From the NCBI RefSeq assembly GCF_009827395.1, contig NZ_WTYX01000002.1:248001-312000 (forward strand): a DNA stretch of 64,000 nt, given 5' to 3'. Source of the stretch: Pontixanthobacter aquaemixtae (lineage in GTDB: Bacteria; Pseudomonadota; Alphaproteobacteria; Sphingomonadales; Sphingomonadaceae). This document shows, piece after piece, positions 1 through 64,000 of the stretch; within the stretch, counting starts at the first letter, position 1; every line of letters begins with the position of its first letter. A program made the position numbers and the translations under genes. The notes under the pieces were generated by a model. The model was not told the origin of the DNA, did no database searches, and saw only the letters and a list, made by a program, of their open reading frames with translations.

Positions 1-2
1 AG

Positions 3-995
3 GCGGGCTATCTGCGCGGAAATCTGCGCGAGATTGCCGCGGAGCTTGGCGTTGCTCTGGGTGAAGCGGAAGAGGCATTGGCGGCGGTGCAAACGCTCGA
101 CCCGACCGGCGTGGGCGCGCGATCGCTCAGCGAATGTCTGGCGCTGCAGGCCAAGGAAATTGACCGCTACGATCCGTGCATGGAGCGGCTGATCGAAAAT
201 CTCGACCTTGTCGCGAAGGGCGATTTCGCGCGGCTCAAACGGATGTGCGACGTCGATGATGAAGATTTCGCCGACATGCTGGGCGAATTGCGCGCTTTCG
301 ATCCCAAGCCCGGCCTTGCCTATGGCGGCGCGGCCGAAAGCGCGGTGGTGCCCGACATATTGATCAACGCCAATGATGCCCAGGGCTGGGACATCAAGCT
401 TAACGAAGCCACTTTGCCGCGGCTGGTGGTTAATCGCAGCTATTTCGTCGAACTGCGCGAAGGGTGCACCGACAAGGAATCGCGCGGCTGGCTCAATGAA
501 AAGCTCAACGATGCAAACTGGCTGATCAAGGCGCTCGACCAGCGGCAGAAGACAATCCTCAAAACCGCGTCGGAAATCGTAAAGAAGCAGGACGGCTTTT
601 TTCGCAGGGGCGTGTCCGAGCTCAAACCGCTGACTTTGCGCGAAGTCGCCGAAGAGATCGAAATGCACGAAAGCACGGTCAGCCGTGTAACCTCGAACAA
701 ATATCTCCACTGCGACCGCGGCACGTTCGAGCTCAAATATTTCTTCATGAGCGGCGTTGGCGGCGGCGCCGATGGCGAAGGCGGCGCGTCATCGGAAAGC
801 GTCAAAGCGCGGATCAAGGCGCTGACCGATGCCGAGGATCCGAAAAAGATCCTGTCCGACGACAAGCTGGTCGAAATGCTCAAAGGTGAAGGCTTCGATA
901 TCGCCCGGCGCACCGTTGCCAAATATCGCGAGGCCATGGGAATCGGCAGCAGCGTGCAGAGGCGCAGGGCGAAAAAGTTACAGGCTCTGGGGTGA
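3..995 (+). CDS. rpoN: RNA polymerase sigma-54 factor, C-terminal part
   Basis: The gene enters from the left edge; the frame is open from base 3 and the start is outside the window. Sigma-54 binds core RNA polymerase and recognises -24/-12 promoters, needing an AAA+ activator such as NtrC. The visible part holds the core-binding region, then the helix-turn-helix region (TLREVAEEIEMHESTVSRVT) and, at 903-932, the RpoN box ARRTVAKYRE that reads the -24 element. The C-terminus after the box is short and basic, as is usual. The identification is firm because the RpoN box is diagnostic. A matching -24/-12 promoter lies upstream of glnK in the same window. Confidence 0.97.
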   Translation, partial: AGYLRGNLREIAAELGVALGEAEEALAAVQTLDPTGVGARSLSECLALQAKEIDRYDPCMERLIENLDLVAKGDFARLKRMCDVDDEDFADMLGELRAFDPKPGLAYGGAAESAVVPDILINANDAQGWDIKLNEATLPRLVVNRSYFVELREGCTDKESRGWLNEKLNDANWLIKALDQRQKTILKTASEIVKKQDGFFRRGVSELKPLTLREVAEEIEMHESTVSRVTSNKYLHCDRGTFELKYFFMSGVGGGADGEGGASSESVKARIKALTDAEDPKKILSDDKLVEMLKGEGFDIARRTVAKYREAMGIGSSVQRRRAKKLQALG

Positions 996-1134
996 GTCCC
1001 GAAGGCAACACCCAAAAAGTGTTAACGGCCTTTACCATGCGTTAACCTTTTTTGTTCAGAAGTTGTGTGGTTAATCCACGGCAACACCTCTTAGCGAAGT
1101 GTTACCAAAAATAATTCGGGCGAAAAGGGGAATC
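994..1134 (+). promoter_or_regulatory. ctrA upstream region: CtrA-like box and GANTC sites
   Basis: At 1091-1105 the sequence reads TTAG-N7-TTAC followed by CA, close to the CtrA consensus TTAA-N7-TTAA(CCAT). Further TTAA elements lie at 1022, 1042 and 1071, and a TTTACCAT at 1031, but with N6 rather than N7 spacing. GANTC motifs, the target of the cell-cycle methylase CcrM, occur at 994-998 and 1130-1134. CtrA autoregulation and CcrM control of ctrA are known in Caulobacter; here they are inferred from motifs only. Confidence 0.5.
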
Positions 1135-1138
1135 ACCC

Positions 1139-1834
1139 ATGCGTGTATTGTTGATCGAAGACGAGCCGACAACGGCAAAGGCAATCGAGCTGATGCTGAC
1201 GACTGAAGGCTTTAACGTCTACGCAACCGATTTGGGCGAAGAAGGGCTCGATCTGGGCAAGCTGTATGATTACGATATCATCCTGCTCGATCTGAACCTG
1301 CCGGACATGCATGGCTATGACGTGCTCAAAAAGCTGCGCGTCGCCAAAGTGCAAACGCCCGTTCTTATTCTTTCCGGCATTGCCGAAATGGACAGCAAAA
1401 TCCGTTCATTCGGTTTCGGTGCCGACGATTATGTGACCAAGCCATTCCACCGCGAAGAGCTGGTTGCCCGCATCCACGCCGTTGTGCGTCGTTCGAAAGG
1501 CCACAGCCAATCGATCATCCGCACCGGCAAGCTGGCTGTGAACCTCGATGCAAAGACCGTCGAAGTCGACAGCGCCCGTGTCCACCTGACCGGCAAAGAA
1601 TACGCCATGCTGGAGCTTCTGAGCCTCCGCAAAGGCACCACGCTCACCAAGGAAATGTTCCTCAACCACCTATATGGCGGCATGGATGAGCCAGAACTCA
1701 AGATTATCGACGTCTTCATCTGCAAGCTGCGCAAAAAGCTCAGCCATGCATGCGACGGCGAGAACTACATCGAAACAGTGTGGGGCCGTGGTTACGTCCT
1801 GCGCGATCCCGAAGCCGCTGCGGAAGCTGCGTAA
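1139..1834 (+). CDS. ctrA: Cell-cycle response regulator CtrA
   Basis: OmpR-type response regulator of 231 residues, the usual CtrA length. The receiver domain covers about residues 1-115, with acidic pocket E7/D8 and phospho-acceptor D51 ([14 protein letters not shown]). The winged-helix DNA-binding domain covers about 125-228 and ends with the conserved [10 protein letters not shown]. In Caulobacter, CtrA silences the replication origin and activates division, motility and methylation genes; in Rhodobacterales it is needed for GTA expression. A divK homologue lies at 23 kb and an RcGTA-like cluster at 28-43 kb. The C-terminus ends in an alanine-rich tail. The gene is followed by a strong terminator. 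The gene is intact. Confidence 0.95.
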
Positions 1835-1860
1835 CATTTAAGTCTCCTGATAAAGCGAGG

Positions 1861-1892
1861 ACGCCCGGTGTGGAAACACGCCGGGCGTTTTC
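1861..1892 (+). terminator. Rho-independent terminator after ctrA
   Basis: ACGCCCGG at 1861-1868 pairs with CCGGGCGT at 1881-1888 around a short loop and runs into TTTTC. It lies 26 bases after the ctrA stop codon and should end the ctrA transcript. The MITE-like element begins only a few bases later. Confidence 0.85.
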
Positions 1893-1898
1893 GTGCCC

Positions 1899-2166
1899 TT
1901 GTTTGATGCCCTCAGTCGCCGGGCGCGAGCCATCCGGCTCGCTTGGCTTTCCTCGCTTCCGCTCCCTGACGGTCGCTTCGCTGCGGGCGGCCGGTCGGCC
2001 TTGCGGTCCGCCCGTCGGCGGACCGGATCGATGCGATACTGAGATGGCTTGGAATGGCCCGGCCCGACCCAGACGGGCCGCAAGCGCGACCGCGCGTCGC
2101 CCGTTAGGGCTGTAGCCTAAGGGAGCGGATGCGACCGCCGGCACTTGAGGCAAAACAAACAAAAAA
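1899..2166 (+). repeat. MITE-like repeat, copy 1
   Basis: This element fills most of the 376-base gap between ctrA and trmB. Over its central and right parts it is very similar to 33640-33949: shared blocks include GCGGACCGGAT, GATACTGAGATGGCTTGGAA and GCCTAAGGGAGCG. The right end (CTTGAGGCAAAACAAACAA) is the reverse complement of a diverged left end near 1899-1948, so it has imperfect terminal inverted repeats of about 48 bases. A second degraded copy of the right end (CTTGAGGCTAAAACAAAG) sits at about 2176-2193 just before trmB. It has no convincing ORF and is probably a non-autonomous mobile element or a structured intergenic repeat. Confidence 0.7.
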
Positions 2167-2210
2167 CTCCACCGCTTGAGGCTAAAACAAAGACTCTCTA
2201 ACGGAGCCAC

Positions 2211-2912
2211 ATGACCGCGCATAAAGAAGGTGATCCGACTACGCTCAACCGGCTCTATGGCCGCAGCCAGGGGAAACCCTTGCGCGCCGGGCAGCAGGAG
2301 CTGGTCGATAATTTCCTGCCCAAAATTGCCGTGCCGGCGGAAGGTGATGTCACTTCAGAGGCGCTGTTCGGCGATTCCCGCCCGATGCATTTCGAGATCG
2401 GCTTTGGTTCGGGCGAACATATGGCCGACCGCGCCGATATGCTGCCCGATCACGGCTTTATCGGGGCGGAGCCGTTTCTCAATGGTGTGGCTGCGGCATT
2501 GGGTCACGCCAATGAACGCCGCCTGCCCAATATCCGCCTGCATCACGGTGATGCGTTGGAAGTGCTTGCGCGTATTCCCGATGGTTCGCTCAGCTTTGTC
2601 TATCTGCTCCACCCCGATCCGTGGCCCAAAGCGCGCCACGCCAAGCGGCGGATGATGAATGATGGCCCGGTGCGGATGATCGCCGACAAGCTCAAGCCCG
2701 GCGGCGAATTCCGCTTCGGGACCGATCACGATATCTATCTGCGCCATGCGCTGATGGTGATGCGCCGTTTCACCGATGATTTTGAATGGCTCGCCGAAAG
2801 CCCTGCCGATTGGCAGAATCGCCCCGGCGGGTGGAGCGAAACCCGCTACGAGAGAAAGGCCCGCGAAGTGTTCGGGCATGAAGTGTGGTATTTCCGCTAT
2901 CGCAGAAAATAG
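2211..2912 (+). CDS. trmB: tRNA (guanine-N7-)-methyltransferase TrmB
   Basis: TrmB methylates N7 of guanine 46 in the variable loop of tRNAs using S-adenosylmethionine. The 233-residue protein shows the SAM-binding loop FEIGFGSGEH at about residues 61-70 and the family signature HPDPWPKARHAKRR at about 133-146. The C-terminal FGTDHDIY and ETRYERKA motifs are also typical of TrmB. The start has a GGAG ribosome binding site about six bases upstream. The upstream region is taken up by the repeat element, so its promoter may lie in or before that element. A DUF3592 gene follows after 16 bases and may be co-transcribed. Confidence 0.95.
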   Translation: MTAHKEGDPTTLNRLYGRSQGKPLRAGQQELVDNFLPKIAVPAEGDVTSEALFGDSRPMHFEIGFGSGEHMADRADMLPDHGFIGAEPFLNGVAAALGHANERRLPNIRLHHGDALEVLARIPDGSLSFVYLLHPDPWPKARHAKRRMMNDGPVRMIADKLKPGGEFRFGTDHDIYLRHALMVMRRFTDDFEWLAESPADWQNRPGGWSETRYERKAREVFGHEVWYFRYRRK

Positions 2913-2928
2913 GCGATAGAGCGGCCCT

Positions 2929-3639
2929 ATGGTGAAAGCAAAGCTCCTGATTGGCCGCATTTTCATGCCGATGGGTATGGTGTTCGCCAGCATCGGCATC
3001 GGTTTTTTGTGGAGCGATCTGCAACTCGCCGAAGTGGGCATGCGCAGCGAAGGGTCGGTCATTGACCTGTCGCGCAGCCGCAATTCGGACAGCGGTGACA
3101 GTTATCGCCCCGTCGTGGCGTTCTATGACGAGGACGGAACCCGCCACGAATTTGTCGGCCAAGTGGGAAGCAACCCGTCGAGCCATTCGCGCGGCGATGC
3201 GGTAACGGTGATTTACGACCCCGCCGAACCCGGCGATGCGATGATCGACGGGTTTATGGACCGTTTCCTTTTGCCGGTGATTTTCATCGGCATGGGATCG
3301 TTGTTCGCCTTGATCGGCGGCGGATTGATGCTCGCGGTTTGGCGCAGGCGCAAGATCATCGCGCAGCTGAAACGATCGGGCATTCCGATCATGGCAGAAT
3401 TCATCGAATGCTACCGCGATAACAGCACCAAGGTAAACGGCCGCAGCCCCTATCGCGTCGTCGCGCAGGCCACGCATCCGGTGACCGGCACATTGCAAAG
3501 CTTCAAAAGCGATCCGGTCTGGATCGATCTGAGCCGGCAACTGGCCGGTGAAAGGGTGACGGTGTTGGTCGATCCGGTAAAGCCGAAACGCTCCTATATC
3601 GACCTGTCCGAATTTGTCGGACCGGATGAACAGGCCTAG
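2929..3639 (+). CDS. DUF3592 domain membrane protein
   Basis: This 236-residue protein has an N-terminal membrane segment (about residues 8-27) and a second one at about 114-138. Two extramembrane parts share the DUF3592 pattern: a strand-rich repeat with RPVVAFYDEDGTRHEF and a turn before VTVIYDPAEPGDAMI, echoed near the C-terminus as VTVLVDPVKPKRSYID. The function of the family is unknown; members are found widely as envelope proteins. It follows trmB closely and converges with maeB. I recognise the domain but can assign no reaction. Confidence 0.75.
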   Translation: MVKAKLLIGRIFMPMGMVFASIGIGFLWSDLQLAEVGMRSEGSVIDLSRSRNSDSGDSYRPVVAFYDEDGTRHEFVGQVGSNPSSHSRGDAVTVIYDPAEPGDAMIDGFMDRFLLPVIFIGMGSLFALIGGGLMLAVWRRRKIIAQLKRSGIPIMAEFIECYRDNSTKVNGRSPYRVVAQATHPVTGTLQSFKSDPVWIDLSRQLAGERVTVLVDPVKPKRSYIDLSEFVGPDEQA

Positions 3640-3834
3640 CCGCAGCTTTGGATAACGGGCCGGCCACGGGCCCGGCGCAAAACCGTTTTCCTACATCGAA
3701 AGCGGGCGCTAGCTTCGCATCGGCTCTTTGAAAACCGAATCCTTTATCATCAACCGCGCTTTCCTATGGAGTCGCTGCGCGCTGGATGTACTTCATCAAC
3801 TAACTGGCAATTTCGGCCCCGAATCGGGTGCGAA

Positions 3835-6096
3835 TCACCCCACAACACCCGCTGCCGCCAGCACCGCCAGCGTCAGAACATCGGGTGCAATCGCGGTCAT
3901 CGGAGCGATCTGGACGGGTTTCTCCATGCCGATCAACATCGGCCCGATCGTATCGTCGCCGCCCAATTCGCGCAGCAATTTGGCCGAAAGGTTGGCCGAT
4001 TGCAGGCCGGGCATAATCAGGACATTGGCAGGGCCGGACAACCGGCTAAAGGGATAAAGCTTCATCACTTTCGGATTGAGCGCGGCGTCGGGCGCCATTT
4101 CGCCTTCATACTCGAAACCGGGATCTTCCCGGTCGAGAATTGCAACCGCGTCGCGAATGTTTTCCAGCCATTTGCCGCTCGGATTTCCGAAAGTCGAATA
4201 GGACAAGAACGCGACACGCGGTTCGTGGCCCATCCGCCGGGCCACCGCAGCGGTTTCGCGGGCGATATGCGCCAGATCATCCGCGGTTGGCCGTTCGTTG
4301 ATCGTCGTGTCGGCAAGGAATGTCGTGTGGTTCTTGCCGATCATCATATGGATGCCGAAGGGCGGCGCGCCTTCCTTCGCATCGAGCACCAGATTCACTT
4401 CGCGTGCGGTCTGCGCAAAAGTGCGGGTCAGGCCCGAAATCAATGCATCGCCGTGGCCGAGCGCGACCAGCAGAGCGGCGAACACATTGCGCTCCTGATT
4501 GACCATCCGGCGCACGTCGCGTTCGGTATAGCCGCGCCGCTGCAGCCGTTTGTAGAGATACTCCACCATCGCCGGCACATGTTCGCTGACCGCCGAGTTC
4601 TCGATCACGAAATCGCGGTGATCTTCGACCCCCAGCATGTGCATCTTGTCGGCGATTTTCTTGGTCCGGCCAACCAGCACGGGTGTGCCATAGCCGAAAT
4701 CGCGGAACTGGATCGCGGCGCGCAGCACCACTTCTTCTTCGGCTTCGGCAAACACCACGCGCTTCGGATTGGCCTTGGCGGTTTCGTAAGTGTTGGTCAG
4801 CACCGAAGTGGTCGGATTGAGCCGCGCTTTCAGATCGTGGCGGTAGGCATCGAAATCCTCGATCGGGGCTAGCGCCACGCCCGAATCCATCGCCGCTTTC
4901 GCAACCGCAGAAGAAACGACTTCCATCAGCCGCGGATCAAACGGCGCCGGAATAATATAGTCGGTGCCAAATTTGTGGCTCTTGCCATATGCGGCGGCGA
5001 CTTCTTCGGGCACGCGGTCGCGGGCAAGTTGCGCAATGGCATGAGCGGCGGCGACTTTCATTTCCTCGTTAATCGCGGTTGCCTGCACATCCAGTGCGCC
5101 GCGAAAAATGAAAGGGAAGCCCAGCACATTGTTGACCTGGTTCGGATAGTCCGAACGCCCGGTCGCGATGATCGCATCGGGGCGAACAGCTTTGGCATCG
5201 TCGGGCGTGATTTCCGGATCGGGATTCGCCATCGCGAAGATAATGGGTTTGTCAGCCATTTTCTTGACCCATTCGGGCTTGAGCGCACCGGCTGCCGACA
5301 AGCCGAGGAAAATATCCGCTCCTTCAAGAGCTTCCTCGAGGCTGCGCGCTTCGGTTTCGACCGCATGCGCGCTCTTCCATTGGTCAACATTCTCGCGGCC
5401 CGGATAGATCGGCCCGCTGCGATCGCAGACGGTTACATTTTCGTGCGGCACGCCGATGCTTTTGATCAATGCCGTGCAAGCCAACGCCGAGGCGCCAGCC
5501 CCGTTCACGACCATTTTCACATCTTTGAAATCGCGCCCGGTCAAATGGCAGGCATTGATCAGCCCGGCTGCGGCAATGATTGCTGTCCCATGCTGGTCAT
5601 CATGCATGATCGGAATGTTCATCCGTTCGCGCAGCGCTTGCTCGATAATGAAGCATTCGGGGGCAGCGATGTCTTCCAGATTGATCCCTCCAAAGCTTGG
5701 TTCCATCAGCGCAACCGCCTCGATGAAAGCTTCCGGATCTTCGGTCGCCAATTCGATATCGATCGAGTCCACATCGGCGAAGCGTTTGAACAAAACCGCC
5801 TTGCCTTCCATCACCGGCTTCGACGCCAGCGCCCCGAGATTGCCCATACCCAGAATGGCAGTGCCATTGGAAATCACCGCCACCAGATTGCTGCGCGCGG
5901 TGTATTTCGCCGCATTGGCCGGATCATCGGCAATCGCCTGAACAGGCACAGCCACGCCGGGTGAATATGCGAGCGCCAGATCGCGCTGCGTCGCCATTGG
6001 TTTGGAGGCGATAATCTCGATCTTACCGGGCCGGATCGTTTCGTGGTAAAACAGCGCCTCGCGCTTCGTAAAACCTGCATTCTTGTCTTCGGCCAC
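3835..6096 (-). CDS. maeB: NADP-dependent malic enzyme with phosphotransacetylase-like C-terminus
   Basis: MaeB-type malic enzyme: oxidative decarboxylation of malate to pyruvate with NADP. The N-terminal half holds the malic enzyme and NAD(P)-binding domains (MHDDQHGTAI; VVNGAGASALAC). The C-terminal part, from about residue 440, resembles phosphate acetyltransferase; in MaeB proteins this part is thought to be regulatory (acetyl-CoA sensing) rather than catalytic. The frame is open for 25 codons further upstream, but the GTG at 6096 (protein begins VAEDKNAGFTKRE) matches the family start and has AAAGGGA upstream. The resulting 753 residues is a normal length. It is divergent from mutS. Confidence 0.93.
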   Translation of the reverse strand: MAEDKNAGFTKREALFYHETIRPGKIEIIASKPMATQRDLALAYSPGVAVPVQAIADDPANAAKYTARSNLVAVISNGTAILGMGNLGALASKPVMEGKAVLFKRFADVDSIDIELATEDPEAFIEAVALMEPSFGGINLEDIAAPECFIIEQALRERMNIPIMHDDQHGTAIIAAAGLINACHLTGRDFKDVKMVVNGAGASALACTALIKSIGVPHENVTVCDRSGPIYPGRENVDQWKSAHAVETEARSLEEALEGADIFLGLSAAGALKPEWVKKMADKPIIFAMANPDPEITPDDAKAVRPDAIIATGRSDYPNQVNNVLGFPFIFRGALDVQATAINEEMKVAAAHAIAQLARDRVPEEVAAAYGKSHKFGTDYIIPAPFDPRLMEVVSSAVAKAAMDSGVALAPIEDFDAYRHDLKARLNPTTSVLTNTYETAKANPKRVVFAEAEEEVVLRAAIQFRDFGYGTPVLVGRTKKIADKMHMLGVEDHRDFVIENSAVSEHVPAMVEYLYKRLQRRGYTERDVRRMVNQERNVFAALLVALGHGDALISGLTRTFAQTAREVNLVLDAKEGAPPFGIHMMIGKNHTTFLADTTINERPTADDLAHIARETAAVARRMGHEPRVAFLSYSTFGNPSGKWLENIRDAVAILDREDPGFEYEGEMAPDAALNPKVMKLYPFSRLSGPANVLIMPGLQSANLSAKLLRELGGDDTIGPMLIGMEKPVQIAPMTAIAPDVLTLAVLAAAGVVG

Positions 6097-6218
6097 GTGG
6101 GAAATCCCTTTGTCTTGATCTGTTGGGCGGTGTTTAAACAAGCTTCTGCCAATGCGATAGGGGAAAGGCACCGCATACCCCTTCCCGAATCGCGCCAGCC
6201 GCGCCTAACCCTTGGTTC

Positions 6219-8846
6219 ATGGCGGGCAAGTCGACACCGATGATGGAGCAATATCATGCTCTCAAGCAGGAGGCTGAAGGCTGCCTGCTGTTCTACCGGA
6301 TGGGCGACTTTTTCGAGCTGTTTTTTGATGACGCCAAGACCGCCTCGGCCATTCTCGACATTGCGCTGACCGCACGCGGCAAGGATCAGGATAATCCGGT
6401 GCCGATGTGCGGTGTACCAGTCCATTCGGCGGAGGGTTATCTTGCCCGATTGATCAAGGCTGGATGCCGGGTCGCGATTGCTGATCAGGTCGAAACGCCC
6501 GAGGAAGCCAAACAGCGCGCGAAGCGGGAAGGATCCCCGGTTTCAAAAGTGCTGGTGAAGCGTGATATCGTGCGCTTTGTCACCGCCGGCACGCTGACCG
6601 AGGAGGCCTTGCTCGAACCGCGCCGCGCGAACACACTCGCCGCGATCTGCGATGTGCGTGGGACTATCGGGATTGCAAGCTGCGACATCTCGACCGGGCA
6701 GATGGTCTTGCAGCGCTGCGAGCATGTGGATTTGAACGCTGCTCTGGCACAGATCGGGGCAAGCGAAGTTGTGGCTCCGCAAGGATTCGAACACGCTGTC
6801 GACAACGTCATTGAACGGCCGCGTGGCGATTTCGGCAGCGATGAGGGCGAGCGAAGGCTGAAATCGCTACATGAGGTCAAAACTCTCGATGCATTCGGTG
6901 ATTTCACGCGCGAAATGCTCGCCGCGGCGGGCGGTTTGATCGCCTATCTCGACCATGTCGGACGGGGCAATTTGCCGCTGCTGCTGCCACCGCAATTGCG
7001 CGCAAATGATACCCAGATGGCCATGGATGAGGCAACCCGCGCCAGCCTTGAAATCCTGACTTCGCAGCAAGGCGGCCGCAACGGCAGCTTGATTGCCGCG
7101 GTCGACCGCTGCGTGACCGGGGCCGGGGCAAGGCAACTGGCCGATGATCTGGCCGCGCCACTGTGCGATCTCAATGCGATTTCCGCGCGGTTGGCGTTGG
7201 TGCACTATTTCCATGCGGATCCGCTTTTGCGCGCTGACCTGCGCGAAGTGTTGCGCGCACTACCCGATATCGGCCGTGCTTTGGGACGTGTTGTCGCCGG
7301 CAGAGGCAGCCCGCGCGATCTTGGCCAAATCCGCGATGGCTTGGCCGATGCGCGGCGGATCCGTGATTTTCTTGGCCAGAAAGTCGATCGCCCAACGCTG
7401 CTCGAACGCCTGCTGCCGATTATGGGCGGTCATGGCGCTCTGGTCGATCTGATGCAACGGGCATTGGTTGCCGCGCCGCCGACCGAACGACAGAATGGCG
7501 GTTTCATTGCAGAAGGCTATGACGCGGCGCTGGACGAACTGCGCCAGGTCTCGGGCAATGCCCGCCGCGCCATCACATCGCTCGAGGCGCGCTACCGCGA
7601 AGACACCGGCGTCGCTTCGCTCAAGATCAAGCACAACGGTGTGCTGGGCTATTTTATCGAAGTCCCGCCCAAACATGCCGACGCGCTGATGGCGCCCGAC
7701 AGCGGGTTCACGCACCGGCAGACTATGGCCAATGCAGTACGCTTCAATTCGCTTTCGCTGCACGAAGAGGCGGGGCGCATTTCCGAGGCGGGCGGTCATG
7801 CTCTGGCGGCTGAGGAATCCCATTTCGAAGAACTCACGGCGCAAGTCGTCGCGGCGCGCCAGGCAATTGCCGCCACAGCATCGGCTCTCGCCCGGCTTGA
7901 TGTTTCCGCCGGGCAAGCCGAGCGCGCCGCAGAAGGCGATTGGTGTAAGCCCGAGATTCGCGCTGACAAAGGACTGCAAATAGAGGATGGGCGCCACCCG
8001 GTTGTCGAAGCCGCACTTGCGGCGAGCGGTGACCGTTTCGTCGCCAATGATTGTGCGCTGAGCGAACAGGATCGGCTGTGGCTGATTGGCGGACCCAATA
8101 TGGGCGGCAAATCGACATTTCTGCGTCAGAATGCGTTGATCGTTCTGCTGGCGCAAGCGGGGGGATATGTCCCCGCCGCCAATGCTACAATCGGGTTGGT
8201 TGACCGCCTTTTCAGCCGCGTCGGTGCGTCGGATAATCTCGCGCGAGGACGCTCTACCTTCATGGTAGAAATGGTTGAGACAGCCGCCATCCTTTCGCAA
8301 GCGACAGAGCGAAGCTTCGTCATTCTTGACGAAGTCGGGCGCGGCACGTCGACTTATGACGGCTTGGCCTTGGCATGGGCGGTGGTCGAGGCTGTGCACG
8401 AGACAAACAGATGTCGCTGCCTGTTCGCGACACATTATCACGAGCTGGCCCGGCTTGCGGACAGCTGCGATGCCCTGTCCCTGCACCATGTCCGCGCGCG
8501 CGAATGGAAAGGCGATCTGGTATTGCTGCACGAACTGGCCGAAGGGCCAGCAGACCGCAGCTATGGCCTGGCGGTCGCGCGGCTGGCGGGCATTCCCAAA
8601 CCGGTGGTGGCACGGGCCAAATCGGTGCTCGACAAGCTTGAGAAAGGCCGCGCAGAAACGGGTGGTCTGGCAGCTGGTCTTGGCGATTTACCGCTTTTTG
8701 CAGCGGTGGGCGAAGCCGAAGAAGAAAGCGCCGGGGACCATCTAAGAGAACGGCTTGCGAGTTACGAGGTGGACGCCATGTCCCCCCGCGAAGCTCTTGA
8801 GGCGCTTTACGAGCTCAAGAAGCACGCCAAATCCACTGAAATTTAA
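6219..8846 (+). CDS. mutS: DNA mismatch repair protein MutS
   Basis: MutS recognises mismatches and small loops and recruits MutL. The 875-residue protein starts with the mismatch-binding domain (MMEQYHALK, then FYRMGDFFELF with the Phe-x-Glu type wedge region), followed by connector, lever and clamp domains. The ATPase has Walker A GGPNMGGKST starting at G624 and Walker B FVILDEVGRGTSTYDG. The C-terminus (SPREALEALYELKK) is the usual small tetramerisation-type tail. The ATG at 6219 gives the expected N-terminus. A small membrane protein gene follows after 24 bases. Confidence 0.97.
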   Translation: MAGKSTPMMEQYHALKQEAEGCLLFYRMGDFFELFFDDAKTASAILDIALTARGKDQDNPVPMCGVPVHSAEGYLARLIKAGCRVAIADQVETPEEAKQRAKREGSPVSKVLVKRDIVRFVTAGTLTEEALLEPRRANTLAAICDVRGTIGIASCDISTGQMVLQRCEHVDLNAALAQIGASEVVAPQGFEHAVDNVIERPRGDFGSDEGERRLKSLHEVKTLDAFGDFTREMLAAAGGLIAYLDHVGRGNLPLLLPPQLRANDTQMAMDEATRASLEILTSQQGGRNGSLIAAVDRCVTGAGARQLADDLAAPLCDLNAISARLALVHYFHADPLLRADLREVLRALPDIGRALGRVVAGRGSPRDLGQIRDGLADARRIRDFLGQKVDRPTLLERLLPIMGGHGALVDLMQRALVAAPPTERQNGGFIAEGYDAALDELRQVSGNARRAITSLEARYREDTGVASLKIKHNGVLGYFIEVPPKHADALMAPDSGFTHRQTMANAVRFNSLSLHEEAGRISEAGGHALAAEESHFEELTAQVVAARQAIAATASALARLDVSAGQAERAAEGDWCKPEIRADKGLQIEDGRHPVVEAALAASGDRFVANDCALSEQDRLWLIGGPNMGGKSTFLRQNALIVLLAQAGGYVPAANATIGLVDRLFSRVGASDNLARGRSTFMVEMVETAAILSQATERSFVILDEVGRGTSTYDGLALAWAVVEAVHETNRCRCLFATHYHELARLADSCDALSLHHVRAREWKGDLVLLHELAEGPADRSYGLAVARLAGIPKPVVARAKSVLDKLEKGRAETGGLAAGLGDLPLFAAVGEAEEESAGDHLRERLASYEVDAMSPREALEALYELKKHAKSTEI

Positions 8847-8870
8847 GAGTTGGTGCGCTAATATCCTTGC

Positions 8871-9296
8871 ATGAGTTCTTTTCTATCCCGGAACGGCCTG
8901 GTCGCGCTGGTGGCGCTGGGCATCATCATGTTCGGTGTCTCTCACCTCGTCGGTAGTGAAGGTGAAGATGGCGTGCTGATGAGAGCCGCCAAGGATTTCA
9001 CTGGCGAAGAAACCGAGGAAGCCGTCGAGGCGCCCAAACCTGCGCAACCAGCTGAAGTTGCTGCCCCAGCCGCTCCGCCACCATCGCCGGTGGTTGAAGG
9101 CGATTTCTACGAAGACAATGAGTTGATTGACGCCGCTGCCGGTTTTGATCCCACGCCAACCGACAACACCGAACAGAAGTCCGAACTTGAATCAGATGAA
9201 GCGCTGATCATTAGCCAGACTGACGCAAAGCCAAGCGGAGTTGCCGATCAAGGAAATGCCGTGGTAAACATCAACGATGGCGACATCATCCAATGA
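8871..9296 (+). CDS. Hypothetical single-pass membrane protein with acidic, Ala/Pro-rich tail
   Basis: I do not recognise this 141-residue protein. It has one membrane segment at about residues 8-27, then a low-complexity region rich in Glu, Ala and Pro (KPAQPAEVAAPAAPPPSP) that is probably disordered, and an acidic C-terminus. The arrangement suggests an anchored periplasmic or cytoplasmic linker. It lies between mutS and a DUF202-like gene and overlaps the latter by 20 bases, so the two are probably translated from one message. Confidence 0.6.
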   Translation: MSSFLSRNGLVALVALGIIMFGVSHLVGSEGEDGVLMRAAKDFTGEETEEAVEAPKPAQPAEVAAPAAPPPSPVVEGDFYEDNELIDAAAGFDPTPTDNTEQKSELESDEALIISQTDAKPSGVADQGNAVVNINDGDIIQ

Positions 9297-9669
9297 TTCA
9301 AATGGATTGGCTGAAAAGCGGACCGATTGGGCAGAGGACCGCACGGTCCAGGCAACCGAACGAACCTATGCCGGTTGGCTAAGGACCGCTTTTGCAGCAA
9401 TTGGCATCGGCTTGGGATTCAGGGCGCTGTTTGGCGAATTTGACCCGCCTTGGCTGGCGAAAGCCATCGCAACGGTATTCATCCTGATTGGCGGGATCGT
9501 CGCCTGGTCAGCGCAGCGGAATGCCTGCCGTACGCTTTCCCGCCTCAACACGCATGATGTTGATGCGCCCGCAACCCTGCATATGCGGTGGTTGAGTTAC
9601 ACCGTCACAGCTTTCGCGGTAATTTTGGTTGGCGCCTTGTGGCTGCTGAGGAAAAGCGTTGCGCTCTAA
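9277..9669 (+). CDS. DUF202 (YidH-like) family membrane protein
   Basis: The 130-residue protein has an N-terminal cytoplasmic stretch followed by RTYAGWLRTAFAAIGIGLGF, which matches the start of DUF202/YidH proteins, and three predicted membrane segments (about 35-52, 60-77 and 105-124). The family function is unknown. The start at 9277 overlaps the preceding gene by 20 bases in another frame, which suggests translational coupling. A TTG at 9307 is an alternative start that would avoid most of the overlap. Confidence 0.65.
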   Translation: MATSSNDSNGLAEKRTDWAEDRTVQATERTYAGWLRTAFAAIGIGLGFRALFGEFDPPWLAKAIATVFILIGGIVAWSAQRNACRTLSRLNTHDVDAPATLHMRWLSYTVTAFAVILVGALWLLRKSVAL

Positions 9670-9678
9670 CCCGCTCTC

Positions 9679-10548
9679 CTAACGTGTGGGAACGGGTGCC
9701 TCACCCGAATAGTCATAGAAGCCGCGGCCAGCTTTGCGGCCCAACCAGCCCGCTTCGACATATTTGACCAGCAAAGGCGCGGGGCGATATTTGCTGTCGC
9801 CGGTCGTGTCATACAGCACTTTGATGATCTCGAAACAGGTGTCGAGCCCGACAAAGTCGGCCAGCTGCAGCGGCCCCATCGGATGATTGAGACCAAGCCT
9901 GCAGCCTTTGTCGATATCCTCGATGCTCGCGGTGCTCTGGCCAAGCACGAAGATCGCTTCGTTGATCATCGGCAACAGGATGCGATTGACCACGAATCCC
10001 GGCTCGTCTTGGGAAAGCACAACTTCCTTGCCCAGCCCTTCAGCGAATGCGGTAATCCGGTCAGTCGTGTCTTGGGCGGTCGCAAGCCCGGGTATAACTT
10101 CGATCAGGCCCATGACCGGCACCGGATTGAAGAAATGCAGCCCGATGAAGCGGGCCGGATCGGGCGCGAAATTGGCCATCCGGGTGATCGGGATCGAACT
10201 GGTGTTGCTGGCCATGATCGCATCGTCGCGCAGAACTTTGCCAGCCGATTCAAAAATGGCCCGCTTGATCGGTTCCTGCTCGGTCGCCGCTTCGATAATC
10301 AGATCGGCATCGGCCATTGGCGCGTTTTCGCCGATCGGAGAAATACGGGCCAACGCGGCTTCGGCATCGGCAATCTCGATCTTGCCCCGCCCGACCAGCT
10401 TGCCGAGCGATTTTTCAATGCCGGCCTTGGCTTTCTTGGCAACTGCCAGATCGATATCGGACAGCATGACATTGATCCCATGCTGGGCCACCGTCTGGGC
10501 AATGCCTGATCCCATCTGACCGGCACCAATAACCGCGACATTCCGCAT
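9679..10548 (-). CDS. 3-hydroxyacyl-CoA (3-hydroxybutyryl-CoA) dehydrogenase
   Basis: NAD(P)-dependent oxidation of 3-hydroxyacyl-CoA to 3-oxoacyl-CoA, or the reverse. The 289 residues are the usual length of the stand-alone enzyme. The Rossmann fold begins at the N-terminus with [14 protein letters not shown]. The catalytic region includes SNTSSIPIT and the signature [11 protein letters not shown] with the catalytic His, and the C-terminal domain has [10 protein letters not shown] and [16 protein letters not shown]. It is the last gene of a leftward group behind the corrinoid adenosyltransferase gene, from which it is 69 bases away. The chain length of its substrate cannot be judged from the sequence. 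Confidence 0.92.
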
Positions 10549-10617
10549 TCTGTATTCCTTCGCAATTGCAGCAAAGGCGCCTGTTAACCGCTGCGCTTTG
10601 CCCTGACTAGGGCTTTG

Positions 10618-11202
10618 CTACCGGTTCGCTCCGGGAACCCATTTGACATCGGCGGCGCCGTTGTCATTGAGCACGCGGGCGAGCACAAACAGATAGTCTG
10701 ACAGCCGGTTTATATAGGCGGTCGCTTGCGGATTGACCGCTTCTAGATCGGCAAGCGCGGTGACCGAACGTTCGGCACGGCGGACCGATGCCCTTGCGAT
10801 CTGGACACGCGCCGCTGCTTCTGTCCCGCCGGGAAGAATAAAGCTGGTGAGCGGCTCCAGCTTTTCGTTCAGCTCATCGATCGAGCTTTCTAGCCAGTCG
10901 ACCTGCGCGGCGACAACGCGCAAAACCATTTCGGTCGGTTCAAAATCTTCGCTGCCAAATTCGCCCAGCGGAGTTGCGAGATCGGCGCCGAGATCGAACA
11001 GATCGTTCTGGATGCGCATGATCGGCCGTTCGAATGCACTGCCATGCAGCGATCCCGAAGCCAGCCCGATGATGCTGTTCGCTTCGTCTACGTCACCAAT
11101 CGCCGCGATCCGCGCCGAGTGTTTCTTTGTGCGCGATCCGTCAACCAGCCCGGTTGTGCCGTCGTCACCGGTGCGGGTGTAAATCTTGTTGAGCTTAACC
11201 AC
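10618..11202 (-). CDS. Cob(I)yrinic acid a,c-diamide adenosyltransferase, PduO type
   Basis: Transfers the 5'-deoxyadenosyl group from ATP to cobalt(I) corrinoids to give adenosylcobalamin. The N-terminal KIYTRTGDDGTTGLVDGSR is the ATP-binding signature of PduO-type enzymes. The second half carries the typical helical motifs (ASVRRAERS, YINRLSDYLFVLAR). At 194 residues it has the usual length. It overlaps the HIG1 gene by 8 bases and is probably in one operon with gluQRS and the dehydrogenase. No other cobalamin genes are nearby, so a salvage role is likely. Confidence 0.93.
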   Translation of the reverse strand: MVKLNKIYTRTGDDGTTGLVDGSRTKKHSARIAAIGDVDEANSIIGLASGSLHGSAFERPIMRIQNDLFDLGADLATPLGEFGSEDFEPTEMVLRVVAAQVDWLESSIDELNEKLEPLTSFILPGGTEAAARVQIARASVRRAERSVTALADLEAVNPQATAYINRLSDYLFVLARVLNDNGAADVKWVPGANR

Positions 11203-11431
11203 CGCGTGTCAGGGCGAGCAATATCACCACCACCACAATCGCCAGCGCCTGATATTTGATCCGCGCGAACATCATCTTGTTCTGCATGATCTGCATGTCG
11301 CTGGCATCCTGCGTTTCGCCGGTTTCCAGATCGATCTTGGTGCTTTTCATAAAAGCGACAATCCCGCGGACCAGCGACACAAGCACGAGGATCAGCAGGA
11401 TGATGAGAGCGGGTACGAGAATATAGTTCAT
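11195..11431 (-). CDS. HIG1 domain (twin transmembrane) protein
   Basis: The 78-residue protein has two membrane segments (about 3-24 and 58-74) separated by a short loop. The loop ends with MQNKMMFARIKYQALAI, matching the HIG1 domain pattern QNKMMRxR. In mitochondria HIG1 proteins help respiratory supercomplexes; the bacterial role is less clear. It lies between gluQRS (10 bases upstream) and the adenosyltransferase gene (8-base overlap) on the reverse strand. Confidence 0.75.
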   Translation of the reverse strand: MNYILVPALIILLILVLVSLVRGIVAFMKSTKIDLETGETQDASDMQIMQNKMMFARIKYQALAIVVVVILLALTRGG

Positions 11432-11440
11432 GCGCGCTAC

Positions 11441-12271
11441 CTAGTCCTCCTGCAGCGACATTCCAATGGGAAAGCACCCCAACCGAATATCACTTGCAAT
11501 CTTTGCACCATCGGCGCCGCTTTCACGCATATCGGCCAGCGACGGGGAATTGCGCCGTTTGGCGAGCTTGCGCCCATCTTCGTCGAGCAGCAAGTGGTGA
11601 TGGTGCCATTGCGGAACCGGAAGATCGAGCAGAGCCTGCAACAAACGGTGGATATGGGTGGCGGCAAACAGATCCCGCCCGCGCGTGACCAGACTTACCC
11701 CATCGGCGGCATCGTCAATCGTCGCCGCGAGATGATAGCTGGCGGGTGCATCTTTGCGCATCAGAACAACATCGCCAAGCTCTTGCGGTTGGGCATTCTG
11801 CGCGCCGGCCAGTTGATCAACCCACTCCAGATCGCCTGTACGTTTGACCGCCGCATCAACATCAATCCGCCAGGCAACCGGTGCGGAAAGGTCAATGTCC
11901 GCGCCTTTGCATGTGCCGGGATAGACCGGCCCTTCCGGTCCGAACTGTGTCGCGGCCGCCTTGATATCGGCGCGCGTGCATTGGCATGGATACAGCAATC
12001 CCGCCGATTTCAGATGCTCGGCCGCCGCATCATAGGCCGCAAGCCGCGAAGATTGCGCCGCAACTTCCCCCCATTCCAGCCCGAGCCATCGCAGATCAGC
12101 GCGAAATTCATCGGCCAGTTCGGGCCTGCTGCGCGCGCCGTCGATATCTTCGATCCGCAGCAGGAAACGGCCACCCGTGTTCTTCGCCAGATCATGCGCA
12201 ATGACCGCCGACACGGCATGGCCAAGATGCAGAGACCCGTTCGGACTGGGGGCGAAGCGCGTGACAATCAT
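11441..12271 (-). CDS. gluQRS: Glutamyl-Q tRNA(Asp) synthetase
   Basis: A truncated paralogue of glutamyl-tRNA synthetase that attaches glutamate to the queuosine base of tRNA(Asp). The 276 residues cover only the catalytic Rossmann fold, with no anticodon-binding domain. The class I signature is FAPSPNGSLHLGH at the N-terminus; the KMSKS-like element is KLAKR near the end. Between them is CQCTRADI plus a later Cys and Tyr, consistent with the zinc site of the family. First gene of a leftward group; queC, in the queuosine pathway, lies at 46-47 kb. Confidence 0.92.
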   Translation of the reverse strand: MIVTRFAPSPNGSLHLGHAVSAVIAHDLAKNTGGRFLLRIEDIDGARSRPELADEFRADLRWLGLEWGEVAAQSSRLAAYDAAAEHLKSAGLLYPCQCTRADIKAAATQFGPEGPVYPGTCKGADIDLSAPVAWRIDVDAAVKRTGDLEWVDQLAGAQNAQPQELGDVVLMRKDAPASYHLAATIDDAADGVSLVTRGRDLFAATHIHRLLQALLDLPVPQWHHHHLLLDEDGRKLAKRRNSPSLADMRESGADGAKIASDIRLGCFPIGMSLQED

Positions 12272-12396
12272 CTCTCAATCCCCGTGATACATCATTGCCA
12301 CATGCCAAAATTGCCTGTGGATTCCCCCCCTGTAACAGGGTTGACGCTTTTTGGCGCAAATGCTCCTCTCATGTCCATCAGGGAGGAGCGCAGACC

Positions 12397-13002
12397 GTGT
12401 TCAAAGCCGAGCTGATCGATCAAGTGGCGCAATTCAAGAGCGCCAGCGAAGATGGAAGCCGCAATTTGCAGGCTTGCCCTGCGCTTGTGCTCAATGCTGA
12501 TTACACACCGTTGTCTTATTATCCGCTCAGCCTGTGGCCGTGGCAAACCGCGATCAAGGCCGTGTTCCTCGACCGGGTCGATATTATCGAATGTTATGAC
12601 CGCGAGGTGCATTCGCCCTCGCTCGATATGAAGATCCCTTCGGTGATCGCGCTGCGCCAATATGTGAAGCAAAGCGAATTTCCCGCTTTCACGCGCTTTA
12701 ACCTGTTTCTGCGCGACCGCTTCACTTGCCAATATTGCGGCAGCGAGGAGAGCCTGACTTTCGACCATGTGATCCCGCGCCGATTGGGCGGGAAGACCAC
12801 ATGGGAAAACATCACCAGCGCCTGCGCACCGTGCAATATGAAGAAGGGCGGCCGCACTCCGCAGCAGGCACATATGAAGTCGGTCAACCCGATCCGCCCG
12901 ACAAGCTGGCAATTGCAACATATCGGGAAAGGCTTCCCGCCGAACTACCTGCACGAAACGTGGCGCGACTGGCTGTATTGGGATATCGAGCTGGAGGATT
13001 GA
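12397..13002 (+). CDS. HNH endonuclease family protein
   Basis: The C-terminal half has a zinc-ribbon HNH fold: CQYCG, then FDHVIPRRLGGKTTWEN and CAPCNMKKGGRTP, giving two CxxC pairs and the H-N-H core. The N-terminal half (VLNADYTPLSYYPLSLWPW) matches the widespread alphaproteobacterial HNH family whose biological role is not known. The GTG at 12397 has an ideal GGGAGGAG ribosome binding site 6-13 bases upstream, so I prefer it to the more distant TTG at 12295; the product has 201 residues. It seems to be a stand-alone gene. Confidence 0.88.
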   Translation: MFKAELIDQVAQFKSASEDGSRNLQACPALVLNADYTPLSYYPLSLWPWQTAIKAVFLDRVDIIECYDREVHSPSLDMKIPSVIALRQYVKQSEFPAFTRFNLFLRDRFTCQYCGSEESLTFDHVIPRRLGGKTTWENITSACAPCNMKKGGRTPQQAHMKSVNPIRPTSWQLQHIGKGFPPNYLHETWRDWLYWDIELED

Positions 13003-13005
13003 TTC

Positions 13006-13033
13006 GTTCAGCCTGCACATTGCGAGGCTGAAC
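13006..13033. terminator. Hairpin after the HNH gene
   Basis: GTTCAGCCT at 13006-13014 pairs perfectly with AGGCTGAAC at 13025-13033 (9-bp stem, 10-base loop). No T run follows, so it is a possible transcript end or stability structure rather than a classical terminator. Confidence 0.4.
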
Positions 13034-13193
13034 ATCTCCGAGACATGGACCACATGGACCACTGTCCAAAGACCAAAAAATCCGGCGTCAGAAGAATCGG
13101 TTTGATCAAGGCACAAAGACGCTGGCGATGAGTGGTTCATTTGCAGAAAATGGCACACCACGAGGCCTGTAGGACAGCGCAATCACTTCCCCC

Positions 13194-13320
13194 TCGTCAT
13201 TGCAAGCCCATCGGCTGGCTGTTTGCGACAGCCGCTCAGGACAGACTGCGCGCGGAAATCCAGTTTGATGCACGCTTGCTCTGGATTGCCGCGTCGCCTT
13301 GCGGCTCCTCGCAATGACAG
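13194..13320. repeat. Palindromic repeat of the GTCATTGCGAG / CTGGATTGCC type
   Basis: The right arm, 13281-13320, runs from CTGGATTGCCGCG to CTCGCAATGACAG. The left arm begins CGTCATTGCAAG at 13195 and ends GGAAATCCAG near 13263, which pairs with the start of the right arm. Repeats with GTCATTGCGAG ends and an AATCCAG core are scattered through many alphaproteobacterial genomes; this copy has a diverged left arm. It fills most of the 324 bases between the HNH gene and kynU. I see no real gene in it, although short frames cross it. Confidence 0.65.
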
Positions 13321-13326
13321 GTCTTG

Positions 13327-14565
13327 CTACGTCACCGCCGCGCGCTGCTTGAATTCTGGCTTATCCCATTCGCCCGTCTCGATAATCTCGGCCAACGCCT
13401 CAATTGCCAACGCCACATCCTCAAAGCTCACATAGGCAGGCGCGAACCCAAACCGCAGCACATCGGGATCACGGAAATCGCCGATTAGGCCGCGCGCGAT
13501 TAGGGCTTGGCAGATAGCGTAGGCTTCTGCGTGGCGGAAGGAGAGTTGGCTGCCCCGCTGGGTTGGATCCGTCGGGCTGACCAGTTCCAGTTCCGGCAGA
13601 CGCTCTGACACAGCCTTGCGGAAGAACTCGCTGAGCTGACGCGACTTGGTAACCAACGGCCCCATGCCGATTTCGGCGATCAGATCGACGCCGACTTCCA
13701 GCGCGGACAGTCCCAGAATAGGCGGCGTCCCTGCCAGCAAGCGATCCACGCCCGGCGCGGGCGCATAGGCATCGTCGAAAGCGAAGGGCTGCGCATGGCC
13801 CATCCAGCCGGTCAGCGGTTGCTGCAGATCGCCGTGATGCCGCTCTGCCACATAGGCATAGGCGGGCGCACCCGGCCCACCATTCAAATATTTATATCCG
13901 CATCCAACCGCGAAATCGGCATTGGCGGCGGTGAGATCGACTTCCACTGCGCCGCCGCTATGCGAAAGGTCCCAAAGCACCTGAGCGCCCGCATCCTGTG
14001 CTGCTTTGGTCACCGCAGCCATATCGAACATCGCGCCGGTCTTGTAATGCACGTGGGTCAGCAGCAAGAGGGCAACATCGTCATCGAGTGCTTCGATAAT
14101 CGCATCGCGCGATGCGAGGCCTTGCTCGGCCAATCCCTGTTTCTCCAGCCCCTCGATCATATAGAGATCGGTCGGAAAATTGCCTGGTTCGGACAGGATC
14201 ACCTTGCGACCGGGGCGCATATGCAAAGCCGCCGCGATCAGTTTTGACAGGTTCACACTGGTGGAATCGCAGGCAATCACCTCATGCGGCTTGGCCCCAA
14301 TCAGCGGCGCGATTTTACCGCCAACGCGCTGCGGCAAGTTTATCCAGTCAGCCCCCCCTTTTTCAGGAGCGTTCCAGCTGCGGATCAGCCCCTCGCCCCA
14401 TTCCTGTTCGACCACCTCAGCCACTCGTGTCTTGGTGGCTTTCGGCAGCGCGCCCAGCGAATTGCCATCGAGATAGATGACCCCCTCAGGCAAATCAAAA
14501 CGCGCGCGATACTCACGCAACGGGTCGGCAGAGTCGAGCATGCGGGCTTCGTCCAGCAGACTCAC
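13327..14565 (-). CDS. kynU: Kynureninase
   Basis: PLP enzyme that cleaves kynurenine to anthranilate and alanine. The 412-residue protein has the fold-type I layout, with YLDGNSLGALP near the N-terminus, WDLSHSGGAVEVDL for cofactor binding, and the Schiff-base lysine at K225 in GCGYKYLNGGPG. It overlaps kynB by four bases (ATGA), so it is the third gene of a kynA-kynB-kynU operon. There is no 3-hydroxyanthranilate branch here, so the operon would deliver anthranilate. Confidence 0.95.
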   Translation of the reverse strand: MSLLDEARMLDSADPLREYRARFDLPEGVIYLDGNSLGALPKATKTRVAEVVEQEWGEGLIRSWNAPEKGGADWINLPQRVGGKIAPLIGAKPHEVIACDSTSVNLSKLIAAALHMRPGRKVILSEPGNFPTDLYMIEGLEKQGLAEQGLASRDAIIEALDDDVALLLLTHVHYKTGAMFDMAAVTKAAQDAGAQVLWDLSHSGGAVEVDLTAANADFAVGCGYKYLNGGPGAPAYAYVAERHHGDLQQPLTGWMGHAQPFAFDDAYAPAPGVDRLLAGTPPILGLSALEVGVDLIAEIGMGPLVTKSRQLSEFFRKAVSERLPELELVSPTDPTQRGSQLSFRHAEAYAICQALIARGLIGDFRDPDVLRFGFAPAYVSFEDVALAIEALAEIIETGEWDKPEFKQRAAVT

Positions 14566-15188
14566 GGCAGCTCTCGCAAAATTGCGCGGATCGGCGATGC
14601 ATCGGCGCTGACAATCGGCAGCGGCAAAGCAATCAACTCATAGCGCCCCTCCGGCACATCATCGAGCACGAGACCTTCCAGAATACGCATATCCGCCGCC
14701 AGCACCGCATGATGTGCATCCATCGTCTTGGAATTTTGCGGGTCGATTGAGGGCGTGTCGATGCCGACCAGCTTCACCCCCTGAACACCAAGCCATTTGA
14801 TCGTTTCGGCGGCAATCGCGGTGAAATCCTCTTCCCACGCGTCATGCGGGAATGTCTCGTAAGTGCGGAACAACACCCGGTCGGCCGAATCCAGATGCGG
14901 CAGATCGGCGACATCAATCTCTGCGCCCACGCCGCGCGCATCAATCACCAGACATTCGCCAATATAGGGCGCCAGATCGCATGACGCGCTATCGGCCGCA
15001 TCCGCCGCGTAATGCAGCGGCGCGTCGGCATGGGTGCCGCTATGTGTGGACAGGGTCAGCTTGGAAACATTGACCGGAGAGCCATCGCCGATTGCCCAAG
15101 TCCGCTCATGCGCGAATTGCGTATCACCCGGCCATACGGGCAGATCGGGGCGCAGCTTCTGCGAAATATCCCAGATACGGCGCGTCAT
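14562..15188 (-). CDS. kynB: Kynurenine formamidase (arylformamidase)
   Basis: Hydrolyses N-formylkynurenine to kynurenine. It is a metal-dependent cyclase-type hydrolase with WDISQKL near the N-terminus, PVWPGDT, and the metal-binding HSGTHADAPLHY. GIDTPSIDP is also characteristic of KynB. A longer frame is open upstream, but the ATG at 15188 gives the standard N-terminus (MTRRIWDIS) and 208 residues, and overlaps the kynA stop by four bases. It also overlaps kynU by four bases, implying coupled translation. Confidence 0.94.
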   Translation of the reverse strand: MTRRIWDISQKLRPDLPVWPGDTQFAHERTWAIGDGSPVNVSKLTLSTHSGTHADAPLHYAADAADSASCDLAPYIGECLVIDARGVGAEIDVADLPHLDSADRVLFRTYETFPHDAWEEDFTAIAAETIKWLGVQGVKLVGIDTPSIDPQNSKTMDAHHAVLAADMRILEGLVLDDVPEGRYELIALPLPIVSADASPIRAILRELP

Positions 15189-15976
15189 ATTTCTGTTCGT
15201 ACCGAGAGCAATTCGGGGAAGAAGGTCTGCTTCAACACACTTTCGAGATAGGGCACGCCCGCCGTGCCTCCGGTCCCCTTTTTGAAGCCGATAATCCGTT
15301 CGACCGTCTTGAGGTGCCCGAAACGCCAGCGCTGGAAATGATATTCCAGATCGACCAGTTTCTCGGCCAGCTCGTAAAGGTCCCAATGTTTATTGGGACG
15401 GCGATAAACCTCTGCCCAGGCTGCCTCTACCTGAGATGATGGCGCCCAAGGCAATTGCACATCGCGGTCCAGCACTTCGCCGGGAATCTCGAACCCGCGC
15501 CGCGCCAGCAGGCGAACCGCCTCGTCATACAGGCTCGCGCGGTCCAGTTCCGCGTGCAGTTCCGCAGCGACATCGGGGGTCGCCTCGTGCATCGTCACCA
15601 TATCGGGATTGCGTCCACCCAGCAGGAACTCCATCAGCCTATACTGCGCCGACTGGAAGCCCGAAGAGCTGCCCAGATGCGGGCGCACCAAAGAATAGTC
15701 ATGCGGCGTCATGGTCGACAGTACATCCCAGCTGGAAATAAGCTGCCCCTGCGCGCGCGCGACGCGAGAGAGCATCTTGAACGCCGGCCGCAGAGTGTCG
15801 GATGCGATGTGCTCGCGCGCCTCGCCAAGTTCATGCAAACACAGTTTCAGCCACAATTCGCTGGCCTGATGCACAATGATGAACAGCATTTCGTCATGCG
15901 CATCCGATGCGGGATGTTGCGCAGAGAGGATCTTCTCAAGATCGAGATAGCTCGAATAGGTTACGCCCTTGGTCAT
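15185..15976 (-). CDS. kynA: Tryptophan 2,3-dioxygenase
   Basis: Haem enzyme that opens the indole ring of tryptophan to give N-formylkynurenine, the first step of the kynurenine pathway. The 263-residue protein starts YSSYLDLEKIL and has DEMLFIIVHQASELWLK, GSSSGFQSAQYR, and the region with the haem-ligand His in FGHLKTVERIIGFKKGTGGT. It leads the kyn operon and overlaps kynB by four bases. No regulator gene is adjacent; only about 50 bases separate it from the next gene. Confidence 0.95.
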   Translation of the reverse strand: MTKGVTYSSYLDLEKILSAQHPASDAHDEMLFIIVHQASELWLKLCLHELGEAREHIASDTLRPAFKMLSRVARAQGQLISSWDVLSTMTPHDYSLVRPHLGSSSGFQSAQYRLMEFLLGGRNPDMVTMHEATPDVAAELHAELDRASLYDEAVRLLARRGFEIPGEVLDRDVQLPWAPSSQVEAAWAEVYRRPNKHWDLYELAEKLVDLEYHFQRWRFGHLKTVERIIGFKKGTGGTAGVPYLESVLKQTFFPELLSVRTEI

Positions 15977-16025
15977 GCGCGTCCTATAGCCGCTATCTGG
16001 TTTGTTTTGAAACTATCTCGCGATG

Positions 16026-16502
16026 TTAACCGTCGATCGTGCGCGCGGCCGGGTGATGTTTGTCGAGGTGCTTCTTGACGATCCGCAAATTGCGCGTGTT
16101 GGACCGGAACAGAAAGTCCGCCGCATCGCCCACAACCGGCACCGCGCCGAGCAGCGCATCAAAGCCGACATTGCCCATCATCCGCCAGATCTTCCAGCGC
16201 GGCAGGTTCAGGTTCTTGGCTTCCCACACGATATAGGCGCCCATAGCGGTGGTGATGATATCACCGAGGATCGGAACAAGGCCGACAATCGAATCGAGAC
16301 CGACCGGATAGTTGATGCCTGGAATACGGAAACTGCGTTCCAGCAATTGCTCCATCGCTTCGATCCGTTTGCGGACCGATACGGGATCGGTGCCGACCGG
16401 CAATTCGAACCCCATCGGCTCCGCCCGGCCAGTACCGCCGGTGTCAAACCGCGTTGGCTCGGGCACGAGAATGTCTGTCTGGTTGCGGTCCTTGTCGACC
16501 AT
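16026..16502 (-). CDS. DUF4112 domain protein
   Basis: DUF4112 membrane-associated family, function unknown. The 158-residue protein has a polar N-terminus, a segment LDSIVGLVPILGDIITTAMG with the family pattern, and a second hydrophobic part FDALLGAVPVVGDAADFLF. The ATG at 16502 is chosen over 16517 because AAGGAG lies six bases before it and overlaps the first ATG. It follows the solute-binding lipoprotein gene by 18 bases and may be co-transcribed. Confidence 0.75.
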   Translation of the reverse strand: MVDKDRNQTDILVPEPTRFDTGGTGRAEPMGFELPVGTDPVSVRKRIEAMEQLLERSFRIPGINYPVGLDSIVGLVPILGDIITTAMGAYIVWEAKNLNLPRWKIWRMMGNVGFDALLGAVPVVGDAADFLFRSNTRNLRIVKKHLDKHHPAARTIDG

Positions 16503-16520
16503 CGAATTCTCCTTCATTCC

Positions 16521-18002
16521 CTAGATGGGGCGTGAAGCCAGCGGGAACAAGGGATGGAGACCCCAATTGTTCTCTGTAAACCCGTCTATCCCGCCGCGGA
16601 TGAGCGACCATCTGATCGGCGCTCCGATCGGGATATATATCTGCGATTCAAGCATTTGCTGTTCAGCCTGGGCCAGCAGTTCTGTGCGGATTTGCGGGTC
16701 CGTTTCGGAAATGGCGGAGCGGGCCAAAACATCGGCTTCGGGCGAACACATTCCGCGTTTGAGCGAACAATTGAACTGGTTGAGAAACCAGCGATCATCC
16801 GCGTATCTTGCCAGCCGGTCGACCAGTTCGAGATCGCCTCTCGCGCCGGGCGGCGCCATTTCCAGCGTGACGCCGATCTCTTCGAAGTCGCTTTGAAGCT
16901 CTGCAAACAGCATATCCGTGCCCGGACTGTCGGGCATTGCAATCGACAACCTGACCGTTGCGGAAAGATTGCTGGCCCGCCACCCGATTATCCGCCGCTT
17001 CGCCTCGGCCCGGCGCGCGTCAAAGGGTTGATCCAGCCATCGCTCGGAAGCGGTGGAAGCCCTGCCGGGCAAATCTGTTGGAACGATCCGCGTGGAAGGC
17101 ACCCATCCTCCCAGGCTGAACCGTTGGAGCAGCGTGTCGCGATCAATCCCCATCGCTATCGCCTCTCGCAGCGAGCGTTCCGCCAGCGGGCCATTGCTGT
17201 TGTTGATCTGTAGGCCGAAAAGCCCGAAGACCGGATCGAGCCGCACGGTCCCCCGCGACAAGGGACCGGTATCGGCCACCGGCAAGCTCAGCAACCTGCC
17301 GTTGAACACCGCATCAGCCTCCCCCGCTTCGAACCGGTCGGCAGCTTGTTCTGCGGGCATGCTTTCGATGCGGACCTGGCGAAAACTTTGCTCCCAGTCC
17401 TCTCTCATTGGCATTCCGCGCTGTTCGGGCGAAGCGGCCGACAGCATCATCGCCCCGTCAGAAGCGGTGGCCAGCATCGGTCCGGTTCCCGCTCCGTTGC
17501 GCCGGAGGCCGAGTTCAGGCTGGGCAAAAAGCTGCAGGAATTGCGGCATCGGGCTTTTTAGCCGGATTTCGATGACCCGGCCGGTCATCGCGCGAATTTC
17601 CGAGATTATCGACAGATCAACACCGAGCGAAGTGCCGCGCAACTGTTCGATATTGCGTTCAAGCGCGCTTTTGACGTTTTCACTGGTCAGCGCCGTCCCG
17701 TCGCTCCAGTCCGAATTGCGCAAGCGGAAGATGTAGCTCATTCCGTCATCGGTAACGATCCATCGTTCTGCAAGCGCAGGCACGACTTCACCGACCTGGT
17801 TCAGTCCGACCAATCCCTCGGCAGTGGCTGCGCGCAGATGTTGCCCGGCGGGCGCCAGACGGACACCGTTGGCATCGATATCAGCCGGTGAACCGATAAA
17901 GGCGATCCGCGTGACATCGTCATCGACCCCGCTGCCGCATGCGGTCAAAGCGGAAGTCAAAAGCGTAGTCAGAAAAATGCGAAACTTAGCGGCCATCAGC
18001 AA
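16521..18002 (-). CDS. Solute-binding lipoprotein, SBP family 5 (peptide/nickel type)
   Basis: Periplasmic substrate-binding component of a dipeptide/oligopeptide/nickel ABC importer. The N-terminus is a lipoprotein signal (TSALTACGSG, lipid on about C22). The body has the family 5 layout: GLVGLNQVGEVVPALAERW near the start, then FRLRNSDWSDGTALTSENVK, and the second lobe with LREAIAMGIDRDTLL. No permease or ATPase genes are next to it, so it is an orphan or works with a transporter elsewhere. The ligand cannot be inferred. Length (493) is normal. Confidence 0.82.
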   Translation of the reverse strand: MLMAAKFRIFLTTLLTSALTACGSGVDDDVTRIAFIGSPADIDANGVRLAPAGQHLRAATAEGLVGLNQVGEVVPALAERWIVTDDGMSYIFRLRNSDWSDGTALTSENVKSALERNIEQLRGTSLGVDLSIISEIRAMTGRVIEIRLKSPMPQFLQLFAQPELGLRRNGAGTGPMLATASDGAMMLSAASPEQRGMPMREDWEQSFRQVRIESMPAEQAADRFEAGEADAVFNGRLLSLPVADTGPLSRGTVRLDPVFGLFGLQINNSNGPLAERSLREAIAMGIDRDTLLQRFSLGGWVPSTRIVPTDLPGRASTASERWLDQPFDARRAEAKRRIIGWRASNLSATVRLSIAMPDSPGTDMLFAELQSDFEEIGVTLEMAPPGARGDLELVDRLARYADDRWFLNQFNCSLKRGMCSPEADVLARSAISETDPQIRTELLAQAEQQMLESQIYIPIGAPIRWSLIRGGIDGFTENNWGLHPLFPLASRPI

Positions 18003-18059
18003 TGTGATAGCAGCTTGTCTACCAGGCGTCAGCGCTGAAAATCCGCTGCGCCGCCCCTA

Positions 18060-18428
18060 TCAGATATTGCGCAGCCTTGAGGGGTCATCATAGATTCCGG
18101 TCACTCCGGTGCGCGTGTAGCGCGGAGCGACGCTTTCGCCTCCACCCACTTTGGATCTTGCAACTTGCGGGTCGATTTCTTTCGCGAAGGCAATGCCGAA
18201 ACGTTCATCCTGAACCCAAGCCACCACGCCTTCTACCCAGCCGATATTCTTCAACTCGACAGAAACATTCGCGCCGCGAACAACCGAGGCATCGCCTTCG
18301 GCCATCATCCCGCCAGACGAAAGGTTGCGCACCTTTACACGCGAGGAAGTTGGGCTGTCCCCATGGCGAACCTGAGCCATCAAGAACAGGCTGTCGCGCG
18401 ACAGGTTACGGGTGTCTACTCCGGACAT
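18060..18428 (-). CDS. PilZ domain protein
   Basis: A 122-residue protein made up almost entirely of a PilZ domain, the c-di-GMP-binding fold. The pattern RxxxR is present as R5-x-L-S-R9 or in the RVKVRN segment, followed by NLSSGGMM, which is the (D/N)xSxxG motif, and ends in the barrel strands WVEGVVAWVQDERFGIAF. It may link c-di-GMP to motility or envelope functions. A CtrA-like box lies about 80 bases upstream. Confidence 0.78.
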   Translation of the reverse strand: MSGVDTRNLSRDSLFLMAQVRHGDSPTSSRVKVRNLSSGGMMAEGDASVVRGANVSVELKNIGWVEGVVAWVQDERFGIAFAKEIDPQVARSKVGGGESVAPRYTRTGVTGIYDDPSRLRNI

Positions 18429-18506
18429 TGTTGCAGTTTGACCCTCTTACAACTGGTAACAAGCACACCTCGTTCGAGGCATGGCGGTCTCTTACCCCAA
18501 AAATGG

Positions 18507-18521
18507 CTAACGAAGCTTTAA
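18507..18521 (-). promoter_or_regulatory. Candidate CtrA-binding site upstream of the PilZ gene
   Basis: Read on the reverse strand it is TTAA-AGCTTCG-TTAG followed by CCAT, i.e. TTAA-N7-TTAG with an intact CCAT extension. The spacing is exact and one base of the core differs from TTAA-N7-TTAA. It sits 79 bases before the start codon of the PilZ gene. Confidence 0.5.
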
Positions 18522-18572
18522 TTGTAAACGCGCAATTTTGCGCGGCGCGGCAGGTCGGTATTGCCGGCCAGT

Positions 18573-19031
18573 TCAGTCGTCGCGCGATATCTTTTCGCGG
18601 CGCTCATGCGCTTCCTGCGCTTCGACGGTCATCGTCGCCACCGGACGGGCAATCAGGCGCTTCAGGCCGATCGGATCACCGGTAACCTCGCAATAGCCAT
18701 ATTCACCCTTGTCCAGACGCTTGATCGCGGCATCGATCTTGGAAATCAGCTTGCGCTGGCGATCGCGCGTGCGCAGTTCGATGCTCCAGCCGGTTTCGCT
18801 CGACGCGCGATCGTTCAGATCGGCATCGCGGATCGGGCCATCCTGCAGCGATTGCAGCGTCACCGAAGAGTCAGAGTGAATGGACTTCTTCCATTCGAGC
18901 AGCAGCATCCGGAAATAATCCTGCTGCTTTTCGGACATGTAGGTTTCTTTGTCGGTCGGGACATAATCAGGCCCCAGCGATTTTTTCACGCGGTCAAGGG
19001 CTTCGATGTCGTTGGACGAGCTAGCGGCCAT
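18573..19031 (-). CDS. dksA: DksA/TraR-family RNA polymerase-binding protein, zinc-free type
   Basis: DksA enters the polymerase secondary channel and, with ppGpp, alters promoter use. The long coiled coil covers about residues 30-105, and the C-terminal domain has YCEVTGDPIGLKRLIARP. Of the four classical zinc cysteines only C114 remains; the others are T117, T135 and A138, the CxxT-x17-TxxA pattern of zinc-independent DksA forms (as in DksA2 and some alphaproteobacteria). The ATG at 19031 is preferred to the TTG at 19040. The protein has 152 residues and is otherwise intact. Confidence 0.9.
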   Translation of the reverse strand: MAASSSNDIEALDRVKKSLGPDYVPTDKETYMSEKQQDYFRMLLLEWKKSIHSDSSVTLQSLQDGPIRDADLNDRASSETGWSIELRTRDRQRKLISKIDAAIKRLDKGEYGYCEVTGDPIGLKRLIARPVATMTVEAQEAHERREKISRDD

Positions 19032-19285
19032 TATGTCCAAACTCCCGGATTAATCCCAGTAAACAGCAATGAGGTTCGAGCCTCCTCGGAAAGCGGGATA
19101 TTCCCGTCATTCCCCTCGACCAACTTTGCGCGCCTATAGGCGGCACTTTTTAAGGACACAAGGAGCAATCCCATTGTGTTTGAAAACGGATTGGAAATTG
19201 CCTGCAATCGGGACGCTTCCAACGCTAACAACGCCTCTATTCACTTCCACTGAAGGCAGCTTTTTACAACTTTCTTGGCCTCGCG

Positions 19286-19300
19286 TTAACCATTTGTTGA
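19286..19300 (+). promoter_or_regulatory. Candidate CtrA-binding site upstream of the SEL1 gene
   Basis: The sequence is TTAA-CCATTTG-TTGA followed by CCAT. The first half is the full TTAACCAT octamer and the spacing is N7; the second half has one change. It lies 66 bases before the start of the SEL1 protein gene. It is the only structure I see in the 334 bases between dksA and that gene. Confidence 0.55.
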
Positions 19301-19365
19301 CCATGTTCGGGTGAACCAAAGGTCATTGGCGAAACGGATCGTCAACTGGATGGGGGAATTGAGTA

Positions 19366-19695
19366 ATGGAATTCACGGCAATCGATGGCGGTAACGCTAA
19401 ACCGGTCGACACCAAGGCAGCCGATTTATTGGTCGCGCAATGCCTTGCCGCGGCATCGCAAGGCGAAGACACCGCCTATTTTGATCTGGGCGTAGCTTTT
19501 TCTACCGGAAGCCACGGTGCACCTTGCGATCTGATCGAGGCGCATAAATGGTTCAACCTCGCTGCCACCAAAGGTCACGAAGAAGCAGCCTGGTGCCGCG
19601 CCGATATTTCGGATGAAATGACCGCACGTGAAATCGCCGAAGCGCAGCGCCGCGCGCGCGAATGGCTTCGCTCGGGTGAACGCAAAAGCGCGTAA
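19366..19695 (+). CDS. SEL1-like repeat protein
   Basis: The 109-residue protein contains one clear SEL1/tetratricopeptide-like unit: AYFDLGVAFSTGS, then DLIEAHKWFNLAATKGHEEA, followed by a helical, Arg-rich C-terminus. Such repeats mediate protein contacts. There is no signal peptide, so it is probably cytoplasmic. The start has a purine-rich site (GGGGGAATTG) before it, and a CtrA-like box lies upstream, which suggests cell-cycle or motility-linked expression. It converges with the FemAB/GNAT-like gene. Confidence 0.75.
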   Translation: MEFTAIDGGNAKPVDTKAADLLVAQCLAAASQGEDTAYFDLGVAFSTGSHGAPCDLIEAHKWFNLAATKGHEEAAWCRADISDEMTAREIAEAQRRAREWLRSGERKSA

Positions 19696-19705
19696 CAACC
19701 GGCAG

Positions 19706-20842
19706 CTAGCCTTTTTTGAACGGCGTTCGCTCGCCCAGATATATCTGATCGATCGCGACACCTTCGCGTTCGCGCTCGAGAAATTCCGACACGGCCTCTC
19801 CAAAGCCGGGATCAGCGATCCAATGCGCTGACCATGTCTGGATCGGTTCATACCCTCTAGCAAGCTTGTGCCCGCCTTGCGCGCCAGCTTCGACCCGCTG
19901 CAGGCCCCGCTCGATCGCAATGTCGATTGCCTGATAATAACACAGCTCGAAATGCAAAAAGCGCTTCTCGCGGCTGCATCCCCAATACCGCCCGTATAGC
20001 GCGCTTCCCCCGACAAAATTGAGCGCGCCGGCAATAGGGACACCATCCTCTAGCGCCAGAATGAGCAGCACTTTGTCGCCCATTTCCGAACTGAACAGAG
20101 CGAATGCTTCGCGCGTCAGATAGGGTTGGCCCCATTTTCGCGCACCGGTGTCCTGATAAAACTCCCAGAACGCATCCCAGTGTTCCGCGCGGATTTGTTC
20201 GCCCGTCAGACGAACAATCTCGATCCCATCCTGCGCTGCGGCTCTTTCCTTGCGGATTGCCTTGCGCTTGCGCGATGCCAAAGCCCCCAGAAAATCATCG
20301 AAGCTGGCGTAATCGCGGTTCTGCCAGTGAAACTGAACATCGGCGCGAAGCATCCAGCCGGCCTGTTCGAACAGCGGCAATTGGGCAGGTTCGATAAAGG
20401 TCGCATGCGCCGAGGAGAATCCGTTTTGCGCGCATAATTGTTCGGCAGCTTTGAGCAAGGGAACGGCATATCGTTCTTCGGAGCATAAAACGCGCGGTCC
20501 GCCCGCCGGCGTGTGCGGCGCAGCGATTTGCACTTTGGGGTAATATTCGCCCCCGGCACGCTGATAGGCATCAGCCCAGGCATGGTCGAACACGAATTCC
20601 CCGCGGCTATGGCCTTTCAGATAAGAAGGCAAAGCCCCGACAAGCGTGCCATCCTTGTCCTCGATTATGATCGGCGCGCTTTGCCAGCCTGTGCCAGGGC
20701 CGACGCTTCCCGACTGTTCCATTATGGTCAGGAAATCATAGGACATGAAGGGATTGTCGCTGCCGGCTATCGCGTCCCATTGATCGCGTGGAAGCGCGCC
20801 GACCGATCCCGCGACTTTTGCGACCAGCGGGTCTTCGCTCAT
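19706..20842 (-). CDS. GNAT/FemAB-like N-acetyltransferase (COG3146 family)
   Basis: A 378-residue protein of the COG3146 family (sometimes called peptidogalycan biosynthesis proteins), which have a tandem GNAT-like fold. Typical segments are NPFMSYDFLTIMEQSGSVG near the N-terminus, FDHAWADAYQRAGGEYYPK, SRKRKAIRKER, and GRYWGCSREKRFLHFELCYY. The acceptor substrate is unknown. It is the last gene of a five-gene leftward operon and overlaps the GDPD gene by four bases. Confidence 0.82.
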   Translation of the reverse strand: MSEDPLVAKVAGSVGALPRDQWDAIAGSDNPFMSYDFLTIMEQSGSVGPGTGWQSAPIIIEDKDGTLVGALPSYLKGHSRGEFVFDHAWADAYQRAGGEYYPKVQIAAPHTPAGGPRVLCSEERYAVPLLKAAEQLCAQNGFSSAHATFIEPAQLPLFEQAGWMLRADVQFHWQNRDYASFDDFLGALASRKRKAIRKERAAAQDGIEIVRLTGEQIRAEHWDAFWEFYQDTGARKWGQPYLTREAFALFSSEMGDKVLLILALEDGVPIAGALNFVGGSALYGRYWGCSREKRFLHFELCYYQAIDIAIERGLQRVEAGAQGGHKLARGYEPIQTWSAHWIADPGFGEAVSEFLEREREGVAIDQIYLGERTPFKKG

Positions 20843-21603
20843 CTTTGGCCTTCGAGTTCCGCGATCAATGCGTCAGCATGGGCAATCGCCCGCTCGCGAA
20901 GCTCTTCGGTGTTCACCGTCCATGTCAGCACGGGTATTCCGCGGGCGCGCTGGGAAGCGGCGAACGCGCTGGGCAAATCGCGTATATCATAAGCCAGGAA
21001 ATCCGGCTTGGCATGCCACAATGCGGCGCGGCGTTCCCACTTTGCCTGCGGGGAGTGGCGCCCCTCTTCCTTGATCACCAGCCCGCAAATGGTCTTTGGT
21101 GCGTGTTTCTTGAACCACCGCGCGACGCGCGGGTCGAAGCTCATCACGGCGTGTTTCCCGCGATACCCCTCAAGCGCTCTTTGCACCGCCATGCAAAGCG
21201 GGCCAATCCGGCGATCAAATGCCGATTTGAGTTCGATCAGAATCGGGACTTCACCACCAACCTGGTCCAGCATCCGCCCCAATTGCGGAATCGTATCGCT
21301 CGATCCGGACAGGGTGATGGTTTCGATCTCGGCTGCGTCGCGGCGGTCAACCGGGCCGGTTTCGTCGGTCAGCCGGTCAAATTCCCAATCGTGAAAAACC
21401 ACCGCGCGGCCATCTCGCGTTCGCTGGACATCGCATTCAATGCCCAGACCGCGCCCGATTGCCTCTGCAAAAGCGGATGGGGAGTTTTCGGGAATGCAAC
21501 CGCTATGCAAACCGCGATGGGCATAGTCCCATTCGCTTAGCCAGCTGACCCGTTCCGGCTTCGGCGCGGGCGCGCGCCATTTATCAAGCAGCGTGAAGAG
21601 CAA
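20839..21603 (-). CDS. Glycerophosphodiester phosphodiesterase family protein
   Basis: Hydrolyses glycerophosphodiesters to glycerol-3-phosphate and an alcohol. The GDPD signature is complete: AHRGLHSG with the catalytic His, ENSPSAFAEAIGRG, IECDVQRTRDG with the metal ligands, and VVFHDWEFDRLT with the second catalytic His. A longer frame reaches 21693 but overlaps ridA deeply; the TTG at 21603, which overlaps ridA by only 20 bases, is the best start and gives 254 residues. No ATG is available between. No export signal is evident, so it probably acts in the cytoplasm on lipid turnover products. Confidence 0.87.
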   Translation of the reverse strand: MLFTLLDKWRAPAPKPERVSWLSEWDYAHRGLHSGCIPENSPSAFAEAIGRGLGIECDVQRTRDGRAVVFHDWEFDRLTDETGPVDRRDAAEIETITLSGSSDTIPQLGRMLDQVGGEVPILIELKSAFDRRIGPLCMAVQRALEGYRGKHAVMSFDPRVARWFKKHAPKTICGLVIKEEGRHSPQAKWERRAALWHAKPDFLAYDIRDLPSAFAASQRARGIPVLTWTVNTEELRERAIAHADALIAELEGQR

Positions 21604-22045
21604 TGATTGCGTCCACTTCCACCGCAGCGTGCAGCGGCAAAACCGGCACGCCCACTGCGCTACGCGCATGGCGCCCGATTTCGCCAAACACATCGAACAT
21701 CAGTTCCGACGCGCCATTGGCAACTTTCGGCTGGTCGGAAAATCCCGCGGCCGAACTGACGAAAGCGCCCAGTTTCACAATCCGGGCAACCCGATCGAGC
21801 GGAATTTCCGCGCTGACCAATTGCGCCAGGATCATCAGTCCGCATGCTCGCGCCGCCCCGGTGCCGCGTTCTACGGAAACGTCTTCCCCCAAACGGCCGG
21901 TAACAAGGTTTCCGTCAATGAAAGGAAGCTGCCCGGAAATATAGGCGACATTGTCATGCACCACGACCGGAACATAGCTTGCCACCGGCGCTGCGGCGGC
22001 GGGCAGAGTAATGCCCAATTCCTTCATCCGTGCCTGGATGCTCAT
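21584..22045 (-). CDS. RidA family protein
   Basis: RidA proteins hydrolyse reactive enamine/imine intermediates made by PLP enzymes. The sequence has YISGQLPFIDGNLVTGRLG near the start, then a helix and GAFVSSAAGFSDQPKVANGAS. The C-terminal half is VGVPVLPLHAAVEVDAIIA; in the active RidA clade this region has an arginine before the conserved Glu, and here H stands near that place, so it may belong to another RidA subclass. The ATG at 22045 gives the standard N-terminus and overlaps the HAD gene by four bases; 153 residues. Confidence 0.85.
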   Translation of the reverse strand: MSIQARMKELGITLPAAAAPVASYVPVVVHDNVAYISGQLPFIDGNLVTGRLGEDVSVERGTGAARACGLMILAQLVSAEIPLDRVARIVKLGAFVSSAAGFSDQPKVANGASELMFDVFGEIGRHARSAVGVPVLPLHAAVEVDAIIALHAA

Positions 22046-22671
22046 ACCGTCTCTCCATGCAATTCTTCCAGCAGCCAGGGCAAAGCCTTGGCCCAATCGT
22101 CAATCCGGGCGTGAGCATGGCCCGCCTCGTGCGCGCAATCAATATGCGGCGCCAGCATCGGCTCTCCGCACAGATGAAGCCGCCTGACATCGGGCACGAT
22201 TTCCGACACCGATTGATGGTGCTGCGGCAGGTCGTCGATAAAGATCGCGCGCGCGGGCTGATATTCTTCGATGATGCTCGCCAAAGCCGGTCCCTTGGGG
22301 CCCTGATTGGTGAACACGCGTGCATGCACGCCGTGCCCCGCCAGCTGCTCGGCGCGCATATCGCGGCGCGCATCGTTAAGATTGGTGAGAATCACCACAT
22401 CGGCATTTTCAGCAATCGTGTTGATCCCCGCTATCGCGCCTTCGATCGGCTGCTGGCGATACATTTCCGTGTCGAAGAATCCGCCAAGCAATCGCCAGAT
22501 ATCTTTCTCGCCAACCAGTTCGCCGCTTTCGATCCAGCGCATCGAATTGGCAAAATTGTTGCCAACCATGCGGAATTCGACGCCTTCATTTTCTGCTAGC
22601 CAATCGCGGAATGGCGCAACCATATGCAGCAGCACTTCATCACAATCGGAAATCAGCAAAGGACGGTTCAT
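22042..22671 (-). CDS. HAD superfamily hydrolase
   Basis: The 209-residue protein has HAD motif I as SDCDEVLL (DxD), motif II at VVILTNLND, and motif IV as AIFIDDLPQHHQS. The acid residues expected for a phosphatase are in place. The cap insertion between motifs I and II is helical (C1 type). The substrate cannot be predicted. It overlaps RidA downstream by four bases (ATGA) and the DUF3572 gene upstream by four bases, so it is within the five-gene operon. Confidence 0.82.
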   Translation of the reverse strand: MNRPLLISDCDEVLLHMVAPFRDWLAENEGVEFRMVGNNFANSMRWIESGELVGEKDIWRLLGGFFDTEMYRQQPIEGAIAGINTIAENADVVILTNLNDARRDMRAEQLAGHGVHARVFTNQGPKGPALASIIEEYQPARAIFIDDLPQHHQSVSEIVPDVRRLHLCGEPMLAPHIDCAHEAGHAHARIDDWAKALPWLLEELHGETV

Positions 22672-22877
22672 TGGGTTAGTCTTTCATGGGCAGCGACAAT
22701 CGCTTCGGGCTTTACTTGCAGATCATCGGCGGCGGCAACAAGATCGGGTTCGTGGTTGATCAGGAATTCAAGCACCGCTGCCTGTACATAGGCCTGGCCG
22801 ATCCCTTCGCGCAAAACATCCGGCGTCATGCCGGTCAGCGACAATAGCCGTTCGGCCCGATCCTGATCGCCCAGCAC
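22668..22877 (-). CDS. DUF3572 family protein (start probably further upstream)
   Basis: The frame from a GTG at 22877 gives 69 residues, with QDRAERLLSLTGMTPDVLR typical of DUF3572. Family members have more residues at the N-terminus, and the frame stays open upstream with matching sequence (PEDDLGSASNLALAALGWVL), reaching about 22958 without an ATG, GTG or TTG. The true start is therefore probably a rare codon such as CTG at 22958 or ATT at 22952. It is the first gene of the leftward operon and is divergent from divK, a neighbour pair also seen in other alphaproteobacteria as far as I recall. Confidence 0.7.
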   Translation of the reverse strand: MLGDQDRAERLLSLTGMTPDVLREGIGQAYVQAAVLEFLINHEPDLVAAADDLQVKPEAIVAAHERLTQ

Positions 22878-23021
22878 CCAGCCAAGCGCCGCCAGAGCCA
22901 GATTGCTGGCCGATCCAAGGTCATCTTCGGGGGAATTGCTGCGTTCTAGAATTGTCAGATTCCTGTTGGAGCCATAAGGCCATGGAAGAGCATGTGAAAC
23001 ACGCGCGAACCACGGAGCCGG

Positions 23022-23402
23022 ATGGCACAGGCAATGGCAAAGAGAATACTGGTTGTCGAGGACAACGACCTCAACCGCAAATTGTTTTGCGATGTTTTGA
23101 AAGCGAACGGCTATGAAGTGGAGCCGGTCGATGACGGCGAACTCGCGCTCAATGCCGCACGCGCTTTTGCACCCGATCTGGTGATCATGGATATCCAGCT
23201 GCCCAATATTTCGGGCATTGATCTGATTGAAACCTTCAGGCTTGATCCGACGCTGGCTGACACGCCGGTCCTTGCGGTGACTGCCTATGCCGGCAAGGGC
23301 GATGAAGAACGAATCCGCGATGCGGGCGCGAAAGGGTATTTGTCAAAACCGGTTTCGATCACTCCCTTTATGACGGCAGTGAAAGAACTGGTAGAGGTCT
23401 AG
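23022..23402 (+). CDS. divK: Cell-cycle response regulator DivK
   Basis: A single receiver domain of 126 residues without an output domain. The acid pocket is VVEDND, phospho-acceptor D57 is in LVIMDIQLPNISGIDLIE, and K109 is in GYLSKPVS; the ADTPVLAVTAYAGKGDEERIRDAG region is close to Caulobacter DivK. In Caulobacter, DivK-P acts through DivL to lower CtrA activity. ctrA lies at 1.1 kb. The start at 23022 has GGAG six bases upstream. It converges with the PycTM-like gene with a four-base overlap at the stop codons. Confidence 0.92.
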   Translation: MAQAMAKRILVVEDNDLNRKLFCDVLKANGYEVEPVDDGELALNAARAFAPDLVIMDIQLPNISGIDLIETFRLDPTLADTPVLAVTAYAGKGDEERIRDAGAKGYLSKPVSITPFMTAVKELVEV

Positions 23403-23998
23403 GCTGACAGCGCCTCGACCGCGAAAGAGATCACGGTTGCAATCAGCCCGACAATGAAGATTTGATAAGCCACCGCCAGAAAGCGGTATTTGCGCTTCGC
23501 CAGCACCTGCCCGTTTTGATAGATGTCATGCATCATCGCGCGGAAAACGGTTTCGTCCGATTGCAGATCATCGAGCACCGATTGCGCCCATTGCTCTTCC
23601 TCCATTCCGGCAAAATGGCCGAAGAACAATTTGTTTGGTGTTGTCTTTCCAAGGTCCGGCTTCTTGACCGAAGGCAGCACCGCCATCACCGCGCATAAAG
23701 AGCTGAGGAAGGAAAATGCCGCCAGTATCATCAGCGATGGCGGGATCGTTCCGGCAAGCGAGCGGCTGACCGACAGCGAGAACACCAGGAAAGTGGCCCC
23801 CATCAAGATCGATGCTTTCTGGTCAGCCATCTGCGACAGCGTCAGCGTGTTGATCTGCGCGGTGCGCATCATGTGAACGGCATGCGCGGAAAAAACGGGT
23901 TTGTCCGGCGTCGTATTGATCGTGGTGGCCTGTTTCGCAGGCGCGCCCTGCTTCGCCTTTTTGGTTTGGGGCGGTTTCTTTTCTTCAGATTTGGCCAT
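23399..23998 (-). CDS. PycTM/DUF5706-like two-pass membrane protein
   Basis: The 199-residue protein has a lysine-rich, probably disordered N-terminus (about residues 1-30), then HAVHMMRTAQINTLTLSQMADQKASILMG, a pair of membrane segments (about 66-83 and 88-110), a soluble part with PNKLFFGHFAGM and a final helix NGQVLAKRKYRFLAVAYQIF entering a third membrane segment. This layout matches the Pycsar effector (PycTM, DUF5706) family, whose phage-defence members act on cyclic pyrimidine signals. No nucleotide cyclase is adjacent, so the defence role is unproven and a general housekeeping role is also possible. Confidence 0.65.
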   Translation of the reverse strand: MAKSEEKKPPQTKKAKQGAPAKQATTINTTPDKPVFSAHAVHMMRTAQINTLTLSQMADQKASILMGATFLVFSLSVSRSLAGTIPPSLMILAAFSFLSSLCAVMAVLPSVKKPDLGKTTPNKLFFGHFAGMEEEQWAQSVLDDLQSDETVFRAMMHDIYQNGQVLAKRKYRFLAVAYQIFIVGLIATVISFAVEALSA

Positions 23999-24183
23999 GG
24001 AAACTCCGCTCGCTCATCCCAATTTCACACGCATCGCAGGCTTGCCATTGCGACTAGCGCTTGACAAGCAGGCGTTTGAGCCGCTTTTCGGCCCCATTCA
24101 CGCCGCTTTTGCAGGGCAGGCGGACAACGCGCCAAAGCTTTTGCATTGCGCGCAATGAGAACTAAGAGATTGGAATTACCCTT

Positions 24184-24423
24184 ATGGATCGTGCCGAAGT
24201 CGATAGCAAAATCCGCGAATTGATCGGGCCCTTCAACAAGAAGGATGTCGAGATTACCGACGCGACAACCTTCGTCGGCGATTTTGAATTTGACAGCCTG
24301 ACCGTGATGGATTTCGTGGCAGAGATCGAAGACGAATTCGACATTATCATCAGCATGAACCAGCAGGCCGAAATCGAAAATTATGGCCAGCTTGTCGATG
24401 CCGTGACCAAACTGCAGGGCTGA
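24184..24423 (+). CDS. Acyl carrier protein linked to sphingolipid synthesis
   Basis: A 79-residue acyl carrier protein. The phosphopantetheine attachment serine is S38 in FEFDSLTVMD, in place of the more usual DSL with flanking acidic residues. The helices are acidic (AEIEDEFDI) as expected. It lies four bases before the serine palmitoyltransferase gene, so it probably delivers the acyl chain to that enzyme, as described for the Caulobacter sphingolipid cluster. It is not the fatty-acid synthesis acpP, which would normally sit among fab genes. Confidence 0.88.
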   Translation: MDRAEVDSKIRELIGPFNKKDVEITDATTFVGDFEFDSLTVMDFVAEIEDEFDIIISMNQQAEIENYGQLVDAVTKLQG

Positions 24424-24427
24424 TCAG

Positions 24428-25654
24428 ATGAGCGATGAAACCGGCCCCGGAACGGGCGGAGACCTGTTCAGCAAATTTGATGATATCATTGCGTTGCGCG
24501 AAGGCCTGCTCGCTTCAGGGCAGGAAGATCCGTTCAGCCTGGTGATGGAGAAAGTGCTCTCTCCCACGCGCGCTATTTGCAATGGCCGCGAAACGATCCT
24601 GCTTGGAACCTATAATTATATGGGAATGACATTCGATCCCGACGTGGTCGATGCGGGCAAGCAGGCGCTGGAAGATTTTGGCACCGGAACCACCGGAAGC
24701 CGCGTTCTTAATGGCACGTATCAAGGCCATAAGGAATGCGAAGACGCATTGCGTGAATTTTATGACATGGATCACGCGATGGTCTTCTCGACCGGCTATC
24801 TGGCCAATCTCGGGATCATTTCGACCATCGCCGGCAAGGGCGATTATATCATCCTCGATATCGATAGCCATGCCAGCATCTGGGATGGCTGCGCCATGGG
24901 CAATGCCGAAGTCGTGCCGTTCAAGCATAATGATATCGAAGCGATGGAGAAGCGGCTGAAGCGCGTACCCGAAGGTGCGGGCAAGCTGGTTATTCTCGAA
25001 GGCGTCTATTCGATGCTGGGCGATCTTGCGCCGCTCAAGGAAATGGTCGCGATTGCCAAGAAATACGGCGCCATGGTTCTGGTCGATGAGGCGCATTCGA
25101 TGGGCTTCATCGGTGAAAATGGCCGCGGCGTGGTGGAGGCCGAAGGTGTGCTCGACGATGTCGATTTCATCATCGGGACATTTTCCAAGAGCGTCGGGAC
25201 GGTTGGCGGCTTTTGCGTGTCGAACCATCCGAAGTTCGAGATTATGCGGCTGGTCTGCCGGCCCTATGTGTTCACCGCATCGCTTCCGCCGAGCGTGGTC
25301 GCAACAGCGGCGACGAGTATCCGCAAATTGCAGCATGCGGGCAACAAACGCGGGCATTTGTGGGAAAACTCCAAACGTCTGCACAAGGGGCTGACCGATC
25401 TGGGTTTCCAGCTCGGCACAGCGGAGTGCCAAAGCGCGATTGTTGCGGTGATTATGCCCGATCTGGAAAAAGGCGCGGCACTGTGGGAAGCGCTTTTGAA
25501 AGAGGGGCTCTATGTCAATCTCGCGCGGCCACCGGCAACACCGGCGAATATGACCCTGTTGCGTTGCTCGCTCTGCGCCGAACATAGCGACGAGGAAGTC
25601 GGTACAATTCTTGGCATGTTTGAACGAGCAGGCAAGGCGACGGGGATTATCTAG
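24428..25654 (+). CDS. spt: Serine palmitoyltransferase
   Basis: Alpha-oxoamine synthase that condenses serine with an acyl thioester to 3-ketosphinganine, the first step of sphingolipid synthesis. The 408-residue protein is a soluble homodimeric type. The PLP lysine is K254 in GTFSKSVGTVGGF, VLVDEAHSMGFIGENGRG includes D220 and H223 for cofactor binding, and FGTGTTGSRVLNGTYQGHKE is the oxoamine synthase signature. The upstream ACP gene supports a sphingolipid role over 5-aminolevulinate or 2-amino-3-ketobutyrate synthesis. Sphingolipids replace LPS in sphingomonads, so it is likely an essential or core gene. Confidence 0.9.
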   Translation: MSDETGPGTGGDLFSKFDDIIALREGLLASGQEDPFSLVMEKVLSPTRAICNGRETILLGTYNYMGMTFDPDVVDAGKQALEDFGTGTTGSRVLNGTYQGHKECEDALREFYDMDHAMVFSTGYLANLGIISTIAGKGDYIILDIDSHASIWDGCAMGNAEVVPFKHNDIEAMEKRLKRVPEGAGKLVILEGVYSMLGDLAPLKEMVAIAKKYGAMVLVDEAHSMGFIGENGRGVVEAEGVLDDVDFIIGTFSKSVGTVGGFCVSNHPKFEIMRLVCRPYVFTASLPPSVVATAATSIRKLQHAGNKRGHLWENSKRLHKGLTDLGFQLGTAECQSAIVAVIMPDLEKGAALWEALLKEGLYVNLARPPATPANMTLLRCSLCAEHSDEEVGTILGMFERAGKATGII

Positions 25655-25742
25655 CGACTGCCCGGCTGGGCACGGCTATCCGGCTTCTTAGTTCCGCTCT
25701 TCGGGGAGATTATTGCGCAGCAGGCTTTGGCTGCTCGACCGG

Positions 25743-26561
25743 TTACTGTGCCGGATCCATCTCTGTGCCTTGCGGAAATAGCGGCCATGCGAGTTGTTGG
25801 CCCAAAGTTGCTTTGGGCAGATTTTCTACGCCGTAGCTCTTGGGATAGGTGCGGGTGATCTTCGCGGTGCCGAACAGCACATCCCAGAAAAACAGCAGAT
25901 TGCCATAATTGCCTTTGTAATTCGTGCCAGGATCATCGGCATGGCGGCCATGATGCGCATGATGGGTCGAAGGGGTGGAGATGGTGCGTTCGACAACCCA
26001 CATGATCGGGGACAGCGCCTTGATCTTATACAGCGGCTTGTCCCACGCGACATCGCTATGCGCACCGATAATCACAGTCATTTTGACGATCAAATATCCG
26101 GCATAGATCCAGCCCATGCCCATATAAAGAAACGCGCCGCCGATCCAAAGGCCGGGCATAAGTGCGTAATAAATAATGTTGTTTCGATATACGAGGCGGA
26201 CCGACATGTACCGCGCATTGTGATGCGCGCGATGCAAATTATACAGCCACGGGAATGTGTGGCTGGCGCGGTGCCACCAATATTGCGTCATATCATCGCC
26301 GATCAGCAGCAGGGCGATCCCGGCAAAGATATTGATGTTGGCCAGCGCGCCTTCCAGCTGCGGAGCGAACTGCCCCAACAGATAAGCAGAGGTAAGAATG
26401 ATGGTCGGCTGGGTAACCGCCATCAGCATGATCATGCTCACCGCTTCAACGATCCCGTCATCGCGCGTCTGCTCGCCTTTGCGGAACAAATCTGTCCGCC
26501 ATAGCTCGAGCAGGGCAAAGCCAAAGAATACGGCGAGAACGGCTATGGATGAATTGGGCAT
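25743..26561 (-). CDS. Fatty acid hydroxylase / sterol desaturase family protein
   Basis: Di-iron membrane hydroxylase. Histidine clusters are complete: HRASHTFPWLYNLHRAHHN, an HSD element, and STHHAHHGRHADD. Four or more membrane segments surround them. It converges with spt, so hydroxylation of sphingoid or acyl chains is a reasonable guess but not shown. The protein has 272 residues. The gene is divergent from a Crp/Fnr regulator gene only 53 bases away, which may control it. A second family member occurs at 55.4 kb. Confidence 0.82.
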   Translation of the reverse strand: MPNSSIAVLAVFFGFALLELWRTDLFRKGEQTRDDGIVEAVSMIMLMAVTQPTIILTSAYLLGQFAPQLEGALANINIFAGIALLLIGDDMTQYWWHRASHTFPWLYNLHRAHHNARYMSVRLVYRNNIIYYALMPGLWIGGAFLYMGMGWIYAGYLIVKMTVIIGAHSDVAWDKPLYKIKALSPIMWVVERTISTPSTHHAHHGRHADDPGTNYKGNYGNLLFFWDVLFGTAKITRTYPKSYGVENLPKATLGQQLAWPLFPQGTEMDPAQ

Positions 26562-26614
26562 GGGTGGACGCTCCTGTTGTCATTGGCCGCCATAGCCCAT
26601 ATGCGTCACTCGAA

Positions 26615-27301
26615 ATGTCAAATAGCTTACAATCTGATGCGCATTTGCGATCGCTGGTGGTTCCCACCCTGTTTCGCGAGCTGGATGACGATGTGCGCGA
26701 CAGCTTGCTCGCCAAAGCGCCATTGCGCAGATTTGATGACGGGCAGATCATCCAGCAAAGGGGCGACGATGCGATTGGCTTTTGGGTGATCGAGCACGGA
26801 ACGGTGAAGATCGGCCAGTTCCGCCTTGATGGCGACTTTCGCGCAATTGCGCTGTTGGTGAGCGGCGATTCCTATGGTGAACTGGCGCTGTTCGCGGCAA
26901 GCCCACGCGTCGTCGATGCGATTGCGGACGGCCAGGTTGATCTGCGGTGGATCGACGGGAACTCTTTCGAGCGCGCCATTCAAAGCGATCCGGCAACGAT
27001 GCGAAGGCTGGTGGGCAATCTGGCTGCGCAATTGCAGGAAGTGCTCGATCTGGTCACCGGATTGGGTCATGCCTCCAGCCTGTCGCGCGTGGCAGCAGTG
27101 CTCGCCAATATGGCTGCGACGAAACGCATTCCGGTGATGATCAAGCTGGGCCAGCAGGAGCTGGGCGAACTAACCGGCCTGACGCGGGTAACGGTCAACA
27201 AATGTTTGGCGATTCTGGAAGCGCGCGGGGCGCTACACCGACATTACGGGCGGATCGAGATTGTCGATTTCGGGCAATTGCAACGGGCCGCGCAGGCCTG
27301 A
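26615..27301 (+). CDS. Crp/Fnr family transcriptional regulator
   Basis: The 228-residue protein has a cyclic-nucleotide-binding-like domain (DDGQIIQQRGDDAIGFWVIEHG; GDSYGELALFAASPR at the phosphate loop position) and a C-terminal winged helix (LGQQELGELTGLTRVTVNKCL). There is no N-terminal cysteine cluster of the FNR type, so the ligand is unknown. The ATG at 26615 gives MSNSLQSD; a GTG-independent longer frame to 26549 would overlap the divergent hydroxylase gene and is less likely. Confidence 0.85.
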   Translation: MSNSLQSDAHLRSLVVPTLFRELDDDVRDSLLAKAPLRRFDDGQIIQQRGDDAIGFWVIEHGTVKIGQFRLDGDFRAIALLVSGDSYGELALFAASPRVVDAIADGQVDLRWIDGNSFERAIQSDPATMRRLVGNLAAQLQEVLDLVTGLGHASSLSRVAAVLANMAATKRIPVMIKLGQQELGELTGLTRVTVNKCLAILEARGALHRHYGRIEIVDFGQLQRAAQA

Positions 27302-27326
27302 TGGGCCAAGCTGAAAGCACGCAGTG

Positions 27327-27977
27327 TTAACCGCCGGGAACCACTTCGGTTGCCGCTTCGCATTTATCCTGCACCGCTTCGTTGCCCCCGCTGAAAGAGG
27401 TTAGCGCAATGAACCCGCCAACCACCAACAGGATGAAAATGGCGGTAACCGTGCCAAGATATTGATCGATGATCCGTTTGATTGGCGCCCCGAAAAGGCG
27501 GAACAAAATGCCCACGGTCATAAAGATCATCGCCCGCGCCGCGAGGCTGGCGAGAATGAAAGGCACCAGAGCCATTTCGATGAAGCCGGCGGTGATGGTG
27601 AGCAATTTGAAAGGAACCGGTGTCGCGCCGGCAATCAGGATCGCTTCGACGTCATATTCGCGCAGATAGCATGCCGCGACCGGGAAACTCTCGCTCAGCC
27701 CGAGCATGCCGATCAATTGCTGCCCGACACTGTCATAGAGACCCCAACCGATTGCATATCCCAGAAGCGCGCCCGCAACCGATGAAAGAGTGGCCACCAA
27801 AGCAAAACGGATCGCCTTGCGCGGTTCGGCCAGGCACATAAGGCCCAGCAACGGATGCGGCGGTATCGGGAAAAAGCTCGATTCGATGAAACAGAAGAAC
27901 GCGAGCCACCAAACCGCATGCGGATGGGACGCCTTGTCCATCGTCCAATCATAGAGGGCGCGCAGTGCTTTCATCAT
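27327..27977 (-). CDS. YqaA family (DedA/VTT-like) membrane protein
   Basis: The 216-residue protein has about five membrane segments. The N-terminal part SHPHAVWWLAFFCFIESSFF with PIPPHPLLGLM and a glycine-rich segment (GALLGYAIGWGLYDSVG) are characteristic of the YqaA group of the VTT/SNARE-associated superfamily. Family members act in membrane lipid homeostasis. It converges with the Crp/Fnr gene (25 bases apart). Confidence 0.8.
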   Translation of the reverse strand: MMKALRALYDWTMDKASHPHAVWWLAFFCFIESSFFPIPPHPLLGLMCLAEPRKAIRFALVATLSSVAGALLGYAIGWGLYDSVGQQLIGMLGLSESFPVAACYLREYDVEAILIAGATPVPFKLLTITAGFIEMALVPFILASLAARAMIFMTVGILFRLFGAPIKRIIDQYLGTVTAIFILLVVGGFIALTSFSGGNEAVQDKCEAATEVVPGG

Positions 27978-28177
27978 GGTCTGCGCGCGTTAGAGAAGGC
28001 TTGCGATTGCGGCAATGGAAGTTTTTCTGAAAACTCCGCCTCTCGAGAGCGGCCAGTGCGACCTCCGCAGCCCAAACGCTCCCGCCGGGCAACTAGATTG
28101 GCGGAGAAATTACAAACGCATGGCAACCGGTGACTGACCCTCAGTTCAGCATCTATCACCTATTTGGTACTTTTGTA

Positions 28178-28206
28178 TTGACATTGTGACGCTCTTTGGT
28201 TAGTAA
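28178..28206 (+). promoter_or_regulatory. Sigma-70-like promoter before the GTA cluster
   Basis: TTGACA at 28178-28183 is a perfect -35 element; 17 bases later TAGTAA at 28201-28206 can act as -10. Transcription would start near 28213, about 90 bases before the small terminase start, and read straight into the hairpin at 28234-28273. This lies in the 327 bases between the YqaA gene and the terminase gene; I see no coding gene there. Confidence 0.5.
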
Positions 28207-28233
28207 ATAGGAACATCGCGATAGACCGATTCG

Positions 28234-28273
28234 AAAACGGGCGGCCCTCCTTCATGGCGGGTGCGCCCGTTTT
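28234..28273 (+). terminator. Leader hairpin (terminator or attenuator) before the GTA genes
   Basis: AAAACGGGCG at 28234-28243 is perfectly complementary to CGCCCGTTTT at 28264-28273, giving a 10-bp stem with a T run on both strands. It lies about 20 bases after the predicted transcription start and covers an ATG at 28254. Expression of the GTA operon from this promoter would need read-through. Confidence 0.6.
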
Positions 28274-28304
28274 GCGTTGGCTCGCGCAGCACGAGGACGA
28301 GCCG

Positions 28305-28766
28305 GTGGTGAACAGGACCAAGATCAAACCAGAACTGAAGACAGGCGAAACCGGTCCGCTCAACCGCCATTGGCGCGATCTGTTTCTCGATATTCTGGCA
28401 GAAACTTCGAATGTCAGCGAAGCCGCGCGGCGGGCCGGAATCAATCCGAGCCGGGCATATAAGCTGCGCCGCGAAGAAGAAGGCTTCGCGCGCTCGTGGC
28501 GGGCGGCGCTGATCGAAGGATATGAGCATCTCGAGCTCGACCTGCTTGCCCGCCTGCGTTCGGGAGAGGCCAAGGATGGTCCCCGCCATGACAATGCCGC
28601 CGCTTTGCGATTGCTCGCTCTGCACAAGGATACAATGGCGCAGGAAAATGCGCAGCGGCTGGGCATGGATAGCAACCGTGCACGAGAAATCATCGAAGGG
28701 AAGCTGGAAGAATTGCGCCAGCGCGTGATCGCGCGCCGCCAGGCACGGGGCGATACCACCCAGTGA
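28305..28766 (+). CDS. GTA terminase small subunit-like protein
   Basis: The N-terminal helix-turn-helix (ETSNVSEAARRAGINPSRAYKLR) and C-terminal coiled coil (EIIEGKLEELRQRVIARRQ) match the small terminase at the start of RcGTA-like clusters. It would help the large subunit to package host DNA. The frame is open from an ATG at 28254, but that codon lies in the leader hairpin; the GTG at 28305 (or 28308) has GAGGACGAG upstream and is preferred, giving 153 residues. It overlaps the large terminase start by four bases (GTGA). Confidence 0.75.
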   Translation: MVNRTKIKPELKTGETGPLNRHWRDLFLDILAETSNVSEAARRAGINPSRAYKLRREEEGFARSWRAALIEGYEHLELDLLARLRSGEAKDGPRHDNAAALRLLALHKDTMAQENAQRLGMDSNRAREIIEGKLEELRQRVIARRQARGDTTQ

Positions 28767-30112
28767 GCAAAAGGAAGGACGCGGATCGCGATGATCTTGA
28801 TTTCATGCACGAAGTGGAGAAGCGCGATCGCACTCATGTCACGGCCTCAATGGATGGCACCGACGCGCGCATTGCCGCACGCGACTGGGACAATCTGTTT
28901 TCGTTGACGGCGCATCCGGGCCAACTGCCTCCATCTGGCGATTGGCGGGTGTGGCTGGTGATGGGCGGGCGCGGCTTTGGCAAAACGCGGGCGGGCGCAG
29001 AATGGGTCCGCTCGATTGCCGAAAGCGATCCGTTCGCGCGGATCGCGCTGGTTGCAACTTCTCTCGGGGAGGCACGCAGCGTTATGGTCGAAGGTGAAAG
29101 CGGGCTGATCGCCTGCTCTCCGGCCGGGCAGCGCCCCAAATTCGAGCCTTCGCTGCACCGGCTGCGTTGGCCCAATGGTGCGCAGGCAATCCTCTATTCG
29201 GCCGCCGAGCCGGAAAGCCTGCGCGGGCCGCAGCACAGCCACGCATGGTGCGACGAGATCGGCAAATGGCCACAGGCGCATGACCGCGCGGGGCAATGCT
29301 GGAACAATCTGACGCTCGGGCTGCGGCTCGGCAAAGAACAGCGGATCGTCGCCACGACCACCCCGCGCAATACCGCGCTGGTCCGGCGGCTGATTGATAG
29401 CGAAAACACGGCAATTTCGGGCGGCCCGACCAGGGACAATGCGCTCAACCTGCCGCAAACATTTTTGACCGCGATGGAGCAGGAATTCGGCAATTCGCTT
29501 CTCGCCCGGCAGGAACTGGGCGGTGAATTGATCGAGGAAATCGAAGGCGCTTTATGGAGCCGCGCGCTGTTGGAAAGAAGCCGCGCTGACGCCGCTGTCG
29601 CTGACTATGTCCGGATCGTGGTGGCGGTGGATCCACCCGCTTCTTCAGATGGCGATGAATGCGGGATCGTTGTGGCTGGGCTGAGGAATGATGGAAGCAG
29701 CGTGGTGCTGGCCGACTGTTCGGTATCGAAAGCTTCGCCCGAACGCTGGGCGCGGGCGGTGGCTGATGCAGCACAAATCTGGGCCGCCGACCGGGTGGTT
29801 GCCGAAGCCAATCAAGGCGGCGCAATGGTCGCCAGCGTGCTGCGTGCGGCGGAGATTTCGTTGCCGCTCAAGCTGGTGCATGCCAGCCGCGGCAAAGCGG
29901 CCAGAGCCGAACCGGTTGCCGCGCTTTACGAGGCCGGACGGGTCAAACACTGCGGCACTTTCGCCGCGCTCGAAGACCAGATGTGCGCTCTGATGGCGGG
30001 CGGCGGTTACGAAGGCCCCGGCCGCAGCGCCGACCGCGCCGATGCGCTCGTATGGGCGCTGACGGAGTTGATGTTGGGGCAGCAGGCGAGGCCGCGGATT
30101 TCAGCGATCTAG
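28763..30112 (+). CDS. GTA terminase large subunit
   Basis: DNA-packaging ATPase and nuclease of the RcGTA-like agent (gp2). Walker A is GGRGFGKTRAG at about residues 68-78; the Walker B-like element is AWCDEIGKW near residue 160; the C-terminal RNase H-like nuclease begins with VAVDPPASSDGDECGI, and ends RSADRADALVWAL. At 449 residues it has the usual size. The GTG start overlaps the small terminase stop. The far end overlaps a reverse-strand gene by 12 bases. Confidence 0.92.
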   Translation: MSKRKDADRDDLDFMHEVEKRDRTHVTASMDGTDARIAARDWDNLFSLTAHPGQLPPSGDWRVWLVMGGRGFGKTRAGAEWVRSIAESDPFARIALVATSLGEARSVMVEGESGLIACSPAGQRPKFEPSLHRLRWPNGAQAILYSAAEPESLRGPQHSHAWCDEIGKWPQAHDRAGQCWNNLTLGLRLGKEQRIVATTTPRNTALVRRLIDSENTAISGGPTRDNALNLPQTFLTAMEQEFGNSLLARQELGGELIEEIEGALWSRALLERSRADAAVADYVRIVVAVDPPASSDGDECGIVVAGLRNDGSSVVLADCSVSKASPERWARAVADAAQIWAADRVVAEANQGGAMVASVLRAAEISLPLKLVHASRGKAARAEPVAALYEAGRVKHCGTFAALEDQMCALMAGGGYEGPGRSADRADALVWALTELMLGQQARPRISAI

Positions 30113-30631
30113 GTGATTTATGTCGGCTACGAATTCAGCCTCGTTGGCGAGAAACACCAACACTGCGTCGAGATCATCTTCCGATTTCCGGGTAAACACA
30201 AAATGCATGACCAACGGCGCTGCCAGCATGATTCCAATGAATGGAAGAAGAGTCCATCCGCCCGGCTCAAGCTTGTCATCAAACCATGAGGCAAGAAGGG
30301 AAATCACTGTGGACGTGAGAACAAAATACCACATAGCGTAGAAGATGTAAGCGGAAGCAGGAGCCCTGTACTTCGCCTGCAGCCTGGTAGCTCCTAACTC
30401 GTCTACCAGCCTGCCCGCCAAGACCGGCTTGGCGCCGTAGTCGAAGAACCAAGCAACGGTGTATGACAACCTAACCCGCCCGAACCACGCCCAACCCCGC
30501 ACGCCATCCGCGAATGGCCAGTACCAAGGCGGGGTTGCATCATTGATCCGCTGCTCGACGTCGGCGAGCGGAAGCCTGGATATCAACACAACGCTCTGAC
30601 CGACAAAGTAATCGAAAAGTTTCATCGCCAC
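30101..30631 (-). CDS. Hypothetical membrane protein, reverse strand, inside the GTA cluster
   Basis: I do not recognise this 176-residue protein. It has a soluble N-terminal part rich in aromatic residues (TPPWYWPFADGVRGWAWFG), two central membrane segments (about 95-115 and 127-146) and a soluble C-terminus. The frame is open with no sign of damage; a second ATG at 30625 is an alternative start. It is the only gene on the reverse strand between 28.3 and 42.9 kb and separates the large terminase from the portal gene, which are normally adjacent. It is likely an insertion, perhaps a late-acquired cargo gene. Confidence 0.6.
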   Translation of the reverse strand: MAMKLFDYFVGQSVVLISRLPLADVEQRINDATPPWYWPFADGVRGWAWFGRVRLSYTVAWFFDYGAKPVLAGRLVDELGATRLQAKYRAPASAYIFYAMWYFVLTSTVISLLASWFDDKLEPGGWTLLPFIGIMLAAPLVMHFVFTRKSEDDLDAVLVFLANEAEFVADINHLDR

Positions 30632-30679
30632 GAGATGATGCCGTGCTCCACGCCTTTCGGCAAGCCAAGGGAATAGTTT

Positions 30680-31837
30680 ATGTCTTTCCTCTCAACCATC
30701 GCTTCCGCCTTTAAAGGCGGGGGCGGAAAACGTGTGCCTTTGGCGCGCGGGTTTGTTTCGCCCTGGGCGGTTGCTTTCGATGGCAGCAGTCCGCGGGCAC
30801 CGTTTGATTATGGCCGCGCGATCCATTCCAGTTTTGTCGAAAATCCGGTGGCGCAGCGCGCGGTACGGATTGTCGCGGAAGGTGTAGGAAGCGCGCCGCT
30901 ATCAGCCAGTGACAGCGCGCTTGCCGATCTGGTGAAGTGCCCGAGCGCGGGGCAGTCGCTGATCGAAACGCTGGCGATGCATGTGCTGTTGCACGGCAAT
31001 GGCTTTGTCCAGATTATGAAGGATGCAAGTGGTCAGCCGGTCGAGCTCTATGCGCTGCGCCCAGAACGTGTTTCGGTGGTGGCGGGCGAGGATGGTTGGC
31101 CAACCGCATATCATTATCGACTGGCCGACCGGACGCTGACAATCCCGCTGGAGGACGAGGCCGGCTGGCCCAACATCATTCACCTTAAGAGCATTCACCC
31201 CGGCGATGACCATTACGGCGCGGGCAGCCTTGCCGCAGCCGAACAGGCGGTCGCGATCCACAATGCCGCGAGCGAATGGAACCGGTCCTTGCTCGAAAAC
31301 GCCGCGCGGCCATCGGGCGCACTGGTTTACGAAACCGGCGATAGCGGCGGGCTGACCACCGACCAGTTCGAGCGGCTGAAGTCCGAGCTGACCGCCGCCT
31401 ATGCCGGGCAGGCCAATGCGGGACGGCCAATGCTGCTCGAAGGCGGGCTCGACTGGAAAGCCATGTCGATGAGCCCGGCAGACATGGATTTTGCCACGCT
31501 CAAAGCCGCCGCCGCGCGCGACATCGCGTTGGCTTTTGGCGTGCCGCCGATGCTGCTCGGCCTGCCGGGCGACAACACCTATGCCAATTACCGCGAGGCC
31601 AATCGCGCGCTGTGGCGGCTCACGCTGCTGCCGCTCGCCGGCAAAATTCTCGGCGGACTGCAGCAAGGTCTTTCAAGCTGGTTTGCCGATGCAACACTCG
31701 CGGTCGATCTCGATCAGATCCCTGCTCTGTCAGAAGATCGCGAGCGTTTGTGGTCGCAAATTTCCACCGCCGAATTCCTCAGCCGTGATGAAAAGCGCGC
31801 GATGATCGGGCTTGAACCCAAAGGAGAAAGCGCATGA
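30680..31837 (+). CDS. GTA portal protein
   Basis: HK97-type portal (gp3), the dodecameric ring through which DNA enters the head. Typical segments are FVSPWAVAFDGSS, NPVAQRAVRIVAEGV, LLHGNGFVQIM, the loop GDDHYGAGSL, and GVPPMLLGLPGDNTYANYREA, a phage portal hallmark. The 385 residues are normal. It overlaps the tiny g3.5-like gene by four bases (ATGA). Confidence 0.93.
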   Translation: MSFLSTIASAFKGGGGKRVPLARGFVSPWAVAFDGSSPRAPFDYGRAIHSSFVENPVAQRAVRIVAEGVGSAPLSASDSALADLVKCPSAGQSLIETLAMHVLLHGNGFVQIMKDASGQPVELYALRPERVSVVAGEDGWPTAYHYRLADRTLTIPLEDEAGWPNIIHLKSIHPGDDHYGAGSLAAAEQAVAIHNAASEWNRSLLENAARPSGALVYETGDSGGLTTDQFERLKSELTAAYAGQANAGRPMLLEGGLDWKAMSMSPADMDFATLKAAAARDIALAFGVPPMLLGLPGDNTYANYREANRALWRLTLLPLAGKILGGLQQGLSSWFADATLAVDLDQIPALSEDRERLWSQISTAEFLSRDEKRAMIGLEPKGESA

Positions 31838-31959
31838 CAATTTTCAGCAAGATCAAGCCCGCATCAGCCAGGGCCATCTCAAGATGGCGCGCCCTTGGCC
31901 AGATCGCGCCGCTTACCCTCGGCTTTGTCGCCGGGCTTTGCGTTACGCTGGTCCTATGA
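31834..31959 (+). CDS. Small GTA protein in the g3.5 position
   Basis: A 41-residue frame too short for most gene finders. The sequence is MTIFSKIKPASARAIS followed by RWRALGQIAPLTLGF and a hydrophobic end VAGLCVTLVL. Its ATG overlaps the portal stop and its TGA overlaps the protease start, both by four bases (ATGA), so it is translated as part of the chain. RcGTA also has a small gene (g3.5) at this position. It has one possible membrane segment; function unknown. Confidence 0.7.
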   Translation: MTIFSKIKPASARAISRWRALGQIAPLTLGFVAGLCVTLVL

Positions 31960-32345
31960 GATTTGCCGGCTATGCCGCTTTGTTCGGCACACCCGATGCG
32001 GCGCAGGACACGGTAGAAAAGGGCGCGTTCCAGCGCACGCTTGTCCGGCGATCGGCCCCGTTGCCGCTCTTCTGGCAGCACCGGCCCGACCAGCAAATCG
32101 GCTGGGTGGTGACCGCGAGCGAAGATCAGCGCGGTCTGCGTATCATTGCGGAGATCGACAATCCCGATGGCAAAGCCGCCACCCTGCTGAGCGGGCACAA
32201 AGTCAGCGGTCTCAGCTTCGGATACCGCGCGCGTCGGTACCGGAAAAACGGCACCGGCCGCCGCCTCGAAGAAATCGACCTGTTCGAAATCAGCTTGGTC
32301 ACGCACCCACTGCAACACGGCGCGCGCGTTCACATGATCGCCTGA
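31956..32345 (+). CDS. GTA prohead protease
   Basis: HK97-family maturation protease (gp4) that trims the capsid protein N-terminus during head assembly. Motifs: RFAGYAALFGTPD at the start, GAFQRTL, LPLFWQHRPDQQIGW with the catalytic His, and GLSFGYRARR with the serine. The 129-residue product starts at 31956; a longer frame to 31812 overlaps the portal and is a shadow. It shares a four-base overlap with the preceding small gene. Confidence 0.9.
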   Translation: MRFAGYAALFGTPDAAQDTVEKGAFQRTLVRRSAPLPLFWQHRPDQQIGWVVTASEDQRGLRIIAEIDNPDGKAATLLSGHKVSGLSFGYRARRYRKNGTGRRLEEIDLFEISLVTHPLQHGARVHMIA

Positions 32346-32399
32346 GCAACCACCACACTCCCTGTCTTTTCACTCCCCCAAACGAAAGGCCCATTCCCA

Positions 32400-33548
32400 A
32401 TGGATGACACCACTCTTTCCACTTCCGACACTGCCGATCAGCTCGACGCCAGCTTCGATATCGTCGCGCGGCAGGACAAGACCGAGCAAGACATTTCCTC
32501 GCTCCGCAGCGATGTCGATGAGGTGAAAGCCCGCCTCGACAAAGTCGCCAAAGCAGCCGCACGCCCTGCCCTGTCTGGCACGAGCGCCAGCGCCGAAGTC
32601 AAAGGCTTCGTCGATGGCTATCTGCGCCATGGCCGCGAACATGAAATCAAATCGGTCAGCGGACAGACGCCCGCCGATGGCGGCTATGCCGTACCGCAGG
32701 AAATCGATGCGGTCATTGCCCGCGAATTGACCGAAATCAGCCCGATCCGGGCCATTTCGCAAGTGGTCCAAACCGGCAGCGCAGGTTACCGCAAGCTTGT
32801 CTCGACAGGTGGTACTGCCAGCGGGTGGGTCAGCGAAACCGCCGCCCGGCCCGAAACCGACACGCCGCAATTTTCGGAAATCGCCCCGCCCACGGGCGAG
32901 CTCTACGCCAATCCCGCGGCAAGCCAGGCCATGCTCGACGACGCGGCATTCGATCTTGAAAGCTGGCTGGCGAGCGAGATTGCGATGGAATTTGCCCGCG
33001 CAGAAGGCGCAGCCTTCGTCAGCGGATCGGGCAGCGACCAGCCCGCAGGTTTCCTCAGCGCGCCCACTTCAACCGCCGAAGATTCCGCGCGCGCGTTTGG
33101 CACGCTGCAATATATCGGCAGCGGCGATGATGCGGGGCTGGGTTCCAATCCCGAAATCAGCCTGATCGATCTGGTCCACACGATGAAATCGGGCCACCGC
33201 CAGGGCGCAAGCTTTGTGATGAACTCTTCGACATTGGCCGAAGTTCGCAAGCTCAAAACCACCGACGGTGCATTTCTGTGGCAGCCCGGGCTGGTCGATG
33301 GTCAGCCTGACCGGTTGCTTGGATACCCTGTGGTCGAAGCCGAGGATATGCCCGATATTGCAACCGGCGCATTCCCGATTGCATTCGGCAATTTCCGCCA
33401 CGGCTATCTGATCGCCGAACGCAGCGCGACACAGATCCTGCGTGACCCGTTCACCAACAAACCTTTCGTGCACTTCTATGCAACGAAGCGCGTAGGCGGC
33501 GGGGTTCTCGATAGTGCAGCGATCAAGCTGCTCAAGATCGAGAGCTAG
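32400..33548 (+). CDS. GTA major capsid protein
   Basis: HK97-fold capsid (gp5). The N-terminal ~65 residues form an acidic coiled coil (the delta domain, removed by the protease), followed by the shell domain with DGGYAVPQEIDAVIARELTE, SGWVSETAARPETDTPQFSEI, and the C-terminal RVGGGVLDSAAIKLLKI. 382 residues. A 449-base interval holding a hairpin and a repeat element separates it from gp6, so the capsid gene can be expressed at a higher level than the genes after it. Confidence 0.93.
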   Translation: MDDTTLSTSDTADQLDASFDIVARQDKTEQDISSLRSDVDEVKARLDKVAKAAARPALSGTSASAEVKGFVDGYLRHGREHEIKSVSGQTPADGGYAVPQEIDAVIARELTEISPIRAISQVVQTGSAGYRKLVSTGGTASGWVSETAARPETDTPQFSEIAPPTGELYANPAASQAMLDDAAFDLESWLASEIAMEFARAEGAAFVSGSGSDQPAGFLSAPTSTAEDSARAFGTLQYIGSGDDAGLGSNPEISLIDLVHTMKSGHRQGASFVMNSSTLAEVRKLKTTDGAFLWQPGLVDGQPDRLLGYPVVEAEDMPDIATGAFPIAFGNFRHGYLIAERSATQILRDPFTNKPFVHFYATKRVGGGVLDSAAIKLLKIES

Positions 33549-33592
33549 TGCCGCCCCGGCGAGGTTGAGCCCCCCTTCTCCCTCGCCCCTCC

Positions 33593-33638
33593 CGCACCCG
33601 CATCGCCGCATGCCCCTCCCGCGCGCGATGCGGGTGCG
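33593..33638 (+). terminator. 14-bp hairpin after the capsid gene
   Basis: CGCACCCGCATCGC at 33593-33606 is perfectly complementary to GCGATGCGGGTGCG at 33625-33638, with an 18-base loop. ATTTGTTTGTT follows and may serve as a weak T run. It may terminate or reduce transcription past the capsid gene, or protect the capsid mRNA. The repeat element begins right after it. Confidence 0.6.
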
Positions 33639-33639
33639 A

Positions 33640-33949
33640 TTTGTTTGTTCAGCCTCAAGCGCCGGCGTTCGCGTCCGCTCACTAGGCTATCCTCGCTTTC
33701 GCTCCCAGACGGCCGCTGCGCTGCGGGTGGCCGGTCGGCCGGTCGGCCTTGCGGTCCGTCCGTTGGCGGACCGGATCAATGCAATACTGAGATGGCTTGG
33801 AATGGTCCGGTCAGCGACAGCTGATCGCAAGCGCGGAGTCGAAGCCGAAGGCGCAGACGGCCAAAGGCCACCTGCACGCGCGTCGCCCGGTAGGGCGGGA
33901 GCCTAAGGGAGCGAATGCGACCGCCGGCGCTTGAGGCAAAACAAACAAG
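33640..33949 (+). repeat. MITE-like repeat, copy 2, inside the GTA cluster
   Basis: Left end 33640-33688 (TTGTTTGTTCAGCCTCAAGC...) and right end 33900-33949 (...CTTGAGGCAAAACAAACAAG) are inverted repeats of about 49 bases with few mismatches. The inner part is highly similar to 1899-2166 and in the same orientation. A second degraded copy of the right end lies at about 33955-33986, just before the gp6 start, as in copy 1. It contains overlapping short frames but no plausible protein. The whole gap 33549-33997 is taken up by the hairpin and this element. Confidence 0.78.
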
Positions 33950-33997
33950 TTTCCGGCGACTGAGGGACCAAACAAACAACTCTCAAAAGGACGCATT

Positions 33998-34543
33998 ATG
34001 CGCCGAACCATTATCACGCCTGCCGAGCTTGGCGGGGCCGCATTGGACGAGCTGAAGCAATGGCTCGCTATCACCACAGATTTGCAAGATGCTGCGCTTA
34101 CGGCGCTGCTCGAAGCCAGCGTCGAAAGCTGCGAAGCCTTTACGCGGACTATGCCGCTTTCGGTCACGGGCGAAGAAATTCTTCCTGCGCGGCGCGACTG
34201 GCAATCGCTATCGACACAGCCTGTTCAGGCGATCACCGGCGTTGACGGCATTCCCGCAGAAGGCTCTCGATTTGCTCTCGGTTCCGATGCTTACGAAATC
34301 GAACTCGAAGCCGATGGCAGCGCGTGCGTCCGTGTTCTTCAGCAAGGATCGGCTGGCCGGATCGCTGTTCGCTTTGTCGCCGGTCTGGCGCCCGGTTGGG
34401 GGTCGCTACCCGAAGGGCTGAAGCATGGCATCATCCGCCTTGCCGCAGCCCGCTATCGTGATCGCGATAGCGGTCAATCGGCCTCACTGCCGGACAGCAT
34501 AACCGCTTTGTGGCGCCCGTGGCGCAGAACGCGCCTGACGTGA
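33998..34543 (+). CDS. GTA head-tail connector (gp6-like)
   Basis: The 181-residue protein begins MRRTIITPAELGGAALDELKQWL, the start of the phage gp6-like adaptor family, then an N-terminal helical domain with ASVESCEAFTRTMPL and a barrel region, ending with RLAAARYRDRDSG. In RcGTA the adaptor ring sits below the portal. It is preceded by AAAGGACG. It overlaps the next gene by four bases (GTGA). Confidence 0.82.
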   Translation: MRRTIITPAELGGAALDELKQWLAITTDLQDAALTALLEASVESCEAFTRTMPLSVTGEEILPARRDWQSLSTQPVQAITGVDGIPAEGSRFALGSDAYEIELEADGSACVRVLQQGSAGRIAVRFVAGLAPGWGSLPEGLKHGIIRLAAARYRDRDSGQSASLPDSITALWRPWRRTRLT

Positions 34544-34713
34544 TCAGCGCGCAGATTTCCAAAGGTGCGCTCGATGTTACGCGGCGGCTGGCTGCAAGGG
34601 CAAAGCGTATAGCAATTGCTCACGGTGAGAACGCGATCCGTTCGCACCGCAGCGACCCGTCGCGTTGGCGCAAGGCCCGGCTGCTCTGGCCGCTTTTCAG
34701 AAAGGCTGATTGA
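34540..34713 (+). CDS. Small protein in the gp7 position of the GTA
   Basis: The GTG at 34540 overlaps the gp6 stop by four bases and gives 57 residues (VISAQISKGALDVTRRLAARAKRIA, continuing with a basic C-terminus). A GTG at 34510 would give 67. RcGTA gp7, a stopper-type protein, is about twice as long and I see no similarity, so this may be a reduced gp7 or a different protein. The next gene starts on the last base of the stop codon (TGATG), so it lies in the translational chain. Confidence 0.55.
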   Translation: MISAQISKGALDVTRRLAARAKRIAIAHGENAIRSHRSDPSRWRKARLLWPLFRKAD

Positions 34714-35111
34714 TGGAAACGCTTTTACGCGCAGCGTTAGTTGACTGGCTGCGAAACGATCCGTCGCTTTCCGGAGTGCTCAACGCGGTCGAGGAAGAAA
34801 GCCCGGTTCGCGCCAGTCCGCCATGGCTGGGCATCGCCGCCAGCGCCTCTATCGACTGGAGCACCAAGGGCCGTGCAGGCCGCGAAGTCCGGATCGCGGT
34901 GGAGCTAAACACCCGCGGCGATGAAATTGCCGCAGATGGCGCATTGGTCCGCGCAATCGAGCAGCGGATCAGCGCGCTCCCGCGCATACAAACCGGTTTT
35001 GAAATCGCAACAATCGTGTTCCTGCGCGCACGCGCTGAACGGCGCGAACGCAATCTCCGCGCGGTACTTCTCGAATACCGGTTCCGCATCCTTGAAACTA
35101 CTTCGGAGTAA
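34713..35111 (+). CDS. DUF3168-type tail terminator (gp8-like)
   Basis: The 132-residue protein fits DUF3168, phage tail terminator proteins (gp8 in RcGTA). METLLRAALVDWLRNDP at the start, AIEQRISALPRIQTGFEIATIVFLRARAERRE and a final strand match the family. It terminates tail-tube assembly and joins the tail to the head. The ATG at 34713 follows the preceding stop by one base of overlap. Confidence 0.8.
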   Translation: METLLRAALVDWLRNDPSLSGVLNAVEEESPVRASPPWLGIAASASIDWSTKGRAGREVRIAVELNTRGDEIAADGALVRAIEQRISALPRIQTGFEIATIVFLRARAERRERNLRAVLLEYRFRILETTSE

Positions 35112-35117
35112 CTTTCC

Positions 35118-35525
35118 ATGACAGCACAAAAAGGTTCTGCCTTTCTCCTCAAGATTGGCGACGGAGCGCAGCCGCCTTCCTATGAAACCGTTGCCGGTCT
35201 GCGCACCACGCAAATGTCGATAAATGGCGACACTGTGGTGGTGACCAGCAAGGAATCGGGCGGATGGCGCGACCTCCTGTCGGGCGCGGGGACCCGATCG
35301 GTGTCGGTCAGCGCCAGCGGAATCTTTCTCGGCAGCTCGGCCGAAAACGGGATTCGCGCGCACGCGCTTGCCGGGACAATCGATGATTACGAATTGTCTT
35401 TCGAGGATGGCGAAAAACTGCGCGGTCGCTTCCTGGTCCAGCGTTTGGACTATGCCGGCGATTTCAACGGCGAACGCAATTACACGCTCCAGCTGGAAAG
35501 CTCCGGGGCGGTGGTGCCCGTATGA
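35118..35525 (+). CDS. GTA major tail protein (gp9-like)
   Basis: A 135-residue TP901-1-type tail tube protein. Segments MTAQKGSAFLLKIGDG, SINGDTVVVTSKESGGWRDLLSGAGTRSVSVSASGIF and DYELSFEDGEKLRGRFLVQRLDYAG are typical of the RcGTA major tail protein. It polymerises around the tape measure. It overlaps the gp10 gene by four bases. Confidence 0.88.
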   Translation: MTAQKGSAFLLKIGDGAQPPSYETVAGLRTTQMSINGDTVVVTSKESGGWRDLLSGAGTRSVSVSASGIFLGSSAENGIRAHALAGTIDDYELSFEDGEKLRGRFLVQRLDYAGDFNGERNYTLQLESSGAVVPV

Positions 35526-35836
35526 CGCACAGCGCCAATAGCTATCGCGGCGAAGCCACGCTGACTGTGGACGGAACACCGCAAATCTTGCGCCCCAGCT
35601 TTGCCGCTTTGGTCAGCGCGGAGGACGAACTTGGTCCGCTGTTTGCACTGGTCGAGCGCGCCGGTGACGGCCAGCTTAAATTGGCCGAAATGGCGGGATT
35701 GTTCTGGCACTGTCTTGAAGCGCAGGATCAGTTCACGCGCGACCAGATCGAGGCAGCAACAATCGAAGCCGGGCTCGCCGGATGCGCAAAGCCGCTGCGC
35801 GCGCTGCTGGGCGCAATTCTGCAGGGCGCGGGATGA
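35522..35836 (+). CDS. GTA gp10-like protein (tail chaperone type)
   Basis: A 104-residue protein of the RcGTA gp10 group (gene transfer agent family protein). It starts with ANSYRGEATLTVDGTPQILRPSFAALVSAEDELG and is helical afterwards. Position and size suggest a tail assembly chaperone working with the next small gene. ATGA overlaps occur at both ends. Confidence 0.8.
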   Translation: MTHSANSYRGEATLTVDGTPQILRPSFAALVSAEDELGPLFALVERAGDGQLKLAEMAGLFWHCLEAQDQFTRDQIEAATIEAGLAGCAKPLRALLGAILQGAG

Positions 35837-36027
35837 CAGAACTATTCGGGCCGCGCGCGGCGCAGCTCGCTGGACTGGCCGCACAAACGCTCGGCTGGCG
35901 CCCTGCCGAGTTCTGGAACGCCACACCGCCCGATCTGGCTCTTGCGCTGAAGGAATTAGCACCGGCGAAAGGCGGCCTGTCACGAAGAGAGCTCGACTCC
36001 TTGTTGGAAAGCGAACGCGATGGATGA
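35833..36027 (+). CDS. GTA tail assembly chaperone (g10.1-like)
   Basis: A 64-residue protein, MTELFGPRAAQLAGLAAQTLG followed by WRPAEFWNATPPDLALALKEL, matching the small phage tail assembly chaperones found after gp10 in RcGTA-like clusters. The start at 35833 overlaps the preceding stop by four bases; the longer frame to 35782 is not needed. It overlaps the tape measure gene by eight bases. Confidence 0.8.
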   Translation: MTELFGPRAAQLAGLAAQTLGWRPAEFWNATPPDLALALKELAPAKGGLSRRELDSLLESERDG

Positions 36028-36598
36028 ACATATCGACGAATTGCTGATTGATGTGCGCGCCAGCACGCGCGGATTTGCAGAAGACATCGCTCAAATGCGC
36101 GGCAGCGTGGACAGCGTTTTGGGGGAAGGTTTCGGCAGGGCCGGCAATATTCTCGAAAGAGGCCTGCTTTCCGCCCTTCGCAAGGGAAGCCTGGGCTTTG
36201 AAGATCTGAAACGCACGGCAACCCAGGTGCTCGACCAGATTGCGGCGCAGGCTTTGCAACTGGGTCTCGACCAGATTTTTGGCGGCAGCCAGGGGTCGGG
36301 CGGATTGGGCGATATTTTTGGCGGACTGGTTGGATCTTTGTTCGGCCTGCCGGGCAGAGCAACCGGAGGTCCGGTTTCGCCCGGGCGCGGCTATCTGGTC
36401 GGCGAACGCGGGCCGGAACTGTTTGTCCCGACAAGCGCGGGACGCGTCGAGACAATGCAGCCCGCGCGCGCGGTTGGCCGCGATGTCCGCATCGCGATCC
36501 AGTTGTCGCAACCGCGCGGAACCAGCGCCCCGGTCGCCCTGCAACGATCCTCGCGGCAAGTGGCAAGCGCGGTACGCCGTGCATTGCTCTCAATCTAA
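36020..36598 (+). CDS. GTA tail tape measure protein (gp11-like)
   Basis: The tape measure sets tail length. This 192-residue protein is short, as in other GTAs. It has an amphipathic N-terminal half (LLIDVRASTRGFAEDIAQMRGS), a glycine-rich hydrophobic segment (FGGSQGSGGLGDIFGGLVGS) and the tape-measure C-terminal signature ATGGPVSPGRGYLVGERGPE, followed by LFVPTSAGRV. Overlap with the preceding gene is eight bases. Confidence 0.87.
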   Translation: MDEHIDELLIDVRASTRGFAEDIAQMRGSVDSVLGEGFGRAGNILERGLLSALRKGSLGFEDLKRTATQVLDQIAAQALQLGLDQIFGGSQGSGGLGDIFGGLVGSLFGLPGRATGGPVSPGRGYLVGERGPELFVPTSAGRVETMQPARAVGRDVRIAIQLSQPRGTSAPVALQRSSRQVASAVRRALLSI

Positions 36599-36609
36599 AG
36601 GAAGCTCCG

Positions 36610-38931
36610 ATGGCATTTTGGCTGGCTCGCCAACGACGCGGGCAGGAAAGCGACCATATTCAGCGCTTCGATCCGCGCTTCTGGACCGTCAATTTTCCGC
36701 GTCCGATGATGGCCTCTGTGGTCACCCAGGGTCCCGACGAAATCAGGGTAGATTGCGAATTTCATCACGAGGGCGAGCTGGCCGGGCTGATCTGGGAAAG
36801 CGAGGATACACTCGATCACCCGCTGCTCGCCTACGCTACCGACCGTGACTATGCCCGCACGACTTTGCGCTTCCATTGGCAATCGAGCGGGCTCATTCCG
36901 CTCGATCAGCCAAACGGGCCGACATTGACGATCGAAGGGCGCGACCAGGCAGGCGTTTCGCGCAGCTGGTATGTCCGCCTTTGGAACTATGCCTCGGGAG
37001 ATCCGCACAGCGCCCAGATCACCCTGCCCTTTTCAGAGCTTGAAAGCGGCTATGGATTGCCCGGTGAACCGGTCCACCCCGGTGACATCGACCGGATGTT
37101 TATATCGATGGTTCCGCCCGGCTATGCGGCGGGCAGCGATCTGCCACTGCCGCAGCGGGCAAACGCCACTGTCACACTGAGCGGGATTTCTTGCGACGGA
37201 GATCGCCCGCTGCTGGAAATCGGTGATGTGATTTTGCCGCCGCATGAAGAGCAAATCGCGACCGGCTATGATGACGCCTACAACCAGACCCCGGCGCGGC
37301 TGCTGCGCAATATCCGCGGTCTCGGCTATCGCGGGCGAATATTGCACTATGTCGGGATGAGCCATTTTTTCCGGCTGGAACCGGGAGAAGGCCGCTTGAT
37401 TGCCGCCGCCAATGGCCAGCTTTGCGTGCCCGCCTTTCGGTGGCATCGCGGTTTTTATACGGGCGCAGCCGAGCAGGGCTTTGAAGTTATCACTTCGCTT
37501 TCCTACGAATTATTCGCTGACCATTGCCCCGCCGCTTGGCAGCAGATTGCCCATGACGGAGAGCCCGCGCGGACCGGCTGGGTTCCGCCCTCTGCGCTGT
37601 TATCGCCGGCCAATTCGCAAGCGATGAACTGGCTGCAATCGACCGCCCAGTTCTTCGTCGTGATCGTGCAAATGGCCGGGCTTCCCGTGCTCTTCCAGAT
37701 CGGGGAACCTTGGTGGTGGGTCACGCCAGAGGGCAAGCCATGTCTGTACGATGCCGCCGCGATCGCAGAGTTTGGCGGTTCGCCACCGACGATTGCTTCG
37801 ATGAAAGAACCGCTCTCGCAGGTCCAGACCGATTTGCTCGATCAGGCGGGCACGCTTTTGGCCCAGTCGACATTCGATCTGGCGCAGGCGGTGCGCGATG
37901 CGGCCAATGGCTCTGCCGAAATTTTGCTGCTGGCTTTTACGCCCACTATTCTCGACCCGGACATGCCCGAAGCAAAGCGGGCAAATGTCCCTCTTGAGTG
38001 GGCGTGGCCTGCATTCGACCGGTTGCAGCTTGAGGATTACGACTGGCTCACCTCCGGTGCGGACGCCTTGCGGCGGGCCGCCAATTCCGAATTTGATACG
38101 CGGCTGGGTTATCCGCTTGAGCAGCAAGACTATCTTTCCGGCTTTGTGCTGAGCGCGGAGGATGCAGATGCCTACTGGCCGCGCATCGATTCCGGTCTTG
38201 ACCAAGCGAAGAAGCGGGGAATTTCGCACCGCTTCGTCTGGGCGCTCCCGCAAATTACCCGCGATGGCTACACGCGCCTCGCCTTGACAGAGGACGATGA
38301 AAAGCAGGCTTTCGACGACATTCTCTACCCGCTTGCGCTGGGCCGCGACACGGGCGTGAGCCCCGAATTTTCAACTTCGGTTGCGGTCACAGCATCGGGC
38401 CACGAGCGGCGCAATTCATTGTGGTCCGATGCGCGTTTGCGGTTCGATGTTGGTCCAGGGATCCGGTCCGAAGAAGAGCTCGGGACGTTGATCGCGTTCT
38501 TTCGCGCACGCCGCGGCCCCGCGCGCGGTTTTCGGGTGACCGATCCTTTCGATTTCAGTTCGAACGGGATGACCGCGACCCCTACTGCGCAGGATCAACT
38601 GCTCGGAATGGGTGATGGCACCACATCCAGCTTTGCATTGACCAAAACCTATGGAGATGTGCCCGAGCCGCAGATTCGCCCGATCACACGGCCACGCATC
38701 GAGACGCTGTCGGTCAGCATTGATGGCACAATTTCGAACGAGTGGACATATAGCACAGAGGACGGAATCACTTTCACCCAGGCGCCAGAGGAAGGAGCCG
38801 AGATTCGCGCAGGTTTCCTGTTCGATGTGCCTGTTCGCTTCGCCGAAGACCGGCTCGACATCACCGGAGCAAGCTTTGCCGCTGGAGAAGCCCCTTCGGT
38901 CCCGCTGGTCGAAATTCGCGAGGCATCATGA
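36610..38931 (+). CDS. GTA distal tail protein (gp12, DUF2460) with a long N-terminal extension
   Basis: The C-terminal ~200 residues (from about 572) are DUF2460/gp12: PLALGRDTGVSPEFSTSV, ERRNSLWSDARLRFDVGPG, FFRARRGPARGFRVTDPFD. RcGTA gp12 is only about 210 residues, so the first ~570 residues are extra. They begin with a beta-rich region (DEIRVDCEFHHEGELAGLIWES, about 40-190) and continue with a part that resembles a glycosidase-type barrel (GYRGRILHYVGMSHFF at about 239, FQIGEPWWWV at about 361, DRLQLEDYDWL near 475). It may bind or cut surface sugars, which is an inference. It overlaps the next gene by four bases. Confidence 0.82.
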   Translation: MAFWLARQRRGQESDHIQRFDPRFWTVNFPRPMMASVVTQGPDEIRVDCEFHHEGELAGLIWESEDTLDHPLLAYATDRDYARTTLRFHWQSSGLIPLDQPNGPTLTIEGRDQAGVSRSWYVRLWNYASGDPHSAQITLPFSELESGYGLPGEPVHPGDIDRMFISMVPPGYAAGSDLPLPQRANATVTLSGISCDGDRPLLEIGDVILPPHEEQIATGYDDAYNQTPARLLRNIRGLGYRGRILHYVGMSHFFRLEPGEGRLIAAANGQLCVPAFRWHRGFYTGAAEQGFEVITSLSYELFADHCPAAWQQIAHDGEPARTGWVPPSALLSPANSQAMNWLQSTAQFFVVIVQMAGLPVLFQIGEPWWWVTPEGKPCLYDAAAIAEFGGSPPTIASMKEPLSQVQTDLLDQAGTLLAQSTFDLAQAVRDAANGSAEILLLAFTPTILDPDMPEAKRANVPLEWAWPAFDRLQLEDYDWLTSGADALRRAANSEFDTRLGYPLEQQDYLSGFVLSAEDADAYWPRIDSGLDQAKKRGISHRFVWALPQITRDGYTRLALTEDDEKQAFDDILYPLALGRDTGVSPEFSTSVAVTASGHERRNSLWSDARLRFDVGPGIRSEEELGTLIAFFRARRGPARGFRVTDPFDFSSNGMTATPTAQDQLLGMGDGTTSSFALTKTYGDVPEPQIRPITRPRIETLSVSIDGTISNEWTYSTEDGITFTQAPEEGAEIRAGFLFDVPVRFAEDRLDITGASFAAGEAPSVPLVEIREAS

Positions 38932-39743
38932 GCCACGTTTTCTTTCGAAAAGAGCTGGAGGGCGTCGCCAACTTCTGGCGCATTTTCCGGCGCGATGGTG
39001 TGACGTTGGGATTCAACAGCCACGACCGCGATCTGTGGTTTGACGGCATTCTGCATCGCGCGGCGCCCGGGATGGTTCCCAGTGCGATCCGCCGGACCGC
39101 TGATCTATCGCCCGACAGCGTCGAGGTCAGTGGCGTTTTGTCGCACAGCTCGATAGGCGCAGAGGACCTCGCCGCGGGACGGTTCGACAATGCCGCGATC
39201 ATCGTGGGCGCGGTCGATTGGGAAACGCTCGATCGCGCGTCGCTATATAGCGGGAAGTTGGGAGCCGTGACCGAAGATGGGGCGAGCTTCACCGCAGACC
39301 TCCATTCGGCCAAGGCAGCGCTCGATTGCGACCATGTCCCGCGAACCAGCCCCACCTGCCGCGCCGCGTTTTGCGGGCCCGGCTGCACATTATCTGCGGC
39401 CAAATTTACGACAGAAGCAGCCGCGACCAGCGTTGATCCGAACGCAAACAGCGTCACCTTTTCGGGCATCCAAAATGATCTGTTTGTCCATGGCGAAGTC
39501 CGCTGGCTGGGCGGGCCCCATGCAGGAATGCGGATGCAAGTTCTGGCAGACCAGAGCGGTGCATTGCTGTTGGACACCCCGCTATCGACCGACATCCAAA
39601 CCGGTGCACGCGCGATATTGACGCAGGGTTGCGATCATCTCTTGGCAACATGCTCTGCCCGGTTTGGCAATGCGGTCAACTTCCAGGGCGAGCCATTCTT
39701 GCCCGGCAACGATTTGCTCGCGCGATACCCATTGCCGCGATGA
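38928..39743 (+). CDS. GTA hub protein (gp13, DUF2163)
   Basis: The 271-residue protein matches the gp13/DUF2163 family. Start: FFRKELEGVANFWRIFRRDGVTLGFNSHDRDLW. Six cysteines lie at 134, 144, 149, 153, 235 and 242; the C144-x4-C149-x3-C153 group plus GC235DHLLATC242 fits the iron-sulfur-binding hub known from the RcGTA structure. C-terminal motif RFGNAVNFQGEPFLPGNDLL is conserved. It overlaps the peptidase gene by four bases. Confidence 0.88.
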   Translation: MSHVFFRKELEGVANFWRIFRRDGVTLGFNSHDRDLWFDGILHRAAPGMVPSAIRRTADLSPDSVEVSGVLSHSSIGAEDLAAGRFDNAAIIVGAVDWETLDRASLYSGKLGAVTEDGASFTADLHSAKAALDCDHVPRTSPTCRAAFCGPGCTLSAAKFTTEAAATSVDPNANSVTFSGIQNDLFVHGEVRWLGGPHAGMRMQVLADQSGALLLDTPLSTDIQTGARAILTQGCDHLLATCSARFGNAVNFQGEPFLPGNDLLARYPLPR

Positions 39744-40153
39744 GCGATGCGAGAGAGGCCTTTGCCGCTGCAGCAGAGGCTCTGGTCGATACGCCATTCA
39801 GGCTTCACGGCCGCAGCACAATCGGCGGGCTGGACTGCGTTGGCCTTGTCGAAATTGCTCTTAAGCAAATTGGCAGGTGCCCGGTCCCGATACCCGCTTA
39901 CGGATTGCGGAACGCCAACTATCACTTTGTTCCGTCATTTGCCGCGCGCAACGGCTTTGCAGAGGCCCGGCCACCCGCCATTCGTGGTGATGTGGTCGCC
40001 ACCCGGCCCGGACCGGCTCAACTCCATTTGCTGATCGCCATCGGCACCGACGAGTTTGTTCACGCCCATGCGGGCCTGCGCCGAGTCGCCCGATTGTCCG
40101 GCCCATTGCCATGGCCGAAAACGCATCATTTCCGCCTGAAAGAGGACGATTAG
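39740..40153 (+). CDS. GTA NlpC/P60 cell-wall peptidase (gp14)
   Basis: A tail-associated peptidase that would open the peptidoglycan of the recipient. The catalytic Cys is C33 in GGLDCVGLVE and the His is H96 in QLHLLIAI, in the NlpC/P60 order. The ATG at 39740 overlaps the hub stop (ATGA) and gives 137 residues with the usual N-terminus; a longer frame starting at 39629 is a shadow inside the hub gene. Confidence 0.9.
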   Translation: MSDAREAFAAAAEALVDTPFRLHGRSTIGGLDCVGLVEIALKQIGRCPVPIPAYGLRNANYHFVPSFAARNGFAEARPPAIRGDVVATRPGPAQLHLLIAIGTDEFVHAHAGLRRVARLSGPLPWPKTHHFRLKEDD

Positions 40154-40156
40154 ATT

Positions 40157-42334
40157 ATGGCCACTTTGGCGCTTGGTGCTTTGGGCACATTGTTCGGCGG
40201 TCCCGTAGGCGGGGCGATCGGCGCGCTTGCGGGCAGGCAGATCGACGCGTCCATAATCGGCGGCAGTACGCGCGAAGGCCCCAGGCTGGAAGATCTGACC
40301 ATCACCACGTCAAGCTACGGCAGCCCGATCGCCAAACATTATGGGCGCATGCGTGTTGCCGGGACCATAATCTGGGCCACCGATTTGCAGGAAAATCGCG
40401 AAACAACCGGCGGCGGCAAGGGCAAGCCCAAGACAACTAGGTTTAGCTATTCGACCTCGCTCGCGGTCGCGCTTTCGAGCCGCGCGATACACAGCGTGGG
40501 CCGGATCTGGGCTGACGGAAATCTGCTGCGTGGTGCGTCGGGTGACTTGAAAACAGGCGGGCAGATCAGAGTTTATGCGGGCCATGGTGATCAGCCGGTC
40601 GATCCCTTGATCGCGGCTGACAAGGGCAGTTCTGCGCCAGCCTTTCGCGGTTGCGCTTATGTCGTGTTCGAGGACTTGCAGCTTGAGGATTTCGGCAATC
40701 GGATTCCCGCGCTTTCCTTCGAGGTGTTTGCCGACAACGATGCGCTGACTCTCGAAGGGTTGATTGGGCCGTATGTAGCCGAAGCGACTGGTGATGTTGA
40801 TCTCGCGAGCCTGGCGGGGTTCTCCTACTCGGGCGGATCGCTGCGCGATGCGATCAGCACTATAGGACAAGTCTATCCCATTTCGGTTTCGGCCAAGGAT
40901 GAACACATATCCTTTCTGCCAAAACGGCTGGACCCAGCCCAAGCAGTTGCACTTGGTGAAGCGGTCCCGGCATGGACCGATGGCGATTTTGGGGACGCCG
41001 ACGGTGCAAGCAGAGAGCGATCGACCGGAGCCAGAGTGCCTCCCCAAACGCTGCGCTATTACGATACAGACCGCGATTACCAGCCCGGCACGCAAAGGGC
41101 GCATGGCCGCGCGCCAGTAGGAGCCATCTCCGCGATCGAGTTTCCCGGCGCATTGACACCCGCCAATGCCAAATCGCTGATCAACAACGCCGCGCTGCGA
41201 TCGGGAGACCTTCGCGAATCGCTGCGGTGGCGGATTGCGGAACTCGATCCTGCACTGGCGCCGGGCGCGATTGTGTCTGTGCCGGATATCGCCGGATATT
41301 GGACCATCGAAGGGTGGGAATGGCGTGATCGCGGGGTCGAACTGGACCTTGCGCGCGCGCGGGCCGAATCTATCCCATCAGCCTCTGGTGACGCGGGTTT
41401 CCCCGCCTTGCCAGACGATCTCCTGCCCGAACCCACTCACTTGCGTGTTTTCGAACTTCCTTGGGATGGCGCGGGTGCATCGGGTGATGTGCATATCTAT
41501 GCGGCTCTCGCTGGCGAGACCGAAAAATGGTCAGGTGCCGCCTTGTTTGCGGGGGCCAACGGACCGCTTGTTCCCTTGGGGCCAAGCGGTCGCGCGCAAA
41601 CCGCCTTGGGCGCGCTGGTAACTCCGCTCGCGCCGTCGCAATCGGTCCTGTTTGAACCTGTGGCAGCGCTCGAGGTCGAGCTGATTGCGCCTTCCATGAC
41701 CTTTGCGTCCAGTGATCTCTCCGGAATTGCCAAAGGGCAAAACCGCCTTCTGATAGGCGAGGAAATTGTCCAGTTCGCGACCGCGGAACAGGTCTCGCCG
41801 GCGGGTTGGCGTTTGCATGGATTGCTTCGCGGGAGAGGCGGCAGCGAACATTCCGCCGCCATTTCCCATCCGGCCGGATCGCCCGTCACTTTGCTGGGAA
41901 GCCAATTGGTTCCACTCGACACCTCGCTTGTTTCGCAAAGTTCATCCGATGCGATTGCGGCTATCGGACGGGGCGATGAAGAACCGGTCGTCGCGGCGAT
42001 TGGCAATTCGGGAATGGCTCTGCGGCCGCTTTCGCCGGTCCATCCGAAAATCACATCACTTGCCAATGGTGATTTGTTAGCGTCCTGGACCAGACGCGCG
42101 CGCGGCGCGTGGAACTGGCCTGACCATGTTGAAACGCCGTTGAACGAAGAGTCAGAACGGTATCAGATTGGTATCGGCAGCACTTTGGCCCCTGATCTTT
42201 CGTGGGAACTGGGCAGCACAGATATCACAATTCCCCAGAGCCAGCTCGCAGCCCATTTGGGCAAAGACTTATGGGTGAAACAGATCGGGCGCGCTTCGCG
42301 GTCCCATGCGCTCTTGCTCGGCACGATTCCCTGA
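40157..42334 (+). CDS. GTA host-specificity/tail fibre-like protein (gp15), short form
   Basis: The N-terminus is the glycine-rich GTA gp15 start (ALGTLFGGPVGGAIGALAGRQID), followed by LTITTSSYGSPIAKHYGRMRVAGTIIWATDL, GGGKGKPKTTRFSYSTSLAVALSS and NRIPALSFEVF. The C-terminal half has WTIEGWEWRDRGVELDLARAR and the FLIGEE-type segment GQNRLLIGEEIVQFATAEQV with LHGLLRGRGGSEHSAAISH. At 725 residues it is much shorter than RcGTA gp15 (about 1300), and no TIM-barrel glycosidase domain is evident. It is the last large tail gene. Confidence 0.88.
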   Translation: MATLALGALGTLFGGPVGGAIGALAGRQIDASIIGGSTREGPRLEDLTITTSSYGSPIAKHYGRMRVAGTIIWATDLQENRETTGGGKGKPKTTRFSYSTSLAVALSSRAIHSVGRIWADGNLLRGASGDLKTGGQIRVYAGHGDQPVDPLIAADKGSSAPAFRGCAYVVFEDLQLEDFGNRIPALSFEVFADNDALTLEGLIGPYVAEATGDVDLASLAGFSYSGGSLRDAISTIGQVYPISVSAKDEHISFLPKRLDPAQAVALGEAVPAWTDGDFGDADGASRERSTGARVPPQTLRYYDTDRDYQPGTQRAHGRAPVGAISAIEFPGALTPANAKSLINNAALRSGDLRESLRWRIAELDPALAPGAIVSVPDIAGYWTIEGWEWRDRGVELDLARARAESIPSASGDAGFPALPDDLLPEPTHLRVFELPWDGAGASGDVHIYAALAGETEKWSGAALFAGANGPLVPLGPSGRAQTALGALVTPLAPSQSVLFEPVAALEVELIAPSMTFASSDLSGIAKGQNRLLIGEEIVQFATAEQVSPAGWRLHGLLRGRGGSEHSAAISHPAGSPVTLLGSQLVPLDTSLVSQSSSDAIAAIGRGDEEPVVAAIGNSGMALRPLSPVHPKITSLANGDLLASWTRRARGAWNWPDHVETPLNEESERYQIGIGSTLAPDLSWELGSTDITIPQSQLAAHLGKDLWVKQIGRASRSHALLLGTIP

Positions 42335-42415
42335 TCGTGCCGGCGAATCCATGGATTGCAAGCGATTCGCTAGCTCAATCCGTTCCCAACAACGCCCGCC
42401 GAAAGGACATCCATA

Positions 42416-42877
42416 ATGGTCGACCCCATCGAGTTCACCGAAACCACACCACGCTTCAAGCTTCCTTTTCTGTTTACAGGTCAATCGCAGAAAGAGTTTT
42501 ACGTCAATGAAGCGCATGCAATCGCGGACCTTCTGATCCATACTGCTGTCGTGGAGGAATTGACCTCTCCACCCGCTTCTCCTGCAGATGGGGGAATCTG
42601 GCTGGTCGGCCCCGGCGCGAGCGGAGAATGGGAAAGCCACGATGGCTGTTTGGCAGGCCGGCAGGCAGGGACATGGAAGTTCGTGACTCCGGTCGAAGGC
42701 ATGCGAGTGTTTGACGAATCGGCCGGTCAGACGATCATCTACAAATCAGGGTGGATCAGGCCGACCGCGCCCGATTCGCCAACAACCGGCGCGGTGGCCG
42801 ATGCGGAATTGAGAATCGCTTTCGGCGAGCTAATCGAAACCCTTAGGAATGCGGGAATTTTTCCGGAAACGAGTTAG
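42416..42877 (+). CDS. DUF2793 protein
   Basis: The 153-residue protein begins with FTETTPRFKLPFLFTGQSQKEFYVNEAH, the DUF2793 signature, and has a strand-rich centre with WLVGPGASGEWESHDGCLAGR. DUF2793 proteins accompany GTA and phage tail genes; in Rhodobacter a DUF2793 protein is tied to GTA head spikes, which I recall but cannot check here. It follows gp15 by 81 bases and is the last gene of the cluster. Confidence 0.8.
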   Translation: MVDPIEFTETTPRFKLPFLFTGQSQKEFYVNEAHAIADLLIHTAVVEELTSPPASPADGGIWLVGPGASGEWESHDGCLAGRQAGTWKFVTPVEGMRVFDESAGQTIIYKSGWIRPTAPDSPTTGAVADAELRIAFGELIETLRNAGIFPETS

Positions 42878-42912
42878 GAACCACTCGCCTCCACATGCGT
42901 TGGTGAGCAAAT

Positions 42913-42934
42913 CGGGGTCGAAAAGCCCCGTATT
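42913..42934 (+). terminator. Possible terminator at the end of the GTA cluster
   Basis: CGGGG at 42913-42917 pairs with CCCCG at 42926-42930, followed by TATTT. It is short and has a poor T run, but stands 36 bases after the DUF2793 stop codon where the GTA transcript should end. Confidence 0.5.
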
Positions 42935-42952
42935 TCGAGTCCAACCGTGCAA

Positions 42953-43000
42953 AGAGAGGCATTCTTGCAACAGTTTATTTCATTGATTGCTTGCCTCTCT
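42953..43000 (+). other. Inverted repeat upstream of the OmpA gene
   Basis: AGAGAGGCA at 42953-42961 is perfectly complementary to TGCCTCTCT at 42992-43000, with a 30-base AT-rich spacer. It lies about 70 bases before the OmpA start and could be an operator or a 5' leader structure. A TAATAT box at 43047 and AAGGGG at 43053-43058 lie further downstream. Confidence 0.45.
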
Positions 43001-43067
43001 CAGCGGGAAAAGTTAGATGAACCGCTACTCGGTGGCTCTATTTCGCTAATATAAGGGGAATTACATA

Positions 43068-44192
43068 ATGCGGAAACTCGTCATAGGCATGGCGATGGCT
43101 TCAACAGCCCTTGCTTCGCCTGCACTCGCCCGCGACGGTCAATGGTATGTCGAGCTCGGTGGCGGCCCGATGCTCATTGAAGACGTCGAATTCGATGTAG
43201 ACAATGGGACCGGTGAAATTACTGCCGATACCCAAGAAGGTTACGACTTCGGTGGCGTAGTTGGTTATGACTTCGGTGCGTTCCGCCTCGAAGCTGAAGC
43301 TAGCTATCGCGAAGGCGATGTTGACGCGATCAGCGCAACCGTTGGCCTTCCACGCGATGTTGCACCAAACCAAACCGGCCCAGGCACTTTTGATGCCGCT
43401 GGTGACGTTAACGTGCTGAGCTTCATGCTGAACGGTCTTTTTGACTTCGGTCCAGACGATGGCCTTCAAGGTTTCGCTGGCGCCGGTATCGGCGTAGCTC
43501 GCACTGATGCGCAAGCTTCGATCGACCGTCGTTACCCTCAAGTTGTTGACGATTCGGATACAGGTCTGGCTTGGCAACTGCTTGCTGGCGTTCGCGCTCC
43601 ATTGAGCGACAGCTGGGATGTTGGCCTGCGTTACCGCATGTTTACAGCCGAGAACGTGGATTTGGTTGACCAAATCGGTCGTAACCTGGACGGCAAGTTC
43701 CGTTCGCACTCGATCCTAGGTACGCTGACATACAACTTCGGCGGCGAGCCAGATCTTCCACCACCACCACCAGTGGTTCAAACACCTCCACCACCGGTTG
43801 TGACACCTCCACCGGTTGTGACACCTCCTGCACCACCACCGTGCAACAAAGGTCCATACATCGTGTTCTTCGAATGGGATCAGTCAGACATTACGCCTGA
43901 AGCTGCAACCATCCTGAACAACGCTGTTTCGGCTTATGCAAATTGCGGTATGGCTTCGGTTATGCTCGCAGGTCACACCGATACTTCGGGTTCACAGCGC
44001 TACAACGATGGCCTCGCCAAACGTCGTAACGCCGAAGTAACCAGCTACCTTGCTGGCCGCGGTATCCCAAGCGACCGGATCTCCAGCGAAGCGTTTGGTG
44101 AGAACCAGCTTCGTGTTCCAACCGCTGACGGTGTTCGCGAACTGCAAAACCGTCGTGTTGAAGTGAATTACGGTCCAAACGCGGGCATGTAA
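43068..44192 (+). CDS. OmpA family outer membrane protein
   Basis: Signal peptide of about 21 residues ending ASPALA, then an eight-stranded barrel-type region (to about 226), a proline/valine-rich linker (PPPPVVTPPPVVTPPAPPP) and a C-terminal OmpA domain from about 265 (FFEWDQSDITPEAATILN, AGHTDTSGSQRYNDGLAKRR) that binds peptidoglycan. The 374 residues are normal. Codon use differs from the neighbours (for example few GCG and CGC runs), which fits a highly expressed gene. It is followed by a strong terminator. Confidence 0.93.
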   Translation: MRKLVIGMAMASTALASPALARDGQWYVELGGGPMLIEDVEFDVDNGTGEITADTQEGYDFGGVVGYDFGAFRLEAEASYREGDVDAISATVGLPRDVAPNQTGPGTFDAAGDVNVLSFMLNGLFDFGPDDGLQGFAGAGIGVARTDAQASIDRRYPQVVDDSDTGLAWQLLAGVRAPLSDSWDVGLRYRMFTAENVDLVDQIGRNLDGKFRSHSILGTLTYNFGGEPDLPPPPPVVQTPPPPVVTPPPVVTPPAPPPCNKGPYIVFFEWDQSDITPEAATILNNAVSAYANCGMASVMLAGHTDTSGSQRYNDGLAKRRNAEVTSYLAGRGIPSDRISSEAFGENQLRVPTADGVRELQNRRVEVNYGPNAGM

Positions 44193-44218
44193 TTTCGCCA
44201 ACGCGAAAACAAAATTAA

Positions 44219-44250
44219 AAAGGGGCTGGAGCAATCCGGCCCCTTTTTTG
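44219..44250 (+). terminator. Rho-independent terminator after the OmpA gene
   Basis: AAAAAGGGGC and GGCCCCTTTTTT flank a loop of GGAGCAATCC. The stem is A/T-extended and followed by six T residues, a clear intrinsic terminator; it lies about 25 bases after the stop codon. Confidence 0.9.
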
Positions 44251-44283
44251 TTATGGCTTCTATAAATCCAATCGGAGGTATTT

Positions 44284-44856
44284 ATGAAGCTCACCAAATT
44301 CGCTCTTGCCGCTAGCCTAGCTACCGCACTCACCGCATGCTCTGGCCAAGGAGAGAATGCTCCGGGCGCGGGAGACTCTGACGATCAGGCAGTGCAGACA
44401 CCGAACCGTATCGCCTATGGCGATCTTGCGCTTGGTGACGGCAGCGAAGCAGGCGCCGTGAAGATCGTATCAGATGGCCAAGCCATCAAGCTCCTCGTCG
44501 CGGCACAGAACCTGCCGGAAGGCACCCACGGCTTCCATTTGCACGAAACGGGCTCTTGTGAAGCCCCTGACTTCGCATCAGCCGGTGGCCATCTCAATCC
44601 GCTGATGAAAAGCCATGGGACCGAATCAGCCGACGGTGCGCATGTCGGCGATCTCCCCAATCTGGTGATCACAACGGACAAAGACGGACCGCAGGAGTTC
44701 GCCCTGCAAGGAAGCGAACAACAGATCTCCGACTGGATTTTTGACGCAGATGGTACCGCCGTGGTGATCCACGCCGACCCTGACGATTACAAAACCGATC
44801 CTTCGGGCAATGCCGGGGCCCGGATCGCCTGTGCCGTCCTTACGGGCGGCGACTAG
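44284..44856 (+). CDS. sodC: Cu/Zn superoxide dismutase lipoprotein
   Basis: Converts periplasmic superoxide to hydrogen peroxide and oxygen. The lipobox ATALTAC places the lipid on C19. Copper ligands are in GFHLHETGSC, the bridging His is in the GGHLNP segment, SHG and GAHVGDLPN supply zinc ligands including the Asp, and the late copper His is in VVIHADPDDYKTDPSGNAGARIACAVL, whose last Cys pairs with the first. All key residues are present. The product has 190 residues. AGGAGG-like GGAGG is before the ATG. Confidence 0.92.
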   Translation: MKLTKFALAASLATALTACSGQGENAPGAGDSDDQAVQTPNRIAYGDLALGDGSEAGAVKIVSDGQAIKLLVAAQNLPEGTHGFHLHETGSCEAPDFASAGGHLNPLMKSHGTESADGAHVGDLPNLVITTDKDGPQEFALQGSEQQISDWIFDADGTAVVIHADPDDYKTDPSGNAGARIACAVLTGGD

Positions 44857-44865
44857 GCGAGCCCG

Positions 44866-46485
44866 TTAGCCGGCATCGGCTGGCAGGACTTCACCCGCAG
44901 CCACCGCCCGCTCCTTAACCGTTCTGGCCGCCGCCGGAACCAGCTTTAGCGCCGCGAGCAGGAGCACGAGCCCGATCGGGAGTGCGATCAAGGTGCTGAT
45001 CATCCCAGCAGACAAATTGTCTCCATTGGTCGCGGAGACATAGCCTGCCATGAACGGTCCGATCCCCAACCCGATCAAGGTTGTCGCCAAGAAGAATGTC
45101 GCCGTTGCCATGCCGCGCATACGCGGAAGGACCAAGGCCTGGCTGCTGGCAGCTGCTGCGCCGAGCGCCGATGCCCCGAACATTTGTGCGAAAAAGCTGG
45201 CGACATAGAAGATCACCAGCTGATCGGTGGTGAAGGCGATGTAGAGCGGTAGCGGTGCCGCAACCAAACCGAACAGCACCACCCAAATCCGTCCATCTTC
45301 GCGTCGCTCAAGCAGGTAATCCGCCATGCGTCCACCCAGTATGACCCCCGCAAACCCCGCCAGTGCCGACGGCATACCAAGGAACCAGCCCAGATCACTC
45401 TTGTCTGCGCCCAATGCACGTTCGGCATAAGGTGCGCCCCAATAGGACGCAGAGTAAGCCATGAAGGCAACCATGCCGTAGCCAAGAATGACCAGCAGGA
45501 ATGCCGGTGAGCCCCAGGTCAATTTGAAAGTGGGCAAATCCCGAGAGCGGAGCGACATTGCCCAACTGAACACGGCATAATAGCCCACGCCGAGGAACAG
45601 CCATTGGTCTGAAAACGCGTCAAAAATTGACGCCTGGCTGGGGACCAGCCGCGACAGAAGAAATGCAAGTCCGGCGAAACCAAGCGCCGCAGCGACATTG
45701 ATTGCAAAGGCAGCCGGTCCGCGCAGCGCGGCACCAACAAAGGTGAATGGCGGAATAACTTGCAACAGCTCTTGGGCAAATCCCTTGAAGGGCTGCGGAT
45801 CCTCGGGCGTCGGCAGTCCATCAATCGCCCCGCGCACCGGCTCGCGCAAAGTCAGCACCCATATCGCAAGAATCAAGCCCGGCAGGCCGACCGCCAGGAA
45901 TGCCGCTTGCCAACCCGCCAGGCCTAGTGGGCCGCCATCAGGATAGGCTTCGTTCCAATTCTCGACGACCAGTGCACCGATCCACAGCGAGATACCGCCA
46001 CCGATATAGAGGCCGGAAGAATAGATCGCCAAAGCCGTTGCGCGAAGCCGCGCGGGAAACCAGTCTGCAATAAGCGAGTAGGCGGATGGGCTGGCAGTCG
46101 CTTCACCGACACCCACGCCGATACGTGCCACGGTAAGAGTGGTTGCATTCTTTGCGAAGCCCGAAAGCGCAGTCATTGCCGACCACAAGGTCAGGCCGAG
46201 CGCCATCAAGCGAACTCGTTTCCAGCTATCCGCCAGCTTGCCCAGCGGAATGCCGAATAGCGAATAGAATACCGCAAAGGCTGTTCCGTACAGGAAACCG
46301 AGATAGTCATCCCCGACGCCCAAATCGGCTTTGATGTCATTTGCCAGAATTGACAGGATCTGCCGGTCGATAAAATTCAGCACATAGATAATGACAAGCA
46401 CAGAAAGCGCATACCAGCTGTAGCTTGGAACTTTCTGTTCGCCGCCAGCCACGCTCGCAGTCGCGGCACCATCGTCATTTTGCAT
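44866..46485 (-). CDS. MFS transporter, spinster-like
   Basis: A twelve-helix MFS transporter. The N-terminus after a polar tail has YVLNFIDRQILSILANDIKADLGVGDDYLGFLYG; loop 2-3 is GKLADSWKRVRLMALGLTLWS and GVGEATASPSAYSLIADWF is the spinster family motif. An extra hydrophobic region occurs between the two halves. Substrate is not predictable; spinster proteins in this group often move lipids or organic acids. I chose the ATG at 46485, with 46497 and 46518 as alternatives; it overlaps queC by about 10 bases. Confidence 0.83.
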   Translation of the reverse strand: MQNDDGAATASVAGGEQKVPSYSWYALSVLVIIYVLNFIDRQILSILANDIKADLGVGDDYLGFLYGTAFAVFYSLFGIPLGKLADSWKRVRLMALGLTLWSAMTALSGFAKNATTLTVARIGVGVGEATASPSAYSLIADWFPARLRATALAIYSSGLYIGGGISLWIGALVVENWNEAYPDGGPLGLAGWQAAFLAVGLPGLILAIWVLTLREPVRGAIDGLPTPEDPQPFKGFAQELLQVIPPFTFVGAALRGPAAFAINVAAALGFAGLAFLLSRLVPSQASIFDAFSDQWLFLGVGYYAVFSWAMSLRSRDLPTFKLTWGSPAFLLVILGYGMVAFMAYSASYWGAPYAERALGADKSDLGWFLGMPSALAGFAGVILGGRMADYLLERREDGRIWVVLFGLVAAPLPLYIAFTTDQLVIFYVASFFAQMFGASALGAAAASSQALVLPRMRGMATATFFLATTLIGLGIGPFMAGYVSATNGDNLSAGMISTLIALPIGLVLLLAALKLVPAAARTVKERAVAAGEVLPADAG

Positions 46486-47167
46486 AAATTGTCCCATCCT
46501 CAATGCCTGCTTCGGCAAATCCCTTCTGCCTCAATCGGCAGCTGTCGCAAACCCCACAAGCTTCGCGATTTTCTGTCGGGTCATAGCATGACCAGCTCAG
46601 CCCTGTATCAAGCTTTAACCGGGCCGCCTCGCGGGCGATATCAGCTTTGGTCATATTCTCGAGCGGGGTGTTGATCCGAAACGGCCCATCCTCAACACCG
46701 GATTTGGTTCCCAATCGCGCCGTCTCGGCAAAGCTGGCGATAAATTCGGGACGGCAGTCGGGATAGCCCGAATAATCCAGAGCATTCACTCCGATAAAAA
46801 CATCGTGTGACCCGGTTGTTTCGGCCCAAGCGAGAGTAAGTGAGAGAAACACCAAATTGCGCGCGGGCACATAGGTCACCGGAATATCATCTCCGACGCC
46901 GCTCTTTGGTACTTCGATGTCATCAGTTAGCGCAGAGCCCCCAAAGGCGCGCAGATCCAAAGGCAGGATGACGTGTCGCTTGCAGCCGAGCATTTGTGCA
47001 ATCTGTTTAGCAGATTCCAATTCAATCCGGTGGCGCTGCCCATAGTCGATTGTGAGAGCATATAACGCAAAGCCCTGCTCACGCGCCAACGCGGCTGAGA
47101 CCATCGAATCAAGCCCGCCCGAGAGCAGCACAACCGCAGATTTTTGGGGTGAAGAATTGTCGCTCAT
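46475..47167 (-). CDS. queC: 7-cyano-7-deazaguanine synthase
   Basis: Converts 7-carboxy-7-deazaguanine to preQ0 with ATP and ammonia, in queuosine synthesis. PP-loop VVLLSGGLDSMVSAALA near the N-terminus and the C-terminal zinc site with CYDPTENREACGVCDSC are both complete. The ATG at 47167 gives the standard N-terminus, 230 residues. No queD or queE is next to it; gluQRS at 12 kb uses the product of this pathway. Confidence 0.93.
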   Translation of the reverse strand: MSDNSSPQKSAVVLLSGGLDSMVSAALAREQGFALYALTIDYGQRHRIELESAKQIAQMLGCKRHVILPLDLRAFGGSALTDDIEVPKSGVGDDIPVTYVPARNLVFLSLTLAWAETTGSHDVFIGVNALDYSGYPDCRPEFIASFAETARLGTKSGVEDGPFRINTPLENMTKADIAREAARLKLDTGLSWSCYDPTENREACGVCDSCRLRQKGFAEAGIEDGTIYAK

Positions 47168-47227
47168 TGCCGACGGGCTAGTCGCAATCACTGCCACTCG
47201 CAATCCCGTACAACGATCAAAAGCAAA

Positions 47228-47683
47228 CTAACCGGTGCAGCTACCGATCCTGCGCGCTTCCGCAGTGAATTGAAACGGGCTTTCGTTGGTTGTCCCTTGC
47301 CCTTCAATCTGCACCAGCGATGATGTCTCGCGCCGGATACTGGTCCGGCCATAGCCGTTGCCACTGCAAGTATATTGCACGGTAACCTCGTCGGGGCTGT
47401 CTTCGACAATGAAACGTTTGCAAGACGATCCTGCATGACGAAGCTGTAACAGCTCGCGTCCGGTCCGAACGCAAATCTTGCGCGATTCCCCTTTGGCCCG
47501 GTTGCGGATTTCCCACTGCCCCTTCTGCAGACCATCCAGCATCGCAAGAGTAGGGGCCTGTGCAGTGGCGGGAATCGCAACACAAACGCATGCAGACAGA
47601 GCTGCAAACACAGCAGCCAGACCGCGAATTGGCGGTGTTGCCATTGCCTGTTTGATTGTCCTGCGTGTCATAGTCTCTCGCAT
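47228..47683 (-). CDS. DUF3617-like secreted protein
   Basis: A short polar start is followed by a hydrophobic signal segment (GLAAVFAALSACVCVAIPATAQA) and a mature part beginning LDGLQKGQWEIRNRAKGES, with cysteine pairs (KICV, SSCKRF, YTCSG, IGSCTG). This is the layout of DUF3617 proteins, whose function is unknown. The ATG at 47683 is preferred (47671 also possible); the longer frame would overlap hslO. It lies between hslO and queC on the reverse strand, separated from each by about 50-60 bases. Confidence 0.6.
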   Translation of the reverse strand: MRETMTRRTIKQAMATPPIRGLAAVFAALSACVCVAIPATAQAPTLAMLDGLQKGQWEIRNRAKGESRKICVRTGRELLQLRHAGSSCKRFIVEDSPDEVTVQYTCSGNGYGRTSIRRETSSLVQIEGQGTTNESPFQFTAEARRIGSCTG

Positions 47684-47729
47684 ATCACAAATTGTGCCTT
47701 GCCCAGAAGCAATATTCGTTCGGCCGCTC

Positions 47730-48623
47730 CTACGCCGCAATCGGGAACACTTTGGAACAAAACGCACAATCGACCTGAATGATCCCGTGTTCGTCTTTCA
47801 TTTCCTCGCGCTCGCTTGCTGAGAACCGGCCGATCAGTTCCTGATAGTGCTCGATCGAGCAGCGGCAGCCGCGCCGCAGGTCCGCACCCGGCTGCACCCG
47901 GATTTCGTCCTCTTCATGGAACAGCCGCCAGATAAGTTGATCAAGCGATAGCGCGCTGTCGACCAATTCTTCATAGCGCGTGCTGCCCGCGAGCACCGAT
48001 ACATGCTCCCACTCGGGATGATCGAGCCGGGCATGCAAGCGCTCGCGACCCTCTTCGCCGTCGGGCAGATGCTGGACCAGCAGCCCTGCGGCGACGCAGC
48101 TATTACCGGCGGAATGCACCGCGATTTTGATCAGCGTCGGGATCTGTTCCGACTGGATGAAATAGGCTTCGCATGCAGCCGATAGCGTATCCCCTTCCAG
48201 CGGTACGATGCCTTGATAGCGCCCCCCCTTACCCGGCCGGTCGAACGTGATCGCAAGATAGCCTTTGCCGAAAAGCGCAAAGAGCGACGGATTGGCACCA
48301 AGTTCCGCCAGCCGCGCCGCGTCAAAATCGACATATCCGCGAAGCTCGCCCTCTTTGAAATCGCAAGCGAGAAGGCGCACGACTCCGTCTTCGGTCTGCG
48401 CTTGCATTGTCATCTGCGCGCCTTCTTCCTTGAGAAGGCCGCCGATTAACGCCGATAGGACCAGCGCTTCGGCCAGCAAATGGGTGATCGCTGGCGGATA
48501 GTCATGCGCCGACAGAATCGTGTCGAGCACCTTGTCCAGACGCACCGCGCGCCCGCGCGCGTTGCGACCCGGGAGAGTAAAGCCCAGCAGTTGATCGCCA
48601 AAAATCTCGGATGGTTCGGTCAT
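47730..48623 (-). CDS. hslO: Redox-regulated chaperone Hsp33
   Basis: Hsp33 is a holdase switched on by oxidation. The 297-residue protein has the N-terminal core (LLGFTLPGRNARGRAVRLDKVLDTIL; GNSCVAAGLLVQHLP) and the C-terminal zinc switch with CRCSIEHY and VDCAFCSKVF, i.e. CxC and CxxC, all four cysteines present. It is upstream of the DUF3617-like gene and downstream of the argD-argF pair on the same strand. Confidence 0.93.
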   Translation of the reverse strand: MTEPSEIFGDQLLGFTLPGRNARGRAVRLDKVLDTILSAHDYPPAITHLLAEALVLSALIGGLLKEEGAQMTMQAQTEDGVVRLLACDFKEGELRGYVDFDAARLAELGANPSLFALFGKGYLAITFDRPGKGGRYQGIVPLEGDTLSAACEAYFIQSEQIPTLIKIAVHSAGNSCVAAGLLVQHLPDGEEGRERLHARLDHPEWEHVSVLAGSTRYEELVDSALSLDQLIWRLFHEEDEIRVQPGADLRRGCRCSIEHYQELIGRFSASEREEMKDEHGIIQVDCAFCSKVFPIAA

Positions 48624-48669
48624 GACCCGAATATGGGGTCATAGCGGCAGAAAGCCACCCCGAATCATT

Positions 48670-49599
48670 TCAGAGCTTGCCCAGAGCCCACAGCAGAATC
48701 GATTTTTGCGCGTGGATTCGATTCTCTGCCTCGTCGAAAACGCTGGACTGCGGGCCTTCGAACACTGCTTCATTGACTTCGTCACCGACATGCGCGGGGA
48801 GGCAATGCAGAAAACGCGCATCGGGTTTCGCCCGCGCCATCAGCGCTTCATTGACCTGAAAAGGCGCCATCGCGCCAAGCTTGTTTTCGACATTTTCCTG
48901 ACCCATCGACACCCAGGTGTCGGTAATCACGACATCAGCACCTTCAGCCGCCTGTTCCGCGTCTTGCGTTAGCGTGACCACGGAACCCCCAGCGCGGGCC
49001 ATTTCGACGAATTCTGCATCAGGCTCGAAACCGGCAGGGGTTGCTACGCGCACGTTGAATTTGAGTAATCCGGCTGCCTCCAGAATTGAGTGCAGCACGT
49101 TATTCCCGTCTCCGAACCAGGCCACTTCAAGCCCCGGGAGCGGTTTCTTTTGCTCCAAAATTGTCAGCAAATCGGCGACGATCTGGCACGGGTGCGACCG
49201 ATCGGTCAGGCCATTGATCACCGGAACCGATGCATGCTGCGCCATTTCCTCGATTTTTGCGTGATCGTCTGTTCGGATCATGATCGCATCGGCCATCCGG
49301 CTCAGCACGCGGGCGGTGTCAGCAATCGATTCGCCGCGCCCGAGCTGGCTCGTTCCTGAGTCGAGAATGATCGCGCTGCCGCCCAGCTGGCGCATCGCAA
49401 TGTCGAAGCTCACCCGCGTGCGGGTCGAGTTTTTTTCAAAAATCATCGCCAGCACATACCCATCGAGCGGCTTATCCGCGTCGGGTTTGCCCTTGGGCCA
49501 AGATGCGCGGGCGGCTTTTCGCTCATGCGCATCATTCATCATTGCCGCAATGGCATCTGCACCTGCATCGGACAGATCGAGAAAGTGCCTAAGTTCCAT
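48670..49599 (-). CDS. argF: Ornithine carbamoyltransferase
   Basis: Condenses ornithine and carbamoyl phosphate to citrulline. The 309-residue protein has the carbamoyl phosphate site STRTR at residues 58-62 ([12 protein letters not shown]), HPCQ at about 136-139, the ornithine-side region DTWVSMGQE, and [13 protein letters not shown]. The start codon overlaps the last base of the argD stop codon (TGATG). With argD it forms an arginine-synthesis pair. Confidence 0.95.
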
Positions 49600-50789
49600 C
49601 AGCTAGCCTCGGGGATTTTGTAATCAGCAGCGCCCGCCGAAAGTTTCTCGAAGAATTCTTCGATTTCGGCATCGCCGATGACAAGGGGCGGCAGCAACCG
49701 CAAGGTGTTGTCGCCTGCCGCGACCATCAGCAATTGGTGATTGTCGCGCAAATGGACAAAAAACGGGCGGCTTTCGACCTTCATCTTTATGCCCAGCATC
49801 AAGCCTTTTCCGCGAACCAGTTCAAACAGATCGGGGTAGTTGCCGATGAATTGTTCCAACCGCGTACGGATCCGTTCGCCAGTCTCGCGCACATTGGCGA
49901 GAAACGCCTCGTTGGCCACCGCTTCCATCACGGCGGTGCCTGCTGCCATCGCAAGCGGGTTGCCGCCATAGGTCGAGCCATGCGTGCCGAATGTCATCCC
50001 GCGCGCAGCTTTCTCTGTCGCAAGGCAAGCGCCCAGCGGGAATCCGCCGCCAATACCCTTTGCCGTAGCGACGATGTCGGGCGTGATTCCGTAATGCTCG
50101 TAAGCGTAAAGCTTGCCCGTACGCGCCACACCGCACTGCACTTCGTCGAGCGCGAGCATGAGATCATGCTCGTCGGCAAGCGCGCGCAGCCCTTTGATAA
50201 ACGCATCGGACGCCGGGCGGATGCCGCCTTCACCCTGAATCGGCTCCACCAGGAAACCGGCGGTGTTGGGACCGATCAACGATTCAGCCATCTCCAGATC
50301 GTCAAACTCGCAATATTTGAATCCTTCGAGCAGCGGCTGGAAGCCGTGATGCATTTTGGTTTGGTTCGAAGCGCTGATCGTCGCCATCGTCCGACCATGA
50401 AAGGCATTGGTGAAGGTAATCAGCTCATGCTTGTGGTCGTTGCCAGCTGATTGGTGATAAGCGCGAGCGGTCTTGATCGCGGTCTCGACCGCTTCCGCGC
50501 CCGAATTGGTGAAAAACACCGTATCGGCAAAAGTGTTGTCGACCAGCATTTGCGCCAGCTTTTCACCCTGCGGACTGCCATAGAGATTGGAGACATGCAT
50601 CAATGTCTCGGCCTGCTTCTGGATCGCCCCGATCAGCCCTTCATGCGAATGGCCAAGCAGGTTCACCGCAATACCGCTCGCGAAGTCGAGATAGCGCGTG
50701 CCATCTTCGTCAATCAGATGACAATGCTCTCCTCGCACAGGGCGAACACCGCAGCGGGGATAGACGGGCATGAGCGGAGTGATAGCCAT
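49599..50789 (-). CDS. argD: Acetylornithine aminotransferase
   Basis: PLP aminotransferase making N-acetylornithine from the semialdehyde, possibly also acting on succinyldiaminopimelate. 396 residues. [16 protein letters not shown] near 94-109, [31 protein letters not shown] and PLP lysine K244 in [13 protein letters not shown]. It leads the argD-argF operon. There is a 172-base gap upstream to the cold-shock gene in which I see nothing definite. Confidence 0.94.
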
Positions 50790-50961
50790 GAAAAATTCCT
50801 ACGATTGAATACAGTAAGAGAGTGCCAAAAACGAATGGCGACCCCATAGGAGCCGCCATCCAGAATTTCTATTCACTTGTAACTATATTGGTCAATCGCC
50901 GCCCTCAATAAGCGGTTGGCAACTGCCTTTCGCCACAAGTGGGGGTCAAAAAAGCGCGAGC

Positions 50962-51702
50962 TTACTCAGCCGCGACCAGATTGACCGCCGAATGTTTTCC
51001 TCGTCGGTCCACTTCGAGGTCGAACTGGTAACGCTCACCCTCGTTGATCGCCGTCAGGCCCGAACGTTCGACCGCGCTGATATGCACGAATGCATCGGGT
51101 TGACCATCATCGCGCACGAGGAAGCCAAAGCCCTTCATGGAATTGAAGAATTTGACTGTGCCGGTTGCTTTTTCGCCGGTTAGTTCGCGCTGCGGAGGCC
51201 CGCCGCGATCACCGCCGCTTTCAACGGCAATCACATCGCCAACGACTTGCAAATCCTGGGCAGAGGTTTTCCCGCCGCGATCGACAAGGTTATATTCCAG
51301 GCCCTGACCTTCGGCGAGACCCTGCAGGCCTGCGCGCTCTACCGCAGAGATATGCACGAACACATCTTCGCCACCGCCTTCTTGCTGGATGAAGCCAAAG
51401 CCCTTCTGGCTATTGAAGAACTTCACCACGCCTTTGCCGGTCCCGACGACCTGTGCGGGCATACGATCGCCGCCACCACGAAAGCCACCGCCTCCGCCGC
51501 CACCACGGAAGCCGCCACCACCGCCGCCGCCGCCGCGATTACCACCGCCGAAACGGTCGCCGCCGCCTCCGAAGCGATCACCGCCACCGCCAAAGCCGTC
51601 GCCGCCGCCAAAATTGCCGCCACCGCCGAAAGGATCGAAATCTTCACCGATGTTATCGCGCTTGTCACGGCCCCGGCCACGGCGCCCTTTATCATAACCC
51701 AT
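50962..51702 (-). CDS. Two-domain cold shock protein with Gly/Arg-rich N-terminus
   Basis: Two cold shock domains in tandem: first about residues 88-155 ([29 protein letters not shown]) and second about 178-244 ([30 protein letters not shown]). RNP1 and RNP2 motifs are intact in both. The first 80 residues are a low-complexity region of Gly, Arg, Phe and Asp with [12 protein letters not shown]-type repeats and RGG units, unusual for bacteria and like eukaryotic RNA-binding proteins. 246 residues. It probably binds RNA as an antiterminator or chaperone. A 5' leader of up to 260 bases precedes it. Confidence 0.88.
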
Positions 51703-51962
51703 AATCTAAAACGTACCTTCGTATTCGCCGTCCAAATTTGTATTCTGTTGGTGATGCGGACAGCAGGCTCACTCAACAAAAAAGACTGTCAGACAATTCT
51801 GCACAGACTCGCAAGCAATAATCATAGCGCAGAACGCTCTACAGCGCGACTATTTTCACTTTATCGCGCTTTCTACCGTTCAAATGTGACATTTTCGCAT
51901 AGCGCATTGGATGCCATGCTCTACATTGCGCCGCACAATTGCATGCTATTGGAGACTGGATG

Positions 51963-52397
51963 ATGAGTGATTTTCGCCGCTTGAGCAGCTCGGTATTGGC
52001 GAGCCCGCAGATAAGCACTGACGACATTGACGCGGCGAAGAAGATGGGCGTCACATTGATCATCAACAATCGTCCCGATGGCGAAGCCCCTGACCAGCCC
52101 GAAGGCGCGCTGATCGAGCAGGCCGCACGCGCAGCCGGCCTAGACTATCTGGCGATACCGATCGGCCAGGCCGGATTTGGCAAAGAACAAATTGCCGCGA
52201 TGGCTGACGCGTTCGTGCAAGCTGACGGGACAATACTCGCCTATTGCCGGTCGGGTACACGGTCGACATTCCTGTGGTCGCTTGCGCAAGCGAGCCAAGG
52301 GCAGGATCCGGCCGAAATCAGTCAGGCCGCAGCCGATGCGGGCTATGATGTGTCGCCAATCCGGCCGATGCTCGATGCATTTTCCGGAGAAAGTTGA
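51963..52397 (+). CDS. DUF442/TIGR01244 phosphatase-like protein
   Basis: A 144-residue protein-tyrosine-phosphatase-like fold. The catalytic loop is AYCRSGTRSTFLW (Cx5R, as in PTPs) and INNRPDGEAPDQP is the general-acid region of this family. These proteins occur alone or joined to Blh hydrolases and may act on sulfur or phospho substrates. ATG at 51963 (or 51960) follows a GGAG. It lies in front of the secreted hypothetical protein gene with 27 bases between. Confidence 0.8.
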   Translation: MSDFRRLSSSVLASPQISTDDIDAAKKMGVTLIINNRPDGEAPDQPEGALIEQAARAAGLDYLAIPIGQAGFGKEQIAAMADAFVQADGTILAYCRSGTRSTFLWSLAQASQGQDPAEISQAAADAGYDVSPIRPMLDAFSGES

Positions 52398-52424
52398 AAC
52401 GGGAAATTTTGGGGATCGAGTAGG

Positions 52425-53447
52425 GTGAGAAGCGTATATCTTTGTTTGCTGGGAAGTGTCGCCATGTGCAGCGTGCCGGCCGCATCGCACGCCGATAGCG
52501 GCGCGGGCTATCCGCGCGACGACAGTTCATATTTGTATGAACTGACACCCGAAACTGTGAGCACATGTGCCCTGCTGCAGAAAGAATTCTCGCTGCTCAA
52601 GAAAGACAGCGATGCCGAATGGTCGCGCCGCCACATGGCTATGTCGCTGACATGGCAGCAATTGCTGCGCACTATTTCTCCTGAGGACCTCGATCCAATG
52701 GCCAAGCTGGCCTCCGAAGAGGCGGCGCTTAGCGCGACTCTTGCCAAACAAGCCGATCCAGCCGCCTATCTGGCAGAGCAATCGCGCGTTTGCGAGATTG
52801 TCGCGACAATCCATTCGGAAACCTTCAATGGCGCAACGCTTGATATAGAAGATACCGACCCCGAACTCTTTGCCGGCTACGCCGCGAAGAAAAACCAATC
52901 GGGGCTCGATGAATTTCCCGAACCCCCGACCAAGACTCTGACATTCGGAGATTGGAACTTCGAAGCAAAGGGCAATTCTTGCATTGCGACCCATACATTC
53001 GATGACGGCGCGGTTCTGCAATTGGGCCTCACCAATTTCTTCGATGGCGCATTGCGGTTTACCTGGGATGGATTGCCAGAGCTGGACGCGGAATCAGAAG
53101 AGGGCGCGGATGAATATGAGGTGCAAATGGCGCGCCACCGCGCCGGTTCCGCTTTTGATGATGATTACAATACCATCATGGCCGAGGGCGTAACTTTCGA
53201 GAACTATCCCGGCACCGCATTGTTCGTCGATGACAAGCTCATTGCGGGCCCGGCCGGTGAAGGTGCGAGCCACGGCCAGCGCTACATTTTCGGCCCCTAT
53301 ATGCAGTCAAATTATTACAACATGCTGCCGCTGGGCACTGAAATTCGCGTCAAAGTTTTGGGCAAAGACACCCATAGCGTGAAGATCGACGATCCGGCGA
53401 TGTGGAACGAGATTTCCAACTGTATGGCGCAATATCCTTACGGATAA
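52425..53447 (+). CDS. Hypothetical secreted protein
   Basis: I do not recognise this 340-residue protein. A signal peptide (residues 1-23, ending ASHA) suggests export. The mature part has an N-terminal helical region (ETVSTCALLQKEFSLLKK, with Cys residues that could pair) and a C-terminal beta-rich half with DGAVLQLGLTNFFDGALRFTW and ending ISNCMAQYPYG. The start is GTG at 52425. Acidic overall. It converges with the amidohydrolase gene. Confidence 0.6.
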   Translation: MRSVYLCLLGSVAMCSVPAASHADSGAGYPRDDSSYLYELTPETVSTCALLQKEFSLLKKDSDAEWSRRHMAMSLTWQQLLRTISPEDLDPMAKLASEEAALSATLAKQADPAAYLAEQSRVCEIVATIHSETFNGATLDIEDTDPELFAGYAAKKNQSGLDEFPEPPTKTLTFGDWNFEAKGNSCIATHTFDDGAVLQLGLTNFFDGALRFTWDGLPELDAESEEGADEYEVQMARHRAGSAFDDDYNTIMAEGVTFENYPGTALFVDDKLIAGPAGEGASHGQRYIFGPYMQSNYYNMLPLGTEIRVKVLGKDTHSVKIDDPAMWNEISNCMAQYPYG

Positions 53448-53475
53448 TCCGCCAGTATCAGCCAAACCCGCCGGC

Positions 53476-54900
53476 CTATTTTCGATAATCAAGCGGTGGG
53501 TCACGGTCGCCCAGAAGCGATTGGTAGACATAATCGGGTCCGCGCGATTTATCGAATTCAGCGCGTGCAGATTCGCGTAGAGCGGGATTGGTATAAAGCT
53601 CCACCGCCATCAGCGACATCGCCTTTGCGGCCAGCTGCGTGCCCTTGGCGCCGGTCGAATGTCCGCTGGCGGCCGCCGACTGCCAGCTATGTGCACTGGT
53701 TCCCGGAACCCAAGTGGCTGTGCTCACGCTGACAGTTGGTGTCGCCCAGGAAACATCACCGACATCGGTTGAGCCGTAACCCAAAGTGACTTCGTAGGGT
53801 GCGATTTCTTCCACTTCGTCCAGTGGCCGCGCCGCATCGCCCAGCGTCGCCGAGATCTCCTCAGCCCAAGCGGATTCTTCTTCGGTATAGGTGAAGCCGC
53901 CCAGCTGGTGCAGCTTGGCATCCATCGCCTTCTGCAGCGTCTCGTTGACCAGTTTGGGATTGTTGCCGTGGATGATTTCCCATTCGACTTTGGTGCCGGT
54001 GCCCATCGCAGCACCCTTGGCGGTGTCTTCCAGCCGATCCCAAAGCTCCAGCACTTCGTCCGTGTCGGAATGGCGAATATAGTAGAAGACTTCTGCGAAA
54101 TCGGGGATCACGTTGGGCGCAGAACCGCCTTCGGTGATCACATAGTGGATGCGCGTATCCATGCTGGTATGTTCGCGCATCATATTGACCATCATGTTCA
54201 TGGCCTCGACCCCGTCGAGTGCTGACCGGCCGCGCTCTGGCGCGCCAGCAGCATGCGCCGAGACGCCGCGAAAGCGGAATTTGGCCGAACGATTGGCAAG
54301 GCTGGTTCGCGCGGCGGCGGAGTTGCGATCGCCGGGGTGCCAGTCAATGGTGAAATCGACATCATCGAACAGGCCCGCTCTGACCATATAGACTTTGCCC
54401 GAGCCGCCTTCTTCTGCTGGCGTGCCGTACAGCCGGACCCGCCCCGGCGTGCCGGTTTGCTCCAGCCATTGCTTGATAACAATCGCGGCGGTCAGTGACC
54501 CAGCGCCGAACAAATTGTGCCCGCAGGCATGCGCGGCATGTTTGCCATCGATCGGATCGCGGCTGGATGATGCCGACTGGTTGATACCCGGCAAAGCGTC
54601 AAATTCGGCAAGCAATGCGATCACCGGTCCGCCTTCGCCCCATTCGGCGACAAAGGCTGTGGGTATGTCGGCCGCATTTTGACGGATCGAGAATCCTTCG
54701 CTCTCAAGCTCGGCCTTGAGCAAGCCGCTGGATTTGAGTTCCAGATAACCCAGTTCCGCCCAATCCCAGATTTGCTTGGCCACCCTCCCGGTGCGCTCTT
54801 CCTCAGCATCAACAGCGGCTACGGGATCGAAGCTCTGCGCCGAAAGCGGAGCGCCAGCGACCATGGCTAGACAAATCGTTAGGCTGGAAATGAATTTCAT
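53476..54900 (-). CDS. Secreted M20-family amidohydrolase (AbgB-like)
   Basis: Metal-dependent amidohydrolase related to AbgB and aminoacylases. Signal peptide MKFISSLTICLAMVAGAPLSAQ (about 22 residues). Motifs: AHACGHNLFGAGSL with metal ligands, GTPAEEGGSGKVYMVRAG, DFTIDWHPGDRNSA and RGVSAHAAGAPERGRSALDGVE with the dimer-interface His. The ATG at 54900 is the start, giving 474 residues; the longer frame to 54936 is not needed. It probably acts in the periplasm on aminobenzoyl- or acyl-amino acids. Confidence 0.87.
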   Translation of the reverse strand: MKFISSLTICLAMVAGAPLSAQSFDPVAAVDAEEERTGRVAKQIWDWAELGYLELKSSGLLKAELESEGFSIRQNAADIPTAFVAEWGEGGPVIALLAEFDALPGINQSASSSRDPIDGKHAAHACGHNLFGAGSLTAAIVIKQWLEQTGTPGRVRLYGTPAEEGGSGKVYMVRAGLFDDVDFTIDWHPGDRNSAAARTSLANRSAKFRFRGVSAHAAGAPERGRSALDGVEAMNMMVNMMREHTSMDTRIHYVITEGGSAPNVIPDFAEVFYYIRHSDTDEVLELWDRLEDTAKGAAMGTGTKVEWEIIHGNNPKLVNETLQKAMDAKLHQLGGFTYTEEESAWAEEISATLGDAARPLDEVEEIAPYEVTLGYGSTDVGDVSWATPTVSVSTATWVPGTSAHSWQSAAASGHSTGAKGTQLAAKAMSLMAVELYTNPALRESARAEFDKSRGPDYVYQSLLGDRDPPLDYRK

Positions 54901-54987
54901 CGAGAATCCCCTTCGCTTCACTCTACCGCGCATCAATGCGCAGGCAAGCCTCGACCCAAACTAACATTTGTGTCAGTAGCTGGCCGC

Positions 54988-55410
54988 ATGGACCAAGCTG
55001 TGTTCAACCAATTGTTGCAACTGGGCGGATCAATTGTCGCGATCCTCGTTCTCGCATGGCTTGCGGGTAAGCTGGGGCTCGGCGGCGATGAACGTATCCG
55101 GGACGAGGCGCATGCCCGGCAATTGGCAGATGAATCGGTCAGCGGGTTTGACCCGGTCGATATCGCGATCGACAAGGCCGGCTATGGCGCATTGCTGCGC
55201 GATGCCGACGGCCGCATTCTGGTGTTGAAGCGCCACGGGACATTCTTTGCTGGGCGGCTGATCGAACAAAGGCCTGACGCGCGGCTCGATCGCGAATTGC
55301 TGACGATCCAGGCCGACGACAAACCATTCGGCGCAGTGACGTTGAACCTGGGCGCGCAAGCGCAAATCTGGGCGGCCAGCCTCCGCCGGTTGAAAGCGCG
55401 CGATGCCTGA
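54988..55410 (+). CDS. Hypothetical single-pass membrane protein
   Basis: A 140-residue protein with one N-terminal membrane segment (about 11-27, SIVAILVLAWLAGKLGL) and a soluble domain with AIDKAGYGALLRDADGRILVLKRHGTFF and LTIQADDKPFGAVTLNLG. The family is not known to me. ATG at 54988; a GTG at 54970 is also possible. It overlaps the next gene by eight bases, so it is expected to be co-transcribed with the sterol desaturase-like gene. Confidence 0.65.
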   Translation: MDQAVFNQLLQLGGSIVAILVLAWLAGKLGLGGDERIRDEAHARQLADESVSGFDPVDIAIDKAGYGALLRDADGRILVLKRHGTFFAGRLIEQRPDARLDRELLTIQADDKPFGAVTLNLGAQAQIWAASLRRLKARDA

Positions 55411-56341
55411 TTTTTCTCCCACCCAATATGCCGTCCCGGCCTTCGTCTTGCTCGTCCTGATCGAGATGATCTGGGCGCGGTACAAAAGGCCGGACGCCTA
55501 CGAGCCGCGCGATACGCTGGTCTCGCTCGCATTCGGAACCGGTAGCACCGTTGCCGGCGCATTGTTCGGCGGGTTCGCGTTCTGGCTTTTCATTAAAACC
55601 TACGAGTTCCGTCTGTTCGATTTTGGAGAGGAATGGTGGAAAGTATGGTGGGCCTGGCCTCTGGCTTTCCTGCTCGATGATCTCAAATATTATTGGGTCC
55701 ATCGCGCCGGGCACCGGATACGCTGGATGTGGGCGGCCCATGTGAACCACCATTCCAGCCAGCATTACAATCTCTCGACCGCGCTTCGGCAGACGTGGAC
55801 GGGAAATTTCACTTTCGGCCTGCTCTTCGCAATTCCGCTGGTGCTGCTCGGCTTCCATCCCTTCATGCTCGGCATCGTCGCCGGTTTCAATCTGATCTAC
55901 CAGTTCTGGATCCACACAGAGGCGATCAACAAGATGCCCCGTTGGTTCGAGGCAGTGATGAACACACCCAGCCACCACCGTGTCCATCATGCGACCAACC
56001 CGCTCTACCTCGACCGCAACTATGCGGGGGTGTTTATCATTTGGGACAAGATGTTCGGCACTTTCCAGCCGGAAGTCGAAAACGAAAAGATCCGGTATGG
56101 CATCGTCAAGCAGCTTGGCAGCTTCAATTTGCTATGGGCGGTGTTTCACGAATGGATCGGCATGCTCACCGATATCTGGAGCGCGCCGTGGAAGCACAAA
56201 TTATCCTACCTGCTGCGCGAACCCGGCTGGACGCATGACGGCAGCCGCGAGACATCGGATATGATCCGCGCTAGCTGGCAGGAGCGAACGCAATCCAAGG
56301 CGCCTGAGCCCCTCCCCACCGATGACGGGCAAACAGCCTGA
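55403..56341 (+). CDS. Sterol desaturase / fatty acid hydroxylase family protein
   Basis: Di-iron membrane oxygenase of 312 residues. His boxes: HRAGHRIRWMWAAHVNHHSSQHYN, HTEAINK, and SHHRVHHATNPLYLDRNYAG. Several membrane segments lie in the N-terminal half. It sits in one operon with the small membrane protein and a GMC oxidoreductase, which suggests oxidation of a sterol, hopanoid or alkyl substrate. The substrate is unknown. Confidence 0.83.
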   Translation: MPDFSPTQYAVPAFVLLVLIEMIWARYKRPDAYEPRDTLVSLAFGTGSTVAGALFGGFAFWLFIKTYEFRLFDFGEEWWKVWWAWPLAFLLDDLKYYWVHRAGHRIRWMWAAHVNHHSSQHYNLSTALRQTWTGNFTFGLLFAIPLVLLGFHPFMLGIVAGFNLIYQFWIHTEAINKMPRWFEAVMNTPSHHRVHHATNPLYLDRNYAGVFIIWDKMFGTFQPEVENEKIRYGIVKQLGSFNLLWAVFHEWIGMLTDIWSAPWKHKLSYLLREPGWTHDGSRETSDMIRASWQERTQSKAPEPLPTDDGQTA

Positions 56342-56364
56342 CACGCAAAAACAAAAGGCCATTC

Positions 56365-57951
56365 ATGCACGAATTCGATATCATCGTAGTGGGCGGCGGC
56401 AGCGCAGGTAGCGCAGCAGCAGCGCGGCTGGCGTCAGACGGAAAATTGCGCGTCTGCCTGATCGAAGCGGGCGGCAAGAACACGCATATGTTCACCCGCA
56501 CTCCCGGGCTGCTTGCGATGATGCCCGACAAAAGCAATTGGGCGTTCGATACCGAGCCGATGGATGCTTTGAATGGCCGCATCGGTTACCAGCCAAGGGG
56601 CCGCGGTATGGGCGGGTCTTCTGCGACCAATGGAATGGTCTATATTCGCGGCAATCCGTGGGACTATGACAATTGGGCGGATCTGGGCTGCACAGGCTGG
56701 GCATGGGACGACGTTCTGCCGGTTTTCAAAAGGCAGGAAAACAGCCACCGGAGTGACGATGCGTGGCACGGCACCGGCGGGCCGCTGCATGTCAACAAAC
56801 AGATTTCGCCCAGCCCGGTCGCGAGCGCTTTTGTCGAGGCTGCCGAACAATTGCAGATTCCGCGCAATGATGATTTCAACGGTGCCCGGCAAGAAGGCGT
56901 GGGACTGTACGATGTGACGCAGAGCAATGGCGAGCGGTGGTCCGCCGCGCGCGCCTTCGTCGATCCGATTGCGGATAACCCCAACTTCGCGGTGATTACC
57001 GACGCTTTGGTGGAACGGCTGGTGATCGAGGAAGGCCGGGCCACCGGCGTCATTATCCGGCGCGGGGGCAAGCAAGAGAAGATAAAAGCCACCGCAGGCG
57101 TAGTTCTTTCAGCCGGTGCTTTCGGTTCCCCGCAAATTCTGATGCTATCGGGCATCGGCCCGGGCGATGAGCTGCAAAAACATGGCATCGAGGTTGTGCT
57201 CGACAAACAAGCCGTGGGCGCGGATCTTCAGGACCATTGCGATTTTGTGACCGGTTTCGAGCTTGACGATCCAAGCCTGTTCGGCGGCTCGCTCAAAGTC
57301 GCGCTGCGCGTTGCCCGTTCGTTTATCGAACACCGGATGAAGCGCACCGGCATGCTAACGACCAATTTTGCCGAGAGCGGCGGCTTCGTTTCGCTCCGCC
57401 CTGACGCGCCGGCGCCTGATATACAGTTCCACTTCATCCGCGCGATCATCCAGAACCACGGCCGCGACAAGCTGAAGGAAAGCGGCTTTTCGCTGCATGT
57501 TTGCGTGCTCCGCCCGGAAAGCCGCGGTTGGGTCAAACTCAACAGCGCCAATCCGGCCGATGCCCCCGCGATCAATCCGAATTTCCTTTCGGACGATCGC
57601 GATATGGAACTGATGATCGATGCAGCGATATTAATGAACCGGATCGCCGAGACACCGCCCATGTCTGATCTAGGCGCGAAAGACAGGAACCCGATCGATT
57701 ATGGTGACCGCGCCGCAGTTGAAGCGCGCATCCGCGAAGTGGCGGATACGATCTATCACCCGGTGGGCACGTGCCGGATGGGGCCCAATGAGGATGATGT
57801 TGTCGATCCGACATTGGCATTTCGCGGCATCGACAATCTGTGGGTGGCAGATGCCAGCATTATGCCGCGGCTGGTATCCGGGAACACCAACGCGCCAAGC
57901 ATCATGATTGGCGAGCGCTGCGGCGATTTTGTCAAAGCGGCATTGGGGTAG
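56365..57951 (+). CDS. GMC-family FAD-dependent oxidoreductase
   Basis: Oxidises an alcohol with FAD. The N-terminal FAD motif is IIVVGGGSAGSAAAARL; GRGMGGSSATNGMVYIRGNP is the first GMC signature, and SAGAFGSPQILMLSGIGP the second. The C-terminus has HPVGTCRMG with the catalytic His and VADASIMPRLVSGNTNAPS. 528 residues, resembling choline or alcohol dehydrogenases. It follows the sterol desaturase-like gene by 23 bases, probably a two-step oxidation unit. Confidence 0.88.
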   Translation: MHEFDIIVVGGGSAGSAAAARLASDGKLRVCLIEAGGKNTHMFTRTPGLLAMMPDKSNWAFDTEPMDALNGRIGYQPRGRGMGGSSATNGMVYIRGNPWDYDNWADLGCTGWAWDDVLPVFKRQENSHRSDDAWHGTGGPLHVNKQISPSPVASAFVEAAEQLQIPRNDDFNGARQEGVGLYDVTQSNGERWSAARAFVDPIADNPNFAVITDALVERLVIEEGRATGVIIRRGGKQEKIKATAGVVLSAGAFGSPQILMLSGIGPGDELQKHGIEVVLDKQAVGADLQDHCDFVTGFELDDPSLFGGSLKVALRVARSFIEHRMKRTGMLTTNFAESGGFVSLRPDAPAPDIQFHFIRAIIQNHGRDKLKESGFSLHVCVLRPESRGWVKLNSANPADAPAINPNFLSDDRDMELMIDAAILMNRIAETPPMSDLGAKDRNPIDYGDRAAVEARIREVADTIYHPVGTCRMGPNEDDVVDPTLAFRGIDNLWVADASIMPRLVSGNTNAPSIMIGERCGDFVKAALG

Positions 57952-57998
57952 TTTCTAGGCAGGCCCTCAGTCGCCAAGCGAGGCCAATTACAGAATAC

Positions 57999-58023
57999 AA
58001 AAAGGGGCCGGAGCATTGGCCCC
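57999..58023 (-). terminator. Rho-independent terminator after amtB
   Basis: On the reverse strand GGGGCC (58023-58018) pairs with GGCCCC (58009-58004), followed by TTTTT (58003-57999). It lies about 100 bases after the amtB stop codon. On the forward strand no T run follows, so it works mainly for amtB. Confidence 0.8.
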
Positions 58024-58125
58024 GGCCCATTAAGTTGTGTTCGCAGGAGGAACGTTGTGCGGCGGGAACGGGAGGGGAGAGAAATTCTCCCGATCCCACC
58101 GTACCTGGGTGTTAGTTGCGGATCA

Positions 58126-59475
58126 TCAGTTGTAGGCCCGCTCACCGTGTTCGCTGATGTCGAGACCGTCGACTTCAACTTCTTCGGTGACGCGCAATCC
58201 GATGATCGCTTTGACGATGAGGCCGGCAATCAAGGTGCCGATGGCAGCCCAACCGATGGTGACCAAAACGCCTTCGGTTTGGATCCAAAGCTGTGCGCCG
58301 AGACCGGTCGAACCGTCTCCTGGCCCGCCAAGGAATGGCTGGTAGACAACGCCGGTGCCGATCGCGCCGACAATACCGCCAACGCCGTGGATGCCGAATG
58401 CATCGAGCGAGTCGTCATAGCCGAACTTTGCCTTGATCTTGGCTACCGCGAAGTAGCAGATGATCGAAGACAGGATGCCGAGCAGGATCGCGCCGAACGG
58501 GCCGGAGTTACCCGCCGCAGGGGTCACGGCCACCAGACCGGCGATCACACCCGAGCAGAAGCCGAGAGCAGAGCCTTTGTGTCCGGAAAGCTTCTCGATA
58601 ACCATCCAGGTCAGCGCACCGGCAGCGGTCGCCACGAATGTGTTGATCATTGCCAGGCCGGCCGAACCGTCTGCTTCAAGAGCCGAACCCGCGTTGAAGC
58701 CGAACCAGCCAACCCACAGCAGACCCGTGCCGACCATGGTCAGCGTCATCGAGTGTGGCGGCATTGGTTCCGCAGGGTAGCCGCGACGTTTGCCGAGCAG
58801 GTAAGCAAGCACCAGCCCCGAAACACCTGCGTTGATGTGGACCACAGTACCGCCAGCAAAGTCTAGCGCACCTGCTTCAAAAAGCAGTCCGTCGCCGGCC
58901 CAAACCATGTGGGCAATGGGGAAATAAACGATGGTCAGCCAGATTGGCACGAAAGCCATCACCGCGCTGAATTTCATCCGCTCAGCCGTCGCGCCCAGGA
59001 TCAGCGCCGCAGTAATCGCGGCAAAGGTCATCTGGAAGCTGACAAAGACATATTCGCTGATCACTTCGTCAGTGAAAGTTGCAGCGGTGGTCGATGGATC
59101 CATCCCGGCAAGGAAGTAACTTCCGCCGCTGATGAATTGCCCAAGGAAACCTTCGATCGGAGTAGAGCCGAAGGCGAGCGAGAAGCCCCACATTACCCAA
59201 ATCAGCATCGCGAGGCATGCTGTCGCCCCGATTTGCGTCATGGTGGAGAGCATGTTCTTGGAACGGGTCAGGCCGCCATAAAACAGCGTCAGGCCCGGAA
59301 TGATCATCAGTAGAACAAGAATTGTTGCCGTCATCATCCAGGCATTGTTGCCGGGATTGGCGACCGCCGGTGCGGCCTCGGCAGCCGCTTCGGCGGCTTC
59401 TTGAGCGAAGGCAGCGGTGGCTGCGAGCATCGATGTACCCACTGCGCCAACGCCGCAAAGTGCTTTGCGGATCAT
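58126..59475 (-). CDS. amtB: Ammonium transporter AmtB
   Basis: Ammonium channel. The signal-type N-terminus (MIRKALCGVGAVGTSMLAATAAFA) is cleaved in this family, followed by an Ala/Glu-rich linker and eleven membrane helices. Motifs: MMIIPGLTLFYGGLTRSKNML-like start of helix 1, MVWAGDG, HINAGVSGLV and FGIHGVGGIVGAIGTG with the twin-His pore. ATG at 59475 gives 449 residues. It lies 29 bases after glnK and shares its sigma-54 promoter. Confidence 0.95.
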   Translation of the reverse strand: MIRKALCGVGAVGTSMLAATAAFAQEAAEAAAEAAPAVANPGNNAWMMTATILVLLMIIPGLTLFYGGLTRSKNMLSTMTQIGATACLAMLIWVMWGFSLAFGSTPIEGFLGQFISGGSYFLAGMDPSTTAATFTDEVISEYVFVSFQMTFAAITAALILGATAERMKFSAVMAFVPIWLTIVYFPIAHMVWAGDGLLFEAGALDFAGGTVVHINAGVSGLVLAYLLGKRRGYPAEPMPPHSMTLTMVGTGLLWVGWFGFNAGSALEADGSAGLAMINTFVATAAGALTWMVIEKLSGHKGSALGFCSGVIAGLVAVTPAAGNSGPFGAILLGILSSIICYFAVAKIKAKFGYDDSLDAFGIHGVGGIVGAIGTGVVYQPFLGGPGDGSTGLGAQLWIQTEGVLVTIGWAAIGTLIAGLIVKAIIGLRVTEEVEVDGLDISEHGERAYN

Positions 59476-59504
59476 GGAATTATCCTTTGATGTGAAGTGC
59501 AATG

Positions 59505-59843
<339 letters not shown>

Positions 59844-59894
59844 CTACTGCCCCCGGTTGATTAGTCCGTCGGATGATCCCGACTTCGCTCCTGC

Positions 59895-59910
59895 AGCAAA
59901 AGCCGTGCCA
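59895..59910 (-). promoter_or_regulatory. Sigma-54 promoter of glnK-amtB
   Basis: On the reverse strand the sequence is TGGCACGGCTTTTGCT, an exact match to the TGGCAC-N5-TTGCW consensus. Transcription should start near 59883, about 40 bases before glnK. RpoN, which is encoded at the window's left edge, reads such promoters; NtrC would be the expected activator. Confidence 0.88.
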
Positions 59911-59979
59911 GAATCGAAATATTCGGTCTGTCGAGGGTGTTAGAGCGCAATAAGTCTGCGTCAGACTGCAGCGCGCTGC

Positions 59980-60699
59980 TTAATTATTGTGCACCGCCCA
60001 AAGCCTAGGCAGTTCGAGGCTGGCGACGACCGGCAAGTGGTCGCTGGCAACCGCCGCCGTCGCGCTGTGGTGGACATGTTGTTCGAGGCAGCCCCATTCA
60101 TCGCATGTCACAATCCGGTCCAGCCGCGCAACCGGTTGCCGCGAAGGAAAGCTGCGGCCGGTTTCGAGAATGTGCCAGTCCGGATGAAATTTGCGCATGG
60201 CGCCGGTCCGGTTGCCCCACTGGTTGAAGTCACCCATCAGCACAGTCGGACAGCGCGGTCCGCAAGTGTCGACATGCTTGAGAATGGACACGATTTGAGC
60301 GCGCCTGCGCAGCCCCGAAAGGTCGAGATGCATTCCGGCCACACGGATTCGCGCGCCGCCAACTTCGATATCTGCCCTTACCGCTCCGCGGGGTTCAATT
60401 CTGGGCAGATCGAGCGGTTCAGCATCAAGCACCGCGTAGGATTTGCGCACGAGCAAGGCATTGCCATGCCAGCCGATACTGCGCGGCCGCTTGGCCACCG
60501 GAACAAATTTCCATGGCGTTTCGTCGAGTGCCGCCTTGGCCAGAACGCTGGCTCTCTGGCCCAGCCGCGCATCGGCTTCTTGCAGCGCGATGATATCGGC
60601 GTTTATCTCGCGCAGGACAGCCAGAATCCGTTCGGGATCGCGGCGGCCGTCGGTCCCCACTGCCTTGTGGATGTTATAGCTGGCAAATTTAAGCCGCAT
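59980..60699 (-). CDS. Endonuclease/exonuclease/phosphatase family protein
   Basis: The 239-residue protein has the EEP fold motifs in order: ASYNIHKAVG (metal-binding Asn), IIALQEADA (Glu), GMHLDLSG, MGDFNQWGN (Asp, Asn) and SDHLPVVASLEL (Asp, His). The family hydrolyses phosphodiesters or phosphomonoesters in nucleic acids or lipids. No signal peptide is visible. It follows the FMN-binding protein gene by only 6 bases on the reverse strand. Confidence 0.85.
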   Translation of the reverse strand: MRLKFASYNIHKAVGTDGRRDPERILAVLREINADIIALQEADARLGQRASVLAKAALDETPWKFVPVAKRPRSIGWHGNALLVRKSYAVLDAEPLDLPRIEPRGAVRADIEVGGARIRVAGMHLDLSGLRRRAQIVSILKHVDTCGPRCPTVLMGDFNQWGNRTGAMRKFHPDWHILETGRSFPSRQPVARLDRIVTCDEWGCLEQHVHHSATAAVASDHLPVVASLELPRLWAVHNN

Positions 60700-60705
60700 C
60701 CCGGC

Positions 60706-61272
60706 TCAGGCTTCGCTCTCGCCCGCAATATAACGATCTGTTGCGCGGGTCGGCAGGCCATCGATGCTGGAGAGACGCGTGGCCATTTTGGCTTCCCATT
60801 CTGCCGGGTTTGACTGGCGATGCGCCTTTTTCAATGTTTCGCGTTCTTTCTCGAATGTCATCACCGGCACGCCCCAGCCGCAGCTGGTCTGTACGCTTTC
60901 GATATCGATGACAAAGATCTGCCGCGTTCCGGGCAGCAGGGTGAAATGGCTGGCGAGCTTATCCCACCCTTCGTCCTGCGGCAGGATTGGAACGCCCCGG
61001 CCATAGATACGCAGGATGTTCGCAGGCTGCTGAAAATTGTTGAACATGATCGTGATGCGACCGTCAGCGGCGAGATGCGCATGCGTTTCATTGCCAGATC
61101 CACCCAGATCGAGATAGGCGACACGCTTGGGGCTGAGCACACGAAACGCGTCATAGCCTTTGGGCGACAGATTGATCCGGCCCGTCGGCGCGGCGGTCGC
61201 GACAAAGAACATCGGTTGTTTCTCAATCATCGCGATGTGATCGTCGGTGAGCGCGTCGGTAAAGTCAGCCAT
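60706..61272 (-). CDS. FMN-binding split-barrel (pyridoxamine oxidase-like) protein
   Basis: The 188-residue protein has FVATAAPTGRINLSPKGYD near the N-terminus, the core of the split-barrel fold, then VAYLDLGGSGNETHAHLAADG and RITIMFNNFQQPANILRIYG. Such proteins act on flavins, F420 or haem in different branches; here no clear pyridoxamine phosphate site is seen. The gene after it (EEP) is 6 bases away. Confidence 0.8.
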   Translation of the reverse strand: MADFTDALTDDHIAMIEKQPMFFVATAAPTGRINLSPKGYDAFRVLSPKRVAYLDLGGSGNETHAHLAADGRITIMFNNFQQPANILRIYGRGVPILPQDEGWDKLASHFTLLPGTRQIFVIDIESVQTSCGWGVPVMTFEKERETLKKAHRQSNPAEWEAKMATRLSSIDGLPTRATDRYIAGESEA

Positions 61273-61305
61273 GGTCGGGCATGCTAAGCCGCGACGCAGG
61301 GAATG

Positions 61306-62838
61306 TCACCGCTCTTTCGTCGCCGAGAATTTGAGATCAGGATTCTTCTCTTCCTGATAGCCGACATCCCACGGGCTCTTGGCCATAAACACCAGGTCGC
61401 CATCGCGATCTTTGGCCAGGTTGGCACGGTTGAAATTTTCAAACTCGGTCATGGCTGCATCGGGCCCTTTGACCCAGCGCGCTGTCGCAAAGGGCGCGGC
61501 CTCAAGCGCAGCTTCGACCTTGTACTCAGCCGACAGGCGCGAAATCAGCACTTCCAGCTGCAACTGGCCGACCACCCCGACAATATGCTGCGCGCCCAGC
61601 TCCGGATAGAAAACCTGAATAACGCCTTCTTCGGAGAGGTCGTCCAGCGCTTTGCGCAGCTGCTTGGTCTTGGTCGGGTCTTTGAGCTGAACGCGCCGCA
61701 AAATCTCCGGCGCAAAATTGGGCAGGCCGGTAAAGCGGATATCGTTCTTCTCGCTCAGCGTGTCGCCCACACGCAGCGTCCCGTGATTGGGGATACCGAT
61801 AATATCGCCCGCCTCGGCGGTGTCGGCAATCTCGCGGTCCTGCGCAAAGAACAGGATCGGCGAGTGGATCGCGATGGGTTTCCCGAGGCCCGATGGCGTC
61901 AGTTTCATGCCCCGCTTAAACGTGCCCGAAACCTGCCGCATAAAGGCAATCCGGTCGCGGTGGTTCGGGTCCATATTGGCCTGCACCTTGAAGATGAAGC
62001 CGGTCACCTCGTCATGATCGGGGCTGACCTGATCTTCCCCGGCAGGCTGAGGGCGCGGCGGCGGGGCCCAGCGGGCAATCGCCTCGATCAACTCGGTCAC
62101 GCCGAAATTTTTGAGCGCGCTGCCGAAATAAACCGGCGTCAGATCTCCGCTGCGATAGGCATCCAAATCAAATTCGGGATAGCCGATCCGCGCCAGTTCG
62201 ATTTCTTCTGCGAGTTCTTCCGAGAGGTCGCTCTCAAGTTCCGAGAATGGCTTACGCGTGTCGAGGAATTCCTTGCTCCCGCCTTCGGGCACGCTGACCG
62301 TTTCGGATGCAAAATCGAGCACGCCTTTGAAAAGCCCGCCCATGCCCAAAGGCGCGGCTTGCGGGCTGACATCCAGCGCCAACGCATCGGCCACTTCGTC
62401 GAGAATTTCGAATAGCGGGCGCCCTTCGCGATCGACCTTGTTGACGAAAGTGATGATCGGGACATTGCGCAACCGGCAGACCTCGAACAGCTTGCGCGTT
62501 TGCGACTCGATGCCTTTCGCTCCGTCGATCACCATGATCGCCGAATCGACCGCGGTCAGCGTGCGATAAGTGTCTTCGGAAAAGTCCTCGTGCCCCGGCG
62601 TGTCGAGCAGGTTGAAAGTCACACCATCGCGTTCGAACGTCATCACCGATGACGTGACCGAGATGCCGCGTTGCTGTTCGATCTTCATCCAGTCAGAGCG
62701 CGCCCGCCGCGCTTCGCCGCGCGCCTTGACCTCACCCGCCTGATGGATCGCGCCGCCTTGCAGCAGCAGCTTTTCGGTCAGCGTGGTCTTACCCGCGTCA
62801 GGGTGCGAGATGATTGCAAAAGTACGTCGGTTGGACAT
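61306..62838 (-). CDS. prfC: Peptide chain release factor 3
   Basis: GTPase that recycles RF1/RF2 after termination. 510 residues. G1 is SHPDAGKTTLTEKLLL, G3 is DTPGHEDFSEDTYRTL, and the G4 NKVD occurs in ITFVNKVDREGRP. The rest matches RF3 domains II and III, ending in KSPWDVGYQEEKNPDLKFSA. It lies next to pheT (3 bases apart) on the same strand. Confidence 0.95.
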   Translation of the reverse strand: MSNRRTFAIISHPDAGKTTLTEKLLLQGGAIHQAGEVKARGEARRARSDWMKIEQQRGISVTSSVMTFERDGVTFNLLDTPGHEDFSEDTYRTLTAVDSAIMVIDGAKGIESQTRKLFEVCRLRNVPIITFVNKVDREGRPLFEILDEVADALALDVSPQAAPLGMGGLFKGVLDFASETVSVPEGGSKEFLDTRKPFSELESDLSEELAEEIELARIGYPEFDLDAYRSGDLTPVYFGSALKNFGVTELIEAIARWAPPPRPQPAGEDQVSPDHDEVTGFIFKVQANMDPNHRDRIAFMRQVSGTFKRGMKLTPSGLGKPIAIHSPILFFAQDREIADTAEAGDIIGIPNHGTLRVGDTLSEKNDIRFTGLPNFAPEILRRVQLKDPTKTKQLRKALDDLSEEGVIQVFYPELGAQHIVGVVGQLQLEVLISRLSAEYKVEAALEAAPFATARWVKGPDAAMTEFENFNRANLAKDRDGDLVFMAKSPWDVGYQEEKNPDLKFSATKER

Positions 62839-62841
62839 GGT

Positions 62842-64000
62842 TTACCCGCGCAGCTCCGCACCCAGCTTTGTCGCGCCAGCAACGACCTTGTCCGAAATCG
62901 CTTTCAGATCATCCTCGGTGTAGCTTTTCTCACCGGGTTGTAGGGTGACTTCCAGCGCAATCGATTTCTTTCCTTCGGCCACTCCCTGGCCGCGGAATTC
63001 ATCGAATATACGTGCATCGATGATGTTCGCTTTATCCGCACCTTTGACCACTCGCAGCAGATCGCCCGCAGGGAGGTCGGCAGGCACCAGAAACGCAAAA
63101 TCGCGCATCACCGGCTGCAATGGTGGCGGCGCATACGTTGTGCGGGCAAAGCTTGCTGCGCCCTTTTTGCCAGGGATCGCATCGAGGAAAATCTCGACCG
63201 CGACAACGGGACCATCAACATCGAATGCTTCGAGTGTCTTTGGATGCAATGCGCCGAACCGCGCGAGCACATTCTTGGGGCCGAGCCGCAAGGTGGCAGA
63301 CTGGCCGGGATGGAACTGCTCGCCTGCCTCGCCCATCACCTGGAGTTTCTCCACGGGAGCTCCGGCTTCAGAAAGCAGCGCAATCGCTTCCGCCTTGGCG
63401 TCATAAGCATCGAAAGGAACCGCTTTGCCGGTGGCCCAGCCGCGCGGCTGTTTTTCGCCAGCCAGCACGACGCCCAGCGTCGGCTTTTCGTTGCTTGAGC
63501 CGTCGGTATTGCGGAAATAGCGACGGCCCACTTCAAACAAACGAAGCGACGATGCGCCGCGGTCCATATTGCGTTTAGCAGCGGCCAGCAGACCCGGAAT
63601 CATAGACGGGCGCATGGCCTTCATGTCTTCGCTGATTGGATTGTCGAGCACCCACAACTTTGCGCCATCGGCGAATTGTTCGGCTTCTGGCACCGGCAGG
63701 AATGCCCATGTCACCGCCTCGTTCAATCCGCGGCCCGCAGCGGCGCGGCGCACGCGGCGTTCCAGCTTTTGCTCCGCCGATGCCGTCGGCAAAGCAACCC
63801 CATCGACGCGAGGTAGGGCGACACTCTCGACATCGTCGATTCCAAAGATACGCACGACTTCCTCGACCAGATCGGCCGGGCCCTCAATATCATGGCGGCG
63901 CAGAGGCGCGGTCACGGACCAAGGGGAGGAGCCGCTATCGACAGCAAAATCGAGCGACTCCAGAATGCGTTGCTGCTCGGCAGGCTCAACCGAAATCCCG
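62842..64000 (-). CDS. pheT: Phenylalanyl-tRNA synthetase beta subunit, C-terminal part
   Basis: The frame is open to the right edge; the start lies outside the window. The visible ~386 residues include the B5-like region (IFGIDDVESVALPRVDG), the catalytic-like domain (RRAAAGRGLNEAVTWAFLP; LDNPISEDMKAMRPSMIPGLL) and the C-terminal FDX-ACB domain (PPLQPVMRDFAFLVP; IALEVTLQPGEKSYTEDDL) that contacts the tRNA anticodon. An internal Met at 63915 is not the start. It is the upstream neighbour of prfC. Confidence 0.95.
   Translation of the reverse strand, partial: GISVEPAEQQRILESLDFAVDSGSSPWSVTAPLRRHDIEGPADLVEEVVRIFGIDDVESVALPRVDGVALPTASAEQKLERRVRRAAAGRGLNEAVTWAFLPVPEAEQFADGAKLWVLDNPISEDMKAMRPSMIPGLLAAAKRNMDRGASSLRLFEVGRRYFRNTDGSSNEKPTLGVVLAGEKQPRGWATGKAVPFDAYDAKAEAIALLSEAGAPVEKLQVMGEAGEQFHPGQSATLRLGPKNVLARFGALHPKTLEAFDVDGPVVAVEIFLDAIPGKKGAASFARTTYAPPPLQPVMRDFAFLVPADLPAGDLLRVVKGADKANIIDARIFDEFRGQGVAEGKKSIALEVTLQPGEKSYTEDDLKAISDKVVAGATKLGAELRG

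Follow-up and report, generated by a model that had tools for sequence, protein, structure and literature searches.

The BOX elements of Streptococcus pneumoniae and S. suis are described as intergenic mosaics of a few exchangeable modules with predicted stem-loops (PMC3049150), and the RIME and AB/C palindromes of the Rhizobiales are described as mosaic or palindromic intergenic repeats of alphaproteobacteria, with their function given as unknown (PMC2573895). The REP sequences and BIMEs are palindromes of 20-40 bp with a terminal GTAG or CGTC tag, often arranged as dimers, and one account of them has REPs of the CGTC type abundant in alphaproteobacteria, seemingly without a dedicated transposase (PMC3733652). 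The element considered here is found twice in a stretch of 64,000 nucleotides of Pontixanthobacter aquaemixtae (assembly GCF_009827395.1, contig NZ_WTYX01000002.1, positions 248,001 to 312,000, forward strand), the whole of which we call the window. It is close in kind to BOX and RIME, and its unusual traits are hairpins that differ almost purely by double changes and an enrichment beside genes for small-terminase-like (TerS-like) proteins. As in BOX, exchangeable modules occur in varying combination and hairpins are predicted, but BOX is organised as boxA-(boxB)n-boxC with tandem middle modules, whereas in the window element two halves, each with several hairpin modules, are set face to face; unlike BOX, again by comparison of descriptions, it has stem variants that are common to different copies and short extra end units on its outside, and it comes from a different phylum. 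To our knowledge, BOX elements have no transposase of their own. RIME and AB/C, which are likewise likened to the window element by description, belong to hosts of a different order, and we know of no TerS-like gene linked to either. Palindromy is also shared with the REP/BIME units, but the units of the window element are far longer, its ends carry neither tag (judged by eye) and the genome has no RAYT-type gene. MITEs in general are short, non-coding and dispersed, with inverted ends; the window element is also short and non-coding, with many dispersed copies and terminal inverted repeats, but its internal modules reshuffle, which is not the build of a deleted IS. Among the matches listed in a search of the open-licence full-text literature we found no description of the family, and one paper tabulates REP counts by genome, Erythrobacter cryptus among them, in passages that do not describe the hairpin element (PMC12306157). 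The reading that we favour, and regard as probable, is that of a mosaic, palindromic element of the BOX/RIME kind, dispersed and non-autonomous, that has spread in trans.

Copy 1 extends from about 1902 to 2160 on the forward strand and joins an A-type left half to a B-type right half, as recognised from the sequence, covariance-model matches and an RNA fold. Before it stands an ORF (1139-1834, +) that we take, with the earlier note, to be ctrA-like, with its terminator hairpin at 1862-1892 (+), a hairpin that also occurs in relatives with an empty site; behind it stands an ORF that is presumably trmB-like (2211-2912, +). The named CtrA proteins nearest to the CtrA-like protein of the window are those of Erythrobacter, at 98%, which would put the window among the Erythrobacteraceae. 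The left half of copy 1 (1910-1981, +) is matched at E 2.5e-8 by R1, a covariance model of one half that was built from 29 sequences; the P1 hairpin, with the loop ATCC, lies at 1926-1941 (+) and P3 at 1989-2000 (+), both placed by sequence and by covariation across copies, and P4 lies at 2005-2024 (+), placed by sequence and by stem variants picked for pairing. The right half reads inward from its outer end on the minus strand (2078-2150; R1 E 2.3e-14), and an extra short end unit follows at 2165-2192 (+). Copy 2 (33640-33949, +; sequence and fold) has B-type ends on both sides, with its left half at 33653-33754 (+; R1 E 6.1e-8), its right half at 33868-33936 (-; R1 E 5.5e-10) and an extra short end unit at 33950-33979 (+). 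A perfect 14-bp hairpin precedes it (33593-33638, +), and it is set between an ORF that we take, again with the earlier note, to be a GTA major capsid-like gene (32400-33548, +) and an ORF that is presumably the next gene of the GTA cluster (33998-34543, +).

The two copies have the same orientation and share 227 of 253 aligned bases (90% identity), their longest identical block being 23 bases, where 200 mononucleotide shuffles gave none above 14. Both are near-palindromic: when the left end of 60 bases is aligned with the reverse-complemented right end, 84-85% of aligned bases agree in either copy, and in copy 2 the arms of 43 nt are 86% complementary. Each copy is more stable in folding than all of its shuffles (z -4.1 for copy 1 as RNA; -184.4 kcal/mol and z -10.5 for copy 2). 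ORFs overlap the copies in several frames, and none of those in the ORF listing that lie within either copy looks like a transposase. The earlier note, which had compared the two copies by their letters, is thus borne out in what it said of their places, their common orientation, their inverted ends, the lack of any transposase to be seen in them, the ctrA terminator before copy 1 and the 14-bp hairpin before copy 2, and the degraded extra right end before each following start codon, of which we find one short unit behind each copy; what it missed is the modular hairpin build with its compensated stems.

A genome-wide blastn search, which the same note had proposed, places the element, whose inverted ends are conserved, at about two dozen sites in its own genome, or at 24 loci when half copies beside TerS-like genes are counted. 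The end motif CCTCARNCGCCGG occurs there 45 times exactly, 44 of them inside the 24 loci, and this concentration together with the number of places excludes a chance origin. R1 finds 41 halves in the own genome (G000) and has matches in 19 of 39 relatives besides it, with the highest number, 58, in the congener G005 and 51 in G016, from another genus of the family; from other families there are 11 halves in G037 and three weak ones (E 0.002) in G035. This is a scattered family of mosaic hairpin elements in sphingomonad-type bacteria, real and well supported, with members of about 180-320 bp. The 20 full copies of the own genome have a mean identity of 0.70 and a maximum of 0.86, and no recent, near-identical pair that would speak for current activity was seen among them. 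An exact 17-base pattern, too strict to gauge spread, occurred in the own genome and one other across 119 genomes of the family; a search of phage sequences with the element gave no match, and a search of plasmids gave seven Sphingobium records, each with only 64 bases in common at 78-80%. In a large genome of another genus (G018, contig 24; L362, 1-320), three halves form a direct tandem array of 100-base period and adjoin a tRNA-Leu gene at 332-416.

Read inward, a half consists of a T-rich end, CCTCA(G/A)NCGCCGG, the P1 hairpin, CTTGGCT or CTTAGGCT, an exchangeable second module that exists in several versions, a P3 hairpin centred on RGTY, TTGCGG or TCTGGCT, the P4 hairpin and the short centre around which the two halves face each other. 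The motif after the T-rich stretch is CCCTCAGTCGCCGGGCG in type A ends and GCCTCAAGCGCCGGCG in type B ends, and CCTGCGGGCG and TTTCGCT are further end types. P1 has the loop NTCC and a closing C-G pair (C-NTCC-G), and in type B an unpaired TC/CT step is retained within it and the surrounding bases covary. Outside many elements of the own genome lie extra end units of about 30 bases, oriented like the neighbouring end; by the exact end motif, none of them lies away from full or half elements, bar one unexplained motif.

The stems of these hairpins change in pairs. In 29 aligned halves, which are a picked and distinct set and whose cells are not independent events, 92.6% of cells are paired and 62 have changed on both sides, where shuffles give 21.2 and slid controls no more than 8, and only 2 have changed on a single side; by two other measures, how many pairs show a double change and how many further pair types occur, the halves stay within the range of the shuffles (205 and 404 of 500, respectively, reach the observed value). 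The 63 distinct P1 stems, located by loop and closing pair alone, contain 301 Watson-Crick, 8 G-T, 10 A-C and 59 other pairs, the last being mostly the TC/CT step of type B; P4 stems were picked for pairing and are excluded as evidence. Wobble pairs are thus few and about equal on both strands, and that G-T and A-C pairs are both rare and similar in number fits matching or correction as DNA, for example by template switching at palindromes, better than selection on one RNA strand; as a strand test, the 8 and 10 mismatches are too few to name a transcribed strand. The copies offer a ready-made set of hairpin exchanges, nearly all of them Watson-Crick double changes, which can be used in the study of palindrome correction and recombination as DNA.

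Presence and absence differ between relatives. When 15 sites were compared with six congeners, 26 of 73 alignable cells held at least one half and 47 were empty; the site of copy 2 is empty in four of four congeners, all of which keep a hairpin there, and the site of copy 1 holds a single half in each of G004 and G005 and is empty in another three. Two species with an element at the same site often have it with different modules or in different orientation, and either the same spots have been hit again or modules have been replaced in place. The own copy from the same site had a mean rank of 0.39 of 20 (random 0.525) in 16 comparisons and ranked first or second in 4 of them, with flanks of the compared sites 79-95% identical; these comparisons are those of the 26 filled cells in G004, G005 and G007 that have two halves in both species, and others, such as the two-half cells of G006, are omitted. 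Copies at one site are thus scarcely more alike than copies taken at random. Part of the pattern is plain inheritance, since four same-site pairs keep a memory of their site. Target-site duplications are unreadable, the congeners being too diverged at the junctions and the T/A-rich ends hiding short repeats. In the own genome (C2:508419-509492; L013, L020) two elements flank one gene, and the first of these sites, which follows a gene that we take to be thiG-like, is empty in congeners G003 and G006. At one intergenic spot that holds our element in the own genome, G004 has an inverted pair of another repeat (CGTCATTCCCGC...; L287, site S24), which in our view resembles the CGTC-1 REPs.

We suggest that an enzyme acting in trans, and recognising the hairpin ends, would have inserted the copies. 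Recombination or template switching between copies after insertion would then swap modules and re-match stems, and the same processes between the two arms of one element, as DNA, would likewise re-match stems. A spot right behind a stop codon or a terminator would be where an insertion does least harm, and it may also mark a real target preference.

If the enzyme were an ordinary IS transposase, encoded outside the sampled genomes or since lost, the element would be a classical MITE, a reading that is tentative and that we hold to be a good deal less probable than the mosaic one just given. Inverted ends, small size, many copies and presence/absence differences all agree with it, but a search for an IS with matching ends, which the earlier note had thought might exist, came out against it: among the 106 halves listed of the 203 in G000, G004, G005 and G016, no facing ends enclose a transposase. 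These 106 include two facing pairs with a gap of 250-4000 bp, one of which encloses a TerS-like gene, the closest long form found, and the other (in G016) a different gene that is presumably ppa. Y1 transposases of the RAYT/IS200 family were also sought, and there is none in the own genome or in six near-complete congeners, the only one among 11 family genomes searched being in the incomplete congener G002; RAYT/Y1 was rejected as the mobiliser, the gene being missing from the own genome.

The link with TerS-like genes is the other lead to a mobiliser. At L038, L057, L078 and L079, half-elements lie directly before genes of one kind, and phrog_4044, a family of phage small terminases, is matched by the two of them that were tested (E 1.9e-23 and 1e-15); of three of the proteins searched against Pfam, one had one match far below cut-off and the other two none, two had no match in NCBIfam, and one had none in PDB. 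Searches for TerS-like genes gave 53 and 36 matches, and 49 of these 89 were examined, the short GTA-type ones, the weak ones and some others being left out. A half lies within 700 bp of the domain in 19 of these 49 stand-alone genes, as against 0.77 expected from the density of halves, with distance and score cuts that were set after looking and with two of the 19 resting on weak model scores (L144, E 0.015; L163, E 0.025); several of the associated genes are orthologues that were counted separately, and separate events are therefore fewer than 19. By genome, the genes with a half number 3 of 3 in G000, 2 of 2 in G003, 2 of 5 in G004, 3 of 5 in G005, 1 of 2 in G006, 1 of 3 in each of G011, G013 and G021, 3 of 3 in G022 and 2 of 5 in G023, spread over six genera (g1, g5 (weakly), g7, g15, g16 and g17); those in G001 (1), G007 (2), G009 (2), G010 (1), G012 (2), G016 (5) and G020 (2) have no half.

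A two-part system would explain this link: a TerS-like gene, related to phage and GTA small terminases, with a half-element as leader or tail, its HTH protein binding the hairpin ends, a nuclease partner, perhaps the large terminase of the GTA, doing the cutting, and the short element being a gene-less derivative, related to it as REPs are to RAYT. The enrichment itself and the complete set in the own genome speak for this, as does the orientation of the halves, the outermost detected half reading in gene direction in all 14 genes that have upstream halves above the cut. A facing half stands directly behind the stop codon of the TerS-like gene in G004 and in G023, one of the two long-gap facing pairs encloses such a gene, six genes have the leader frames described below, and genomes with more TerS-like genes have more halves (Spearman 0.74, n=17 genomes, phylogeny ignored). 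The association is partial, however: 30 of the 49 genes have no half, among them all five in G016 with its 51 halves, no locus frames the gene cleanly with a single left and a single right half, the gene in G023 C12 has a weak upstream half, below the cut, that is reversed (L345; E 0.07), and the partial orthology of the associated genes lowers the count of events, as said. A small-terminase match to phrog_4044 in the GTA cluster of the window (28296-28565, +) has no half nearby. We know of no cutting activity in TerS, and for that reason, together with the 30 genes of 49 that lack halves, an unseen IS ranks above the TerS-like protein as the mobiliser. The two-part system seems to us unlikely. 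Were the link causal, it would be a testable new way of moving short DNA.

Two features of the TerS-like genes themselves are of interest here. Of the 14 genes that have halves upstream, we read 11, setting aside three that are preceded by a full element: in six, at L142, L149, L154, L156, L346 and L353, a frame that starts before the half runs through it and ends in an ATGA that overlaps an in-frame start of the main gene, and in the other five no such overlap was found. The halves in the six coupled leaders differ in type and modules and the overlap is kept; at L346 the leader starts with GTG and the main start is one of several. A half may therefore serve in some genes as a translation-coupled leader, a lead only, because open frames are frequent by chance in GC-rich DNA and five of the six appear, by eye, to belong to one gene subgroup. 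The motif TCCTAC, mostly within YTKTCCTAC(A/T), is found in the 520 bp before the domain of 43 of the 49 genes (for example at L142, L146, L164 and L169), as against 65 of 866 background pieces of 520 bp from longer loci, and on that pattern it looks like a promoter or operator of the TerS-like family; a wider regulon was rejected, the genome-wide count being 49 against 55 in the reversed control, with no excess. A still bolder proposal, that this family with its own TCCTAC motif is the recognition partner of the hairpin element, with halves as translated leader or tail and full elements gene-less, and that a recognition protein of phage/GTA packaging has thus turned to a transposition-like or DNA-marking role, strikes us as marginally more unlikely than the two-part system in general.

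The mosaic element spread in trans also has to be weighed against a functional RNA at the 3' ends of mRNAs, which selection would maintain as a stabiliser, a processing site or an aid to termination. Such a role would suit the very stable folds, the compensated stems and the positions of the copies, 14 of 22 in the own genome having one end no more than 10 nt from the stop codon of a gene that points at the element, a count that leans on boundaries set by hand. An RNA kept by selection fits poorly, however, with the 47 of 73 congener comparisons in which the site is empty and with G-T and A-C pairs that are about equally rare (8 and 10). Nor does a T-run follow the hairpin, each strand running from a T-rich 5' end to an A-rich 3' end, and no Rfam family is matched in the window at gathering thresholds; we consider this role improbable.

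The stop-codon count comes from a tabulation of the 22 own copies, whose boundaries were placed by hand while viewing the sequence and whose neighbouring genes were called by a simple codon-composition rule, and it bears equally on the preference for terminators that the earlier note had proposed after the manner of class C group II introns. Both window copies do lie behind terminator-like hairpins, and these were there beforehand, as that note implied: the gp5 hairpin is present without an element in G001, G003, G006 and G007, and the ctrA terminator likewise in, for example, L210. Genome-wide, five of the 22 copies have a terminator-like hairpin that points into one end and three more have one just outside the far end, making 8 of 22 against 3 of 55 window genes with such a hairpin within 100 nt of the stop, so that some association stands; as a rule it does not, since 14 of 22 copies have no such hairpin, three of the eight hairpins are on the far side, the count per end is 8 of 44, and copies more often abut a stop codon. 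A position at gene 3' ends describes the sites better, with terminators coming second, and a true preference for terminator hairpins is as doubtful in our eyes as the RNA role. A class C group II intron, which that note had itself denied, is rejected for want of an Rfam match in the window at gathering thresholds and by structure, and an attC-like site is rejected as the end motif points the wrong way relative to the attC consensus.

Among 80 named ctrA loci, in a collection that may omit the present species and its near kin, the half profile had no match (nhmmer, E up to 0.1). Two Erythrobacter loci (L218 and L222), which the half profile does not pick up, have a hairpin mosaic of like plan (e.g. 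GCGAGGGCGCCTCCGCGCCCTCGTCCTCGG) directly behind the ctrA stop codon, and the spot behind ctrA seems to be used there by a sister type of element.
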